Assembly (NCBI GenBank): GCA_032164245.1
Contig: JAVMKO010000003.1
Coordinates: 46,316,890-46,380,889 of the forward strand
Length of the DNA stretch: 64,000 bases
From: Sternotherus odoratus
Taxonomy: Eukaryota; Chordata; Testudines; Kinosternidae
Direction of reading: 5' to 3'
Shown here: positions 1 through 64,000 of the stretch, piece after piece
Layout of the letters: each line of letters opens with the position of its first letter
Numbering within the stretch: the stretch's first letter is position 1
The notes under the pieces: model-generated
Told to the model about the DNA's origin: nothing
The model's input: only the letters and a program-made list of their open reading frames with translations
Database searches by the model: none
Program-made: the position numbers and the translations under genes

Positions 1-1467
1 TGGATAATCAGTAGTCTGACACTTTTCACTAGCACTGAACTTACTTAAAAAACAATACAATCAAGGTAGTTATTGTGTATGATTTGCTGAATAAGAAAGT
101 GAGAAGCACGTCTATTTAATCTTTTCTTTAGATTTAAGACATGATACTTTTTGGTTTAAACTAGTTTTACATGCCATGTATTATAAAATATTATGCAAAG
201 GGCACTTCAAATAATACATCTGCATGGATTATTCAGTTTAAAATACATCATCTTTTGATAAATCTAACTAGTAATGGTCTGTTCATAAATGCTGGCAGCA
301 ATCCAGCCTTCAACATCAAGTAACTCTTTATCCTCTTTTCAACTCCGGTGAAACTTCCAGTTGAGATAATAGTGATGAAGTACAGTTTTCTGTGGAAGAA
401 CTAAGCCCAGGCATGCATGTTAGAATGGGGAATTTGATAGTTTGCAATGATTAGAAAGGTGAGTAATACATTTTTTGTGATGGGCAGTGAAGATTATTTT
501 GAAAGGTATTTCTTAACTTGGAGTGGTGCAGAATTAAAATCCCAGCCTTCATGTTGCCAAAACTATTTCTCCTCTAGCATTTCCTGCACAAGAAGAACAA
601 GTGTTCCAACTATCATCTGGGCCCAAATCTGAGATATGTCACAAATGATATAGGCCAGACTATGACTGCAGATAGGATTAGTGAAAAAGAACTTCACACA
701 CAAGTTCTCTTACACAACTGAAGATGCATAACCTAATATAACCCATTGTAAGGGGGTCCATCTCTTGAGACTCAACATATCCAGGTATTAAAATATCTAC
801 TAACAGATTACAAATTTCTGGTATATGCACTGGTGCATAAACACCAATTCTCTGTGTTATAGTTTTTATTAAATGGTAATTCTGGGAATGACATTAAGGC
901 AAAATTTGTTCAGGATCTTTCTGCCCAACAAATCCTCAATCCCTGGCAGAAAACTGCATGAAGACAATGCAAAGATAAAAATCTTTTCTCAGGCATCCTT
1001 AACGTCTTGGACGTCTTGGTGGTGTGTTCAGACCAGAGTTAAAATAAACCACATCTCCCAGGATCTTCATCAGCCATCAGTGATATTTCTTGCCATAGTA
1101 AATGTGCTTAAAAACATACAGTGGGATCTTCCAAAAAATGGAATCCATTTATGATAAATGTACTGTGGAACTACTTACATCAGCATTGTCTACACTGCTG
1201 TCTCAATGTAAACCTCTCACAGAATAGTTATACTTTCTGGTGATCTTCACTACTTAGTATATGCAGAGGGATACTGCTGGACACTTCATTGGGCAACCAA
1301 CAAGTTGAAGATATTTAGAAAGGGAAGGTAGGACTGGATGTGTGGACAATAACTCTAGGATGTGAGGGCATGAGATTGCCTCAGCTAATGTTATAGTAAA
1401 ATACATTTTTTTCTGGCTTTGCCAGCATTAAGAGATTTATTTATCTCAGCTCTATAGAAAGCAGATG
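1..1467. other. AT-rich interval, nothing recognised
   Basis: No convincing exon, RNA gene or identifiable repeat was seen. The short reading frames here are open by chance in AT-rich sequence and have no flanking splice signals that stand out. Confidence 0.5.
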
Positions 1468-1621
1468 TAGGATATGTCTACACTGGAAGAGTTACATCAC
1501 CAGCCATTACAGTGCCGCTCAGAGAGCGCTGAAGGGAAACCTCTGTTGTATGTTCACACTGTTAACTGCCCGGGGAATAGTGTGTTCACACTTGCAGCAC
1601 TTACAGCAGTATTTGGAGTGG

Positions 1622-1708
1622 CAGTCCTGATTTTTGGGTCTTTTTCTTATATAGGCTCCTATTATCCCCCACCCCTGTCCCGATTTTTCACACTTGCTGG
1701 TCACCCTA
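1622..1708. mobile_element. hAT-type MITE, left end deleted, nested in Harbinger
   Basis: This is the right two thirds of the family seen at 24337, 26029 and 37224, ending in CTGGTCACCCTA. The sequence ggagtgg stands on the left (1615-1621) and ggagtggt on the right (1709-1716), as expected for an 8-bp hAT duplication. The left terminal repeat, about 36 bases, is lost exactly up to the duplication. It interrupts the Harbinger leader, so it arrived later. Confidence 0.75.
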
Positions 1709-1929
1709 GGAGTGGTGCACTCTGGGCAGCTATCCCATGGAGCATCTCTTCCTCTTCTGCCGCTAAGAGTTGTGGGAAGGCAGAGCAAGTTGTGGGGCAA
1801 CCTGGGTCCTGTCCCAAAGCCCCATGATGCATTGCTTTGCATCCTAGCAGTCCCTGTTCTTCCGTCTGCATTTGGTGCCATCTTTCAATAGTTTGTTTAC
1901 AGCGTGCTCTGCCTCTTCAGTCTGCAGGA

Positions 1930-2559
1930 ATGGATCCTGCACCATTGACCAATATGTTGCTTGGTCTCACTAATATGTCATGAGTGGCAGTGGAGTTATA
2001 CCTCAAACTACAAAGGCAAGAGGAGTTTGATATTGATCTTGCCACGCGTAGTAGCTACGACATGAGATTGCTTGTGGCATTCATGGAGGTGCTGATCACA
2101 GTGGGACGCCGTTTTCGGGGTTGGAAAACAAGCACTGAGTGGTGGAATCACATTGTCATGCACATCTGAGATGAGGAGCAGTGGCTGCAGAACTTTCAGA
2201 TGAGGAAAGCCACATTCATGGGACTGTGTGATGACCTTGCCCCAGCTTTGCGGTGCAAGGACGCAAGAATGAGAGCTGCCCTGCTGTTGGAGAAGTGCAT
2301 GATGATTGCACTTTGGAAGCTGGTTACTACAGACAGCTACTGATCGGTTGCTAACCAGTTCTGAGTGGAAAAGTCAACCGTTGGACACGTGTTGATGGAA
2401 GTGTGCAAGGCCATTAATTACATCCTGCTCCCAAAGTCCTTGACTCTGGGCAGTGTGCATGACTTTGTGGATGGTTTTGCAGAAGTGGGCTTCCCTAACT
2501 GTGGAGGGGCGATACAGTCCAACACTTTGAGAACCAGCAGCTCATGTGTGCTGTTCTGA
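1930..2559 (+). pseudogene. Harbinger (HARBI1-like) transposase remnant
   Basis: A single frame from the ATG at 1930 stays in register for 210 codons with no frameshift, but has in-frame TGA stops at 1981, 2167, 2341 and 2362 before the last at 2557. The translation shows the N-terminal part of a PIF/Harbinger transposase: MRKATFMGLCDDLAPAL, DARMRAALLLEKCMMIAL, STVGHVLMEVCKAI and GFPNCGGAI. In the family the last motif continues into the first catalytic Asp (GAIDG); here similarity stops just after GGAI, so the DDE catalytic core is absent. The intact enzyme would cut and paste the element through its terminal repeats. With four stops and no catalytic region this copy cannot be functional. 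The first stop could be a CGA-to-TGA change typical of methylated CpG decay (inference). Confidence 0.8.
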
Positions 2560-2869
2560 GAGTGAGCAGGGAATCAAGGGAGAGTCTTCTCCAAAACTGT
2601 AGCTTCCGCTCGGCCCATATGCGGTTAGCCTGTGTGAAGCAATGGTTCCCTGCCCCCAGTGATGGCAGAGGGGCACAGAAAATTTACCCTTAATGGGGCA
2701 AGAAACAAAGCAGCTCTGCCAAAGTTTAGTGGAGATCTCTGAGGCAGATTCCTGTGTGAGGGAGTCAGTCAACACCCTTTCCCGCCGCTTAGACTAGGCA
2801 TATCGTGGTACACGCATCATACAGATACAAGCCTGCTTTCTGCAACCCTCCTACCCCCAACAATTTGCT

Positions 2870-3084
2870 TCACTGATTCCCAAAATCAAAGCCACTTGCC
2901 AGGGGCCTCCTCTCCTGTTTGTGCTTTGCCAAGCTCCGACAGCTGTGACTGGCTAGCCTCCTCTGAGGTAGAGGTAGAGAGCTCCTGGTTGCATGCATCT
3001 CTGACCTTTGAATCATCCTCTTCCTCTGGATCCCCGTCTCCTCGTCCAAGATTTCCTCCTCCTCCTTCCCCAGTCCACTCTTGA
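2870..3084 (-). pseudogene. possible second Harbinger ORF remnant
   Basis: The minus-strand frame is rich in Glu, Asp and Ser (for example EEEDDSKVRDACNQELS). This composition and its position opposite the transposase suit the acidic part of a Harbinger accessory Myb/SANT-like protein. No SANT helix is visible, so this is a weak assignment; low-complexity chance coding is the alternative. Confidence 0.3.
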
Positions 3085-3113
3085 CTGGCATGTGAGCCAC
3101 CGACTGGCATGTG

Positions 3114-3395
3114 AACATAAGAACAGCCACACTGGAACAGACCAATGGTCCATCTAGCTCAGTATCCTGTCTTCTGACAGTGTCCAGTACCAGAAGCATT
3201 GGAGGAAATGAACAGAAAAGAGGAATTTCTAGTGATATGCCCTCTGTGGTCCAGTCCCAGCTTCTGGCAATTGGAAGTTTATGGATGCCCAGAATATGAG
3301 ATTGTATCCCTGACCATTTTGGCTAATAGTCATTGATGGACCTATCCCACATGACCTTATCTAATGTTTTTTTCAACCCATTTATACTTTTGGCC
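3114..3395 (-). mobile_element. CR1 LINE 3' fragment
   Basis: Reads as the reverse complement of a CR1 3' untranslated tail, including 'ccaatggtccatctagctcag' type sequence shared by the plus-strand CR1 at 6365 and the minus-strand CR1 at 51233. The body is 5'-truncated, as usual for LINE insertions. Confidence 0.8.
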
Positions 3396-3401
3396 CTCAC
3401 A

Positions 3402-3545
3402 TGGTGCCAGCAACTGTCCTGCTTGGCAAACAGCTAAGAACAAAATTACCACAACTTGAGATCAGAGCAGACAATGAACCTTTGTGTGAACATGACAATG
3501 AAACGAAGCTTGTCATAAAACTCAGACAATCCAAGACCACATGGT
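3402..3545 (+). pseudogene. possible LTR-retroelement integrase C-terminal remnant
   Basis: The frame includes TVLLGKQLRTKLPQLEI, which resembles the 'LLMGR-LRT-LP' stretch downstream of the integrase core in Gypsy-type retroelements. The match is short, no catalytic residues are present and no LTR is recognised nearby. Chance similarity is a real alternative. Confidence 0.25.
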
Positions 3546-4039
3546 TTCAATGTGGGAAATGTAGTTTTTGTCAGAAACGTTCAGCCTCACAACAAACTGT
3601 CTACACTCTTTTATCCTGAGACTTACAAGATCACAATGGTCAAAGACATGATGGTCACTGCCCAGAGAGGATTTTGTAAACTCTCATGAATTGCATCTCT
3701 AACTAGGAATTCAGTCAGGTATGCATAAATTTGGAATGCATGTATTGATATAATATCAGTAGTACCACAGAAAACAAAGAGAATCCAATACCTTAAACAT
3801 AGATTGAAAATAAAAATGCTCACAGACAGTTTTCATGATTTTCAGTGATTATTTTGCAGTATGTATTAGGGCTAATGTTGAAAATGTTCATCTTTTCATT
3901 AATTTGAGATCAAAGAAACGCTGATATAGGAAAGAGGAAAAATGGCTTTATGAACATTTGCATCTCTCTCTCTAGTCCAATGTGATTCAGATCATACAGG
4001 TGATAATTCTCTTGACCAGAGGTCCTCAGAGTGCAATAC

Positions 4040-4478
4040 ATGAGCTACTGGTGCTCCATGAGTTGCCTTATGAGGAGAGGCTAAGAGAACTGGGATTGTT
4101 TAGTCTACAGAAGACAAGACTGAGGTGGGATTTGATAGCTGCTTTCAACTACCTGAATGGGGATTCCAAAGATGATGGATCTAGACTGTTCTCAGTGGTA
4201 CCAGATGACAGAACAAGGAGTAATGGTCTCAAGTTGCAGTAGGGAAGGTTTAGGTTGGATATTAGGAAAAACATTTTCACTGGGAGGGTGGTGAAGCACT
4301 GGAATGGGTTACCTAGAGAAGTGGTAAAATCTCCTTCCTTAGAGGTTTTTAAGGTCAGGATTGACAAAGCCCTGGCTGGGATGATTTAGTTGGGGTTAGT
4401 CCTGCTTTGAGCAGGGGGTTTGACTAGATGACCTCTAGAGGTCCCTTCCAACCCTAATATTCTATGATTCTATGCTCA
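4040..4478 (+). mobile_element. CR1 LINE 3' end
   Basis: Contains the end of the CR1 reading region and its 3' untranslated tail. It closes with 'gacctctagaggtccc' and two copies of the terminal octamer attctatg, the hallmark CR1 3' end. It is 5'-truncated. Confidence 0.92.
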
Positions 4479-6360
4479 CATGGCACTGGGTTTCTCCATT
4501 CCCAACTGCTACATCACATTAAAATATCACTAAAATGTGTTAAATTCTTACCTAACATTACATTTCTATGCAAGCTAATACTATAGTTACCACAGGGATG
4601 TTACATCAATGGGAGGATGATTGCCTTATGGACCATCTCCTTTCATAGTTACAATTTCTATGTCTTAATAAGACATAGTTCAACTTATGGAAAAGTCTGA
4701 GATCTCCTGATCTAGATATTCATTCTATGTTGATATTTGGCTCCTCAGCAGATTCACAGACACCTGGAAATGTGTTTTGGTAGCTTTCTTACAAAGAGTT
4801 TGGTCACCCAACATCAAATTAGAACACGTGAGGTCAATCAACTTTGCCTTTCTTTCTGGATAGAAATTCCCATGTATGTATGTATATATGTATTTTTGTA
4901 TGTTCTGATATTGCTATAAAGACATGGGGCATTTTCCAAACACAAATGAAGACACAGCCCGTGCCTCAAACAGTTACAGTGTATAATAATGGTGGGATTT
5001 GAAAATGTTCCCCAATTGTTCCCCAAATGTTCCCCAGTTATGAGAGCATGTGAAAATTTGCATTGTGATTGTCCTATTTTGTGCCTAAACATAAATGCTA
5101 CCAGCACATGTGACTCATGAAACACCATGACATTACAGTACTTTCACAGGGAAGGACTGTTACTTACTGAATTACCAACAGCACATTTGTGATTGTGGAG
5201 CTCTTTCATTCAAATAATGACCCAGGCCCACACCACTTAGCTTGTGTGGCTGTTGCGACCACAAGACAAACTATAATGGTTTCAGATGTAAGCTTCAGCA
5301 TTGGTTTGCTAGATCTGTAGTGAAGAACCTAGTTATGCAATTACAGAACTGATTTTGACAGCACATTTCTCTGTTGTTACTCTGGTTTGTGAGACTTTGA
5401 ATTCACTATATAAATCCGAGAAGATAAAGGCCCACAGAATTAGAACAAGAGCGGGGAAATGTGCCAGGAAAAAGCAGCACACAGAAGACAGCCGGAAAAA
5501 GATAAAGTATAGTGAGAAGGAGATAAATGGAATACAAAATGATAGTCATGAGGGAGGTGTGTATGTTGGAGAGAGAGACAAGGAGAAAGAGATAAAAGGA
5601 AGAAAAAAGGAGCAAAAATTACCAAGCAGAAAGAGTAGGAGTAAAAACATAGACACGAGGAAAGTATGGATTAACAAAATTAGAAACATATTGAGTATAT
5701 AAAGCCCTACAGTGCCCCCATAGGACAGGTAATTATCAGTTCCATACTGTAGCTCTATGGATCTATGTGGAATTTCATCCTGTTATATATCCCTACATAT
5801 TATTCATTGTTCTTTTTTTGTCACTTGTCCAAATGATTAGTTTCCTAGCAGGGAGCATTTTTGAAGTGGGAGGGAAGAGATGGACCAAAAATTGGGTCAA
5901 ATTGACACCCTCCCCATAGAAAAAATCAGGAGAGCATAGTTTATATAGACACTGGACCATATTTTCTCAATCTTTGCACAGCACTCCCATTGACGTCAAT
6001 GGAAATTCCACTTTCAGAACAAAGACAGAATGTGGCCCTTTGTCATCATGAAGTAAACCAACGTAAAACCTGCATTCTTAAAATATTTCCAGTCATAGCC
6101 TTGGCAGAATCCCCAAGGCTGTGTTAGGCTTTCATGAAACTTGAGCGTGGAATTTCCCATTCTGGAAGAATACAATGAAATATTTATATTTAGAGAGAGA
6201 TTTAAATCCAGTGTTCAGTGTATTTCTTCCTCACACCTGGCAGTTTGGAACGTGCAGATGAAAGGTGCATGTTATCTCTTGTAATGATTTCACTACGTTA
6301 TATTTTCGGTGTCTACATTAGTCATATCTATCAATAAATTATCTTAATTAACCATTAAGG
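4479..6360. other. unrecognised interval
   Basis: Nothing firmly identified. A purine-rich stretch at about 5400-5700 leaves a long lysine/glutamate-rich frame open by composition. At 5985-6003 'cattgacgtcaatgg' is a palindromic relic motif that recurs elsewhere in the window. Confidence 0.4.
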
Positions 6361-6364
6361 TGGC

Positions 6365-6845
6365 ATTATCAGACACATTGAAGTAAGGAATTAGAGATAT
6401 GGAACACTTTCCATACGAGGAGAGATTAAAAATCTGGGACTGTTCATCTTAGAAAAGAGACAACTAAAGAGGGGATATGCTAAAAGTCTTTAAAATCATG
6501 AGTGATGTGGAGACAGTGAATAGGGAAGTGTAATTTACCCCTTCACATAGCATAAGAACCCAATAAAATTAATAGGCAGCAGATTTAAAACAAACAAAAG
6601 GAAGGACTTTTTCACACAATGCACAGTTAACCTGTGGAACTCAGTGCCAGTGGATATGGTGAAGGCCAAAAGTATAACTGGGTTCAAAAAAGAACCAGAT
6701 AAAGTCATGGAGTCAAGGTGGTCAGGGAAGCAACCCCATGTTCTGGATGTTCTTAAGCCTCTGACTGCCAGAAGCTGGGACTGGATAATGTGGTCTGGAT
6801 CATGCAGCAACTGTCCAGTTTTGTTCATTCCCTCTGAATTCAAAA
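6365..6845 (+). mobile_element. CR1 LINE 3' fragment
   Basis: Plus-strand CR1 tail: 'gtggaactcagtgcc', then a region of the 'cctctgactgccagaagctg' type, ending before the terminal octamer. It belongs to the same subfamily as the antisense copies at 3114 and 51233. Confidence 0.85.
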
Positions 6846-7309
6846 CAATAAGGAATTAATTTCTTAAATTATATCATTGTTTCATTCCTTCATAGCATTT
6901 AGAGAGAAATCAATAATGCTCACTGGTGACATGGAGAGTATGGTGCAAGTTCATTAAGTGCTAGACTTTAAGCACTCAAGCAGTCTCACTTAGGTAAAGG
7001 TTTTGCTGAATCGGGGCCTATGTCTGCATATCCCTTTTTTCAGGCCCTATTTCAGTTATTAAGGTTACAATAAGAATAGGGACTGTTGTGAATTTGTATT
7101 AGAATTTCTAGACTGTGGGAAGCTCATCCTTGTGCGTTTAGAAGGTTGAAGTACTGGAAACACTGCAATTCACTTTTCTCTGTTGGGTAACCAAAGAACA
7201 AATATGTAAATACTCAAAGAATATATCATCCATCTTGCGTTAGTTCAGTTCCAGTTACCAGAATCTGCCTCCAGGCTGTGGCTGTATTGAACATTCAAAA
7301 ATGTTAATC

Positions 7310-7376
7310 AATATCTGATATGCAGGAAGTAAGACTAGATGATCATGATGGTTCCTTCTGGGCTTAAAGTCTACAA
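7310..7376 (+). mobile_element. short CR1 3' terminus
   Basis: Sixty-odd bases matching the CR1 end 'actagatgatcatgatggt ... cttaaagtctac', from a different subfamily than the copy at 6365. It is severely 5'-truncated. Confidence 0.6.
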
Positions 7377-7613
7377 GTGTTCGCAACTGAGTTCAATGGG
7401 AGCTGAGTTCTGATAGATTAAAATGCTATAAAATCTGAAAAACAAGACCCTAGGCATCTCAATAGGGCACCCAAAATGAGTAAGCATCTAGAGGATTTAG
7501 CCACATGACTCCTAATACTTTAAATGGGAATTTTGTGGCTAAATCTCCTACTCAGTTTGGAAAATCTGAACCTTGACCTTTTAATCTTTTTTTTTTTTTT
7601 TTTTACTTCAGAT

Positions 7614-7840
7614 GCTCACTATTTGATAGCGGTCGGGCCTGGCTAGTAGTTGGATGGGAGACCTCCTGGGAATACCAGGTGCTGTAGGCTTAACACCTGG
7701 CAGTAGGTATAAAATGCCTCCAATGACAGATGGAACGACGCATCGGTTGGAGTATACCCCAGTCGTATCACTGGTTGTGTCCAGTCCTGCCATAGTGCGG
7801 GAATAACGCTAGGAAAAACAAACGCTCACTATTTGATAGC
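7614..7840 (+). mobile_element. retroposed 5S rRNA-derived sequence with 17-bp target duplication
   Basis: A perfect 17-bp direct repeat, gctcactatttgatagc, flanks the insert at 7614-7630 and 7824-7840. The insert begins with 61 bases matching the 3' half of vertebrate 5S rRNA (from 'ggtcgggcctgg' through 'tggatgggagacc' to 'gtgctgtaggctt') and continues with about 130 bases I do not recognise. It ends in a short A-rich tail. The long exact duplication shows LINE-mediated retroposition, probably recent. Because the 5' half of the 5S is missing, the box A and intermediate promoter elements are gone and the copy should not be transcribed by RNA polymerase III on its own. Confidence 0.85.
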
Positions 7841-9889
7841 GAAACTGCCAGCAACATCCAGGAAATCTTACATTGGATTCAGTTTGTCAAATCAGAGTTA
7901 AACTACCTTGCTAGTTGTGTACCTGCACTATTTGCCCTCAAGACAAAGGTTTTATTTTTTTTAAAAAGTGTTGCACTGAATTAAAACTCCCAAGTGGACC
8001 TCAAAGAAAGAGTTCACAGCAGGTAATGGCCACATGGGATTGGCTGAATTTGAAGACAAAGGGAAACAGACACTTTTGGAGTGCTGTAAGTGAACACTGG
8101 ACATGTGCATCACATCTGTAGTCCAAGATGTGCATGTGTTTTTCAAATCAAGAATAATTGCTCTAGTCTGACCTTACATGGAAACATATCTGGTGCTGAA
8201 CTGAACTAGACTGAAAGGCTGCATTGCAGTTTGGTCTCTTCTGGTTCAGATTTTCAAACTCACCATAATTCATGTTGCCAGTCACAACAGACTCAGCCAT
8301 ATTCAACCTTTGCTACTTGATTTGCCATAATTAATCTGCTTGTTATTTCTCATGCCTATGTTTTATTTCTACTCTACTTCAGAAAATTTGTATTTACTGT
8401 CTATTTGACTATGCTGAAGTCATTCTTAAATCATTAACCAGATAATACCCCTAAGGTCTCGGACAGTGACACCGGTCTCTCAAAATGATCCATTTTCAGT
8501 TTGTAATAGAGGAAGAAAATCTCTGACAAAGACAAATAATATCAGCAGCAACAAACGTAGCATCCCCTCTATTGTGCTTTGACAAAGAAACAACATACAT
8601 TACAAGGTGTTGTGGCTGTGGATATGAGCAAGGGGCTTGTTTCAGGAGGACTACTGGGGATGCGGTCATAGTCAGCCTCTTCTGCCAGTTACTATACATG
8701 TATCTCCTCCTACGATGACATCTCCAACAATTTGGAGCTTCTATGGCCTGATTAAGGACCTGAACCTTCTCCCTAAAGATGACCCATATTAAACTGAATC
8801 AAAACTTTTTCTAAGGTTTGGAAAAGTTTATTTTTGTTTTTCCTCCCCTCCCTCCAACTTTCCTTCCTTTTCCTGGTTTTGGCAAGAAATACTTAGATGC
8901 TAAGAAATAAGTTTTTTTCCCGGGTAATATTTCTGGCCCAGATGACCTAAGGAAATACAGTCATGGAAACCTTACAAGAGAGTCTAATAATATTTCAAAA
9001 TTTCCAGCCTCCAAGATTTGGGAAAGCACTTTTACATTTGTATTCTTATACACAGCTGTCAACTTTTGAAATGAATTCATCATTACATTAGATTCAACCT
9101 CTTAACAGCATCAGCAGGATGTGCACTTTTGGCACTGTTGTAAGAAGGAACTGAAAAAATTCAGGCTATACAGATATGAAAAACTGCGCAGGGTAAAGTT
9201 AATTTCTGTGCACAGGTGCTGACTTGTGCATACAAACTGGGCAATTAAATAAGCAAGTGGATAATAAGCACCTAAATGCACCTATGTGTTCACAATTGAC
9301 TAATTTCCATGATGCCTCTTCACAGAGAGGCAGCAATGTAATTGTGTCCAAGGTTTTTGATCATACAATCTAGACTCTAATCTCAGTCTTGAGAAGCAGT
9401 CATGAGAGATCTCAATTCCACTGTCATTCGCTCTCTCTTTTTCTAGTTTTCAATCCTTTGTTCATAGTAGTGAAAGACTTAGATGGCCAAACATTCAATA
9501 ATCAACTCAGAGGACACTAAAAAGATAAAAGGGTAATTTATTTTATAGTTATATAACCAGTCAGATTAGGTTTTAAAGTGCCCATGCAAGTCCAGATGTA
9601 ATTGACTCAGGATGCTGCTCACATCTGCAGCTCACATGAAAAAATGGCACAATGTTAGTACGATAGTGCAAAAATCAGAAACAAAGATTGTGTTCAGATC
9701 TGCGATTATGTGGAAACTAATATTTTCCAGTTGAGAGCTTTTGTTTTAAGATCTGTTTATGTAAATTAAGTTTACATAAATGTTGGTGTCAGAATAGTTT
9801 ATCTGGCAATTATAATTGTTTTTAAATGCTTGAAGTTGATTTGACATAAATCTTTACTAGTTATGTGTTTTCTACTAATTTGCACTACA
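7841..9889. other. unrecognised interval
   Basis: No exon, RNA gene or identifiable repeat stands out in this AT-rich stretch. Confidence 0.4.
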
Positions 9890-10620
9890 CATGAATGAAG
9901 TTTTGTGTGTGTGTAGAGCAGAGGGGAAGTTTACACCTCATCAGGACATGTATGGGACAAACCCAGCCCAGTCTCATAGGAACAAAGGACACTGGCCTAG
10001 GCAGCAACAGTGGAGCTGCTGGACTCTTGAGTGAGTCTCCCACCATCATCTGGTCAGTTTGGGACTGCGATGAGGTAATGCTCACCTGACTCTGACTCCC
10101 AGAGGGAAGAAAGAACATGATAAAAGGGAGCGACATTTGCCATGCTCTTCCTCTCTCTTCCACCTCCAACTACAGACATCGCCACCAAGTGACTGAAGCA
10201 CTGATCAAAGGGGAGAACCTGGCTGCATGGCAACCAGCTAGCCGGTGGTGAGAAGAATCTAAGTTTATAAGGGTACTGAAAGTGTTAAGATCAGCTTAAA
10301 ATGCATTTTGCTTTTATTTCATTTGACCAAATCTGACTTATGCTTTGACTTATAATCACTTACAATCTATCTTTGTAGTTAATAATTTTGTTTGTTTATT
10401 TTTGTGTCTGGGACCAGAGATATTGGCTAGTGTCATTCAGTTGTACAATCTAAATAGCTAAAATGCCAGAGGCTGTCCGTGAACAGCCCAGGAGTGGGGG
10501 TTCTCACAGTAGAGCAGGGTAAGGTTGGCTCTCAGTCGAGTATTGGAATGACCTAGCAGATCACTGGTCCAGATAATACCAGGGGAATGTCACCCACACC
10601 CCCCACTTACTAGGCCAGTT
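9890..10620. repeat. probable old interspersed repeat, class unclear
   Basis: Composition and phrasing (for example 'gagcagggtaaggttggctc' and 'gaccagagatattggctag') remind me of a moderately repeated reptile sequence, possibly LTR-derived. No terminal repeats, tail or duplication are visible, so the class is left open. Confidence 0.25.
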
Positions 10621-10631
10621 ACCCTGTCAAA

Positions 10632-11915
10632 GAAGGAAATTAGGTTGGATTGGCATGATTTGTTCTTGACAAATCCATGCTGTCTATTCCTTATAACCCT
10701 ATTATCCTCCCAGTGTTTACAGACTGATTGTTTAATAATTTCTTTCAGTATGTTTCCAGGTATTGAAGTTATGCTGACTGGTGTATAATTACACTTGGCA
10801 GAATTCCTTACTTAAAAAATGTGGACAGATAATATAGTTTATTTTTAAGCATTTTTTCATTTGTTATCTTTTAAATTTTCAAATTGTGGGAAATTATGGA
10901 GAGGTCAGATGACAAAGTGAATCAGACAATTATTTAATGACAGTAGTTTTTAATTTATAAAAGTTAAATCTTTATAATCATTAAAACACAAATTGTCAGC
11001 ATCATCTTACAAAATATACAAATAAATAGCCTTAAATCAAACTCTAAGTTCTCAAGCTGTTTTTTTCTTACTTTGTCTACCTGAAAATTTTGATTATTAT
11101 CAATGGAAATATTTTTTCATGGATTTGTGTGTCTCAGGTGAAATCAACATTTACAAACAATTACTGATTAAAAAAAAAGAATCCTTCCAAGCCTATCTAT
11201 AATTCCCCGGGTCCTCTTTGTTCCCCCTTTTAAGAGAAATACTATGTTTGCCCTGCTCCAGTCCTTTGCTCCTCGTCTGACTGCCAAGAGTTCTCAAAGA
11301 TAATTGCTAACAGTTGCTTCAGCTAATTCCTCAAATATCCTGGGATGAATTTCATCAGGTCCTGCCTACTTGAATACATCTAACTTACTTAAACATTCTT
11401 TAACCTGATCTTGCTCTATTTTGGCTTATGTTCCTTCCCCCCTTATTGTTAATATTGTGTTGATTATCTGATCATTATTAACCTTTTCAGTGAAGGCTGA
11501 AGCAAAATAGGCATTAAGCACTTCAGCCTTCTTGATGCTGTCAGTTATTTTAGTTCTCCTTCCACACCATTTTAGTTCTCCTTCCACACTTCCCTTCATA
11601 TTTCTCTTTCTCCTAATGTATTTAAAGAAATTATTGTCTTTCATGTCCCCAGCTAGGTGTAACTCATTCTATGTCTTAGACTTTCTGATTTTGTCCCTAC
11701 ATGCTTTTGCTCCTTTTTCGTACTCTTCCTGAGCAATTTGGCCATTTTCCATTGTTTTGAAGGATTCCATTTTTATTTTCAGATCATTAAAATACCCTGA
11801 TGGATCCATATTGGCTTCCTATTATTCTTCCTATCTTTCTTTCGCACTGGGCTAGTTTGAAGTTGTGCCTTTAATACTGTCCAATCCTTAATTTGTAATG
11901 AAAGAGGTGCCAGGG
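10632..11915 (-). mobile_element. CR1 LINE, coding region in antisense, in two blocks
   Basis: Two blocks (10632-10800 and about 11165-11915) read as reverse-complement CR1, separated by about 360 bases of unrelated AT-rich sequence. In the second block the minus-strand frame 11426-11644 gives KAEVLNAYFASAFTEKV, a conserved CR1 ORF2 stretch between the endonuclease and reverse transcriptase domains. ORF2 encodes the endonuclease/reverse transcriptase used for target-primed retrotransposition. The frame is broken and neither catalytic domain is complete. Confidence 0.85.
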
Positions 11916-11948
11916 ATCAAGCAATTAGGTGCCAGGGATCAAGCAATT
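11909..11948 (+). repeat. local tandem duplication
   Basis: The phrase 'aggtgccagggatcaagcaatt' type unit occurs twice in direct succession, probably a replication slip at the edge of the CR1 block. Confidence 0.85.
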
Positions 11949-12517
11949 TTTTTACTTTCATAACCGATGTGGCAAGTTCAGAGGTGTTGGGGCTGTAAAC
12001 TGCCAAAGGTTAGAGGTGCCAGGTCTCAGCCCTCTCAACGCCCAGTGCAAATTAAGCCCTGATGTTGTCTCTTGAGAAACTGCCAGCTCTCCTGAATTCT
12101 TCTATCCCATAGGTTTTCTTCCCATGAGACCTTCCCTACCAGTTCTTTGAGTTTGCTAAAGTCTGTTTTTATTTTTGAAGTCTATTATCCTTATTATGTT
12201 GCTCTCACTCCTTCCTTTCCTCAGAATCATGAAATCTATGATTCCATGATAAGAGGCAGATTACTGTTTTGTGGGACCCTGGGCCAGAGCAATTGCCCCC
12301 CCCCCCCCGCACTCCTGCCAGGGAAATGGGATTGGGATGCAGGGACTTCCCCCACCCGCTCAGTGGAGTTTCCATGACCTGACACTGCTCTCTGGCAAGA
12401 ATGCTGAGCAGAAGAGGTCAGAGTGCAGGAGTGGCCTTTTTTCCAGCCCCCCCAATTGGCTGGGGGCCCTGGGCATGGGCTCTGTTGCTCCTGTGGCTAA
12501 TGCACTCCTGTCTATTA

Positions 12518-12978
12518 CAGGGGTGGCCAAATTTACTTCAAGCCACATACAACAATCTTCAGAAGTTTGAGAGCTGGGGCACACCTGCTGGTGCTCGGGG
12601 ATTCAGGCACCTGATGAGGGTTGGGACTTCAGTCCCACTCCTGCTGAAACCCCAAGGCCCAGCAGGTGTGCCCCGTGGGGCTGAAGTCCCAACCCCGGGC
12701 AGGTTCACCCTGCAACGTAAAGCCCCAAACACCAGCAGGTGTAGCCCATGAGGCTAAAGCCTAGAGACCACCGCTGGGCAGAAGCTACTAGACTGTCCCC
12801 TCCTTGCTGGGCAGAAGCCCCTAACCCACCACCTTGTTGCAGGACAAAGATCCTGACCTTCCCCCCATTCTGGTAATTGGATAATGGGGGGATTGTTATG
12901 AGGTGGGTCTCTGCGAACCCCCACTTTAACAGTAAAAGAGCCGCATGTGGCTCATGAGCCACAGTATGGCCTCCCCTG
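12518..12978. mobile_element. non-autonomous hAT transposon, 461 bp
   Basis: Terminal inverted repeats start CAGGGGTGGCCAAA on the left and read CAGGGGAGGCCATA from the right. An 8-bp duplication, gtctatta (12510-12517) and gtctatga (12979-12986), flanks it with one mismatch, as expected for hAT transposases. There is no transposase gene inside; frames within it are incidental. Confidence 0.9.
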
Positions 12979-13207
12979 GTCTATGATTTATCATTTCATG
13001 ATCATTTTCACTCAAATTGTCTTCCACCTTCAGATTTGCAACCAATTTCTCCAAAACCAAGATTTGATACTGAAATCACATGTGGCATCAGTCACATGTC
13101 TAACTAGTATTTTGCATATGAATTTACCAATTTGCCACTTGAATTCTGATGCATATTTTAATGCTCACTGCTGTGTAAAGAGAGTAAAGATTTCTGACAT
13201 TTAGTTA

Positions 13208-14054
13208 CTCCTGGGGGAAATCTGTGCCAAAAAATTAAAAATTCTGTGCACAATATTTTAAAATTCTGCAAATTTTATTTGTCAAAATAACACTACATAA
13301 TCAAGCCAGTTTCAATTAGATTATGTTGGTAATTTATTTCAATATACCCGTCATCAAGTATGTCTATAATAATGGACACACACAAAATTTTCCCCAGGAG
13401 TAGGGAGTTAAAGAAACCCTGATGACAGTCCAGTTCCTATTTCTCTGTCTTCTCCCCCCCCAGCTCACCAGAACCCAGCCAGGGGGCCAGACACTCACAA
13501 CCCCTCCTTCCCAGAGTCCAGCCACAGCCCCCCCCCCCCAGATACTCACACCCCATGCCCACTTAGAGCCCAGCTGCGAGTCCCCCTGGCCCATACTTGC
13601 ACCATCTACCCCCCTCCAAGCCCAGCTGTGGGGCCCCCTTACCCCAGACACCCATCCCACTCTTCCCCCAGAGCCCAGGGATCCAGAGGGAGAAACAGCC
13701 TGAACTCAGTCCCAGGCTTGCACAGTTTCCTGCACACTGCCCTCTTCTTCCCACAGGGCATGCTGGGAACTGCAGCTGCCAGGAACTCGTGAGCTCCCTT
13801 TTCTTCCCCTGGCAGTGTCTTCTGTGTGTAAGCTGGGCTCTGCCAAGTGATGTGGCCCCTACTATTCTTCCTCTCTTTCCTTCGCACTGGGATAGTTTGA
13901 AGTTGTGTCTTTAATACTGTCCAGTCCTTAATTTGTAATGAAAGAGGTGGCTAGCAGCACTGCAGCCCATTTCTGTGGGGGGAAAGGAAATTCTGCACGC
14001 ACATTAATTTCTGCAAAATTATGCATTGCGCAGTGGTGCAAAATTCCCCAGGAG
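13208..14054. mobile_element. TA-flanked inverted-repeat DNA element, 847 bp
   Basis: The ends CTCCTGGGGGAAATCTG and CAAAATTCCCCAGGAG are inverted copies, bounded by TA on both sides (13206-13207 and 14055-14056). That pattern suits a Tc1/mariner-like non-autonomous element. The middle is C-rich (13440-13720) and holds an 87-bp segment (13862-13948) nearly identical to 11822-11910. Confidence 0.8.
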
Positions 14055-14759
14055 TATTTATTCCACAAATATAAATTATATAGCAAATGTTATATGACAT
14101 TGCTGCCGGTAGCAATGGCTCACATTCAGGGCCAAATTTTGTTAAACTGAGGCTTGAGGTCTATTTTTAAAATTGTTCTTGCATTCTGCACTGCCATTTG
14201 TATGTTCATTTACTGTGATTATAATCAAAATGGTCATTTTAATTTGCAAATAACCAATTTTTATCTGCAGGTGTAGATCAGCACCTACAGAAATAGCCAT
14301 GCAGTTGCACAAAATGCTGTGCCCTTAAAACTATCTCTCTGAAGTTTATCCCAATTCTATGGCATATAAGGAGGAATGGTAAGCAAAATTCAATTTCTGT
14401 GGCATTATTACATGTGTAATTACATGGAACAAGATGATTCTACATAATAACTGCATGTGTCAAAATGCCAGACAAATAATTTAAAATTAAATATAAGAAA
14501 ATAAACTCATATAAAAACTTTAAGATCAAAAAGCTAAATTTCAGCCCACCAATCTGAGCCCCAGTGATGACAGATAAAATAAAGACACCAGGCAAACCAT
14601 AACAAAAAGAATATGAGTCAGTGATTCCTCACTTCATTAAAGCAAACAACACAGACAAGTAAAGAAACCAGATGCACGGTTTGATTTTCTATATATGGAA
14701 AGCACTGTATTTGTATAGTTAATAATCACATCACCAGGAGGCATAACAGTAAGAAAGGA
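14055..14759. other. unrecognised interval
   Basis: AT-rich, no feature recognised. Confidence 0.4.
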
Positions 14760-14879
14760 TACATTTTAGTGGGACTGTACATTTAGTTCTTCATCCAGTG
14801 AGAGGTTTTTGGTCACTGTTGGACTTATGTAGCTGAACTTTTGGACTATTTCTAGCCGGTTTGTATTTAAGGTAACTGA

Positions 14880-15060
14880 AGGAACTTGTGGAACCCCCTA
14901 TCCTAATACAACCATTTTCTTGAGGCTGATGGTGGGAGGACTTGAAAGGAGGTCCATAAATTCTTCTTGTAGATCTTCATCCTGGCCTATGAGGGCAGCA
15001 TCATCAGTGAATAGAAGTTCCCTGATTAGCACCTTTTTGACTTTGGTCTTTGATTTAAGT
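14880..15060 (-). pseudogene. LINE reverse transcriptase remnant (catalytic motif region)
   Basis: The minus strand reads KTKVKKVLIRELLFTDDAAL, then IGQDEDLQEEFMDLL and, after a gap, ISLKKMVV. This is the palm region of a non-LTR reverse transcriptase, where the family has the metal-binding F/Y-x-DD box; here it is FTDD with both aspartates kept. The flanks drift out of frame and contain stops, so it is a dead fragment. The style is unlike the CR1 copies here, and I cannot name the clade. Confidence 0.7.
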
Positions 15061-15130
15061 CAGGACAGAACTGAATGACTGGAATACCATTGTGAAGTTG
15101 GATTTTGCTGCGGGTTTTGTGCCCAGCTTC

Positions 15131-16054
15131 TGCCTCTTTTTGTTGCTCAATCTCTTCCTTCCAAGGTCCAAGTATATGACATGACTTTTAAATGACTTAA
15201 AATTCGGAATGGAAAAATAATTATTTGAACATGTGCTTAAGGTGACCTCTTTGCCCTCCCACCTTTCTCTTTTTTAAACAGAAAAGGAGTTTGTTCCAGT
15301 GGACTGAGCACAGGACTGGGAATCCAGAAGTCTTGATTTCAAATTGATTTATAATATTGGCTCTGCTACTGATTTCCTCTGTGCTTTGGTCAGGACATGT
15401 AACTCAATTTCCCCATATGTAAAAATATTAATAGCTCTTCAAATGTATAGAGGCTAAATACAGCAGTAGCAATAACAAATAATAACCATAGGGTAATGTG
15501 CTGAATAGTTCCAAATTGATACTTTAAAAAGAGTATTTGTTAATTATGTTAAATGTATTTTAGACAAATAAACATGAATATATTACACCACTTTCTTGCA
15601 TGAAAATACTGATATAAGGTTCCCCAGACATGCAGACTAAATGACAGGCAGAAGCGGGATGTTCAGTAACTATTTGTGAAGACTCGTTAGGATGGACACT
15701 TTTCAGTTTGCCTATGGAAGCAGAACTTTTGAAGCTGACTCCAAATGAGACAAACAGTAATTGTCTAAACTTTTAATGTAACAGCTTAAAAAAAATGAAC
15801 CTAAGCATATCATTAATACAATATCATGAATCCAATAATGGCTTTAGTCTCTGACTAAGTATAGCCCTTCATTAAATGATGGGGAGGAGGAACTTTGCTG
15901 TCCATATGCATGGAATCACTAGTTTATCTTTGTATATTACAGAGTACATAAAAAGAGTTGTTAAAGGATAAGAATGTACTGCATAATTACTATTGTAGAA
16001 TCTTGAAAAAGACTCCGTCAGTTATTGGTTTCAGTTATATAACACTATTTAGGA
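15131..16054. other. unrecognised interval
   Basis: AT-rich, no feature recognised. Confidence 0.4.
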
Positions 16055-16304
16055 CAGGGGTCAGCAATCTCTGTCATGTGGCCCATCAGGGTAATCTGCT
16101 GGCCATGAGCCATTTTGTTTATGTTGACCATCCATGGGCACGGCTCCACACAGCTCCCAAAGGCTGTGGTTTACCATTCTCGGCCAACGGGAGTTGTGGG
16201 AAGCCACGGGGCCATATCTGTGGATGGTCAATGTAAACAAAATATCTCATGACCCACCAATGGATTACCTTGATGGGCCTCATGCCAAAGGTTTCTGACC
16301 TCTG
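16055..16304. mobile_element. non-autonomous hAT-like element, 250 bp
   Basis: The left end CAGGGGTCAGCAATCTCTG pairs with the right end CAAAGGTTTCTGACCTCTG as imperfect inverted repeats. Inside, 'gttgaccatccatgg' and 'ggatggtcaatgtaaac' form a second inverted pair. No clear 8-bp duplication survives. Confidence 0.7.
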
Positions 16305-16744
16305 GATAGAATGTTTGGATACAACATTATAGTTGGAGATGTGGTGATTCTTTTACAAAATCTGTGCTCTCATCTAGTCAGAGAATGGAAACTAGACCAT
16401 GTGACTTATCTGTCCAATCACAGCTAACCAATGCATCACATCTTATATAGTAACTTCTCACAGAAAACCATTAGAGATCAATCAACAGAGTTAAAAAATA
16501 CACAACATTTAATTGATTAATATCAAATAACAACTACATTTGGGAATATCACAATCTGCTCCTTCAAATTCTATATTCTGAAAAATTATTCAATATACTT
16601 TATTCATTCTTCAGTTATTGAAGCTTTGATCCAAAGAAGGGAACACTGACTTTTCCCCAAAGTTTTTCACTGTAAACTTCCTAAATATTGCTACAACCTG
16701 ATGGTTATTAGCCACTGATATCACAGCAAAAATGAACATATTCA

Positions 16745-17850
16745 TATATTCTAAGTCCTGACGAGACCATTATGATCATCTCGTCTGACCTCCTGTAGAA
16801 CACAGGCCATAGAACTTTCCAGGCAATAATTCCTGTTTGAATTAGATAATATCTTTAGCAAAAACATCAATCTGGATTTAAAAATCACCAATGATGGAAA
16901 ATATGCCACCACCCTTGATAACTGTTCCAATAGCTAATTACCCTTGCTTATTGTTAACTTTCAGCTGTGGGTGTGGGAATAGAAGAGGTCTCAGCACTGG
17001 GTCCGGCCTGCAGGGAGCTGAAGGCAGGATCCAGACATAAGAGCCTACCCTCATAATTCTCTGCAGCAACCTCCTGTGTAACAGGAAAGAGTGCAGGAAT
17101 TGCCTCACAGTAGCATCCTCTAAGCCGCAAAGTTCCCTATTTTGGGGGCTTACCATAAGGTAGCTATTCAGTTTCCCGATCTGCTGCCAGTGAAATAAGG
17201 CTTCAACTTATACCATATTAGGAAGTGAACAGGTTGGGTCTTGAAAGGGGTACTTATCACCATATTAGGAAGCAAAAGGATGAGTCAGAGGGTAATGGAT
17301 AGGGCAGATACCAAGAAGAGGGTTGGGGATAAAAGATACTGTAACCAGAACTCGAGGCTTCCTCCATGGGTCATGAGACGGAGGGGAATGAGTGGTCTGG
17401 ATGCTATAACTGAATAAATCGCCTCTTACCACTCCACCCAGCTTCATCCATCATCCAACTGTGCAACATCAGCCTTATTTCCAATCTGAATTTGTCTAGT
17501 TTCAAATTCTAGCCAGAGGATCCTCTTATACCTTTGTCTGCTAATTTGGAGAGCCCATTATCAAGTATTTGTTTCCCATATAGGCACTTACAGGCTGATC
17601 AAGTCACCCACTTAGCTTCCTCTTTATTAAACTAAATAGACTGAGCTCTTTGAGTCTATCACTATAAGACATGTTTTCTAGTACTTTAATCATTCTTGTG
17701 GCTCTTCTATGAACCTTTTCCAGTTTAATAGCATTCTTCTTGAGCAGTGGACACCAGACATGGACACAGAATTCCAGTGCTGGTTACATTTCCCAGACTT
17801 CATACATTTCATGTTCTCCAGATACTTATATCTTTCCCTCAGGCATTCTG
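16745..17850 (-). mobile_element. CR1 LINE 3' region, split by a solo LTR
   Basis: Minus-strand CR1 tail (starting 'gacgagaccattatgatcatc') runs to 16965, resumes at 17469 and continues to about 17850. Removing the insert and one duplication restores continuous CR1-like sequence across the junction. Confidence 0.85.
16966..17468. mobile_element. solo LTR, 503 bp, with 5-bp target duplication
   Basis: Begins TGTGGG and ends CAACA, with tcagc on both sides (16961-16965 and 17469-17473). Inside, a TATA-like gataaaaga (17328-17336) lies before a polyadenylation signal AATAAA (17413-17418), the order expected for an LTR promoter and R region on the plus strand. No internal retroviral genes are present, so this is the scar left by LTR-LTR recombination. 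The 5-bp duplication narrows it to retrovirus-like or Gypsy-like elements. Confidence 0.75.
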
Positions 17851-18113
17851 ATTGACCTGAGCACAACAATTTGCACAGATGTGGTCCAGTCCTATTCCCA
17901 TTGACCTTAGTGGAAACAGGAATAGTATTAAAAGACTGTGCTTAATATCCTGAAATGGAATAGTGGAAAATACAAGATTGTGACTTTACATACTTTAGAA
18001 TACCAAAATTATATTCTTGCAAAAGCCATTCTAATGTCTGTAGTAACTGAATTTTTGCTGATAACCTTGAATCTTGCATTATTCATTCAGGCAATGCCCA
18101 ACATAAACTAGAT

Positions 18114-18382
18114 TTGGGTTTCTCAGACTGGGAGTTGTGACTCCCCATGGGGTCGCGAGCTCCTGCCACCACCGAAAAGCCGCCAAATTGATTAGTTCCG
18201 CATTCGGCAGCTTTTCAGCAGACATACCAAGCGCTCTCGGAAGTGCTCGGCATGTCCACCAAAAATAGCCGCCGAATGTGGAAGTATTTAATTCAGCGGC
18301 TTTTCGGCGGACATAGAAGGGTCGCGCTGCACTGCCAGAGAAGAAATAAGGGTCACGGTCTCAGGAAGTTTGAGAACCGCTG
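18114..18382. mobile_element. non-autonomous hAT element, 269 bp
   Basis: The right end reads inward as CAGCGGTTCTCAAACTTCC and the left as TTGGGTTTCTCAGACTGGG, the usual Charlie-like hAT terminus. The 8-bp duplication is aactagat (18106-18113) and aactagtt (18383-18390). Confidence 0.88.
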
Positions 18383-18822
18383 AACTAGTTATTACCTTCA
18401 TGCCATAACCAACTAGCTGGTTTAATGACTTTGGAGTCTAGCAAAGTCCATCACCTTTTGGAAAGGGAGACTGTACTTCTACTAATTTTGGTCTAGTAGT
18501 CAAGACTTGCCCCATCTGCAAGTCAGTGTGGTATGATGTGTCTTTCTTGTACCAGCCATTCAATATGTGCAGCCAGTTCCATAGTCTAAAAGCCTCATAA
18601 AACATTCACATATGTCCTCAGAGAGCTTCATATGACAGAATGATGCAATGAAGCCAGTAGATTCTGCTGCCAAGATTCCATACCCAGTTAAGAGCTGGCT
18701 CTGAGGACTTGTCTGCTTTCAGAGCCAGGAAGTAAAATCTTTGCTACAGGAAATAAGATAATGCATGAAGAACTTAATTTATTTTCCAAGGAAAGTACCT
18801 TGCCGTGGAGGTATATTTAATA

Positions 18823-19909
18823 CTAGCAAAAATACCCGGTGTTGTTCGGGTCCATTGGAGGTGGAGAGGGGGCAGAGAGCTGAGCGAGTGCGGGGTCCGT
18901 TGGAGGGGGCAGAGAGCAAACCTGACACCCCCACCTTACCCCCCGACCAAACCCGACACCCCCACCTCATTTACCCCTCGACCAACCCCGACTCACATTT
19001 TCACCCCCCCACCCAAACCCAACACCCCCACATCTCCCCCTACCAACCCCAACACCCCCTGACCAACACCCATACCTCACCCCCCGTAGACCAAACCTGA
19101 CACACCCACCTCACTTCCCCCCCCAACCAAACCCGACACCCCTACCTACCACCACAAACAAACCCAACACCCACACCTCACTTACCCCTCGACCAACCCC
19201 GACCCCCCTCCTCACCCCCCCAAAAAACCCAACACCCCCACCTTACCCCCCCACCAAACCCAACACCCTCTGACCAACCCCAACACACACACCTCACCCC
19301 TCACCCACCCAGACACCTTCCCACCCCCCCAGACCAAACCCAACACCCCCGGCTCACTTACCCCCCGACCAAACCTGACACCCCCACCTCACCCCCCCGA
19401 CCAAACCTGACACCCCCACCTCACCCCCCGACCAAACCCGACACCCCCACCTCACTTACCCTCTGACCAAACCCAACTCGGGTCCGTCGGAGGTGGGGAG
19501 GGGGCAGAGAGCTGAGGGATTCCGGGGTCCGTTGGAGGGGGGAGGGGACAGAGAGCTGAGCAAGTGCGGGGTCTGTTGGAGGGGGGAGGGACAGAGAGCT
19601 GAGCAAGTGTGGTGTCCGTTGGAGGGGGTATTATGACATCATAACTATGTCACAGAGAACAGCAGCTGCCCAGCTGATGTGATTGGCCTTTAAATAATTT
19701 CACCCCTAGGGGGTGTCAGAGGTGAGATTTGAAAAAATTTCGACTCTTACCCTGATTAGGATCCCAAGACCTCTAACTGTATCAAATTTCAAGTCTCTAG
19801 CTCAAACGGTGTGGAAGGAGTAAGCGTTCATACTACACACATACACGCATACATACACGCATACATACACGCACGCACGCATACACCATTTGACTTATAT
19901 ATAGATAGA
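18823..19909 (-). mobile_element. Helitron-like element with internal minisatellite
   Basis: On the minus strand it starts TCTATCTATATATAAGTC and ends CTAG followed by host T. Just inside the 3' end is a short hairpin (ACCCG/CGGGT arms, 18832-18853). The 5' TC, 3' hairpin plus CTAG, and lack of inverted repeats or target duplication are the Helitron signature. The interior has a conserved leader, a TATG/CGTG microsatellite (19837-19885) and a long C-rich minisatellite of roughly 40-bp units (about 18920-19480). No Rep/helicase gene is present. A close relative in opposite orientation lies at 27421-28480. Confidence 0.75.
18920..19480. repeat. C-rich minisatellite inside the Helitron
   Basis: Degenerate units of about 40 bp built on 'accaaacccgacacccccac' followed by 'ctcacttaccccccg'. 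It holds long open frames in several registers purely by composition. Confidence 0.85.
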
Positions 19910-20044
19910 TTAGACAGTATCCTTTGAAAATCTGAAGTAGTTTAATTAAAAAATAAAATTCAGCAATCTTACTGCTCATGCCCTTATTCATCAAATCACT
20001 TAAACATTAGGCACCTGAGTAGTTATATTGAAGCAAATGTAATC

Positions 20045-20625
20045 ATATCATAGAATCATAGGACCTGGAAGGGACCCCGAGAGGTCATCTAGTCCAGACC
20101 CCTGCACTCATGGCAGGACTAAGTATTATCTCTAGACCATCCCTGACAGGTGTTTCTCTAACCTGCTCTTAAAACTCTCCAATGATGGAGATTCCACATC
20201 CTCCCTAGGAAATGTAGTCCAGTGCTTAACCACCCTCACAGTCAGGAAGTTTTTCCTAATGTCAACCTAAACCTCCCCTACATAAGAAACTAATAAGCCC
20301 ATTGCTTCTTGTCCTGTCCTCAGCACTTAAGAATATTTTTTTCTCCCTCTTCCTTGTAACAACCTTTTATGTACTTGAAAACTGTTATCATGTCCCCTCT
20401 CAGTCTGCTCTTCTCCAGACTAAACAAACCCAATTTTTTCAGTCTTATAGATCATGTTTTCTAGACCTTTAATCATTTTTGTTGCTCTTCTCTGGACTTT
20501 CTCCAATTTGTCCACATCTTTCCTGAAATATGGCACCCAGAACTGGACACAATACTTCAGTTGAGGCCTAATCAGAGTGAAGTAGATCAGAAGAATTACT
20601 TTTTATGTCTTGCTTACAAATCTTC
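20045..20625 (-). mobile_element. CR1 LINE 3' end
   Basis: Starts with the reverse complement of the CR1 terminal octamers (catagaatcatag) and continues through the 3' tail ('gaggtcatctagtccag', 'catccctgacaggtgt') into 'cccagaactggacacaatac'. It is one of the better preserved CR1 tails here. Confidence 0.93.
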
Positions 20626-21209
20626 TTCTAATACATCTAATAGAATCTTGCTGCATACAGTACAGAACAGCACATTACCATCAACGTGATATTTGTCCTT
20701 GTCAAACATAGAGACATGGATTTTAGGGGTGATTTTTAAAGTTTTCAGCATCTTTTCATAACTTTAATGCCTCGTCTCTGGAGGCTGAAGTAAAACATGA
20801 GATTCATTAAAACATGAACCCCTATACACTGGTGAATAACCTCTAGACACCGGAAGCAGTTTATTGGAGTATGTTAAGCTATGTAAATTTAAAGTGCATT
20901 CAAAAATCAACCTCAAGAGGGGGAGGTTGCATGCACTGAATAAGCGATACTGGTAATTTCAGTAACATTTAGTTAATTGTTAATATATATTTTTATTTTT
21001 TCACAAAATGTAAAAACAGAAGATTCTCTGTAAAAGTGCAAATTCCACATTTTTCCATTTTTTTCTGTGGCAAACAGATTTCTAGAATCCTTTGTGATGA
21101 GCTGCAGGGAAAACGCTTCAGGACCTGACTGTATTTACATGAACACACCTACTCTGCCTAGGTATCCAGCAGATAGGTATTGCTCGACGTTTCTTCCCCA
21201 CCCCTTCTG
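20626..21209. other. unrecognised interval
   Basis: AT-rich, no feature recognised. Confidence 0.4.
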
Positions 21210-21720
21210 AGTGGGAGGTGAACTCATTTAAATGTACCTCTGAACTTTGGGTCTCAGCTGACCAAGGACTCACTCTGCTGTGAGGGGATGCAGTGGCGGG
21301 CGTGGGGAATGGCATGCTAAAGGGACATTTGTTTGTTGGACTTTCACACCACAAGGTGAGAAAGAGAGGCAATGAGCGGGGGGTTTGCTCATGGTTAGAG
21401 TATTTTTGTGGTGTTTTCACAAACTAATGCCAGGTTTCTTTCCTCTTTTTATTAAAAGCTTTCTCTGCTACACACAGACTTGGTGCTTGAAAGTGGGCAA
21501 GTATTGTCTCTTAGAGACACTCAAGGGTAGTGGTAATTTTTTCCCTCAGATTACTGCCTGGAACTCGAACCCCTTTTGTTATTTGTTGAGGGACCTCTGG
21601 ATATGGAACCCAATCCTTGTTGTTACTGACTCTATCTGGCAGAGGGATTACAAAACATTTCTTAGAAAGTTAATTTGTATTCAGATACACAGTGTGTGGG
21701 TAAAGGCATGCAGCTATGAT
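21210..21720 (+). repeat. probable LTR-type or unknown interspersed repeat
   Basis: The stretch 'aagctttctctgctacacac ... cttggtgcttgaaagtgg ... ggcagagggattac' resembles a moderately repeated reptile sequence known to me only by phrase. No termini are visible. Confidence 0.35.
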
Positions 21721-22929
21721 TCAATATAATATTAAGATTTTATTATGTTGTGCGTCGTTAAACTAAATGAAAACCGATCACTTTCCTTAGAACAGAAAGT
21801 GCTTTAGGAATGTGAAGAGCTACAAGTAAAAGAGCTGCTCAGAAGAGCCGTTTGCAGAGCCCAGTAACAATTCCATTTTGTCCTACAAACCTATTGTTAT
21901 ATCAGGGATCACCAGGTGGCACTGTTGCTTATAATCTTACAAATTCTTTTTTGTGTCAGGCAAGCAACTTTTTAAGTCTGGGAAGAAATGCTGGTTTTTT
22001 TGTTTGGATTTGTTGCATTGTTGGGTTTATGTTGTGGTTGTTTGGGGAAGCTGTGGCAAGAACCAAGGGAGTTTGGTCTTTAACTGGAATTAATTCTTGG
22101 GGCAGAGTTATTCCCTGGAAGTTGAGCATAGTTGTTGGGCTGAGATACCTTAAATAGGAACTGAATGATGTTTGTGACAATATGTGTTCCAGGACTGGTT
22201 TATACGTGTAAATAAAACAGGAAACAATAATAGGATAAGAAGATTAAACCCAGACTTTGCCTTAGTGATTTCTCCTCCAATAGAAAGCTGACCTCCAAAG
22301 TCCCAGCTTTTGCTGTTACTTAGCAGAGGGGTGACACTCAGCAGAAGGGTACCAATTCTGCATATACACACGCTCCAAAGTCACTGTGCACTTTTTCTTA
22401 ACTAGCTACAAACCTATATTTTGTAGAGCTCATGCGTAACATCTCTCCTCCGACAGAGTAAATGGAAAACTTTCAGTTAACAATATAGTCTTCGAAATGA
22501 TTAAGCAACTTGACTATTCTTCCACTTCATATGCTTTTATTTTGAATCCCTTTCTTCTGTTGCTCTTTGCCTTCAGGAAATTTCTATGCTGCTAGACTTG
22601 CTGGTATCATCTCGGAAAACTCATGAGCCTCACTTTTAGGAGGACTATCTTAACAGTCTTTGCCAGTTTCCCCTTTATCTGAAGCCATGTGGGTGCCTCA
22701 TTTGGGTCTCCTCCTGGAAACTTTGTGACCTTGCGGCTACTCTCCACATATATGTCATGCCCTTCATCTCTTGTCTCTGTCAGGGTAAACTCAGTTTCCC
22801 TCACTCATTCTCACCATGTACTCTTCCTCACCAGCAATCACATAGTTAAACTCCCAAGGGTTGTAAAATCATTAGCTTGAGGCTTTAGGAGTTCAGTGAA
22901 ATATGGCTTTGACAACGAGGTGTTTTTGT

Positions 22930-23415
22930 AACTTTATCTATATTGGAATGTAACTTTACCTGGACATTAGCCGTCTGTAAAACCCGTGCTAGATGAGCTA
23001 GCAAGTTATATCTCTAAGATTGCTTTATATGTATGTAACTCTTCGTATACAGAAGAGACTCGGTATTCATAAGCTGTTGACATAATGAAAGCGCTATCAA
23101 GGTCACCAAACCAGCTGCATCAAGAGGACACTGACCTATGATTGATGTAATGGTTTGCTGATGCGCATGCTTCAAGTAGGTCTTTCCCTCCCTCCACCCA
23201 TTCCCCCTCCCCTTTGAATATACTCTATAAAAGTTTGTTTGGTATCCATAATAAATGGAGCTGCTGCTAACCCCCTTTCTTGACTGAGAGGAGGGTGCCT
23301 CAGTTTCCCCTTTGATCAAAGTTGAGTTGTGTGTTTCTTCAATGGTCTCTGACAGCTTGTGAGCTCCTTGCCTCAACTCTGCCACTACAATCCGGAGTGT
23401 ACGGTAAGGGGGAGA
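22930..23415 (+). mobile_element. possible solo LTR
   Basis: TATA box ctctataaaag (23223-23233) is followed about 25 bases later by AATAAA (23250-23255), then a pyrimidine-rich stretch, the usual order of an LTR U3-R-U5. I could not find a matching 4-6 bp duplication. A 30-base near-duplicate (22755 and 23448) lies outside the unit on both sides. Confidence 0.45.
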
Positions 23416-23480
23416 CACGCACCATTAATTTTCCCCTGACATCTCTGTCATACCCTTCATCTCTTGTCTCTGGCAGTACT

Positions 23481-24336
23481 CTTACTGGCTGTGCTATCTA
23501 TCTGAAGTTCAGATAGAGTTTTGTATCTCTGTCATAAGTGTTTGGCTTGCTGTTACTACTATCTGCTTTGTTCTGTAAGCTTTCTCTCAACTGATGGCTT
23601 CCAAGGATACTTTCTGTAGGCAGTTTAGTCGTTGTATGGCATGACATTAGGCACTCAACTGGGCAGCTTCCCATTCCTATGGTTGGTGCATTTCTTCAGT
23701 CCAGTAATGCTGTTTAAGAGGTGCTGAAGAAGTTAGATTTTTCACTGATATTCTCCTTCATTTTCCACAGATACTTTCCTTCATTTACATCACAGCAGCA
23801 AGTGGAATGTTGCTCACAGACACTGCCAAAGCAATTCAGTGCCTCCTCCTGCTGCTGCTGGCACAGCCATTGTTGCAGCTGCAGAAACTGCTCAGTAGCA
23901 TTGTGACCGAAATCCAAATCCAAAGCCAATGGAATCTGAGATCTCTAATGACTCCTCATCAGCCTCTGCTTGTCAGCATTGCAGGGGGATTGCTGTTCTG
24001 TTCATGCTGTCTGAAAATGGTTTAGCAGTTTGAAGATGGTGCTTTATCTCAAAATGGTGCTAACTTGCTCAGAAAGAGATGAATCATGAGACAGCAGGAG
24101 CAGAATCATGGGAGTTTGACCTAAAGTCCCATAATTCCACATGATTTGGCCTGGCCTCATCCCACAATGGGCAGTGAGAAAAGTCCCAGACAGCATAGAG
24201 CCCAGTAGCTAGGCAAAGGACCATGGAATACCAATGCAGAATGCCACAAACTTACTCACTATCAAGTCCTTGTTGTATACACAATGATACAGACTGAAAC
24301 AACACAAATGATGTAAACACATCTGTAACTGCTGCT
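23481..24336. other. unrecognised interval with CTG-rich segment
   Basis: At 23840-23890 a CTG/CAG-rich run keeps leucine-rich frames open. No gene signal was found. Confidence 0.4.
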
Positions 24337-24460
24337 TAGGGTGATCAGATGTCCTGGTTTTATAGGAACAGTCCCGATATTCAGGGCTTTGTCTTATATG
24401 GACACCTATTACCTCCCCGCCCCCATCCCAATTTTTCACACTTGCTATCTGGTCACTGCA
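24337..24460. mobile_element. hAT MITE, 124 bp
   Basis: Starts TAGGGTGATCAGATGTCC and ends CTATCTGGTCACTGCA, with an 8-bp duplication ctgctgct/ctgctcct (24329-24336 and 24461-24468). Same family as 1622, 26029 and 37224. Confidence 0.85.
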
Positions 24461-26028
24461 CTGCTCCTGCTGCTCAGAAACATTGATGTTAAGGCTTCTG
24501 AAACACTGTAGTTGCCAATCACATAGTACCTCCCATATTGAGCCAAAAAACCTTCTCAATGCACTGGTCTTTTCAGAGGCAAGGTCTCCAGCAGTAAGCA
24601 GTGGTTTTGGAGACCTCGTGCTTGACTGGCCTTCCTGTATTTGTTATGCAGTGTGAAGCTTAAAAGGTGAAGAGGGCCTTGAGCTACTGTAGTCCTGCAA
24701 GCCAGGTTAAATCCTACTCTTAACGTATGCACATGTTGTTAACATCTGAGGACAAAATAGTTTCAGTAGAAGGTCAGCCTGACTTCAGATGGATTTTTTG
24801 TCCATTTCCTGGGCTAGTTGAGAAAATGACTGGAGGATCAAACCGCATTAGGAAAGAGTTGCTATACTTTATTAATTGCATCAAAAGTCTCCTCTTCCCA
24901 TAAGAGAAACAGAACAAAATAGTTCTTTGAAAGATTTATTAGCCTTAGGATTTACATTTGGCTGCCTCAAACAGTTTCCAGTCATCCAGTTTAAACATTA
25001 TTGCCAGTGATCCTTCATTCAAACATACCTCTATGAAGAAAGAAAACTGAATTGTTAATCTGTTAGTGAATGTTTTTATGCAGCCTATGTGATATAATTA
25101 TTTACTGGACTTTTCAGACCACTTATTCAAATGTTATGTACATCCTACATTCATGAACTAAAGACAAGATCATCAGACCAGATCTTTAGCTACACCATCT
25201 GAGAATCTGTTCTTATGTGCAAAAAAGATTGATTGTTTTAAAGATAGAGATATGCTAAACAACATCACAATTGCAATACAAAAGAAACTAATTGCATTGT
25301 GTCTATTCCAAGGTGATTATAAATGAGAGAGCTAAGTTTGCGGGCATCAAGCTGAAATGAAGACTGAAAATCTAACGTTTGGTATAATCAGTAGAGCATA
25401 AAAGGCTAAATAAAGGAACATGCTATGTAGGAAGACTATTAAACACAGTAAAAAAAAGTAACAGTTGCTATAATAAATTCACATCTAATAAATGAATTCA
25501 TTAGAATAACAAAGAATTAACTGATACAAGCATCTAGAATAACTACTGTGAATTGCAAGCCAAAGTACTGTATACTATTTTCCTGGATAATATCCATGTC
25601 CTCCCACAAATTAAAAAAAATTATGTATTTTTTAAAATGTCAGCCTATACATGTTCACTTGGGCTGAATTATGTCAGGTTATACATTTTTATATGATGTA
25701 GCATGCTTAAGAAAAATTGAATATATACTGCACAAGAAATGGAAAGAAATTATTTCTGTTTTAGAACTACAGCAGCCTTTTTGTTGCCAATGATCAAATA
25801 CAGACGCTCCCCGCCTTACACACAAACATTCTGTTCTGGAAACATATCTCTGACCATTACACGGAAGCCCAACCAAAAACCTCCTATTTCAAGCTTAGGG
25901 AACTTTTTCCATAAATGCAAATTTGTATAACTTGGATTTATGTAACTCAGGGAGCATCTGTACAATGTCTGCATTAGGCAGGTAGTTATATTCTCCATCT
26001 ACCTGAAACAACTCTTAGGCAGCTAGAC
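24461..26028. other. unrecognised interval
   Basis: AT-rich, no feature recognised. Confidence 0.4.
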
Positions 26029-26150
26029 TAGGGTGACCAGATGTCCCAATTTTATAGGGACAGTCCTGATTTTTGGTCCGTTTTCTTATATAGGCTCCTA
26101 TTACCCTCCACCCCATCCCAATTTTTCACATTTGCTGTCTGGTCATCTAA
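26029..26150. mobile_element. hAT MITE, 122 bp
   Basis: Starts TAGGGTGACCAGATGTCC and has a perfect 8-bp duplication, agctagac (26021-26028 and 26151-26158). Confidence 0.92.
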
Positions 26151-26910
26151 AGCTAGACAAAAGATGAAAACAAAAAACTCTACAAGAAGTTTACTGCCCC
26201 AGACAGCATCTTCTCCAAGTGCTGCCTAAAGACGAAGCCTATGTTGTGGCCAAATTAACATAAAGGGTGAAATCTTGCTTACACATTAAGGAGAATGGGA
26301 ACTTTGCTATTGACTTCAGTGAGGTCAGGTTTTCACCCAGTAGCTCTATAGATGCCACTTCAACAGACTCCCAAATGTGGAATAATATAGTAGATGCTTG
26401 AAAGATACAGTCATTATCTCTCATATGACTTGCTTGTCTTCCCGCAACTCACACTATAGTTGACTGATATTAAAGAGTGATTCTCTCCTGTGGCCAATAT
26501 CCACCCACTACAGTATGGAGCATAAATGAGCTGGTTAGAGCTCCCTGATCCCTTGCTCAGCTCTCTTCTCATCCTGGCATATGCCGGCTGGGAATAGGTG
26601 GAGTACAGCTGGTAGACACTCAGGCAGTTTCCACCTGCGTGGCCAACCAGGGCAGTGAATCTGGCCCCAAAGTCTTTATTTACCCACAGTTGTCACACAA
26701 TAGTATTTGAGATTATACAGCATTTCTTTATATTCAAAATATGAAATAACCGTGCTGTGGCAGATACCACTGTGACACCACTTTTGGCAAAAGTTGATTA
26801 TTTAGTTGCGACTGTCATAAGTTGGATACGGGTCATTTCCATTATCTGTATTTTCATCTACACTTCAGCACTTGTTTGTAGCTGAAAAGTAAGCTTACTA
26901 TTTATAAGAA

Positions 26911-27032
26911 AACGAGGAATGCTGTAGCACCTTAGAGACTAACTAGTATTAGTTAGTCCATATCCGTAAAGAAAACAAGGAATACTGTAGCACCTTAGAG
27001 ACTAACTAGTAACACGGCTGCTATACTTAAGC
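26911..27032. mobile_element. rearranged Penelope-like 3' tail
   Basis: Flanked by a 13-bp duplication ctatttataagaa (26898-26910 and 27033-27045). Inside are two direct copies of the antisense tail core 'caccttagagactaactagt', closed by a plus-strand tail end 'aacacggctgctata'. Penelope-like elements use a reverse transcriptase with a GIY-YIG endonuclease and are known for tandem or inverted partial copies. This one is a 122-bp composite without coding. Confidence 0.75.
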
Positions 27033-27420
27033 CTATTTATAAGAAGTACACACACACATTATGCTGTTGCACGTATGGTGTAGCTGGTTCCTTTACAAAT
27101 CACATACTTCCATACAAAGGGATCCATTGGATTTATCTTAAGCAGATCTAACCCCCTGAAATATGGTTTGAGGCACAATACAAAACAATTTCTTGTAGAT
27201 ATAAACGGGTCCAATAATTTAACCACACCACAGCTTTTGTATTATCTACTTGTCTGAAATTAGATGACTATTATGTATGCTCTTCATTATAAAACTTTAG
27301 ACAGATGTTATATTTGTTACCCTTTAAATATAATTGTCATTTCTGTGAATGAAATGTAGCTATCACAACTATAAATTGATCTTTCAAACATGTCCACTGC
27401 TCCACAGTTCTACAAGTAGC

Positions 27421-28480
27421 TCTCTCTATATAAGTCAAATGGTGTATGCCTGTATGTATGCGTGTATGCGTGCGTGTATGTATGCGTGTATGTACGTGCA
27501 CTTACTCCTTCCACACCGTTTGAGCTAGAGACTTGAAATTTGGTACAGTTATAGGTCTTAGGGTCCTAATCAGGGTAAGAGTTAAACAAATTTCAAATCT
27601 CACCTCTGATGCCCCCTAGGGGTGAAATTATTTAGAGGCCAATCACATCAGCTGGGCAGCTGCCGTTCTCTGTGACATAGTTATGATGTCACAATACCCC
27701 CTCCAACGGACCCTGAATTCGCTCAGCTCTCTGCCCCCTCCCCCTCCAACAGACCCCGCACTCGCTCAGCTCTCTGCCCCTCCCCCCTCCAACGGACCCC
27801 ACACTCACTCAGCTCTCTGCCCCCTCCCCACCTCTGATGGACCCGAGTTGGGTTTGGTCGGAGGGTAAGTGAGGTAGGGGTGTCGCGTTTGGTCGGGGGG
27901 TGAGGTGGGGGTGTTGGGTTTGGTCGGGGGGGTAAGTGAGCCGGGGGTGTTGGGTTTGGTCTGGGGGGGGTGGGAAGGTGTCGGGGTGGGTGAGGGGTGA
28001 GGTGTGGGTGTTGGAGTTGGTCAGAGGGTGTTAGGTTTGGTGGGGGGTAAGGTGGGGGTGTTGGGTTTGGTTGGGGAGGTGAGGAGGGGGGTTGGGGTTG
28101 GTCGAGGGGTAAGTGAGGTGTGGGTGTCGGGTTTGTTTGTGGTGGTAGGTAGGGGTGTCGGGTTTGGTTGGGGGGGAAGTGAGGTGGGTGTGTCAGGTTT
28201 GGTCTACGGGGGGGTGAGGTGTGGGTGTTGGTCAGGGGGTGCTGGGGTTGGTAGGGGGGAGACATGGGGGTGTTGGGTTTGGGTGGGGGGGTGAAAATGT
28301 GAGTCGGGGTTGGTTGAGGGGTAAGTGCGGTGGGACTGTCGGGTTTGGTCGGGGGCGTGAGGTGGGGGTGTCAGGTTTGCTCTCTGCCCCCTCCCCCCTC
28401 CAACGGACCCCACACTCGCTCAGCTCTCTGCCCCCTCCCCACCTCCGACGGACCTGAGCAACACCGGGTATTTTCGCTAG
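27421..28480 (+). mobile_element. Helitron-like element with internal minisatellite
   Basis: Plus-strand relative of the element at 18823-19909. It begins TCTCTCTATATAAGTC, has the (TATG/CGTG)n tract at 27449-27497, the conserved leader 'ccgtttgagctagagacttg', a G-rich minisatellite (27850-28380), and ends with ACCGGGTATTTTCGCTAG before host T (28481). It is about 1,060 bp with no Rep/helicase. Confidence 0.75.
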
Positions 28481-29842
28481 TCCCATATAAAGGTCTGATT
28501 CGAAGCCCACTGAAGTCAAAGAAAAGATTTTCTCAAGTTCAATATGTAAATTTGACTGCCATCCCCCATTCTTTAAAAGAACAGAAAGAGGAAAATATAC
28601 TATACTGAAGGATTTATTTTCTCCATTTATGACAAAGGTAGTTAGTTCATTGTAAAGAGTTACCACCAGTCACTGACACAATGTAGTGCTTTCCAAAGAG
28701 ACATATAGAGAGATTTTATTGTTGTAATATTGCCTGCTGATAGAATATGATAGAGAGTGTAAGAGAACAACCATCCTTTGTTGAGCAGGATTTTTTTTCC
28801 CTAAAGAGTCTTTGCCAAATAAAAACTAAATTTCAGAAGTTTTTTCTATTAGTTTAGGGACTTTCAGTTTTAATCATGACAACAATAGCATAAGAGGAAA
28901 CACTTGCAGAGACAAGTTGAAAGAAACTATGGATCGCCCTGACATAAAAAACGTGCCAAGAAAGACTGGCAAGGACTCTGACCTTAAAAATGTGACCTGT
29001 AAATTCCTGGAAAAGAAACATTATACTGATATTGTTAACGTTGCTAGTTGTGTGTACAGGTCATTCAGTTATGCCAGTGTCACATGCCTTGACACAAGAA
29101 ATCAGTTCCCACCGAGGAAAAATTTAGCATCTACTGTTTCAATCCTCATAGGCAAAATCCCAACATTTTAGCAGCAGCAACACATGGAAGAAGAAATAAG
29201 GTCTTGGCCTTTGTCTTCCTCTACACAGGTCATTATATCCAGGGTTCAGATAATATGGAAATAAATTTGGAATGTCTTTCAGGATGAAAATAAATACACA
29301 AATAATAACTGGGAACTATTTATATCATTGAAACAAAATATAACTGCTTATTATCTAGTGCCATTGAACCCAACACATGCAGCACCATAGCAAGAGTCTC
29401 TGCAACTTGAGCTAAAGGATTAACTCTATTAGCTTGTAGCCGTAATAGGTTCCCATCTTCTTCATGGATAAATTAGAGGGGAACAGCAGCTTTGATTCTG
29501 CTCTGGAGTAAGAAGCAGCACATAGCTGTGCTGTCCCAGGAGCGAATCAAGTTATGACTTGAGACTTGGAGTCAGAATTTATTCCAGGGTTACTCCCTTG
29601 CTCCAGGGGGAAGTAATTTGCTACTGTGCTCTGCCAACAGTAAGTTACTCCTTACTCTGTATCAGCAAAGCTGCACTGGATGGTACATTGTGGGGAATAA
29701 AGACAAATGTTCACCCATTCCCTGTCCTGTCTGCCTTCTTCCTGGATAACTGTGCATAGTGTCTGTTCTCAGGCTGCCCGTTCTCCCCTTGCACTGTGGA
29801 TTAATCTGGATACCCCAGGTAGAGGAGCAAGGAGACATTCTA
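28481..29842. other. unrecognised interval
   Basis: A frame at 28917-29171 of 84 codons (beginning MKETMDRPDIKNV) is not low-complexity and not in a recognised repeat. It has no convincing flanking splice sites or homolog known to me, and chance is the default explanation. Confidence 0.35.
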
Positions 29843-30301
29843 CCGTATTTTTCGCCCTATAAGACGCACTTTTTCTTCCCCAAAACGGGGGGGAAAAAGT
29901 TGGTGCGTCTTATAGGGCGAATGTCTTATAGGGCAAAAAAAAAAAAAAAAAAAAAAAAAAAAGCACCTCGCTCTCCCGTCCCCGCCGCGCGGACGGGCTG
30001 CCGAGGTTCCCCCCTCCCCGCCGCGGGTGGGCTGCCGGGAGCGTCCCGGTTCCCCCCTCCCCGCCGCGGGCGGGCTGCCGGGAGCGTCCCGGTTCCCCCC
30101 TCCCCGCCGCGGGCGGGCTGCCGGGAACGCTCCCGGCAGCCCGCCCGCGGCGGGGAGGGGGGAACCTCGGCAGCCCGCCCGCGCGGCGGGGACGGGAGAG
30201 CGAGGCGCTTTTTTTTTTTTTTTTTTTTTTGTCCGGATTTTTTATTAAAAAACGAGGGGGCGTCTTATAGGCTGGAGCGTCCTATAAGACGAAAAATACG
30301 G
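29843..30301. mobile_element. TA-flanked fold-back DNA element with GC-rich palindrome
   Basis: Ends CCGTATTTTTCG and CGAAAAATACGG are perfect inverted repeats with TA on both sides, and further inverted repeats of the 'cctataagacg' type follow inside. The interior is a long palindrome: an A run (29935-29962) and T run (30209-30230) form outer arms, and GC-rich arms meet at about 30128. The left arm contains three 43-bp tandem units starting at 30005, 30048 and 30091. Superfamily not certain; TA flanks favour Tc1/mariner. Confidence 0.8.
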
Positions 30302-31324
30302 TACATCATCTTACACTCTGACAGAGAAATGAATGATACTCTTGTCTTCATCTATTGTGCTTCATCTTTTTTCTGGTGACCACACAGTGTTAACTGAACC
30401 TTATCACATCCCTAGGGAGGAAGGGAGGTTATCATATTCAATTTACAAATTGGTAAATTGAGACAGAAAATGTTTAAATGATTCAGCAAAGTTCATGACA
30501 CAAGGGACTTGAAGAGTAACATAATGATAATGCTAACCTGTGCACATGCTTTATTATTTTTTTTAACTGAAGTAAACTATGAAAAGGTAAATGTTTGAAG
30601 TTTAATTTAACCTACTTTGTTCCAGGATTTGCAGTGACATAGCATATTATCAGTGATGTTCAGAGAATTTCCATGGAAACTAAAATTTACTGTGTAGTAA
30701 AATTTGAAATGGAAACCCTGATGCTTTTTCCTCAGAAGTTTTGGAAAAGGTGATGTCGATGGTATGTTCTGAAGCATCAGTGTAGTGCAATCTTCAAATG
30801 GTCATACAGGCTCACAAAAGTCTGTTTAGAGACAGATTAAATCACTTGTCATGTCTGTAGGAACCCAAATTGTCCCTGATGTAAATCACATGACGTCACT
30901 AAAGGTATACCTGAGATTAAATTGTTCTAAACTATTTCTCCTGACAAACGAGTGCCTGTTGCTTCCTGGCAACTGTTTCAAGGTAGCATAAGTACTGCAC
31001 AATAGAGAGACTTTCTCTCTTTCTATAAAATCAAACTACCTGAGTTATTTCAAGATAATGGAATGCTGGCTAGGGAATTTTAACACAAGATCTGGTGAAA
31101 GTTTAGTTGTTACCTTGTTGAACTCTCCCCCAAGTGGAGAAGAAGAAGAAGATCATATTTACAGTTCATATAAGTGACTCTGTACTACTTGCCACTATAA
31201 ATAAACCTTAAATGTTACTGAACATCACAGAAAAGGATTGAGAAAAACTTTCTAGTTTCCAGAGAGGAACAGTGTAATAGCCTAACAAGTCAGTTTTCTC
31301 ACTCGTCACCTTTCTCTCTCTCAG
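30302..31324. other. unrecognised interval upstream of the small-ORF candidate
   Basis: No repeat recognised. It contains a TGACGTCA half-like 'catgacgtcac' at 30889-30899 and a GAA run at 31139-31152. It appears more unique than its surroundings. Confidence 0.35.
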
Positions 31325-31341
31325 AACCTTCCTAAGTCAGG

Positions 31342-32027
31342 ATGTGGCGCCGGAAAAGCAGATCCAAAACTGATTTAAAGTATATTGTTAAAGATACTAT
31401 TGATGTAAGTTCTCCTATTTTCTAAACTCAAGTAGTGATTTAAATAAATATAACTAAATATTATACACTTGAATATTATTAACTGTTCAGTTTGTGGGTC
31501 AAATCCCTGTAAGATGTTTATTGTATAATACAATAGTTGTTGCTGAGATGATAGCTGCAGAATGTTTTACAAACTATGCTTTGAATCTCAGTAGGATGGT
31601 TTGCTTTATCACTGTTAAAGTGAATACAAAATCTTAAGGTAATAAATATTGAGCTAGGAGACTCTCTTTAAACACCCACACTTTTCTAAGCCTATCTTAG
31701 ACATAAGAAAAAGGCTCCCAAGTTGATTTTAATTTTTTGAACAGACTTGTGTTATGCTCTAGTAAAATAAAACCATTACATCACTAGCTGTCTTCCATGG
31801 AAATATGCCTATTTTGTCATTAGCAGTATTTTATTACTTCCCTTTTTAAACTCGTTCTGCCCTATTCTTCAGCAACCATGCTCTTAGGAATCATCACTTC
31901 TGAATACTGTTGTGATTTTTAACAATAATATTATTTCCCCTCTTTACAGTGGAGATTAAGAGATGAATTTTGGCTTCTGAAAGCCAGAGTTGCACAAAGA
32001 GAGAAACAATGGTTCCTGGAGGCATAA
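31342..32027 (+). CDS. candidate two-exon small protein, unrecognised
   Basis: The first exon would start after the acceptor 'cacctttctctctctcag' (ending 31324), with an in-frame TAA just upstream of the ATG at 31342. Codons run to 31404, followed by a consensus GTAAGT donor. After a 545-bp intron the acceptor 'ttatttcccctctttacag' (ending 31949) opens the second exon in the same phase, which reads to TAA at 32025-32027. The predicted product has 46 residues: MWRRKSRSKTDLKYIVKDTI, then after one Asp WRLRDEFWLLKARVAQREKQ and a short WFLEA end. It is basic, with a likely amphipathic helix in the second half and no signal peptide or membrane segment. I do not recognise a family. The signals are better than average for chance, but each is common in 64 kb, and the sequence soon after the stop is repetitive. 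It could be a real small gene, part of a longer transcript, or accidental. Confidence 0.35.
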
Positions 32028-32117
32028 TGCCTTCAGGCCTTGGAGGGAGGAGAGGGAGGTTCAGAACACAGGGGGAAAGACTGGAATGAGAAGCTGGAGT
32101 GGGAAATGTTCAAACTA

Positions 32118-33193
32118 GGGGTATGTCTTCACTATAGGTCTAGGTCGATTTCCCTTAATTCGATTTTCTAAACTCGAGTTTAGAAAATTGAATCAGTGTG
32201 TCCCCACCAGGACAGCAGGTCGACAGTGGTCGACACTGTCTGTCCTTGAACTTTTGCAGGGGGTCGACATAGCCCGCATTGCACTGTGGGTAGGTAGCCC
32301 ACAGTGCAATGCGTGCTGGACCCCCCCCCTGCCCAAGCAGCCCCACGGACCCCCCCGCCCGAACAGCCCCCCCCTCGCCGTACCCACCCGCCCGAGGGGG
32401 GGTGGGGGAGCCAGCGCGCGGCTGCTTGGGCTATCGGCTCAGCTGCCTGGTGAAATTGACCAGACAGCTGAGCGGATCCCTCAAGCAGCCCCGCGCGGGC
32501 TTCCCCCCCCCTCATCAGCCCCGCGGACCCCCCCCCGCCCGAACAGCCCCCCCAACAGCCCCCCCGCCCAAACAGCCCCCCCGCTGGACCCCCCCCGCCC
32601 GAGGGGGGGGGGGAGCCGGCGCGGGGCTATCGGCTCAGCTGCCTGGTGAAATTGACCAGACAGCTGAGCCGATCCTTCAAGCAGCCCCGCGCGGGCTTCC
32701 CCCCCCCCTCAGCAGCCCCGCGGACCCCCCCCGCCCGAACAGCCCCCCCAACAGCCCCCCCGCCCAAACAGCCCCCCCGCTGGACACCCCCCCCGCCCGA
32801 GGGGGGGGGGAGCCGGCGCGGGGCTATCGGCTCAGCTGCCTGGTGAAATTGACCAGACAGCTGAGCCGATCCCTCAAGCAGCCCCGCGCGGGCTTCCCCC
32901 CCCCTCAGCAGCCCCGCGGACCCCCCCCGCCCGAACAGCCCCCCCCCCGAACAACCCCCCCCTCGCGGGGCTGCTCGGAGGTCGGAGGCTTAACTTCTGA
33001 TGCCTCTTCACTAGCCCACAGTCGAGCTTGTAATGTCGAATTTAGCCTTACTTCTCTCGTCAGGCAGGAGTTCCGAAATCGATCTTGAGGGCCCTTTAAA
33101 TCGACTTTAAGGGCATGTATGTGAAGACAGGTACACCTTTAATTCGACCTAACGTCGTTAAGGTCGAATTAAAGTGGTAGTGAAGACATGCCC
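32118..33193. mobile_element. Harbinger-type non-autonomous element, about 1.08 kb
   Basis: Terminal repeats GGGTATGTCTTCACTA (left) and GGGCATGTCTTCACTA (read inward from the right) are flanked by TAG on both sides. These match the terminus of the transposase-bearing relic at 1468, so it was probably mobilised by that kind of enzyme. Inside are a 26-bp perfect palindrome (32163-32188), a 16-bp-stem hairpin (32275-32313) and a GC-rich three-unit tandem array. Confidence 0.75.
32431..32960 (+). repeat. GC-rich tandem array, unit about 197 bp
   Basis: The phrase 'ctatcggctcagctgcctgg' recurs at 32431, 32627 and 32824. Each unit carries a hairpin with arms GGCTCAGCTGCCTGGT and ACCAGACAGCTGAGC, plus C- and G-runs. 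The runs keep proline-rich frames open by composition only. Confidence 0.92.
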
Positions 33194-33398
33194 TAGATGA
33201 GGAACCTGAGGAGGGAAATAGAGACTGGTAGCCAGTGGGGATGAGAAATGTAGGTCGAAGGGGGTGTGATTGGAGTCCAGGGTGAAGGGAAATGACAAAT
33301 TAGATGAGGAGTCAAGAGAGGAGAACTGGAACTGGCTGGAAGAGTACATTGAGATTAGTAGGGGGAAACTGGTATGGAGAGTCGGAGGGTAAGACTTA

Positions 33399-33626
33399 GC
33401 CCTGGTCTATACTTGTGGGGGATCATTACAGCGGCATCTTCACAGCGATGAGTCAACTGTGCTGCTCCCTCATCAACTCCATCTACGCTTCTCACAGAAG
33501 TGGAGTATTGGCATCAATGGGAGAGTGCTTGGAGATCGATTTATCGCATCTAGACTAAATGCAATAAATCGATCCCTGATAGATCGATCACTACCTGACA
33601 ATCTGGTGGGTAGTGTAGATATACCC
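33399..33626. mobile_element. Harbinger-type MITE, 228 bp
   Basis: Inverted ends GCCCTGGTCTATACT and GGGTATATCTACACT with TA at each border (33397-33398 and 33627-33628). Internal 'gatcgatttatcgc' and 'gcaataaatcgatc' are inverted copies. Confidence 0.7.
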
Positions 33627-33634
33627 TAAAATTT

Positions 33635-34126
33635 GCTCTTGAGGAGTGCAGACTGGGATAAAGAGTCAGGGGTAGGGAAGAGGCAGGATTGAGACAAGAA
33701 CAGGTTGGAGGGGATGGGACAAATGGGATCAAAGTTGAAGGAATGTGCAGAAGAGTGTGTGCGTATTTGAGAACACTTCTCACCAGAGCCTTGAACGGAA
33801 ACTGATTCTTGAGTCTCAGCATTCTTCTTCTGCCAGCAAGTATTTGTGAAACACTGACAAAGTGTCTTATCTCCCTCTAATGCTGACACACATAGAGGAT
33901 GACAACCATCTACTGCTGTCATTTACTGCATTAGCTCAAGTGGCAGAGTCTTTGTGATGGATGTAAAAGTTCCAACTCAGGTAGGTGTCAATATGATGCC
34001 ACATGATGGAATTTGTGTTTTTTTAGTTTGCTTTTTTTAAAAGCTCAGGAAACCACTACACCAAATAAGTACATTAAAAGAACACTATGAAGATGGCAAT
34101 GTCAAGCACTCAAAAGTCAGAAAATG
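33635..34126. repeat. probable older repeat
   Basis: The segment 'gaggcaggattgagacaag ... gggatcaaagttgaagg' reads like a moderately repeated reptile sequence, perhaps the body into which the Harbinger-type elements at 32118 and 33399 inserted. No termini seen. Confidence 0.3.
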
Positions 34127-34140
34127 CCAGAAATAAGATT

Positions 34141-34271
34141 ATTTCAGCATAAACTTTTGTGAAATAAACTTTAAAAAGCTTATGCTGAAATAAACTAGTT
34201 AGTCTCTAAGGTGCTACAAGTATTCCTCACTTTCTTTACGGATACAGACTAACACGGCTGCTATTCTTGAA
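34141..34271 (+). mobile_element. Penelope-like 3' tail with inverted 5' part
   Basis: Flanked by a 14-bp duplication ccagaaataagatt (34127-34140 and 34272-34285). The right part is a plus-strand tail ('ttagtctctaaggtgctaca' to 'cagactaacacggctgctat'). The left part 'atttcagcataaacttttgtg' is the same sequence as 'gcttatgctgaaat' in reverse, so the insert folds back on itself. Confidence 0.8.
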
Positions 34272-34426
34272 CCAGAAATAAGATTGTCTGTGCAGTCTCT
34301 TGCTTAAAGCAGTTAAATGCTGCCCCGAGAATAGGATTCTATCCCTATGGGATGGTGATGAAATCATTAAAACCAAGCTCTTCAGAGATGGTTACGAATT
34401 GGGTGTTCCTTCCTTTCTGAAAGTTA

Positions 34427-34728
34427 AAGGGCTGGTCTTCACTACCTGCCAGATTGGCGGGCAGCGATCGATCTGTTAGCGATCGATTTCTCGCATCTGG
34501 TGAAGATGTGAGAAATTGATCGCTCGCAGCGCCCCCGTCGACTCCGGAACTCCAGCTTGCCAGGAGGTGCAAGCTGGAGTCGACGGGAGAGCGTGCCGTC
34601 GACTGCTGCCGCCGTGAGAACGGCAGGTAAGTCGGCTGCAGATACGCAAACTTCAGCTATGTGATTCACGTAGCTGAAGTTGCGTATCTGCAGTCGATCC
34701 CCCCCCCCCCCAGTGCAGACCAGCCCTT
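34427..34728. mobile_element. Harbinger-type MITE with long hairpin, 302 bp
   Basis: Ends AAGGGCTGGTCTTCACTA and AAGGGCTGGTCTGCACTG (read inward) with TTA and TGA at the borders. The interior has two hairpins: one around 'ctccagcttgc'/'gcaagctggag', and one at 34636-34693 with arms CTGCAGATACGCAAACTTC and its complement. A truncated relative lies at 43737. Confidence 0.78.
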
Positions 34729-34825
34729 TGACTTGAGACCATTGAAATCCTGTGGCCTGATTGGTGGAAGTACTGATCACTCACAGTGTGAAGTGAAGTC
34801 AATAGCAGCTGTGCTTGAATGCATA

Positions 34826-35135
34826 GGCTATGTCTACACCATACACCACTAGTGGCAGCATGTGGGATATGTGTAGCTATATGTTGCAGTGGATAGTCTG
34901 CTGTCTCCACAGTGCAGTGGGTAACTACAGCTGTCTGTGAAAGGCTCTGGCACTTGGTAGACCTGCCAGAAGCTGCTGAAGTTTTTCCCCATTGTCAGAG
35001 CCTTTCGCTGTGGTGAGCAAAGTCTCCAGCAGCAGGGAGCAACGGGCACTTTGCTGCTAAAAGTAGCAGTGTAACTGGGGCAGCATAGCTTTGGCAAACC
35101 GATTAAAGACATTCTTCAAAGTTGTGAGTATACCC
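34826..35135. mobile_element. Harbinger-type MITE, 310 bp
   Basis: Left end GGCTATGTCTACACC and right end GGGTATACTCACAAC (read inward), with TA at both borders. No coding content. Confidence 0.65.
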
Positions 35136-35185
35136 TACATGCTCTCTACTCACCACATACTTGCATATATACTCACACACCTTTC

Positions 35186-35308
35186 AGCCATGTCTTTACT
35201 CGCCTAGCCATGCCTGACCAGCTACATTGCTATTTATACCTTTGCTAGGAGCGCTATGCAGGTATGTCCTCTACAGGCTGCTGAAAGAAGCATACAGTGT
35301 GGACATAA
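35186..35308. mobile_element. short Harbinger-like element, imperfect
   Basis: Left 'agccatgtctttactcgcc' and right 'cagtgtggacata' look like decayed TGTCTACACT-type inverted ends. Boundaries are approximate. Confidence 0.45.
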
Positions 35309-35449
35309 TTTTAAAGTGCTATATAATACTAAGATCTTTGAAAATTCAGGTCCTAGGTATTTCATATTGGGCACCCTACACTAGTGCATACTTTTGACTT
35401 TAATCTCTTTGTGCCTCAGTTCCCCATCTGTAAAATGAGGACAGTAATA

Positions 35450-35834
35450 CAGTAAACCCTCGATTTAACGGACCTCGATTTAACGGACTTCGGATGCAAC
35501 GGACAAAATTTCTGAGCGAATCTGATGCATTCCTGATCCATTTCTAGCGGGCTGGCTGCCGGCTCCCGGCTGCCACCCGGGTTACGGCAGCGGGCGGACT
35601 GGCTGCCGGCTCCCGGCTGCCACCCGGGTTACGGCAGCGGACGGACTGGCTGCCGGCTCCCGGCTGTCGCCTGGGTCCCAGCAGCAGGTGGGCTGCAGAG
35701 CTGCCGCCCCGACCCTGTGGCGGGCGGGCTGCTGCTCCGACAGCTCCTTTTTAAAAAAATTATTAAATAATGGACTTTTTGATTTAACGGACACCCCCTC
35801 GCCCGAATTAGTCCGTTAAATGGAGGTTTTACTG
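35450..35834. mobile_element. Tigger/pogo-like non-autonomous element, 385 bp
   Basis: Left end CAGTAAACCCTCGATTTAAC and right end CAGTAAAACCTCCATTTAAC (read inward) with TA on each side. The inside holds three 47-bp units. No transposase remains. Confidence 0.85.
35552..35692 (+). repeat. 47-bp tandem repeat, three units
   Basis: Units starting 'ctggctgccggctcccggct' occur at 35552, 35599 and 35646; the third has diverged most. Confidence 0.93.
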
Positions 35835-36086
35835 TAGTTCCTCATCTCATGAGGGTGCTGTGCAAATAAATTCATTAGTAATTGTGAAGCACTCAGATAC
35901 CCTAGTGATGAGTGCCATAGGAAAGCCCATGAGTAAATTAATAATTCTGTCTTCAGAGCCCAGTTTGAATCTCTCTTTGCCTGTCACCCCCCAGCCAGGG
36001 AGGGTATGGGCCACCAACTGGTGTTGGTGTTTCAGTAGCAATTGGTTCCCTTACAGGGTGGAGTTGCTAGCCCCACACCCATGTTA

Positions 36087-36205
36087 AGCCTACAGCACCT
36101 GGTATTCCCAGGAGGTCTCCCATCCAAGTACTAGCCAGGCCCAGCCCTACTTAGCTTCTGAGATCAGACAGGATTGGGCATGTTCAGGGTGGTTTAGCCA
36201 TATCC
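36087..36205 (-). pseudogene. near-complete 5S rRNA-derived sequence
   Basis: The minus strand matches vertebrate 5S rRNA over about 119 bases, from 'ggctaaaccaccctgaac' through 'agctaagtagggc' (box A region) and 'tggatgggagacc' (box C region) to 'gtgctgtaggctta'. Substitutions are scattered, so this is a diverged copy or the head of a 5S-derived SINE, not a working rRNA gene. The sequence beyond its 3' end differs from that at 7691. Confidence 0.85.
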
Positions 36206-37215
36206 AGTTTGAATAGTGTGCAGTAAATAAGGCCTGGAGCTACACCTTGAACAACGAGGAGAAAAAGAAATATTGAACAGCTGATCTTTAAGTGAGCACC
36301 ATCCCATCCTGTGCACTGGATCTTATGGAAAAAAATTATATGTGATCACATGACTGAAGACTATCCTAATGCATAGCACAAAGGGAGCACATTTCAGTTG
36401 CCTGTGCATATTTCCTAACTTTTGAATGCTTGCTTTTGCAGCCTTACTAATATTCTCTTAGCATAGTTTGTGTGTACTATCTGTATATCTATCACCTGTA
36501 TGGTGGTATTCATTCATACCTCTGCGTTGGCCAGCAGATCTAGCAGACTGTACAAGGAGAGTTGATGGGTCCCAGAAGGGTCTTAGGCATAGCCTTGTGC
36601 ACCAAATCACTCTGGCTTGCAATGTGTATTCATCAGGCAAAATGCCTCCCAATGCTCCTGGATTTTTACTTCTCCCAGCATTGACTTGTGACTGATGTAT
36701 TTTTATTTAATACATGTGTTCAATCAATGCAGCTGAAAAGCAAAGGAACTGTTTCTTGTAATTTCATTGGAAAGTATGAAGATTGGCAGCATCAGAATTT
36801 TCTTTGAACCTGTGATTGATTAAACTCTTTCTCCAGTGAGTTGCATTTCATATATAAACAATTACAGGAAACTTGCTGAAATGAACTGTTCTATGAAATG
36901 GACTGATTGCATTCTCCCTGCAGTTAGTAGGAGGAAATGTTTTTTTTTTTTACTTTATATTGATTCAAATTGATTTTATAATCAGACAAAAACAGAAAAT
37001 AATGACATCTAAATTTTGAAGCCTATGCCATGAAATATATAGTATTGGAATAAGGATCTAAATAGATAAGGAATGTCTTATAAATACAGCATTAAGTTTA
37101 GTAACTAAATCATCATTAATATCAATGAACTCTTTAAAACCACTCATTCCCATTTATAACACTGGATTTTCTTTTCTTATTTGCCTTTTATTTGTCTTTT
37201 GAATTTTTCAAGTAT
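36206..37215. other. unrecognised interval
   Basis: AT-rich, no feature recognised. Confidence 0.4.
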
Positions 37216-37223
37216 ATTGTTAT

Positions 37224-37345
37224 TAGGGTGACTGGATGTCTTGATTTTATAGTTCAGTCCCGACATTCAGGACTTTTTCTATATAGGTGCCTAATACTTC
37301 CCACCCTCTGTCCAGATTTTTCACATTTGCTATCTGGTCACCCTA
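37224..37345. mobile_element. hAT MITE, 122 bp
   Basis: Starts TAGGGTGACTGGATGTC and ends CTGGTCACCCTA, with a perfect 8-bp duplication attgttat (37216-37223 and 37346-37353). It is the best preserved pair of termini in the family. Confidence 0.95.
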
Positions 37346-37353
37346 ATTGTTAT

Positions 37354-40030
37354 ATAGATCACATAGCATCACACTGGCTTTTAAATGGATAAATGTTATA
37401 TAACAATGATGAGTGAGGCAATATAGTTTATTGGACCAGATTCCCTAAGAGACAGCATAGTATGTTTATTGTTGAGTTTTATGTGCCCACCATAAAAACT
37501 GTAAACATCACATTCTCGTAGAGACAGAGAAAACCAGAAGGATGGACTCAAATCTTTTCATTCGGAGTGGTTCTTATGTACTTATTATAATGGGAATATA
37601 CTAGCTGATACTGTAGGATAACTCTTCATGCTCATTGCATCTTTTAGTATTTTGATTTCCATTCAGTATACAATAATAAGGTAGTCAACCTATCTAGAAA
37701 ATGTATTATGTTTATCTCCTAAAGCTAAATTCAACAATTAATTATCCATTAAATTCATCTTTGTGAATTGTCTGAACAGACTGCAATTTTTATTAATATT
37801 TTTATGACAACTTTTTGTGCAAAATAAATCAGTTTATGGATTCCTCACGAACAAGTTCTTATGGTTTGTTCTCAAACACTTAGCTCACGGCAAGTAGTCC
37901 TTTGGGAATTGGACATGGATGAGTTGTTGTTTCAGTGGTTGGTTTGTTCATAGAGGTCACTGGTTCTGTTTCTCAAGTTGATCACCTTACCCTACAGAGC
38001 ACTATCTCTGCTGCCTTGATTCATCATTAATAGAGCTGGTTAACAAAGAAAAAAAAATCACAACACATTTCAAAATCGCTTCTATTTCAAAGGGCTTGAA
38101 AAATAAACAATTTTTAGTACTTTGAATCCCACCCATTTTATCTAATTTTTCATGAAAAACATTATCAAAATTGTGCTTCACACATTGACATAATGGAAGA
38201 AGACTCGGGATTCCAGCCTTTACAATGAAATACAAAAACGTCTTAGTTAAAAAATATAATTTAAAAATATATTGGGAGTTTTGCCATTGACTTCATTGGG
38301 AGAACATGAAGGCCCAAAACAGACCCCTTAACTTGTTTAATATGTGGGAAAAGGATGTGTTAGGCCAGGAAAATGTCAAATGATTTAGTTTCAGTGTTCT
38401 CCCATCCTTTAGATTCTGCCTTAGAAGGTATTTATTGATCTTGCCTTTATCATAAAAGCATCAGCAGGTGAAGGAAGGGAGACAATGATATCAAATAAAA
38501 CATTTTATGGGGACAGTGTACACATGGAAGAGCTATTCTGAGGTTTCATTATTTTCTATTAATTTTTCACAGCTTGCCAGCCCCAAGAATTGTCAACCAT
38601 GCAATTATCATCAAAGTGATAAAAATAGCATTTCTTTATTCATATAAGGATTGTGTTGGGGTGTCAGATCCTGACCCCAGAAAGGGAGAAAGGTATTACC
38701 GAGTTTTTCTCCCATGCTCTTCATGGACATGTAGGAGATTTCATGTCTAGATGGAGGGGCAGGCAACTGGGAAGCAAGCCTTTAAAGGAAGTGTTTGGAT
38801 TAAGGGAGAGAATCTACATTACAAACAAAGATTGGAACAATTCTGTTTGGATCCCAGATGAAGATAAGCTTTGCCCTTAGGGTTGAACTGTATAAAGGGT
38901 TAGAAACTATGCATTTAGTATACTTTGGACTCACAGTAGTGATTTGTTGTAGCGTCTCCAGGTGATTCAGGACCTGGAATTGGTTGGTCCCTCCAGGGTG
39001 TGTGTAATAAACTACCTATAGCTGCACTGTGCCTTAGTGCAGTAATGTCATGCTGTTAAATCTTAAGGTTGAGCAGACCAAGGTGACTCTTCTGGGACTG
39101 TCAGGTAGCAGAATATATATATATGAAAATGACATGCTCAGCCACGAGATTGTCAGGATAAAGTCCCTTCTCTAAATATTCAGTCATCTATCATTCCATC
39201 CTCATTCATCCATGCAGCCTGCTAACTAAATCAGTGTAAATAGGAATAGGGAAAAGGAAGTCCACTAAAGTCCACTAAAAAGTGCGGGAGCTCCACAAAA
39301 GAGCATTGGGAGAAAGTAATCTCCTGGTGTAGTATGCAAAAGAGACCCTTTGTTTAGGAGGGGAAAACCTTAAGCAAATGCTGCAGAAAAACTAAATCTT
39401 TCAGGGAAAATGCAAATGGTCCTACTGTTCAATATTGCTAGATACATTTTTTAAAAAAATCATTATATAGCAAAGCTGAAAAACATCGTGTCAGTTCTGC
39501 AACCATACTAGTTTTTTCTTGTGATCTCAGCAGACCTTTACATTTTAGACAATAAGATACTGGCACTATACCATCATCTGTATCTCAAAGGGGAGAATTG
39601 AAATAATTCTTCCACCTTGTGTATATGAATATTGGCATAAATAAATTGCATCTATGAACATGCAGAAATTGCATCAAGAATTCTCCCCAAGTGGCAGATG
39701 GTATTGCCCAGCAACCAAATCTCATGAAACAGAAAGAATCATAAGAATTATCTTGAGCAAATGATGTAAAGAGAACAAAAAGTTAGATGCTGCCTATGAT
39801 CATGAAGACATTGTTAATAATGGTCGGTACAAAGAAAGGCATAATACATTCATGGTTATTAATAATGACTATATTAATAATGACTATATATTTTTGTATT
39901 GACCACCCCATGGTGACCGCATGTACCGCAGTCCTTCAGCCTGTCCATGTGCTGAGCTTCCATTAACCTCGTTGGGAGTTTTGTGCACTCAAGTGCTCTG
40001 AGCTTAGGTTCTAAGTTCCCAGCAGAATTG
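37354..40030. other. mostly unrecognised interval
   Basis: At 38650-39080 a segment with AATAAA at about 39007 could be an old LTR, but no termini were found. A short duplication 'attaataatgactatat' lies at about 39858-39890. Otherwise nothing recognised. Confidence 0.35.
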
Positions 40031-40044
40031 TCTGTTTTTACTGT

Positions 40045-40327
40045 CAAGAATCAGAGAGGTAGCTGTGTTAGTCTGGAATAGCAGAGGTAACAAAGAGTCC
40101 TGTGGCACCTTAAAGACTAACTAAAGTATTGAAGCATAAGCTTTCATGGGCTAATACCCACTTCGTCGGATGCATCCTTAAAGACTAACTAAAGTACTGA
40201 AGCATAAGCTTTCATGGGCTAATACCCACTTCGTCGGATGCATCCAACGAAGTGGTTATTAGCCCACGAAAGCTTATGCTTCAATACTTTAGTTAGTCTT
40301 TAAGGTGCCACAGCACTCTTTGTTACC
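40045..40327. mobile_element. palindromic Penelope-like insertion
   Basis: A perfect 14-bp duplication, tctgtttttactgt, flanks it (40031-40044 and 40328-40341). The left half is an antisense tail starting at its true 3' end ('gaatcagagaggtagctgtg'); within it a 68-bp block is tandemly doubled (starts 40108 and 40176, one mismatch). At about 40245 the strand switches and the same sequence returns in plus orientation to 'tgttacc'. The RNA or single strand would fold into a hairpin of roughly 80 bp. Each 68-bp block carries a hammerhead-like core on the minus strand. Confidence 0.85.
40125..40243 (-). ncRNA. two decayed hammerhead-ribozyme-like cores
   Basis: On the minus strand each 68-bp block reads CCGACGA, a stem of GTGGG/CCCA(T), GAAA, then GC-TTAT-GC-TT, the order of a hammerhead with a three-pair helix III and a UH cleavage site. 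Departures are C for U at core position 4, an extra A before helix II, and a weakened closing pair. Hammerheads of this short-helix-III kind are known from Penelope-like elements. Probably inactive. Confidence 0.4.
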
Positions 40328-40341
40328 TCTGTTTTTACTGT

Positions 40342-40847
40342 GTATTCCTGATAAGTCTTTTGTTGCATTTGGAAAATTTACATCAGCAAAGTCTTCCTCC
40401 ATGGCTTTGTTTTCACAAACTACAAATCAGATAGGTTTTTATGACAGTTAAGAACAGCAGAAGAAATAAGGGAAAACAGCCCCAATGACACAGTTAGTAT
40501 CGGCAGGGAAACACATAAATACACCTGTACCTTCTTAAGTATAGTAAAGCAAATGGATGTTAGCTTGGGCCTTTCCTTCTCAGACCAGAATGGGGCAGCA
40601 TTATCCAAGAAAACTTTACTTGTGACATTGCTAGCGAACTTTTAGGATAAAATATCAGTAGGTAGCACAGAAAACAAACTTGTTGAATTTATCTGTAACC
40701 AGCTCAGTCAAAAATGACTGCTTAAGAAAAAAATGGAATTTCCACAACAATATTAGACTTGATGTTTCCAGGTGTGCAGTTGAGAAAGATCACACACTGC
40801 ACGATAACAGCTGAGAAAGATAAGGATGTCATAGATTAATGACTGAA
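40342..40847. other. unrecognised interval
   Basis: AT-rich, no feature recognised. Confidence 0.4.
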
Positions 40848-40975
40848 GGCCAGATTTGAAAAGGTGTTTAAGAACCTAGTAATTTCAATGGGAGTTAGGC
40901 ACCTAAGTGGTTAGTGAGATTTTCAGAAGTACCTTTCTGAATCTTTAGGCTCTATTACCTTTAAAAATCTGGCCC
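40848..40975. mobile_element. small fold-back element
   Basis: Ends GGCCAGATTTGAAAAGGT and GGCCAGATTTTTAAAGGT (read inward) are inverted repeats. The middle has 'tttcaatgggagttagg', a motif seen in degraded form elsewhere. No clear target duplication. Confidence 0.6.
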
Positions 40976-43736
40976 TGAATGCTTTAAAAACCAGGAACCA
41001 GTGAAGGCAAACCTCTTCTCTATCATTGTATTTAAACCACACTCGTCACTCTGGTATATACAAGTACATATAAAAATTGAGACAAATATATTAATAGAAT
41101 CTATTCTATAGGTGGCAAAAGAGGACTGGATGTAGAACTTGGTTGCTATGGAGCTGCCTTCTTATTCTGAGAAAGTGTTATCTCTTGAAGAGCAGTCACA
41201 GAAGCCAGTTTCCACCTTACAGTGATATTTATGCAATGTGTTTATTACATTTTTCAGCCTGGCTGCCATATATGGCAATTGGGATCATGGGAAGGATAAT
41301 ATTAGGGGATACTCCATCATATCTATTTGTACCTCATCATGATGGCATAGCAAGCAACTGGGTTTTTCCTAGCAGACTGATGAACGTTCAAGATGGAGAA
41401 TATTCTGAAAAGGGTTGTGGAGCCAAAGAGATATCCCCCAGTTGACAGCCCTTTTGGAATTCTAGAGATTTCAGTCATGAAGTATTGGCCTTAAGATTTA
41501 TCACTCCCCATACAGTTCTGATCACTGGGGGATAAGGAAAGAGGATGTGAAGGAGACCCCTGCTAAGATTTCACACTTCATTTCATCAGCTAGAAATAGA
41601 TTTAAGGCACACATGTTTCTCCCACACAGGAAGAAGTGAGATGGAAAGCGTTTATGATTTCCACTCAACATTGTCCATTTTTTCTTTTCGTTTTCTTCTC
41701 TATTTTACAATGGAAACATTTGCAACTGAATTCCACTTTTGCTGAAAAGGTTCAGTGCTCTGGGGTTCCCTGGTAAAATCAGCGAAAGTTACCGAATTTG
41801 TACTGAAATGACTGATTAGGATGGTTTTTTTTTTGCTTGTTGAAATGAATTTTTAAAAAGAGCCTCTCAGGTTTCTAATCACATTTACTTCATTTCAAAA
41901 GAAGAAGATGTGAGTTTGTACTGTTGATCTGATGGTATTAAAGGGGGTACTGCCAAGCTGACAAAACATCACTTATGGTTTAAAAAAAAAGGATAAGGCA
42001 ATTTTTCTTCATGTCAGTCATGAATAACACTGCTAGGTCTGATTTGGATTAATAAATAGAAGTGATGCCAAGGCAAAAGAAAGAGACTTGGTAACACGGA
42101 TATCAAATCACGTTTTGCTTGCTAGCAATCCTGTTGTCTGCAAAAGAAATGGCAAGGTGGAACTATGATCCAGTCTAAAAGTAATGAGGGACATATACAT
42201 GCAAAGCTGGAAAATTAACAGCTTTCATAAATAGACAGATATATATGCTTGAGATTGCATAACTGTGAAGGTAAAATGATCTGGGAGTGTATCTGCATGG
42301 AGGGGGGGGAGAGAGAGAGAGACAGAGGAAGCAATTAAATTGCAATAGCTTGTGAAGGAACTAAAAAATAACCTTTGAGATTAGAAAGAAAACAACACAT
42401 CAGATTTAGCAGATTCACTTTAATGTGATACAAACCGAAGAAACACATACTTCCTGACTTGTTCTAGCCCATAGTCAAATTGTGAAAATTCCATTCATTT
42501 TCAAGTCATAAAGCAATGGCAAGAAATGTGTCACTTCTCCAGATAGTAAGACTCTGGATCCATATTCAGTACATTCATATATTTTAAAATAATCCATTTC
42601 ATGAAAATGCTCACAGATCTTCTTGCTCCAGAAAAATAACAACTAAATGAAATCTCCATATTAAAAATATTTTAAAATAATAAAATTGCGCCAAGAAGAT
42701 TAGAAAATAAAAACTTTAAAAGTCACATTTAAAGGGGGGTCCATTTAAAAAAATTGCTGCCTCAAATGTCAGGATATTCCAGAAGACATAGGCCAGAGTA
42801 TCAAAGAAATATAGAAAAACCCATTCTGCCCTGACACCCCCGAGGAACCAACCCCTGGCAGACTTGCATTTGTGGATTGAACACAACAGAGTATACGGAA
42901 CTCAAATAGTATGGGACTGTCAACTTCCAGAAAAACAGTCCATCTTAATTCAGCCAGATTTGGAAAAATAAATAAATAAATAACTCCAGTCTGTCAGAAA
43001 GGAAAATTTGTAGCTCAGCCTCTCAGGTCGAATTGCTTTTGTGCCATTTCTGCAGTACAGATTTTCAGCTTAGCCTGAATTACTTCTGCAGAATTGCCTT
43101 AGACAATCCATTTGTTTTAATGTACATTTAGGGCTGACTTAAAGTCTTAAGTGTTCTTTAGAAGAGTGATCACACAATGCAGTTTAGAGGAACGTTATTT
43201 AAAAATGCATTTGAATAGGACTGATTCTCCAGTCCTTACCCACACTGAAGGGGACTAAGGTCTACATTGAGCATTTACTCAATGCCATGATTATGGGGAA
43301 GGTTGCAGCTGCATCTCTTAAAAAGGAGCCCCAGGAAGCAACTGAGGGCTCCAACAATCATAATTTCTCCCTTGTTTCCCCTGGTAATTGTTACAGCACT
43401 TTACCAAGTACAGCATATTTTCCTGACCTCACCTTGAACCACTTCAGCTTTGCTAGTATTTGCTAGTATTCTGGGGACAGAGCCAACACTCCTCACTCCT
43501 CTCCTCCATTCTCTCCCACCTCTTCTGGGGGACATGCTGTGGACAGGACATGCTGCGCTGCTTTCAGTTAGTTACAAGAATTCAAGGTCGGGGGAGAGCT
43601 GCTGGAACAGGACAGGGTGCTGGAGGAGTCTCATCCCTGTTTGTCCCCTGTGAAGAGATATAGAAACCTCACACTGGGCTTAACGGGGTTAAAAGGCAAT
43701 ACGGGTCCTCCCAGTGCCCTATCACAGCTCTCGTCA
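40976..43736. other. unrecognised interval
   Basis: Contains simple repeats only: GA-rich at 42301-42327 and (AAAT)n at 42964-42982. No gene or repeat family recognised. Confidence 0.4.
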
Positions 43737-43956
43737 AGATGCAATAAATTGATTGCCAGTGGCTCCCCCATCGACTCCGGAAGTCCAGCTCACCAGAAGG
43801 TGCAAGCTGGAGTCGATGGGGGACCGCGCCACTGACCGCCGCCGTCGTGAGGACGGCAGGTAAGTCGGCTGTAGAGACACCAATTTCAGCTATGTTATTA
43901 ACGTAGCTGAAATTGCATATCTACAGTCGATCTCCCACCCAGTGGAGACCAACCCT
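43737..43956. mobile_element. truncated Harbinger-type MITE
   Basis: Closely parallels 34500-34728 ('tcgactccgg', 'gtgcaagctggagtcga', 'gacggcaggtaagtcggct', 'acgtagctgaaattgc') and ends CAGTGGAGACCAACCCTA. The left terminus is missing. Confidence 0.8.
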
Positions 43957-45369
43957 ATGTGTCTAAATACAGGGCCGTTGTTCCTGAAGGGGGAAAGGTT
44001 AGAACTGAGTGAAAAATTTGCACAAAATCCTTTTCTTTTGCCAAAATTGCAGAGTTGGGTCAACTGAAACAATTTAATAAATGCATGTAAATTTTCAAAA
44101 GTTGATTTGGTTGGGGAAAATATTGTTTGGAAATGTTTTAATGGTTCATTTTGGAAGACATCTTGGTTTTGGAATTTTCCTTAATTTGATATTTAAAACC
44201 ATTTTAAACCACTTATAAACCTCAAAATCTAAATGAAATGTTTTGTTTCAGGATGACTGAAACATTTAAGTTGATTTGAAACAAATTTTTTTTTGACATT
44301 TAATTTTTCTGAAAATTTCAAAATATTTTCGTACTGGGCCAACCCAAAGCAATATTTGTATTATTATTTTTTACGACAGCCCCCAAATGGAGGCTACTGG
44401 ATGTAGTAGCCTAGTAACAAACATGCTTAAAAATATATTTAAGAAATGAATGTTAGAAAAAGACAAACAGAACCTAAATATAAAGTTGAGAAGCCAAAAT
44501 CAATTCTGATAACCAAAATCAAAATAATCAATCCAAACAATATCAAAATCTATGAACAGTCTAACTTGATTTTGGGTCCAGAATTACTGATACGTTCAAA
44601 TGTATCAACCCCAAGGGAGGTGTCTTCAGAGCTCAATGTTTAATAGTTTAGGTTAGCAATCAAAGCAATTTAGCAGCGAAGAGGAAGTGTGGGGACTTGT
44701 GGAGGAGGTTGAGGAGGGGAGGCATAAAACTGCAAGTTGCCGCCTTAGGATTTTTTAAATTTGGAAAGGCCACTTAAAAATTGTACACTTTTAAAGCAAA
44801 TTTTGTTCCTGGTTGACCTATCAAATGTATTGAAATTAAAAACATTTGCCTTCTAAATTTTAATTCAGATAATTGGACATGAAATGAATATATCCTAAGC
44901 ACAGTTCATGCAAGATCACTAATATATGAAGTATTGAGAATGTGACATTGCTCTAGCATGGACCAGAAGGTGCCATTACTAGAGCTGAACAAGAAATTTC
45001 CATCAAAATGAAAGGAAAAATGTAACAAACATTTTCAAAATTCCCCATCATCTTCCTCATTTTCTGACTCCTTCTGTTCATGAAAATAATTAGTTCCTCC
45101 TTACTCCATCCAAAAAGATGGGACAATCTTCCTCTACACCAGTGAGAATAGTTCAGGAGTGCAACAATTAGGGAGCCATTTTCTGTGAGAATTAAGCAGG
45201 AGAGAGAATGTCAAGCAGCTGGGGAAAGAGAATGGGGCCAGTAACTCTGATTGAAGCAATGGAAGCTCAGAATTAGTTCTGCACAAAGAAGCTTCTTCCT
45301 TCTCAAGGCTGTGACAAATATTGTAACCACGTGCAGTATCTGTGGGGACCACATTGTATTAAATTTATG
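43957..45369. other. unrecognised interval
   Basis: AT-rich, no feature recognised. Confidence 0.4.
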
Positions 45370-45960
45370 AATATTGTGTGTATGACTGTGGGCTAGGGAG
45401 TGTTGCTAGTCTCTGGGGGGAGGGTTACCCCAATTCCACCAAAAAAGAGTTGCAAATGATTACTGCAGCCCCTGAGACTGTAAACCACTCCGGAGAAGTA
45501 CCACCCCCTTGGGTGGGTTACATGTACTGTTTAAACCAGGTACCAGAAGTCCAAGGAGAAAAAGGAAGGTCTTTTGCTATAATAGGCTGAGTTTAAACAG
45601 AGTCAGGTCCTTTCTTTTGATTCAGCAAATGGACCTGACCTTTGGGAGACCAACCCTGCTGAAGGGTTGTAAGGACTTTGGCTTGTCACACTCACCCATG
45701 TGAAAGATGGACAATCTTGGGCATGTTTAGTGAGTGTTTAGATCCTGCTTAAATTTTTTTGTTTTCTCTGCATGTTTTTGTCTTTTAAACAAATGTATTC
45801 TGCTTTGAAAGAGCTGCTTGGGTCACGAGCAACCACTGACACACATTTGTTAGAGGCCTTGCAGACAAAGCCAAGAGCAGGTGGGGGGTGGACATTAGAC
45901 AGAGCTGCAGAAGAGGAATCACAGTGAGTGCAAAGGGTCTTTGGCCTAAACCCCTGGTCT
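45370..45960 (+). repeat. probable LTR-retroelement-derived repeat
   Basis: Phrases such as 'ccggagaagtaccaccccct', 'cttttgctataataggctga' and 'gaaagagctgcttgg' resemble a moderately repeated reptile sequence with LTR-like organisation. No TG..CA termini or duplication were found. Confidence 0.35.
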
Positions 45961-47304
45961 GGGGGAAGAGGAATGATGAGAGAGAGAGTCCTTGCCCAGA
46001 GAGCCACAACTCAGCTAGAGGCATGAGAGTTGGGTTGACATTTCTTGAGCAGACCTCACAGAGGGGGATTAAACATACAGCTACCCTGAAACAGTGACAG
46101 AAAGAATAAGTAAGAAAGGGCCAAAGAAAAGCAGGAAAGTATCAGGGGGAGGAAGGAGGGCAAGTTAAGGGACAGGAATAACCAGAGATCCGAGGGAGTT
46201 AAAGGTGGCGTGGAGTGAGTAACCTCAGCTCAGAGACTGCCGCCAGGTAAAGCCCCTAAGGTGTGGGGTGAGAGGATTAAATTTAAAGAGGTAGTGTCCA
46301 ATTAAAGCAGACAGTCAAGTTAATTTTGTAAAGCCTATTTGATCCTTTATGGGGAGGTGTCAGATTTTGCAGAGGAGGCAATGAGAAGATCTGTGCTCTA
46401 GAAAGGACTGAGGGATGCCGAGGGATTACCAATAAAGGTAAAATTCCAGCCTGTTGGAAACACTAACTCCAGCCAGGATGAGGACTATAGCTGGTTGCAA
46501 AATTTTGACTGGTCATCAAAACCCCAAGCCCCAAAAGTATTTCAGGTGACAATTAAAGTAGTTCAGTTTAGAAATGCCATCAATTACGTCTCCCGTTTTG
46601 GTGCAGAAAGATCCACTGTGGGAATCCAATGGCCATAGTTTACAGGGGAGATGAAATCTAGCTACGAAGTCCAGCCCACAGAGAAGAATGGAAATATGAG
46701 GTAACTGAACTACAAGTGCCATGGAACACTATGGAGGCATATCTGAATCAAAATATTTTTATTTTAGCTGAATTAGTTTGTTCGTTGTTTGAAATACTTT
46801 AAATTATGGACAAAAACAAAATATGCCTTGTTTTTTTATGAAAAATTGGAAATTTCCATACAAAGCAAACACTTATAAAAATTGTTTTGTCAACTCAATT
46901 TTCTGTTGTAAAATAGTTTGACAAACGATTTTGACCAGCCCTAAGGATGACAATGACTAAATGGAAAATCTGCCAAGTACATAAAAATGCAGACTTAAAT
47001 CGTTATAATCCTGGGTTGGAAAAGACTATTATCATTCAGAGGAATGTGTAGGCCTAACAGTGTTTGAAACAGCCTATTGCAAAACGTTATCCATCATTAA
47101 TTAGCTAATATGAGAATTATTATTATTTTATTATGTGTACTTCTCTATTACTGGTTTTTAGTATAATTCTTACTGAACTATGTTACATTATAACAGTGAG
47201 AATTTATTTTTCTGTATCTCTACAAGACCAAGTCTAAAAATCTTTTATTTTCTAACCCATGTGTATGAATGTGATTCTTGGGGAAACTCCATGGAGTGGT
47301 AGAT
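45961..47304. other. unrecognised interval
   Basis: No feature recognised. Confidence 0.35.
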
Positions 47305-48420
47305 CACAGAATCATAGAAATGTAGGGATGGAATGGACCTCAAGAGGTCATCAAGTCCAGCCCTGTGTAATGAGGCAGCACCAAATATACCTACACCATC
47401 CCTGACAGGTATTTGTGGAAGCCCCAGTATTGGAGGTTTTTAACAGGTTAAACAATCTCCCTTGGACGCCTAATCCAGTGATTAACTACCTGTATCGTTA
47501 GACAGTTTTCCCTAATACCTGAATCTCCCTTGTTGCAGATTAAGCCTATTACTTCTTGCCATACCTTCAGTGACCATTGAAAACAATTTATCACTATCCT
47601 CTTTATAACAGCCCTTAATATATTTGTTAACAGTCTTCTTTTCTCATGACTAAACATGCCCAGTTTTATAAGCCTTTCCTCATAAATCAGGTTTTCTAAA
47701 TCTTTTATTGTTTTTATTGCTCTCTTCTGGACTCCAATTTATCCACATCTTTCCTAAGTGTGGCATCCAGAACTGGACACCATACTCCAGCTGAAGTCTC
47801 ATCAGAGGTGAGCGGGACAATTACCTCTAGTGCCTTACATACAATACTCCTCTTTATACGCCCAGAATGATATTATTCTTTTTTGCAGTTACATCACATT
47901 GTTGACTTATATTTCATTTGTAATCTACTAACCCCCCAGATCCTTTTCTGCAGTACTGCCACCAAGCCAATTATACCCTACTTTGTAGTTGTGCATTTGA
48001 TTTTTCCTTCTTCAGTTTAGTACTTATTGCACTTTTCTTTATTGAATTTCATCTTGATTTCCAACCAATTGTCTAATTTGTCAAGGTTGTTTTGAATTCT
48101 AATCCTGTTATCCAAAGTGCAACCCCTCCCAGATTGGTGTCATCTGAAAATTTTATAAGCATACTCTCCACTCCATTATCCAAGTCATGAGTGGAAATAT
48201 TGAATAGTACTGGACTCAGGACTGAACCCTTCAGGCCTCACCACATATGCCCTCTGAGTTGGACAGAAAACCATTTTTACTACTCTTTGAGTACAGTCTT
48301 TCATCCAATTGTGCATCCACCTTATAGCAATTTAATCTTGACCACATTTCCCTGGTTTGCTTCTGAGGGACTATGTGAAAATCCTTACTACAATCATGAT
48401 GCCTATATGGCTCTGATTTC
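47305..48420 (-). mobile_element. CR1 LINE 3' region, about 1.1 kb
   Basis: Begins with the reverse complement of the terminal octamer ('cacagaatcatag'), passes through 'catccctgacaggtat' and 'ccagaactggacaccatac', and extends further 5' than the other copies to about 'gtgcatccacctta'. It is the longest CR1 here but contains no intact coding domain; long frames across it are antisense accidents. Confidence 0.9.
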
Positions 48421-51232
48421 TGGAACACCGACAATACTTGCCTTTGAGATTTCTGATACATATACCATGGTTAAAAATCTACCACATTTGTACAATATTG
48501 CTAACGCAACTCATTCAAAAATCATGAGTTGTGATCCAATATTCATGAGATTTTCTTTTAGAAAAACCTCAGTTATACATTTTATGTGTTTTTTATTGCC
48601 TTCAACATTTGTGCCTTTGTTGTTGGCATTTTTTAAAAGCTTTTCTCCACAATCATGAGAGTCTCACCTAATCACTGTTCTCCAAAAGCTGGGAATCTAA
48701 TAAAAACTCCAAATATCACAAAGCTTGTGACAAAATAATGGAATTTGGCAATACTGTTTTAAGGGGATTGTTCACATAGGATCAATCGTACCCAAGAACA
48801 GTGGTTGTGGGTGGACGATTTTCATTATGTTTGTTATTAAAACACCCACATTACCAGCTTTACTGAGTGCTAATAAGTGCAAGAATTTTTCAGATACGCT
48901 TTTTTAAACAACTCCAATAACACTCCTGGATCTACAAGAGATCGAAATCAAGACTTGAGTCCAGAAGATATGATTTGGCCACTGAAAGATATCATCATGG
49001 TCTGCTACCTAGAAGATAGGCTAAAAATCAGGAAGTAGTTACAGTTTTGGCACCAATATTACAAATGAGAAGATATCCTTATACCTTAGGACTCACCTAT
49101 AAGAAGTAGTATTCATTTGCTTGCTTGTATAAATTATTCTCCAAGGAGGAAGAAAAGAATGTTCTCATCAGTGTATCCCTAAAGAATAAAATTATTCAGA
49201 ATAATGAGGAATCACATTGATGGACTGAAGGACATTTTTCAAAAACTCATATGGGCTTTAGGACAAGTGCCTCAAATTAAAATAAATGGGATTTGTTCTC
49301 TTAAATCCCTGAGGTGTCTTTGAAAATTTTCCCCTGGGCTATTTATTATGGCAGTGATTTATAATCTACTTTCCTGTACACAATTGTTTGGCTGATGTTT
49401 ATAAATTGAAGTACAGAATTCAAATAGTACATCTGAGTCCTGTACAAATCAAAAACTTCACAGATCAACAAAGTTTGGCTGCCTGAAAAAAAGCTTAGTC
49501 CCAGACCAAAAGACAATTTAAAAAAAATCCAATAGGGGGACTTTGAAAGAGATATGGTGAAGGGAACCCAAGACCATCCATATACTGGTATCATTCAGAA
49601 TATTTTTGCCCAAGTTGGAGATATCTCCCCCTCCCCCCCATTCTCATCAAGCATCAGGAAGACCTGAAACAAAGCAAACTTTTTTTTAAAGAAGTTTATA
49701 AATAACATTGGTTTTTGTTGAAGATTTTAGTTAACATCCTATGATGGAGGAGATGAAGCAGCCATGGAAATGTTGTGCTGTCTATTTATGGTTTATTTGT
49801 TTTTCAGTGAACAATAGTGAGCCTTACAAGCCTTAATTTTTGGACATAGCAAGAAACACTTAGCTACTAGGGAGTTGCGGTGGCAGAGTCAAACATAGGA
49901 TCTAAGCTGATGTGGCCTTCAATTGTTCCTGCAAAGGTGAATACAATAACAGAGGGTGGGGGAAAGGGAGAGGGGGAAATTTGTTTTTGAAACTCTGAAA
50001 TACCTTCTAACCCTTTTCAAGGTATGCATGTGTGGCTTTCGGGGTATTTCCAGCAATGCTGAAAAATAAAATCTTTCCACAGCACGTCATTAAACAAAAA
50101 TCTTCCCCATTGAAATAGGAGTATCCAGGGATGGCTGCATCAGAGTTTTCTTATTTATGTGGAAAAGGAGAGAACAACACCCAGGATGGCCAGTTGCTTG
50201 CATTTCTGCAGAGACTGAATGTGACTCTGAATTCTCTGACCACTCTGACCAAAATCTGACTAACTCTGTGTGAAGGTATAAAGAACACAGAGACCTGATC
50301 ATACAGAGCAGCAGCTCATAAGCTTAACAGGGAAAGTCAGGCCAGTAAAACAGACTGTGTATTGATGGCAAGCCCTGCAATTGCTAACAAAACAAACATT
50401 TAAATTATAATATAGAGTTGCTTGCAAACCGAATCTAGGAGAATAATTTCCACGTTCTCAACTCCCCTGAATATGTTTTTGAGTACTGTCTGGAAAAGTT
50501 TTGATTTAAAACATTAAAAACAATTATATCATGCTAAAGAGAAAGTACAGAACTAATAGAAAGTCCCCAAATACTCAGGGACTGGAGAGGAAGAGCTGTG
50601 ATCATAAGACTTGGTTATTTATCAAGAAAATAAATCTGCTCAGAGAATTGAAAACTTGAGGTATAAATATAGAAAGTTTTTCATTTTTTTCTTGATTTGG
50701 AACAATCCAGTTAAGCCAACTGGATATGGCTTATGCTTGACAAGAGAGCTTTTGTGAAGTGATATGTAGATGCTTCATTTATACATAAGAAAAAACTCTG
50801 GATAAAAGAGTTAATCTTCTGGGATGCAAAATCAGCAGAAGTCTTACTGAATAAAATCAAAGCCAAGAAAGCTTGGGAGTGAAAACACAGTCAGGCACCA
50901 GAACTTGTATACTTGTTGCGTATACTTACAGAGCAACTTGTAAGTATACACTATGATTGATAGTGTAGCTAGCTATCCTATAATATTACTACGTTTGGTA
51001 GTGAATTTAACTTTGATTGTTGCTGACTATACTTCATTTTTTGTTTCCTTTCCTAAATTTGCATGGTTCTAATCTTAAAACAATGGAAAATCATTTTAAA
51101 GAACGTTGAAAGGTTCTTTCATACTGAAACACTATGGAACATAATACGGTTTTCTCCAAGTAGCCAATTATTGACAGAGGAGGCTGAAAAATTGGAAAGA
51201 TGCTAGATTAGCATAAGGATATAAAATAGCTA
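48421..51232. other. unrecognised interval
   Basis: AT-rich, no feature recognised. Confidence 0.4.
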
Positions 51233-51675
51233 TACAAGGTGAGATGAACGGTCTATCTAGCCCAGTATCTTGTCTTCCAACAGTAGCCAGTGCCATATGC
51301 TCAGAGGGAAAGAACAGAACAGGGTAATTTATTGAGTGAGCCATTCCCTGTCATGTGGTCCCAGCTTCTAACACTCAGAGGTTTAAAGACACCCAAGGTT
51401 GCTTTCTTGATTAGTAGCCACTGATGTACCTATCTTTCCTGAAGTGACAAAGAGTCCTGTGGCACCTTAAAGACTAACTAAAGTATCTTTCCAGAGTGTA
51501 TCTAATTCTTTTTTGAAACCAGTTCAATTTTTGGCCTTTACAGCATTCTCTGACAAAAAGTTCCTCAGGTTGAAGGGATTTGTGAATAAGTACTTAGTTA
51601 TGTTAGTTTTAAACTTGCTGCTTACTAATTTCATCAGATGACCCTTGGTTCATGTCTTATGTGAAGGGATAAATA
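51233..51675 (-). mobile_element. CR1 LINE 3' fragment with small insertion
   Basis: Minus-strand tail ('ctatctagcccagtatcttg', 'cattccctgtcatgtggtcc') interrupted at 51440-51483 by a 44-bp Penelope-type piece. Confidence 0.82.
51440..51483 (-). mobile_element. 44-bp Penelope-like tail fragment
   Basis: Just the arm 'acaaagagtcctgtggcacc' plus 'ttaaagactaactaaag', flanked by a 9-bp duplication tatctttcc (51431-51439 and 51484-51492). It lies inside a CR1 and so arrived later. Confidence 0.8.
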
Positions 51676-52569
51676 ACAGGATATAAAGTTAATACTCTCA
51701 TGACAAGCAATTTAATTCTTATGTAAATCACTACAATTAAATAACACAAAAAAGGAACTTGATACTAAGTGATGATAGGTCCTTTGTACACATTACTTTC
51801 CTGTGGGAAAACATGTCAATATACATTTATGCCCCTTACATGATGATCCAGAATCTTTCACTTGAAATAGCAAAAAATGCAAAATTCCAAAACACTAAGG
51901 ATAATTTATTTTATTCATTACTTCTGATTTTTAAATACACATATAGTGCCCATCCAGTGTCCTAGACACCTATCCCATACATTAAAAATCACAACATAAA
52001 CAAATCATTTACACTGAATTTATTCTGGGGGTGGGTGGGTGGGACATTTGTGGTTTTATGTTGAGCTCCAAATTGTCTAGCAATGAAATGTCTAAAGAGG
52101 AGAAATAGTAACAATTTAAAAATATTGAAAAAGTGTCAGGTGAGGAATTAACAAACACAGTTAATTGGATATAGCAAGGAGTAATGGAATAAAATGAAGA
52201 AAGGCAAAATGAATGGAATAAAATGAATATCAGGGGAAAGTGTCCTGACAGTACAATAGGATGATCTTCCAAGAAAAGTGATGGAAGAACCATTAAGCTG
52301 AGATTTTTGATACTACACTGGACAGTACACTAGGGAATGTACTGGAAGGAAGGATCCCAGGATTGGAGGAAGATAGATGAGAACCCCCCTCTAACTTCAG
52401 TGATTCTACTGTGATTTTAGGAAAATTGACTGTCCTTAATCAAAGTGGAAAGAAGAACCTGCTGCTATGATGGTGATGCCATTCCCAAAGGCAGTACAAG
52501 TTATCATGTTATTTGCTTAATTGTGCAGGTTTACTATCATTAGCTAACAGTACAGGCAACCTTTGGAAA
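51676..52569. other. unrecognised interval
   Basis: AT-rich, no feature recognised. Confidence 0.4.
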
Positions 52570-52641
52570 GATCATGAAGTGGTCTGCTGAGACCCTCAGC
52601 AATTTTCAAGTGGCCTGTAAAAAAAAGTTTGAGAACTACTG
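52570..52641. mobile_element. hAT right-end fragment
   Basis: Ends 'aaaaaagtttgagaactactg', the same terminus type as the element at 18114-18382. The left end is not identified. Confidence 0.6.
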
Positions 52642-52990
52642 TTCTAGTAGATTTGTGAGGCATGACTTCCCTTTACAAAAACCACTTGACTATTCCCCAA
52701 CAAATTATGTTCATCTATTTGTCTGGCAATCTTGTTCTTTACTATCATTTCAACCAGTTTGTCCAGTATTGAAGTCAGGTTTACTGGGCTATAATTGCTG
52801 GGGTCACCTCTGGAGCCCTTTTAAAAAATTGGTGCCACAGTAGCTATCCTCGAGTCATTTGGTACTGAAGTTGATATAAATGATAGGTTACAGACTATAG
52901 TAAGTAGTTCAAAAATTTCACATTTGAGTTTCTTCGGAACTCTTGGGTGAATACCATCTGGTCCTGGTGACTTTTTAGTTTATCAGTATT
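52642..52990 (-). mobile_element. CR1 LINE internal/3' fragment
   Basis: Minus-strand sequence of the type 'gtccagtattgaagtcagg ... ctggtcctggtgacttttt', from upstream of the usual CR1 tail. Confidence 0.7.
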
Positions 52991-55103
52991 TAATTTTCTG
53001 TAAAAAAAACCCACAACACAAATGAATTGCTCAGTCCTACAAATTATGAATATTAGAATTCATTTTCTGAGGTCCATTTTTGTGAATTAGCGTGCAGCAT
53101 TGCCATCTTTACTGGCATGAGAAATCCCTTTGACTTCAGTTGGATAGCTCGTGTGAACAAATTATGTGGTCCTGGATCCAAAATGCAATAATCCATAAAA
53201 ATAATTAATTATGACAATAAAATCAAGTTATCTAAAAGCACTGTGAGGAGACTTATATGAAGTGTTTCCAATGAAATCTGAATATAGATGAAATTCAGGA
53301 ACCAGTGTGTTTTGTTATGACCTTGAAACTCGTTCTACACTTGCTAAGGTTTGTGAATTTGGGCTTCATTTTGAGTGAACATAAGCCAGTTTGTGATTTT
53401 GATGCAAACCCAGGTGAAACTCGATGACTTGGACTGAGCTTCATTCTGCAATTTTGTGTTCTGACTATTTAATATTCAAAGTGAAACTTTTGGAGTGCAA
53501 AGCTACCTAATGTAAGTCTGAACCAGAAATAAGCCAAACCTCACATCTTGGATCCAAACCCTTTGGAATTGTGGGTGTGGTTGGGTTGTTCAGACTCAGA
53601 ACCCCAGATTCAAAGTTGCACCTACTTTTTCAGTTCTGGATTAGCTCCACAATTGGAAGGGTCTTATTTTCAGTTCATAAGAGACCAACCTCATGAATGT
53701 TTTCATGAGATTTTTGGTCCAAGATGGGAGAAATCACATTTCTTGGTCACAAGATGGGAGAACCAACTGATTTTATGAGACTTATGCAAATCTGGGCTTA
53801 AATCTCTTTAACAGCATACAAGATCTTTGCACTGATGAATCCAAGCCTGAACACTGACCTTCCTCATATGATGGCAATGGATCTTGATGGTAGTAGGACT
53901 GGAGCAGTTCCATGGGAAGGTGGAGGGCTTCCACTGGAAGTGGAGGCATTGGGGACCCAGTACTATTTTTCAGGGGGTTGTTGTATCAGAGCATGTGGAA
54001 GTTTTGAGGGAAATCCAGAAGAGTTGCAGATAATCTGAGTGGTTGTGGATCCACTGACTTTAATCCCCTTTTAGGGAGTGGAGGGCACACACACTGACCA
54101 TGGGAGCTAATTACAGTATTACCTAAAGCACCACAGGAACTGCTCTCTTGTGAAATACTATTCATCTGAGTGGGCAATGCGTCATTGTCATTTGAACTCA
54201 TGGAGCCTTATTATTCTCCTTTCAGCAGAACACTATTTTTTCCCCAAGCATTGCTGGCAGATGTATTCGTTTAAGAAGTTAATACATTTCCATCACTGCA
54301 ATGTTTGGTTTTCTAACACTTAAATCTGCTGGCCTACCTGTTTATTTTAATTCTTTGGATCACCCTAAAGTGATGAGTCTGGGATGGAAGGCTGGGATTA
54401 AATTTTATCCAGATGGTGCTATTTCAGGCCCAAATAGTAAGAGCTATATTAGCACGCTGCTTGAGGTGGAATGGAGGGAGTCAGAACGAGCTCTCTTTTT
54501 CTCAAGTGTGTTTATACATAGGAACACATTTCTAATGTTACCTTAATTAAAAAGAGAAAATCAAATCACAGAGGTTACTTTGGATTTGTGTCTCATTTAA
54601 AACCAGTCTAAGAAAATACTAACAGTGTACATTAATGATTTTAGAGGATTTTGTCTCTAGTGTTGTAAGCCTTTACCTTGTGGGATGGTTATCTAAACCA
54701 GACATTAGTAGAAACAGATGTTGTGTGTGTTTTTTTTCTTTTAAGGAATATGCTTTCTCCAGAATAAAGGGTATAGAAACCAAGAGGAAACATTTTCCCT
54801 CTTGCACATGGTTTCTGTACTTGGCCAGCTATCTTACTATTTTATGATTGCCAGACTTATGTCCTTTGAAATAGTAGATATGGGATCAAAAACTTATGCT
54901 GTGAAAACAGCTAAATGTTACATCAAATGCAAACATAATTTGAACACTTGAAATTTCACAAGGATTTACACAGACAACACTAATGCCTTACATCATAACA
55001 CAGCATGTGTTGCAAATGTGATAATTGGAACTCAAATGGAAATATGCAATAGCTAGCAAAAAAGAGAGAAATATATCAAGAGGCAGATTCTTAGTGAAAA
55101 ATA
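52991..55103. other. unrecognised interval
   Basis: No feature recognised. Confidence 0.4.
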
Positions 55104-55118
55104 TCTTCACAAAGGTAG

Positions 55119-55306
55119 AGGAAACAAAGAGTCCTGTGGCACCTTAATGACTAACTAAACTATTGAAGCATAAGCTTTCATGGGCTAATACCCACTTCGT
55201 ATTAGCCCACTAAAGCTTATGCTTCAATACTTTAGTTAGTCTTTAAGGTGCCACAGGACTCTTTGTTACCTCTGCTATTCCAGACTAACATGGCTACCTC
55301 TCTGAT
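55119..55306. mobile_element. palindromic Penelope-like insertion
   Basis: Flanked by a perfect 15-bp duplication, tcttcacaaaggtag (55104-55118 and 55307-55321). An antisense arm (about 55122-55200) is followed at once by its inverted copy (55201-55276) and then the plus-strand 3' end 'cagactaacatggctacctc'. It has the same architecture as 40045-40327 in opposite orientation, and the two share the same outer 5' boundary ('aggtaacaaagag' type). The hammerhead-like core is cut at the centre and lacks its first bases. Confidence 0.88.
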
Positions 55307-55401
55307 TCTTCACAAAGGTAGTACATTTTGATCAATCAGTAGACAAAGAAAATCTCCAAAGCATAAACCAGATGCATCCATAGTACTTTGAGGAACTAGA
55401 A

Positions 55402-56042
55402 CGGGGTGGGCAAACTACAGCCCAGGCATCACATCTGGCCCTTCAGATATTTTAATCTGGCCCTTGGGCTCCCCACAGCTCCTGGAAACAGCAGCATGTC
55501 CCCCCTCTGGCTCCTACAGTTAGGGGCAGCAAGGGGATTCCACACACTGCCCTCACCCCAAGTACTGCCTCCGAAGCTCCTATTGGCTAGGAACAGCAGA
55601 CAATGAGCGCTGCAGGGGTGGCATCTATGGAAGAGGCAGTGCACAGAGGCACCTGGACGCGCCTCCGTGTAGGAGCCAGAGGGGGACATGCTACTGGTTC
55701 CAGAAGCTGCTTGAGGTAAGCACCACCTGGAGCCTGCATCCCTGACCTCCTCCTGTGCCCCAACCCCCTGCCCCAGCCCTGAGCCCCCTCCTTCACCTCA
55801 AATTCCTCATCCCCATCCTAGATCTTGCAACCCCAGCCAGAAACCCCCCCCCCCAACGCAATCCAACCCTCTTCACTAGACCGGAGCTCCCTCCAGCACC
55901 ATGCACTCCTCATTTCTGGCCCCATCCCAGAGCCTGCAGCCCCTCCAACACCTTGACCCCCTATTTCATGAGCATTCATGGCCCACCATACAATTTCCAT
56001 ACCCAGATGTGGCCCTTGGGCCAAAAAGTTTGCCCATCCCTG
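55402..56042. mobile_element. non-autonomous hAT transposon, 641 bp
   Basis: Left end CGGGGTGGGCAAACTACAG and right end CAGGGATGGGCAAACTTTTT (read inward) form inverted repeats. The 8-bp duplication is aactagaa (55394-55401) and aaatagaa (56043-56050). The middle is C-rich and non-coding. Confidence 0.9.
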
Positions 56043-56209
56043 AAATAGAAGAATAATTTCGAAATGACACACATTTCAGCCAATAATGATGGAAAGAGTA
56101 TAGCAGTATAGCAAGTAAGAGCCTGCTCATGTGAGGTTCTGACACTTGTGTAGCACCCTCAACTCCAATTGACTTCATTTTGAAGAGTGAAACCCTAAAT
56201 TAGTTGATG

Positions 56210-56960
56210 GTAATAAAGAGAGAGAGAAGTCAAGAACTTCAGAGAAGACAGCTATTAGGACCAAGAAGTTAGACTGGACAGAAAACAATATAATATGATT
56301 CAGCTTGGAAACATACAAGCTACTATATTTGGTGAAAAATAATACAAAACAAAGATGGAAGGGGAGGAATCTGGAAAGCACTGATGCTGAAAGAAGCCTT
56401 GAGATGATAATGGACAGCAGCAGATCTGTGTTTCCAATGCAATATGGCAGCAAGCAAAGCCAACGAGATTTTGGCCCACATACACAGAGAAATCACATCA
56501 CAGAATAGGGAAATGATACTGCATCTCCATATGGCTCTTTGGAGACCATGTCTGGAATACTGCATTTAAACCTGGACACCAGCAAGATATTGACAAATTG
56601 GAGCATGTTCAGAGAATGGCTTACAAAAAAATAGGATTGGTTTTATGAGGAGAATTTTAAGCAGCTAAATATGCATAGCTATGTTAAGACACAGACATCC
56701 AGAAAAGAAGATGTTAATGTAAAAAGTATTTTAAAGAAGTGTGGTTTAAGTGTATATAGATAAGAACAATGGTCTTAAATTAAGAAAGAGAGAAATTAGA
56801 CTGAATAACCAAGAAAAAGCTCCCTACGAGTAAGATACATAAGACTGAGGAAGAGACTTCTAAGAGAAGTGGTGGATGTCAATAGCATACTGCATTTAAA
56901 ACTGCACAACATTACTACATGTAGGGAACAATTCCACACTTTCAGATGGATTGACCCTTG
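56210..56960 (+). mobile_element. CR1 LINE fragment, ORF2 end
   Basis: Plus-strand CR1 ('atcacagaatagggaaatg', 'gaccatgtctggaatactgc', 'ggacaccagcaagatattg'), covering the end of ORF2 and start of the tail. Degraded, with stops in all frames. Confidence 0.75.
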
Positions 56961-59900
56961 CATGACCTAATAAATCACTTCCATCTGTAATTTCTGAGAT
57001 ACTTTTATTCATCTTTAGAGGGGAGATTATAGAATTATGTAGTTGCTCTTTTGTTCTACTGCCACAAGTTCAGCTAGATGGAATCAGTATCAGCCATTCA
57101 GAGAGCTGGATTGGTCACCATTATTCTTTTATAAGAATGTAAAACAAATAATTTTAGTCAGTGAAGACCTACTTTATTTATGAAAGTGAAGTATGTTTTG
57201 ATGAAATAAAATTAGTCCTATGACTAAGGTGGTCTAGGTTAAAGTACACAATAGTACTCTAAACCCAGCAAAATACAGAAAGTCAGTAAATCAATTCTGC
57301 AGGACCTGATTGGCACTTTAATGGGAAAACCTATTGGAGTAAACTAAAAGGGAGAAAATATCCATGGCAAATTCTTCCCAATCATTCCAACAAACAGAGA
57401 GGGTATGCGTTCTCCTTGCTCTTCCCTCCCCCCAGCAAACATGGGACCCACAAACCCATTGGGAACTGCTTAGATCCTGAGAGAACAGAAATAGGCCAGG
57501 GCTGTCAGTGGAGGGGGCTCCTTGCCTTTGCACTGACTCTGGATCCTTGATGCTCAGAGCTGGTGTTGCTCTAACTAAGATGAATTTCTCCACCTGGCTG
57601 CTGCCTGAGGGACTATCGTTAAAATGAGATCTCCATTGTGGAGAGGGCCCCAGAAATATAAGAGACTGTATTTATTACATTTATGCCATGAGCTCTGTGA
57701 CTGGTGGGGATAATATACATATTTCCTGGATCACCTATTGCCTTTTCCCATTCTTGTGTGTATCTCTATACCAGCAGAATAACCCCTTGGCATCAGAGGT
57801 CAAAAAGTGGAGGCCTTTCTCAATATAATAGTTAGCCTTTAGATTTACATGTTCAAAATGCTGAAGAAACACTGATTAATGACTCCACATTTGGATTATT
57901 TGGGTTATGGAATATTGGACTAAATTTTAAGTGCTTTATCAGGTTTGTTTACGTAACGTTTGCAGAGAGAACAGCTTAATGTTGATCTCAGTTCAGGCCA
58001 CTGAATGGAAATATTTTCTTTGTAGTTGGAACTGATTTTTAACTTTGATTTGTACTATTGTTTGCAGGTAGTTCCTTATAATAGAATGTGGGACTTTTGC
58101 CTTTTTTTCCCTTTCCTCTTTCCCCTTTCTACTTGCTTGGCTTCATTGTGGTATCCTAAGCGCGTACTTGGTGGGATGGGATTTGTGGCCTCTGAACTAA
58201 CCTCTTATTAATGCTGTTCAATTGATTGAGTTGGAGGAGCCCTGTTGATATGGTGTGGCTAACTTCTACTCCTCTTACTTGCAGAGACCCATTTGATAAC
58301 TTCTGCCACATTACAATCTAATTTACACCAGTTACTGAATTAGAAGTTCTGGCTCAGGTCGTTTCTGAACTATTGTATCTAGAGAAACACTTAAAAAAGG
58401 AAATGTTTCGCAGTTAGAACATTTTTTTACTGTGGCTTCTTTATGACATTGTTTTTGGGGTAAAAACTCTGTTTCTGCCAAATCTAAGCTTCTGTTGCTG
58501 TGGCACTAGAACTAATATGAAATCTGATCTAAAATTCTGATTCAGCTATATAATACTTTTGCAGTTCAACCTTGGTCTACTGAGATTTTTTTTTAATGTT
58601 TGAGTCTCTGGAAACAGCTATAAATATCATTTTATGGAACAGAATGTTCATATTTCTAAAGCAGTAAATCTGTTTGCTCTATAGCGTCAATGTTTTCACC
58701 ATGCCTTTTTTCTTGTATCAATATTTCTAACAGAAACTATGCATTCATGATCGCTCACACAGATGTCACATGGATCTAAACTTTGTATAGTCCTGAGATT
58801 TGTGTCAGAAGATGCAAAAAGGATTTGTGATCATAAATAAAAAAGACCACACATATGATTGAACTGTGATTCATATGTAGGTTGTAAGTCTTCACAGAGT
58901 ACAATTAGTGTCTCTTTTGTTAAATACAGAGAGAATTATGGAGTAATAATAATAAAATATTATTGGCATTGTTCAATAGTATTGCATATTTCCTCCTAGA
59001 GAGGCCTATTCCAAACATTTTTATTTACTTAATATAGAAAAATAAGTAATTTAATATTTGTAGCATTATAATATAAATCTTGGTTAAAATTTACCATTTT
59101 CACCTTTTCATTTTTTGTTTCATATTTGTACTTTTTTTAAAAAAAAAAGCAAAACAATCTTCTAGCACTACTATACTACTTGTTAATCTAAACACTAAGC
59201 CAAAAAAGCAGGTGACAACAGCCCATCAAGGTGATCTTAGCTCTCTAAAGTAGTACAATACATTCAGCTGATATATCCAGCCAAAATATATGCGATCAGA
59301 ACATTGCTAATGAACATTCCAGGAATAGTATTCACAGTTAACTAGTGAATTATACTACAGCTTTACTGTGTTTCACCACTTTCTGTCATAAATTTCTCAC
59401 CCAGTATACAGTCCTTTGGAAAACATTGCCAGCCGGCTCAACCCCTAGGGGCCAGGTCTCCTTTACAACAACCCTCCACACTCCTCGTGTGCTGAGCAGA
59501 CCTGTGTACAGGAAAGTATCTGGGTCAGTATTTTTAACATTACTAGCACCCACATGAAGGTGTGGCTTCCCATGTTCTGTTTTCTTTAAAGTTTTATTAA
59601 GAAGTTTTTAAGAGTTATGTCTTAGGTATTTAAGAGTTAGGCTTTAGGTGGGCCTTTGTTATCTGTTCCAACTTGATATGTAACTTCTTTGGTGGCTATC
59701 TGTCTAGCTAGTGCTCTAGTTCTGCCTGCTACCCTTCCGGTCTGTCCAAGTACTGGCTACTTGGAGCTCAGGTGAGTAGTTAAGAAATTATTTATGAGAG
59801 ATGCAAGGCTCTAGTGACCAGGCAGAATCATAGTGAAGTAAACTGATTAGCAGATAGCTCCAAAGAACTGGTAACAACATAAAGTAAAGTAACTAATCAA

Positions 59901-62900
59901 CACAGAGCCTGATGTGTTATTGGGTAAACCAGTTAACCAATCAAGAGCTGTTGCTAGAGAAACAGGTACCTGTTATGTGAATTATAACCATAAAACTCTG
60001 AGATCTACGAACCTTAGACCAGGAGTCCTCTCTGCACATGTGCAGACCCACAAAGGTCACCCAATGGACACCTGGATTGATAGTCCTAGCTGTGCTTACT
60101 CCTGCTGGCTGTATCCTGGTAGCGCAGCCTACAACTTTCTCATTTTAGTTCCTTGTAAAATGTGCTAAGTTTGGCAGTTCTATGTTATTTTCCTATTGGC
60201 TGACATCACACTTCCTTCCAGGCTTGATACTTCTGGTGATGGTCTTATCAGAAATTTCCACCATTGAGATATTTGAAGGGAAAATAAAACAAAACACAAT
60301 TATTTTGTCAAAAATTAGGGTCTAGAAGTCAATTGGATTTTTTCCGTGACTCCAACTGGAATAGGATTAAGCTCTTAGGCCCAAATCTTGAGAAGTACAA
60401 AGTACGGTAATCATATCTGAAGTATATAGGCCCACTTGTTTGTGGAACTGAACACCTCATGGAAGGAATTGATGGCTCTGAACTTCAGTGAAGTTCTTGA
60501 GAGAATTTAGCATGTTGAAGGAGGTACTCATCCCCTTCTAGATTTAGGCCCAGTGGCTAAAATAAGTAGTGGTAAAAAAAAGAAGTGGGTAGACTAAGCT
60601 AAACTAAATTCCATATTCCCCACGTGAGAAGTGGATAAGCTCAGTTTACCTGTGTTTACCCTGAACTACACTATTGGTTGCAGTTGCATAGCACCTATCT
60701 GTATTTTTCCTACACATTTCTTTGATTAGGGCCTGATCCTATGAGGTATGGAGCCCTATCAACTCCTATTGTCTTTTAGCTTGGTCCAACATCCAGGGGA
60801 GTTAATGGCAGAACTGGTCAGAAGTTTTCAAAATGATAACAAAGTTTACTTAACCTTGAAAAGAATGAAGACCCATGATAAAATGTGTGTGCTATATTTA
60901 AATGACAATCTTTGTACCTTTTTCTCAGTTCTTTACAGACCCTCTGTGCAAATCTATGTAAGTTAGCCTGACAACCACACAGAGAGCTCTGAATGGGAGC
61001 CAGAAGAAGGAAATTTTATGGTATTTATTTCATTTCGGGAACACTATGTCTCAAATAAGAGTAGAATGCCAATGAATGTTGTAAATATGATGCACAAGTT
61101 AACATATGTTCTTTGTAGCACTTTCTATCTTAGTAGAAATTCTTCTAGCATTAAAATAATTGTGCTTGTGGCTCACTTTCTACACCTATCACATTGTTAT
61201 TTTTTTTGCATCAGTTAAGACCCCCTATTATTGACATACTAAAATAGACATTAAAAAAATGAACACAGGTCCTTCCCCAGAATTGGACTCGATTCTACAT
61301 TTTCCAGAGGAGTCATGACTAGCATTGACTTCAATGGGAATTGCAGGAACTCAACACTTCTGATAGTTAGGAAACTTTAACTTAGGTGCCTGTGTATTTA
61401 GATGCTGATTTTTAGAGACCTGAATCTGAAATCTGCTGAGATTTATGTTCAATGATGGTTATGGTTCTTTTAAAAATGCCATCAGAACCACAACATTTTG
61501 CACTTGGATAGCCATTATTTCCCAGCTTTTAGGGGTAATTATTGTAAATGTTTATTAAAAAAGCTGTTGATTGAAAGAAGGTGATTTAAATGAAGTTTCA
61601 GGTGTGTCAATGTTAGCTTGTTCTGTCTGCCAGCTGCTGGGCAGACATGAAGGCACACCTAATAAAACAGCAGTTTCCCATTCATAGCTGAACTTGCTTA
61701 GAGTGCATCCAGCATATAACCACATCTGAAGTCCAAAACGGGACCCTTGTGGCCTGTACACAGCAGCTCTTCCAGGTGACTCAGAAGAAACACTTCCCCT
61801 GGCTGAGTCATTAGAAATTGTGGCAAGCTTGTCTCTGATGGAATTTGATCTTTGTGTATTTACAGTCCAGTTACTTTAGATGTGTGTGTGAGAGACTGCC
61901 TTATGCACTGGATGTTTTAGTTTTGGCTAGGTCTGAGGTACTGTCATTGTACTGCCTTCATGTTAAAATGGTGTTCAGACTACTTGTCTGTGGTTCTTTG
62001 TTTCAGGTATTCATGTTAGTTGGTCCTTTTCACTTAAGGAAAGTTTATTTTTTGTTTTGGGGCACAGCTGAACAGGGAACCTGCAAAGGAGCCAGCCATA
62101 GCTCCGTAATCGTCGTTCTGGTTCTGCACCAGTCCTAGCCCCGCCATATTTTTAGAGCTTCTTTAAACGATGTGATTCAGCAGTTGTTGAGGGATGCCAG
62201 TGTGGCAACTTAACAGCTGACTACATCAGCTCTATGCTTCCTAAGTTGTCCCCCAGCCAGAGGAATCCTAAGATGGCTGTTTATGTCTGAACAGGGCTGA
62301 GGAGCTGGCTTGGCATATTTGGGAAGTCAGTGATTATAAACCTTGTCTGGTATCAGAAATAATTAGAACTGGTCAGGAATTTCTCAATGAAATGGATTTC
62401 CATCAAAAATGCCAATTTGTAGAAGTGGAAAAGGATCTGTTTCAACAAATTTCCCATGTAAACATTTTTTTGGAAAATAAAATCATCCAAATAGTTAGAA
62501 TATCCTGGTCTAATCTTTACAAGGTGAAAAACAACAACTGTTTTTCAGTCTGAAATGACTTTTTATTTTGAAACTTAAATAACTTATAGTAAAATCCAAA
62601 AATAAAAATAAAAGAGGTCAATATTAAAATGAAACATTTCTAAACTATCACTCAAAATGTTTCAACTGACCTGAACTGCTTGTTTTTTTAAAATTGGTTT
62701 ATAAAAGATTTTGACTTTTTGTCCCTATTTTTGAATGGGGAATTTTTTTGAAAACAAAAGTTTTCCTGCTCTTGAAATAATAGGCTGTAAAGACCTTATG
62801 TAAAAGCTTCCCTAAAGAGATGTGCGAAAGAGATGTTAATCTTGATTTGCAGTAACTAACTCCGGAATCATTCCTGAACAGAGGACTGTTAACTTTATCA

Positions 62901-63103
62901 AACTATGGAATGGCTTTGTTATGTAAATTAAGATACACCAGAACTAGGCTGAACTGCCAAGGAAAATGTGGAGTTATGGTTTGAAAACCAAATGACTGAA
63001 ATTCAGGAAATTAGACATTTGTAGTAAAAAGAAACCTAGATATCAAAATTGTGGATGTTCTCAGATACATTTCAAAGACCTAGTTTTACTGTGACACTTT
63101 ATT
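56961..63103. other. long interval with nothing recognised
   Basis: About 6.1 kb without an identified repeat, RNA gene or exon. Only weak relic motifs (such as 'cattgacttcaatggga' at 61324) were seen. Confidence 0.4.
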
Positions 63104-63104
63104 C

Positions 63105-63310
63105 TTGTTTCAGAGTGGTAGCCATCTTAGTCTATATCAGCAAAAAGAACAAGGAGTACTTGTGGCACCTTAGAGACTAACAAATTTATTTGGGCATAAG
63201 CTTTCGTGGGCTAAAATCCACTTCATCAGATGCATGGCGGTGAAAATACAGCAGGAAGTTATATATATACAGAGAACATGAAAAGAGGAGGGTTGCCATA
63301 CCAACTCTAA
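63105..63310 (-). mobile_element. Penelope-like 3' tail, least rearranged copy
   Basis: Starts at the tail end in antisense ('tttcagagtggtagccatc'), then 'tggcaccttagagactaac', 'gcataagctttcgtgggc' and further upstream sequence with 'gttatatatatacagagaa'. It is a simple 5'-truncated insertion without fold-back. The left part of the element is poorly bounded. Confidence 0.75.
63190..63235 (-). ncRNA. decayed hammerhead-ribozyme-like motif
   Basis: The minus strand reads CTGATGA (complement of 63223-63229), then a helix II with GTGG/CCAC arms (63206-63222), GAAA (complement of 63202-63205) and GCTTATGC. The core box is canonical here, but an extra A precedes helix II and the U before the cleavage position is C, so self-cleavage is unlikely. 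Confidence 0.42.
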
Positions 63311-64000
63311 CGACATCCTTAATTGATTTGAAACCTGAGCTTGCACATGAAAGATTATTGGGAGACTAATAAAAGGCAAAGAACAATAGATATAAAATAA
63401 GGTATTCATGGAATTTATTAACCAGTTCTACACAAATCTCAATTTCTCCAGTAAATTATTTGTTATGAATTGTAATTTGGCCTTAGCTATGATATTTATC
63501 TTGCTGAGGTACTTACTAATGACTACCTGTTCAGGTTCTTATTCAACATCTGAGCCTACATTGCTACATACATAGACATTCCTTCCAGATCCTCAGAAGC
63601 TGATAATTTGTGTATCACTTCAGCAAATAAGTACGTACCCAATGTAGCAATGTCTACTCTAGGTGCAGAACTCAGGTCAGAGATTGCTTATCTCTTCATA
63701 GTAGGAAAAAAGGGTAGAGGGGACGTAGAGGGGATATGTGTTGACCAAGCAGAAATATACTACTTCACCCACAGGACTGGGAGGAACAGTCTATCAGGCG
63801 TCAGCTGCAAGGGACTCTGGGTAGAGGAGGTTATGGAGGCAATGACATGCTTCTAACTGTTTTTAAAACTCAAGCTAATTTGTGGTTTCCAGAGGGCCCT
63901 GGGACTCCTGGTTTGGCATTAGTAACACTTATGGCTATAATATCAATTACACAAGAAAATGACACAGGGCTGACAATCTGAGGTCCAGTGACTGCAGATT
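63311..64000. other. unrecognised interval
   Basis: No feature recognised up to the window edge. Confidence 0.4.

Follow-up and report, generated by a model that had tools for sequence, protein, structure and literature searches.

Penelope-like elements (PLEs) form the third class of eukaryotic retroelements, and little is known about their integration beyond the initiation of the first strand (PMC11167929). Inverted pseudo-LTRs (pLTRs) and short 3' extensions are listed among the peculiarities of PLEs (PMC8969392). PAc of Anolis carolinensis, from the endonuclease-bearing (EN+) Penelope/Poseidon clade, possesses a reverse transcriptase (RT), a GIY-YIG endonuclease and a pLTR with a minimal hammerhead. 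In purified form, the anole PLE cleaves both strands of AT-rich targets and extends both, and its RT starts at two adjacent internal sites that bound an optional tail of 30-40 nt (PMC11167929). The Penelope elements of the rotifer Adineta vaga show head-to-head inverted pLTRs with a tail on one of them, a palindrome at the junction and short target-site duplications (TSDs). Most of the examples described enclose an ORF, and self-priming was put forward as their origin (PMC3846280). In L1 twin or dual priming, both ends of a staggered break prime cDNA and give rise to an inverted insertion with TSDs; twin-primed L1 copies consist of two inverted fragments with an internal deletion (PMC2837659). 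The metazoan retrozymes are small non-coding elements with type I hammerheads that are possibly moved by PLEs (PMC7229834).

The locus described here occupies positions 40031-40341 of a stretch of 64,000 nucleotides (the window). The family to which it belongs resembles PAc in the RT and GIY-YIG domains, the pLTR with a minimal hammerhead, the two start sites that bound an optional tail, the AT-rich targets and, as inferred here, the cutting and extension of both target strands. It differs from PAc in that an inverted pLTR pair devoid of an ORF is a common product. It also shares the head-to-head pLTRs, the single tail, the junction palindrome and the short TSDs with the Adineta vaga elements as reported; in contrast to the self-priming proposed for those elements, the genome-wide count, the marker concordance and the promoter-like position found here favour the annealing of two cDNAs end to end. 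The start zones are fixed and the arms overlap by about 90 nt, unlike the twin-primed L1 fragments. Given this overlap, simple twin priming on a single RNA, with neither cDNA displaced, was rejected. The locus possesses neither a canonical hammerhead nor an array of 170-400 nt repeats, in which it differs from the retrozymes (PMC7229834).

Exact 14-bp TSDs TCTGTTTTTACTGT at 40031-40044 and 40328-40341 enclose a head-to-head insert of 283 bp. A repeat of at least 14 bp was obtained by chance in 0.1% of 1000 random zone pairs from the same window. Going outward, the left arm lies on the minus strand and consists of two 68-bp units followed by a longer 3' part, and the right arm lies on the plus strand and consists of a single unit followed by a shorter 3' part. 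The tail arm (40045-40175, minus) runs from pLTR position 131 to 1 with the 3' tail included, as aligned to the other copies in the window. It contains the outer 68-bp unit (40108-40175, minus), to which the inner, second unit (40176-40243, minus; pLTR 1-68) is identical at 67 of the 68 positions. The tailless arm (40238-40331, plus) covers pLTR 1-94, is identical to the tail arm at 90 of 94 positions and overlaps the right TSD with its final 4 nt. The complementarity between both inverted arms is 94%. They meet in a self-palindromic sequence of 10 nt, GGATGCATCC (40236-40245), inside which lie the 6 nt common to both arms, ATGCAT (40238-40243). The 14-bp duplication, the doubled 68-bp block, the strand switch to an inverted copy and hence the palindromic insert itself, which the original prediction had read from the letters of the window, are all confirmed. 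The centre that had been placed at 40245 is also present there, with position 40245 being the right edge of the 10-nt palindrome. A stem is predicted between 40114-40121 (5' strand GTTAGTCT, minus) and 40067-40074 (3' strand AGACTAAC, minus), where it would enclose the start site of the tailless arm. Six of its eight pairs are unchanged among five copies in the window, and no covariation was found among those copies.

The 68-bp doubling is shared with other loci. Tandem arms were identified in L001, L002, L003, L004 and L007 of 40 scored loci, for which the query itself holds the tandem, and the tandem junctions differ among L002, L003, L004 and L007. Because tandem units also occur in these four loci, the doubling is read as a recurring by-product, most simply of a template jump.

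The extent of the family was determined by pattern searches of the 1.76 Gb genome assembly with up to 3 mismatches, where the backwards-pattern control gave 0 matches each time. The 28-mer of the arm start was found at 37,057 places, a 36-mer that extends upstream of the arm start at 6,961 places and the 28-mer of the palindrome centre at 713 places. The centre junction, whose uniqueness in the host genome had been named as a check, is far from unique, and the impression gained from the window that centres differ between loci was overturned by the same search. Long copies extend upstream into a broken gene in which the ORFs are broken. Four pieces from three long copies (L076, L077, and L078) were tested for Pfam domains. 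L076 has a GIY-YIG match (E=7.5e-6) above the Pfam cut-off and an RVT_1 match (E=6.3e-6) below the cut-off, with YIDD visible in the translation. L078 has an RVT_1 match (E=0.003) that is also below the cut-off, and the piece of L077 has no Pfam match. The RT and GIY-YIG lie upstream of the 3' pLTR, tandem and/or inverted partial pLTR copies are present, the end zones lie about 37 nt apart as expected for an optional 3' tail of 30-40 nt, and short TSDs were found in 14 of the 15 centre-selected loci and, at 9-15 bp, in 5 of the 6 window loci. Judged by its sequence, this layout, with RT and GIY-YIG next to each other and to a pLTR, is that of an EN+ PLE, and 40031-40341 is a short insertion of such an element. 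The Penelope-type identity that had been suggested for the insert is thus borne out by long copies that carry both domains upstream of the same pLTR. One pattern sought in IMG/VR and one sequence string sought in papers gave no match. A self-comparison of L079 indicates that long copies too may form large head-to-head pairs, of about 0.5 kb against about 0.26 kb.

Several relatives are located within the window. One of them (55104-55321) is a further palindrome from the same subfamily, flanked by a 15-bp TSD and independent of the insert at 40 kb; its left arm is tailless, its right arm is tailed and its centre is asymmetric. Two two-ended insertions belong to an older subfamily, one with a tandem unit and a 13-bp TSD (26898-27045) and one with a 14-bp TSD (34127-34285). 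A single 5'-truncated tailless copy (51431-51492, minus) has a 9-bp TSD, a length of repeat expected by chance in 2.8% of zone pairs. An older relative (63104-63235, minus) continues upstream of ATGCAT and has an intact minimal hammerhead core; no TSD of at least 7 bp was found for it. These relatives again show two types of outer end, one tailless and one with a tail that makes it about 37 nt longer.

Outer ends were mapped in 18 two-ended loci that have an exact TSD of at least 10 bp, with both window palindromes included and microhomology counted. Tailless ends lie at pLTR 88-94 in 17 of the 18 loci and tail ends lie at pLTR 125-131 in 16 of them. The outliers are L025, whose second arm ends at 52, and L014 and L021, whose tail ends are misplaced by extra junction bases. 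The tailless end and the adjacent target have a mean of 1.5 letters in common, compared with 0.66 for swapped targets and 0.29 for inner offsets. Both outer ends lie in narrow zones, and these match the RT start sites known from the anole PLE. Both 3' ends of the break likely primed cDNA because the 3' end of each arm adjoins a copy of the TSD.

The tails were then counted in two samples, and the 40 score-selected loci were left out of this count because their query held part of the tail and the tandem. Sample 1 consists of 15 loci picked by the centre alone (L041-L055), among which L055 is older and diverged; its tail state was taken from an alignment that reaches position 115. Sample 2 is consecutive and takes in 40 of the 41 places at the head of the list of exact arm starts, all on contig C1; the omitted place (C1:1171001-1171050) is L009/L041, a two-arm locus with one tail. 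Sample 2 is made up of 15 two-arm loci, 11 one-arm copies that start at most 4 nt from ATGCAT, 3 that start 10-17 nt upstream and 11 long copies. L056, which resembles a deleted duplicate of L057, was scored as one-arm, and L080 was dropped from the tail count since it is the same locus as L042. Both samples represent young copies, since the seeds match exactly, and come from contig C1 only. A single tail was found in 15 of 15 two-arm loci of sample 1 and 13 of 15 of sample 2, which makes 27 of 29 by a hand tally with the shared locus removed. No locus has two tails and two have none among the 29, in samples that were not selected for tails. The use of each start zone once in 27 of 29 two-arm insertions sets this family apart from PAc, for which no strand difference in the RT start site was seen in vitro (PMC11167929), a finding that counts against a one-of-each rule. 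One score-selected locus (L020) has two tails and counts against the rule; no TSD was found at this locus. Among one-arm copies, long copies included, a tail is present in 8 of 25.

These counts bear on dual priming, where the two ends of the break are extended on separate PLE RNAs and their cDNAs are then joined. Such a process explains both outer ends, the TSD and the overlapping arms, and it has been proposed for some L1 insertions (PMC2837659). With independent starts, however, it predicts about 43% of loci with one tail, from which the observed 27 of 29 deviates with P about 2e-8, and we consider it unlikely. Second arms that were cut short or internally deleted still keep the tailless end in L010, L011, L036, L039, L057, L067, and L082. 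Some second arms stop elsewhere, at positions 52, 47, 65, 63, and 50, and for these the single-mRNA model favoured below must invoke alternative priming. As a separate observation, the truncated arms of L057, L066, L067, L075, L082, and L094 have their inner ends at pLTR 16-20, in stem II of the hammerhead-type motif, which may mark a reverse-transcriptase pause.

Both arms of a locus carry the same markers. The variants were compared in 25 loci, made up of all 15 from sample 1 and 10 of the 15 with two arms from sample 2; L063, L072, L080, L087, and L096 were left out owing to short arms, the lack of a tail or duplication. Position 48 has the same letter in both arms in all 24 typed loci (14 T and 10 A; one of the 25 is untyped), and the arms agree on the deletion at position 80 in 20 of 21 loci. 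Derived non-CpG variants common to both arms within a locus number 45 against 10.8 when permuted (5000 permutations, none as high), and without the diverged L055 they number 35 against 10.5, again with none as high. No non-CpG variant present in at least 3 copies is exclusive to one kind of arm among the 25 loci. Among 24 score-selected loci, some changes were confined to tailless arms (CpG positions 9, 11, and 31, and the junction position 94); we attribute these to CpG decay, to bases at the junction and to a selection that favoured tail arms with a good match. The idea that each arm of the window locus had its own template, considered on account of position 30, was dropped since this position is a CpG and concordance holds in the wider sample.

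The concordance would likewise result from dual priming on two RNAs of one source locus. It also fits self-priming, where a cDNA snaps back or an antisense transcript primes itself and the second arm is copied from the first. The latter has been proposed for the rotifer Penelope elements, in which palindromes recur at the inverted junction (PMC3846280). Copying from the first arm should nevertheless proceed through the tail into the flank, whereas most second arms end in the other start zone. It is also at odds with the window locus, whose arms differ in unit number (two in the first, one in the second), and with the asymmetric centres of several loci. Self-priming is therefore regarded as very unlikely.

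The junction coincides with the starts of one-arm copies. A TATA-like box TATTTATA starts 32 bp upstream of the first A of ATGCAT in the majority of 11 aligned long copies, and 32 bp is a usual spacing between a TATA box and the start of transcription. One-arm copies start at most 4 nt from ATGCAT in 11 of 25 cases, a count in which inner starts are invisible as the seed begins at ATGCAT. The palindrome centre and the starts of one-arm copies fall on the same ATGCAT, where the 5' end of the PLE mRNA is predicted, with a putative promoter upstream. If the mRNA starts there, run-off cDNAs would all end in ATGCAT-3' and could pair over six letters. A few two-arm loci (L062, L072, and L094) have an arm that extends past ATGCAT, by 9-28 nt in the upstream direction. 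Asymmetric centres with one truncated arm, as seen at other loci, are expected if one cDNA stopped early, the alternative being loss at the palindrome after insertion.

The original prediction had also suggested that small self-complementary RNAs are mobile by themselves. The palindrome would then be the mobile unit, with a hairpin RNA of an antisense tailless arm and a sense tail arm reverse-transcribed whole from the tail. The occurrence of the same centre at 713 places and the single tail per copy agree with such a unit, and second arms with truncated outer ends (L025, L044, L050, and L075) would be ordinary 5' truncations. A palindromic master should nevertheless have produced variants exclusive to one arm, of which none of the non-CpG kind with at least 3 copies was seen. 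The TATA-like box lies upstream of the arm start and arms begin at ATGCAT without the box, one-arm copies share ATGCAT as their 5' end, and the lone truncated copy at 51431-51492 keeps the tailless end. A mobile palindrome is consequently the least probable explanation weighed here, and the autonomous mobility of small self-complementary RNAs is unsupported by the one-arm copies that start at the centre nucleotide, the box upstream and the variants. Of the earlier reading, the anatomy and the Penelope type hold and the independently mobile RNA does not. The palindrome looks like a product of insertion and not a mobile template, because its arms end in the start zones, one-arm copies share its start, the box lies upstream and arm-exclusive variants are lacking.

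Both 3' ends of a staggered break probably prime cDNA on one PLE mRNA, and the run-off ends then join. In the proposed sequence of events, the PLE endonuclease would first produce a staggered break with 14-nt 3' overhangs. The 3' ends would then prime near the 5' end of one mRNA, at site 1 (about position 92) and site 2 (about position 131), and both cDNAs would run off at the mRNA 5' end, ATGCAT. The cDNA ends (...GGATGCAT), self-complementary over 6 nt, would anneal and be filled in to give an exact palindrome. The 68-bp doubling would arise by a template jump or by re-reading within one arm. One RNA may be read twice, from site 1 and then from site 2, which requires that one cDNA be displaced; such a reading with displacement would give one tail and concordant markers. 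The fuller proposal of a concerted two-ended PLE insertion on a single mRNA, with a fixed site for each 3' end and ATGCAT as a built-in cohesive end, is offered tentatively, as our doubts about it slightly outweigh our confidence. If true, it would explain why pLTRs occur inverted, why only one tail is present and why palindromes form at the PLE junctions of distant animals, without a separate initiation of the second strand. The inverted terminal repeats of PLEs with one tail are known, and the one-tail count, the marker concordance and the cohesive-end model are new. Among the matches listed in a literature search (titles and abstract openings; few subscription journals), none combined these mechanism ideas for PLEs. 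The recurring scars provide testable rules, namely one tail, one source for both arms and a junction at the predicted start of transcription, and the origin of inverted pLTRs becomes a direct biochemical question.

The hammerhead that had been predicted for the doubled block is present in altered form. Descriptor scans identified a minimal hammerhead-type motif in the outer unit (40134-40173, minus) and the inner unit (40202-40241, minus), both with C in place of U4 in the core. The motif of the right arm (40240-40279, plus; from sequence and alignment) has the core CCAACGA, in which U4 and G5 are changed. On the sense strand, the motif consists of the stem GCAU/AUGC, the core, one extra A, stem II, GAAA and GCU-U, and it has no helix III. 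The strict minimal core was found by the descriptor scan once in the window (63194-63233, minus) and 0 times in 60 shuffles. A descriptor relaxed to accept C at core position 4 also matches the two units at 40 kb, and the 60 shuffles then give one match in total. A change at this position of the hammerhead core lowers activity. The core CCGACGA is present in 119 of 149 fetched arms and the strict CTGACGA in 9 of 149, the latter being explicable by CpG decay.

The conserved core CUGANGA ... GAAA with stems I and II is not found in the insert, since U4 is C in both units, and tandem repeats with a canonical type I or III hammerhead, as in retrozymes, are also lacking. The Rfam hammerhead models, which had been named as a check, gave no match up to E=10 for the window copies at 40 and 63 kb and no match up to E=1 for 7 genome loci, so that every copy submitted scored below threshold. 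What stands of the hammerhead-bearing block is a minimal hammerhead-derived motif without helix III; its core is changed and has no Rfam match. Hammerhead mutants leave insertion unchanged in vitro (PMC11167929). The motif here is an inherited minimal relic of the PLE type that is apparently unneeded for the palindromic outcome. Rfam matches to the microRNAs mir-569, mir-577, and mir-2763 were rejected, as they lie below the cut-offs and are expected from a long hairpin.

Other repeats were also observed in the window. An element resembling a fold-back DNA transposon lies at 29843-30302 with the ends ACCGTATTTTTCG/CGAAAAATACGGT, and it holds an inner GC-rich inverted repeat with arms at 29941-30074 and 30097-30230 (88%). 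An inverted pair of about 1.1 kb (18822-19908/27420-28481), complementary in blocks at 79-93%, contains C-rich arrays of about 31 bp and a 43/44-bp array, and it is possibly one mobile unit that was inserted twice. A 5S rRNA-like sequence at 36087-36205 (minus; 82.7 bits), to part of which 7635-7695 is 98% complementary over 61 nt, may be a 5S-derived SINE. A very C-rich tandem repeat of 196 bp with 2.6 copies and 96% matches occupies 32428-32945.
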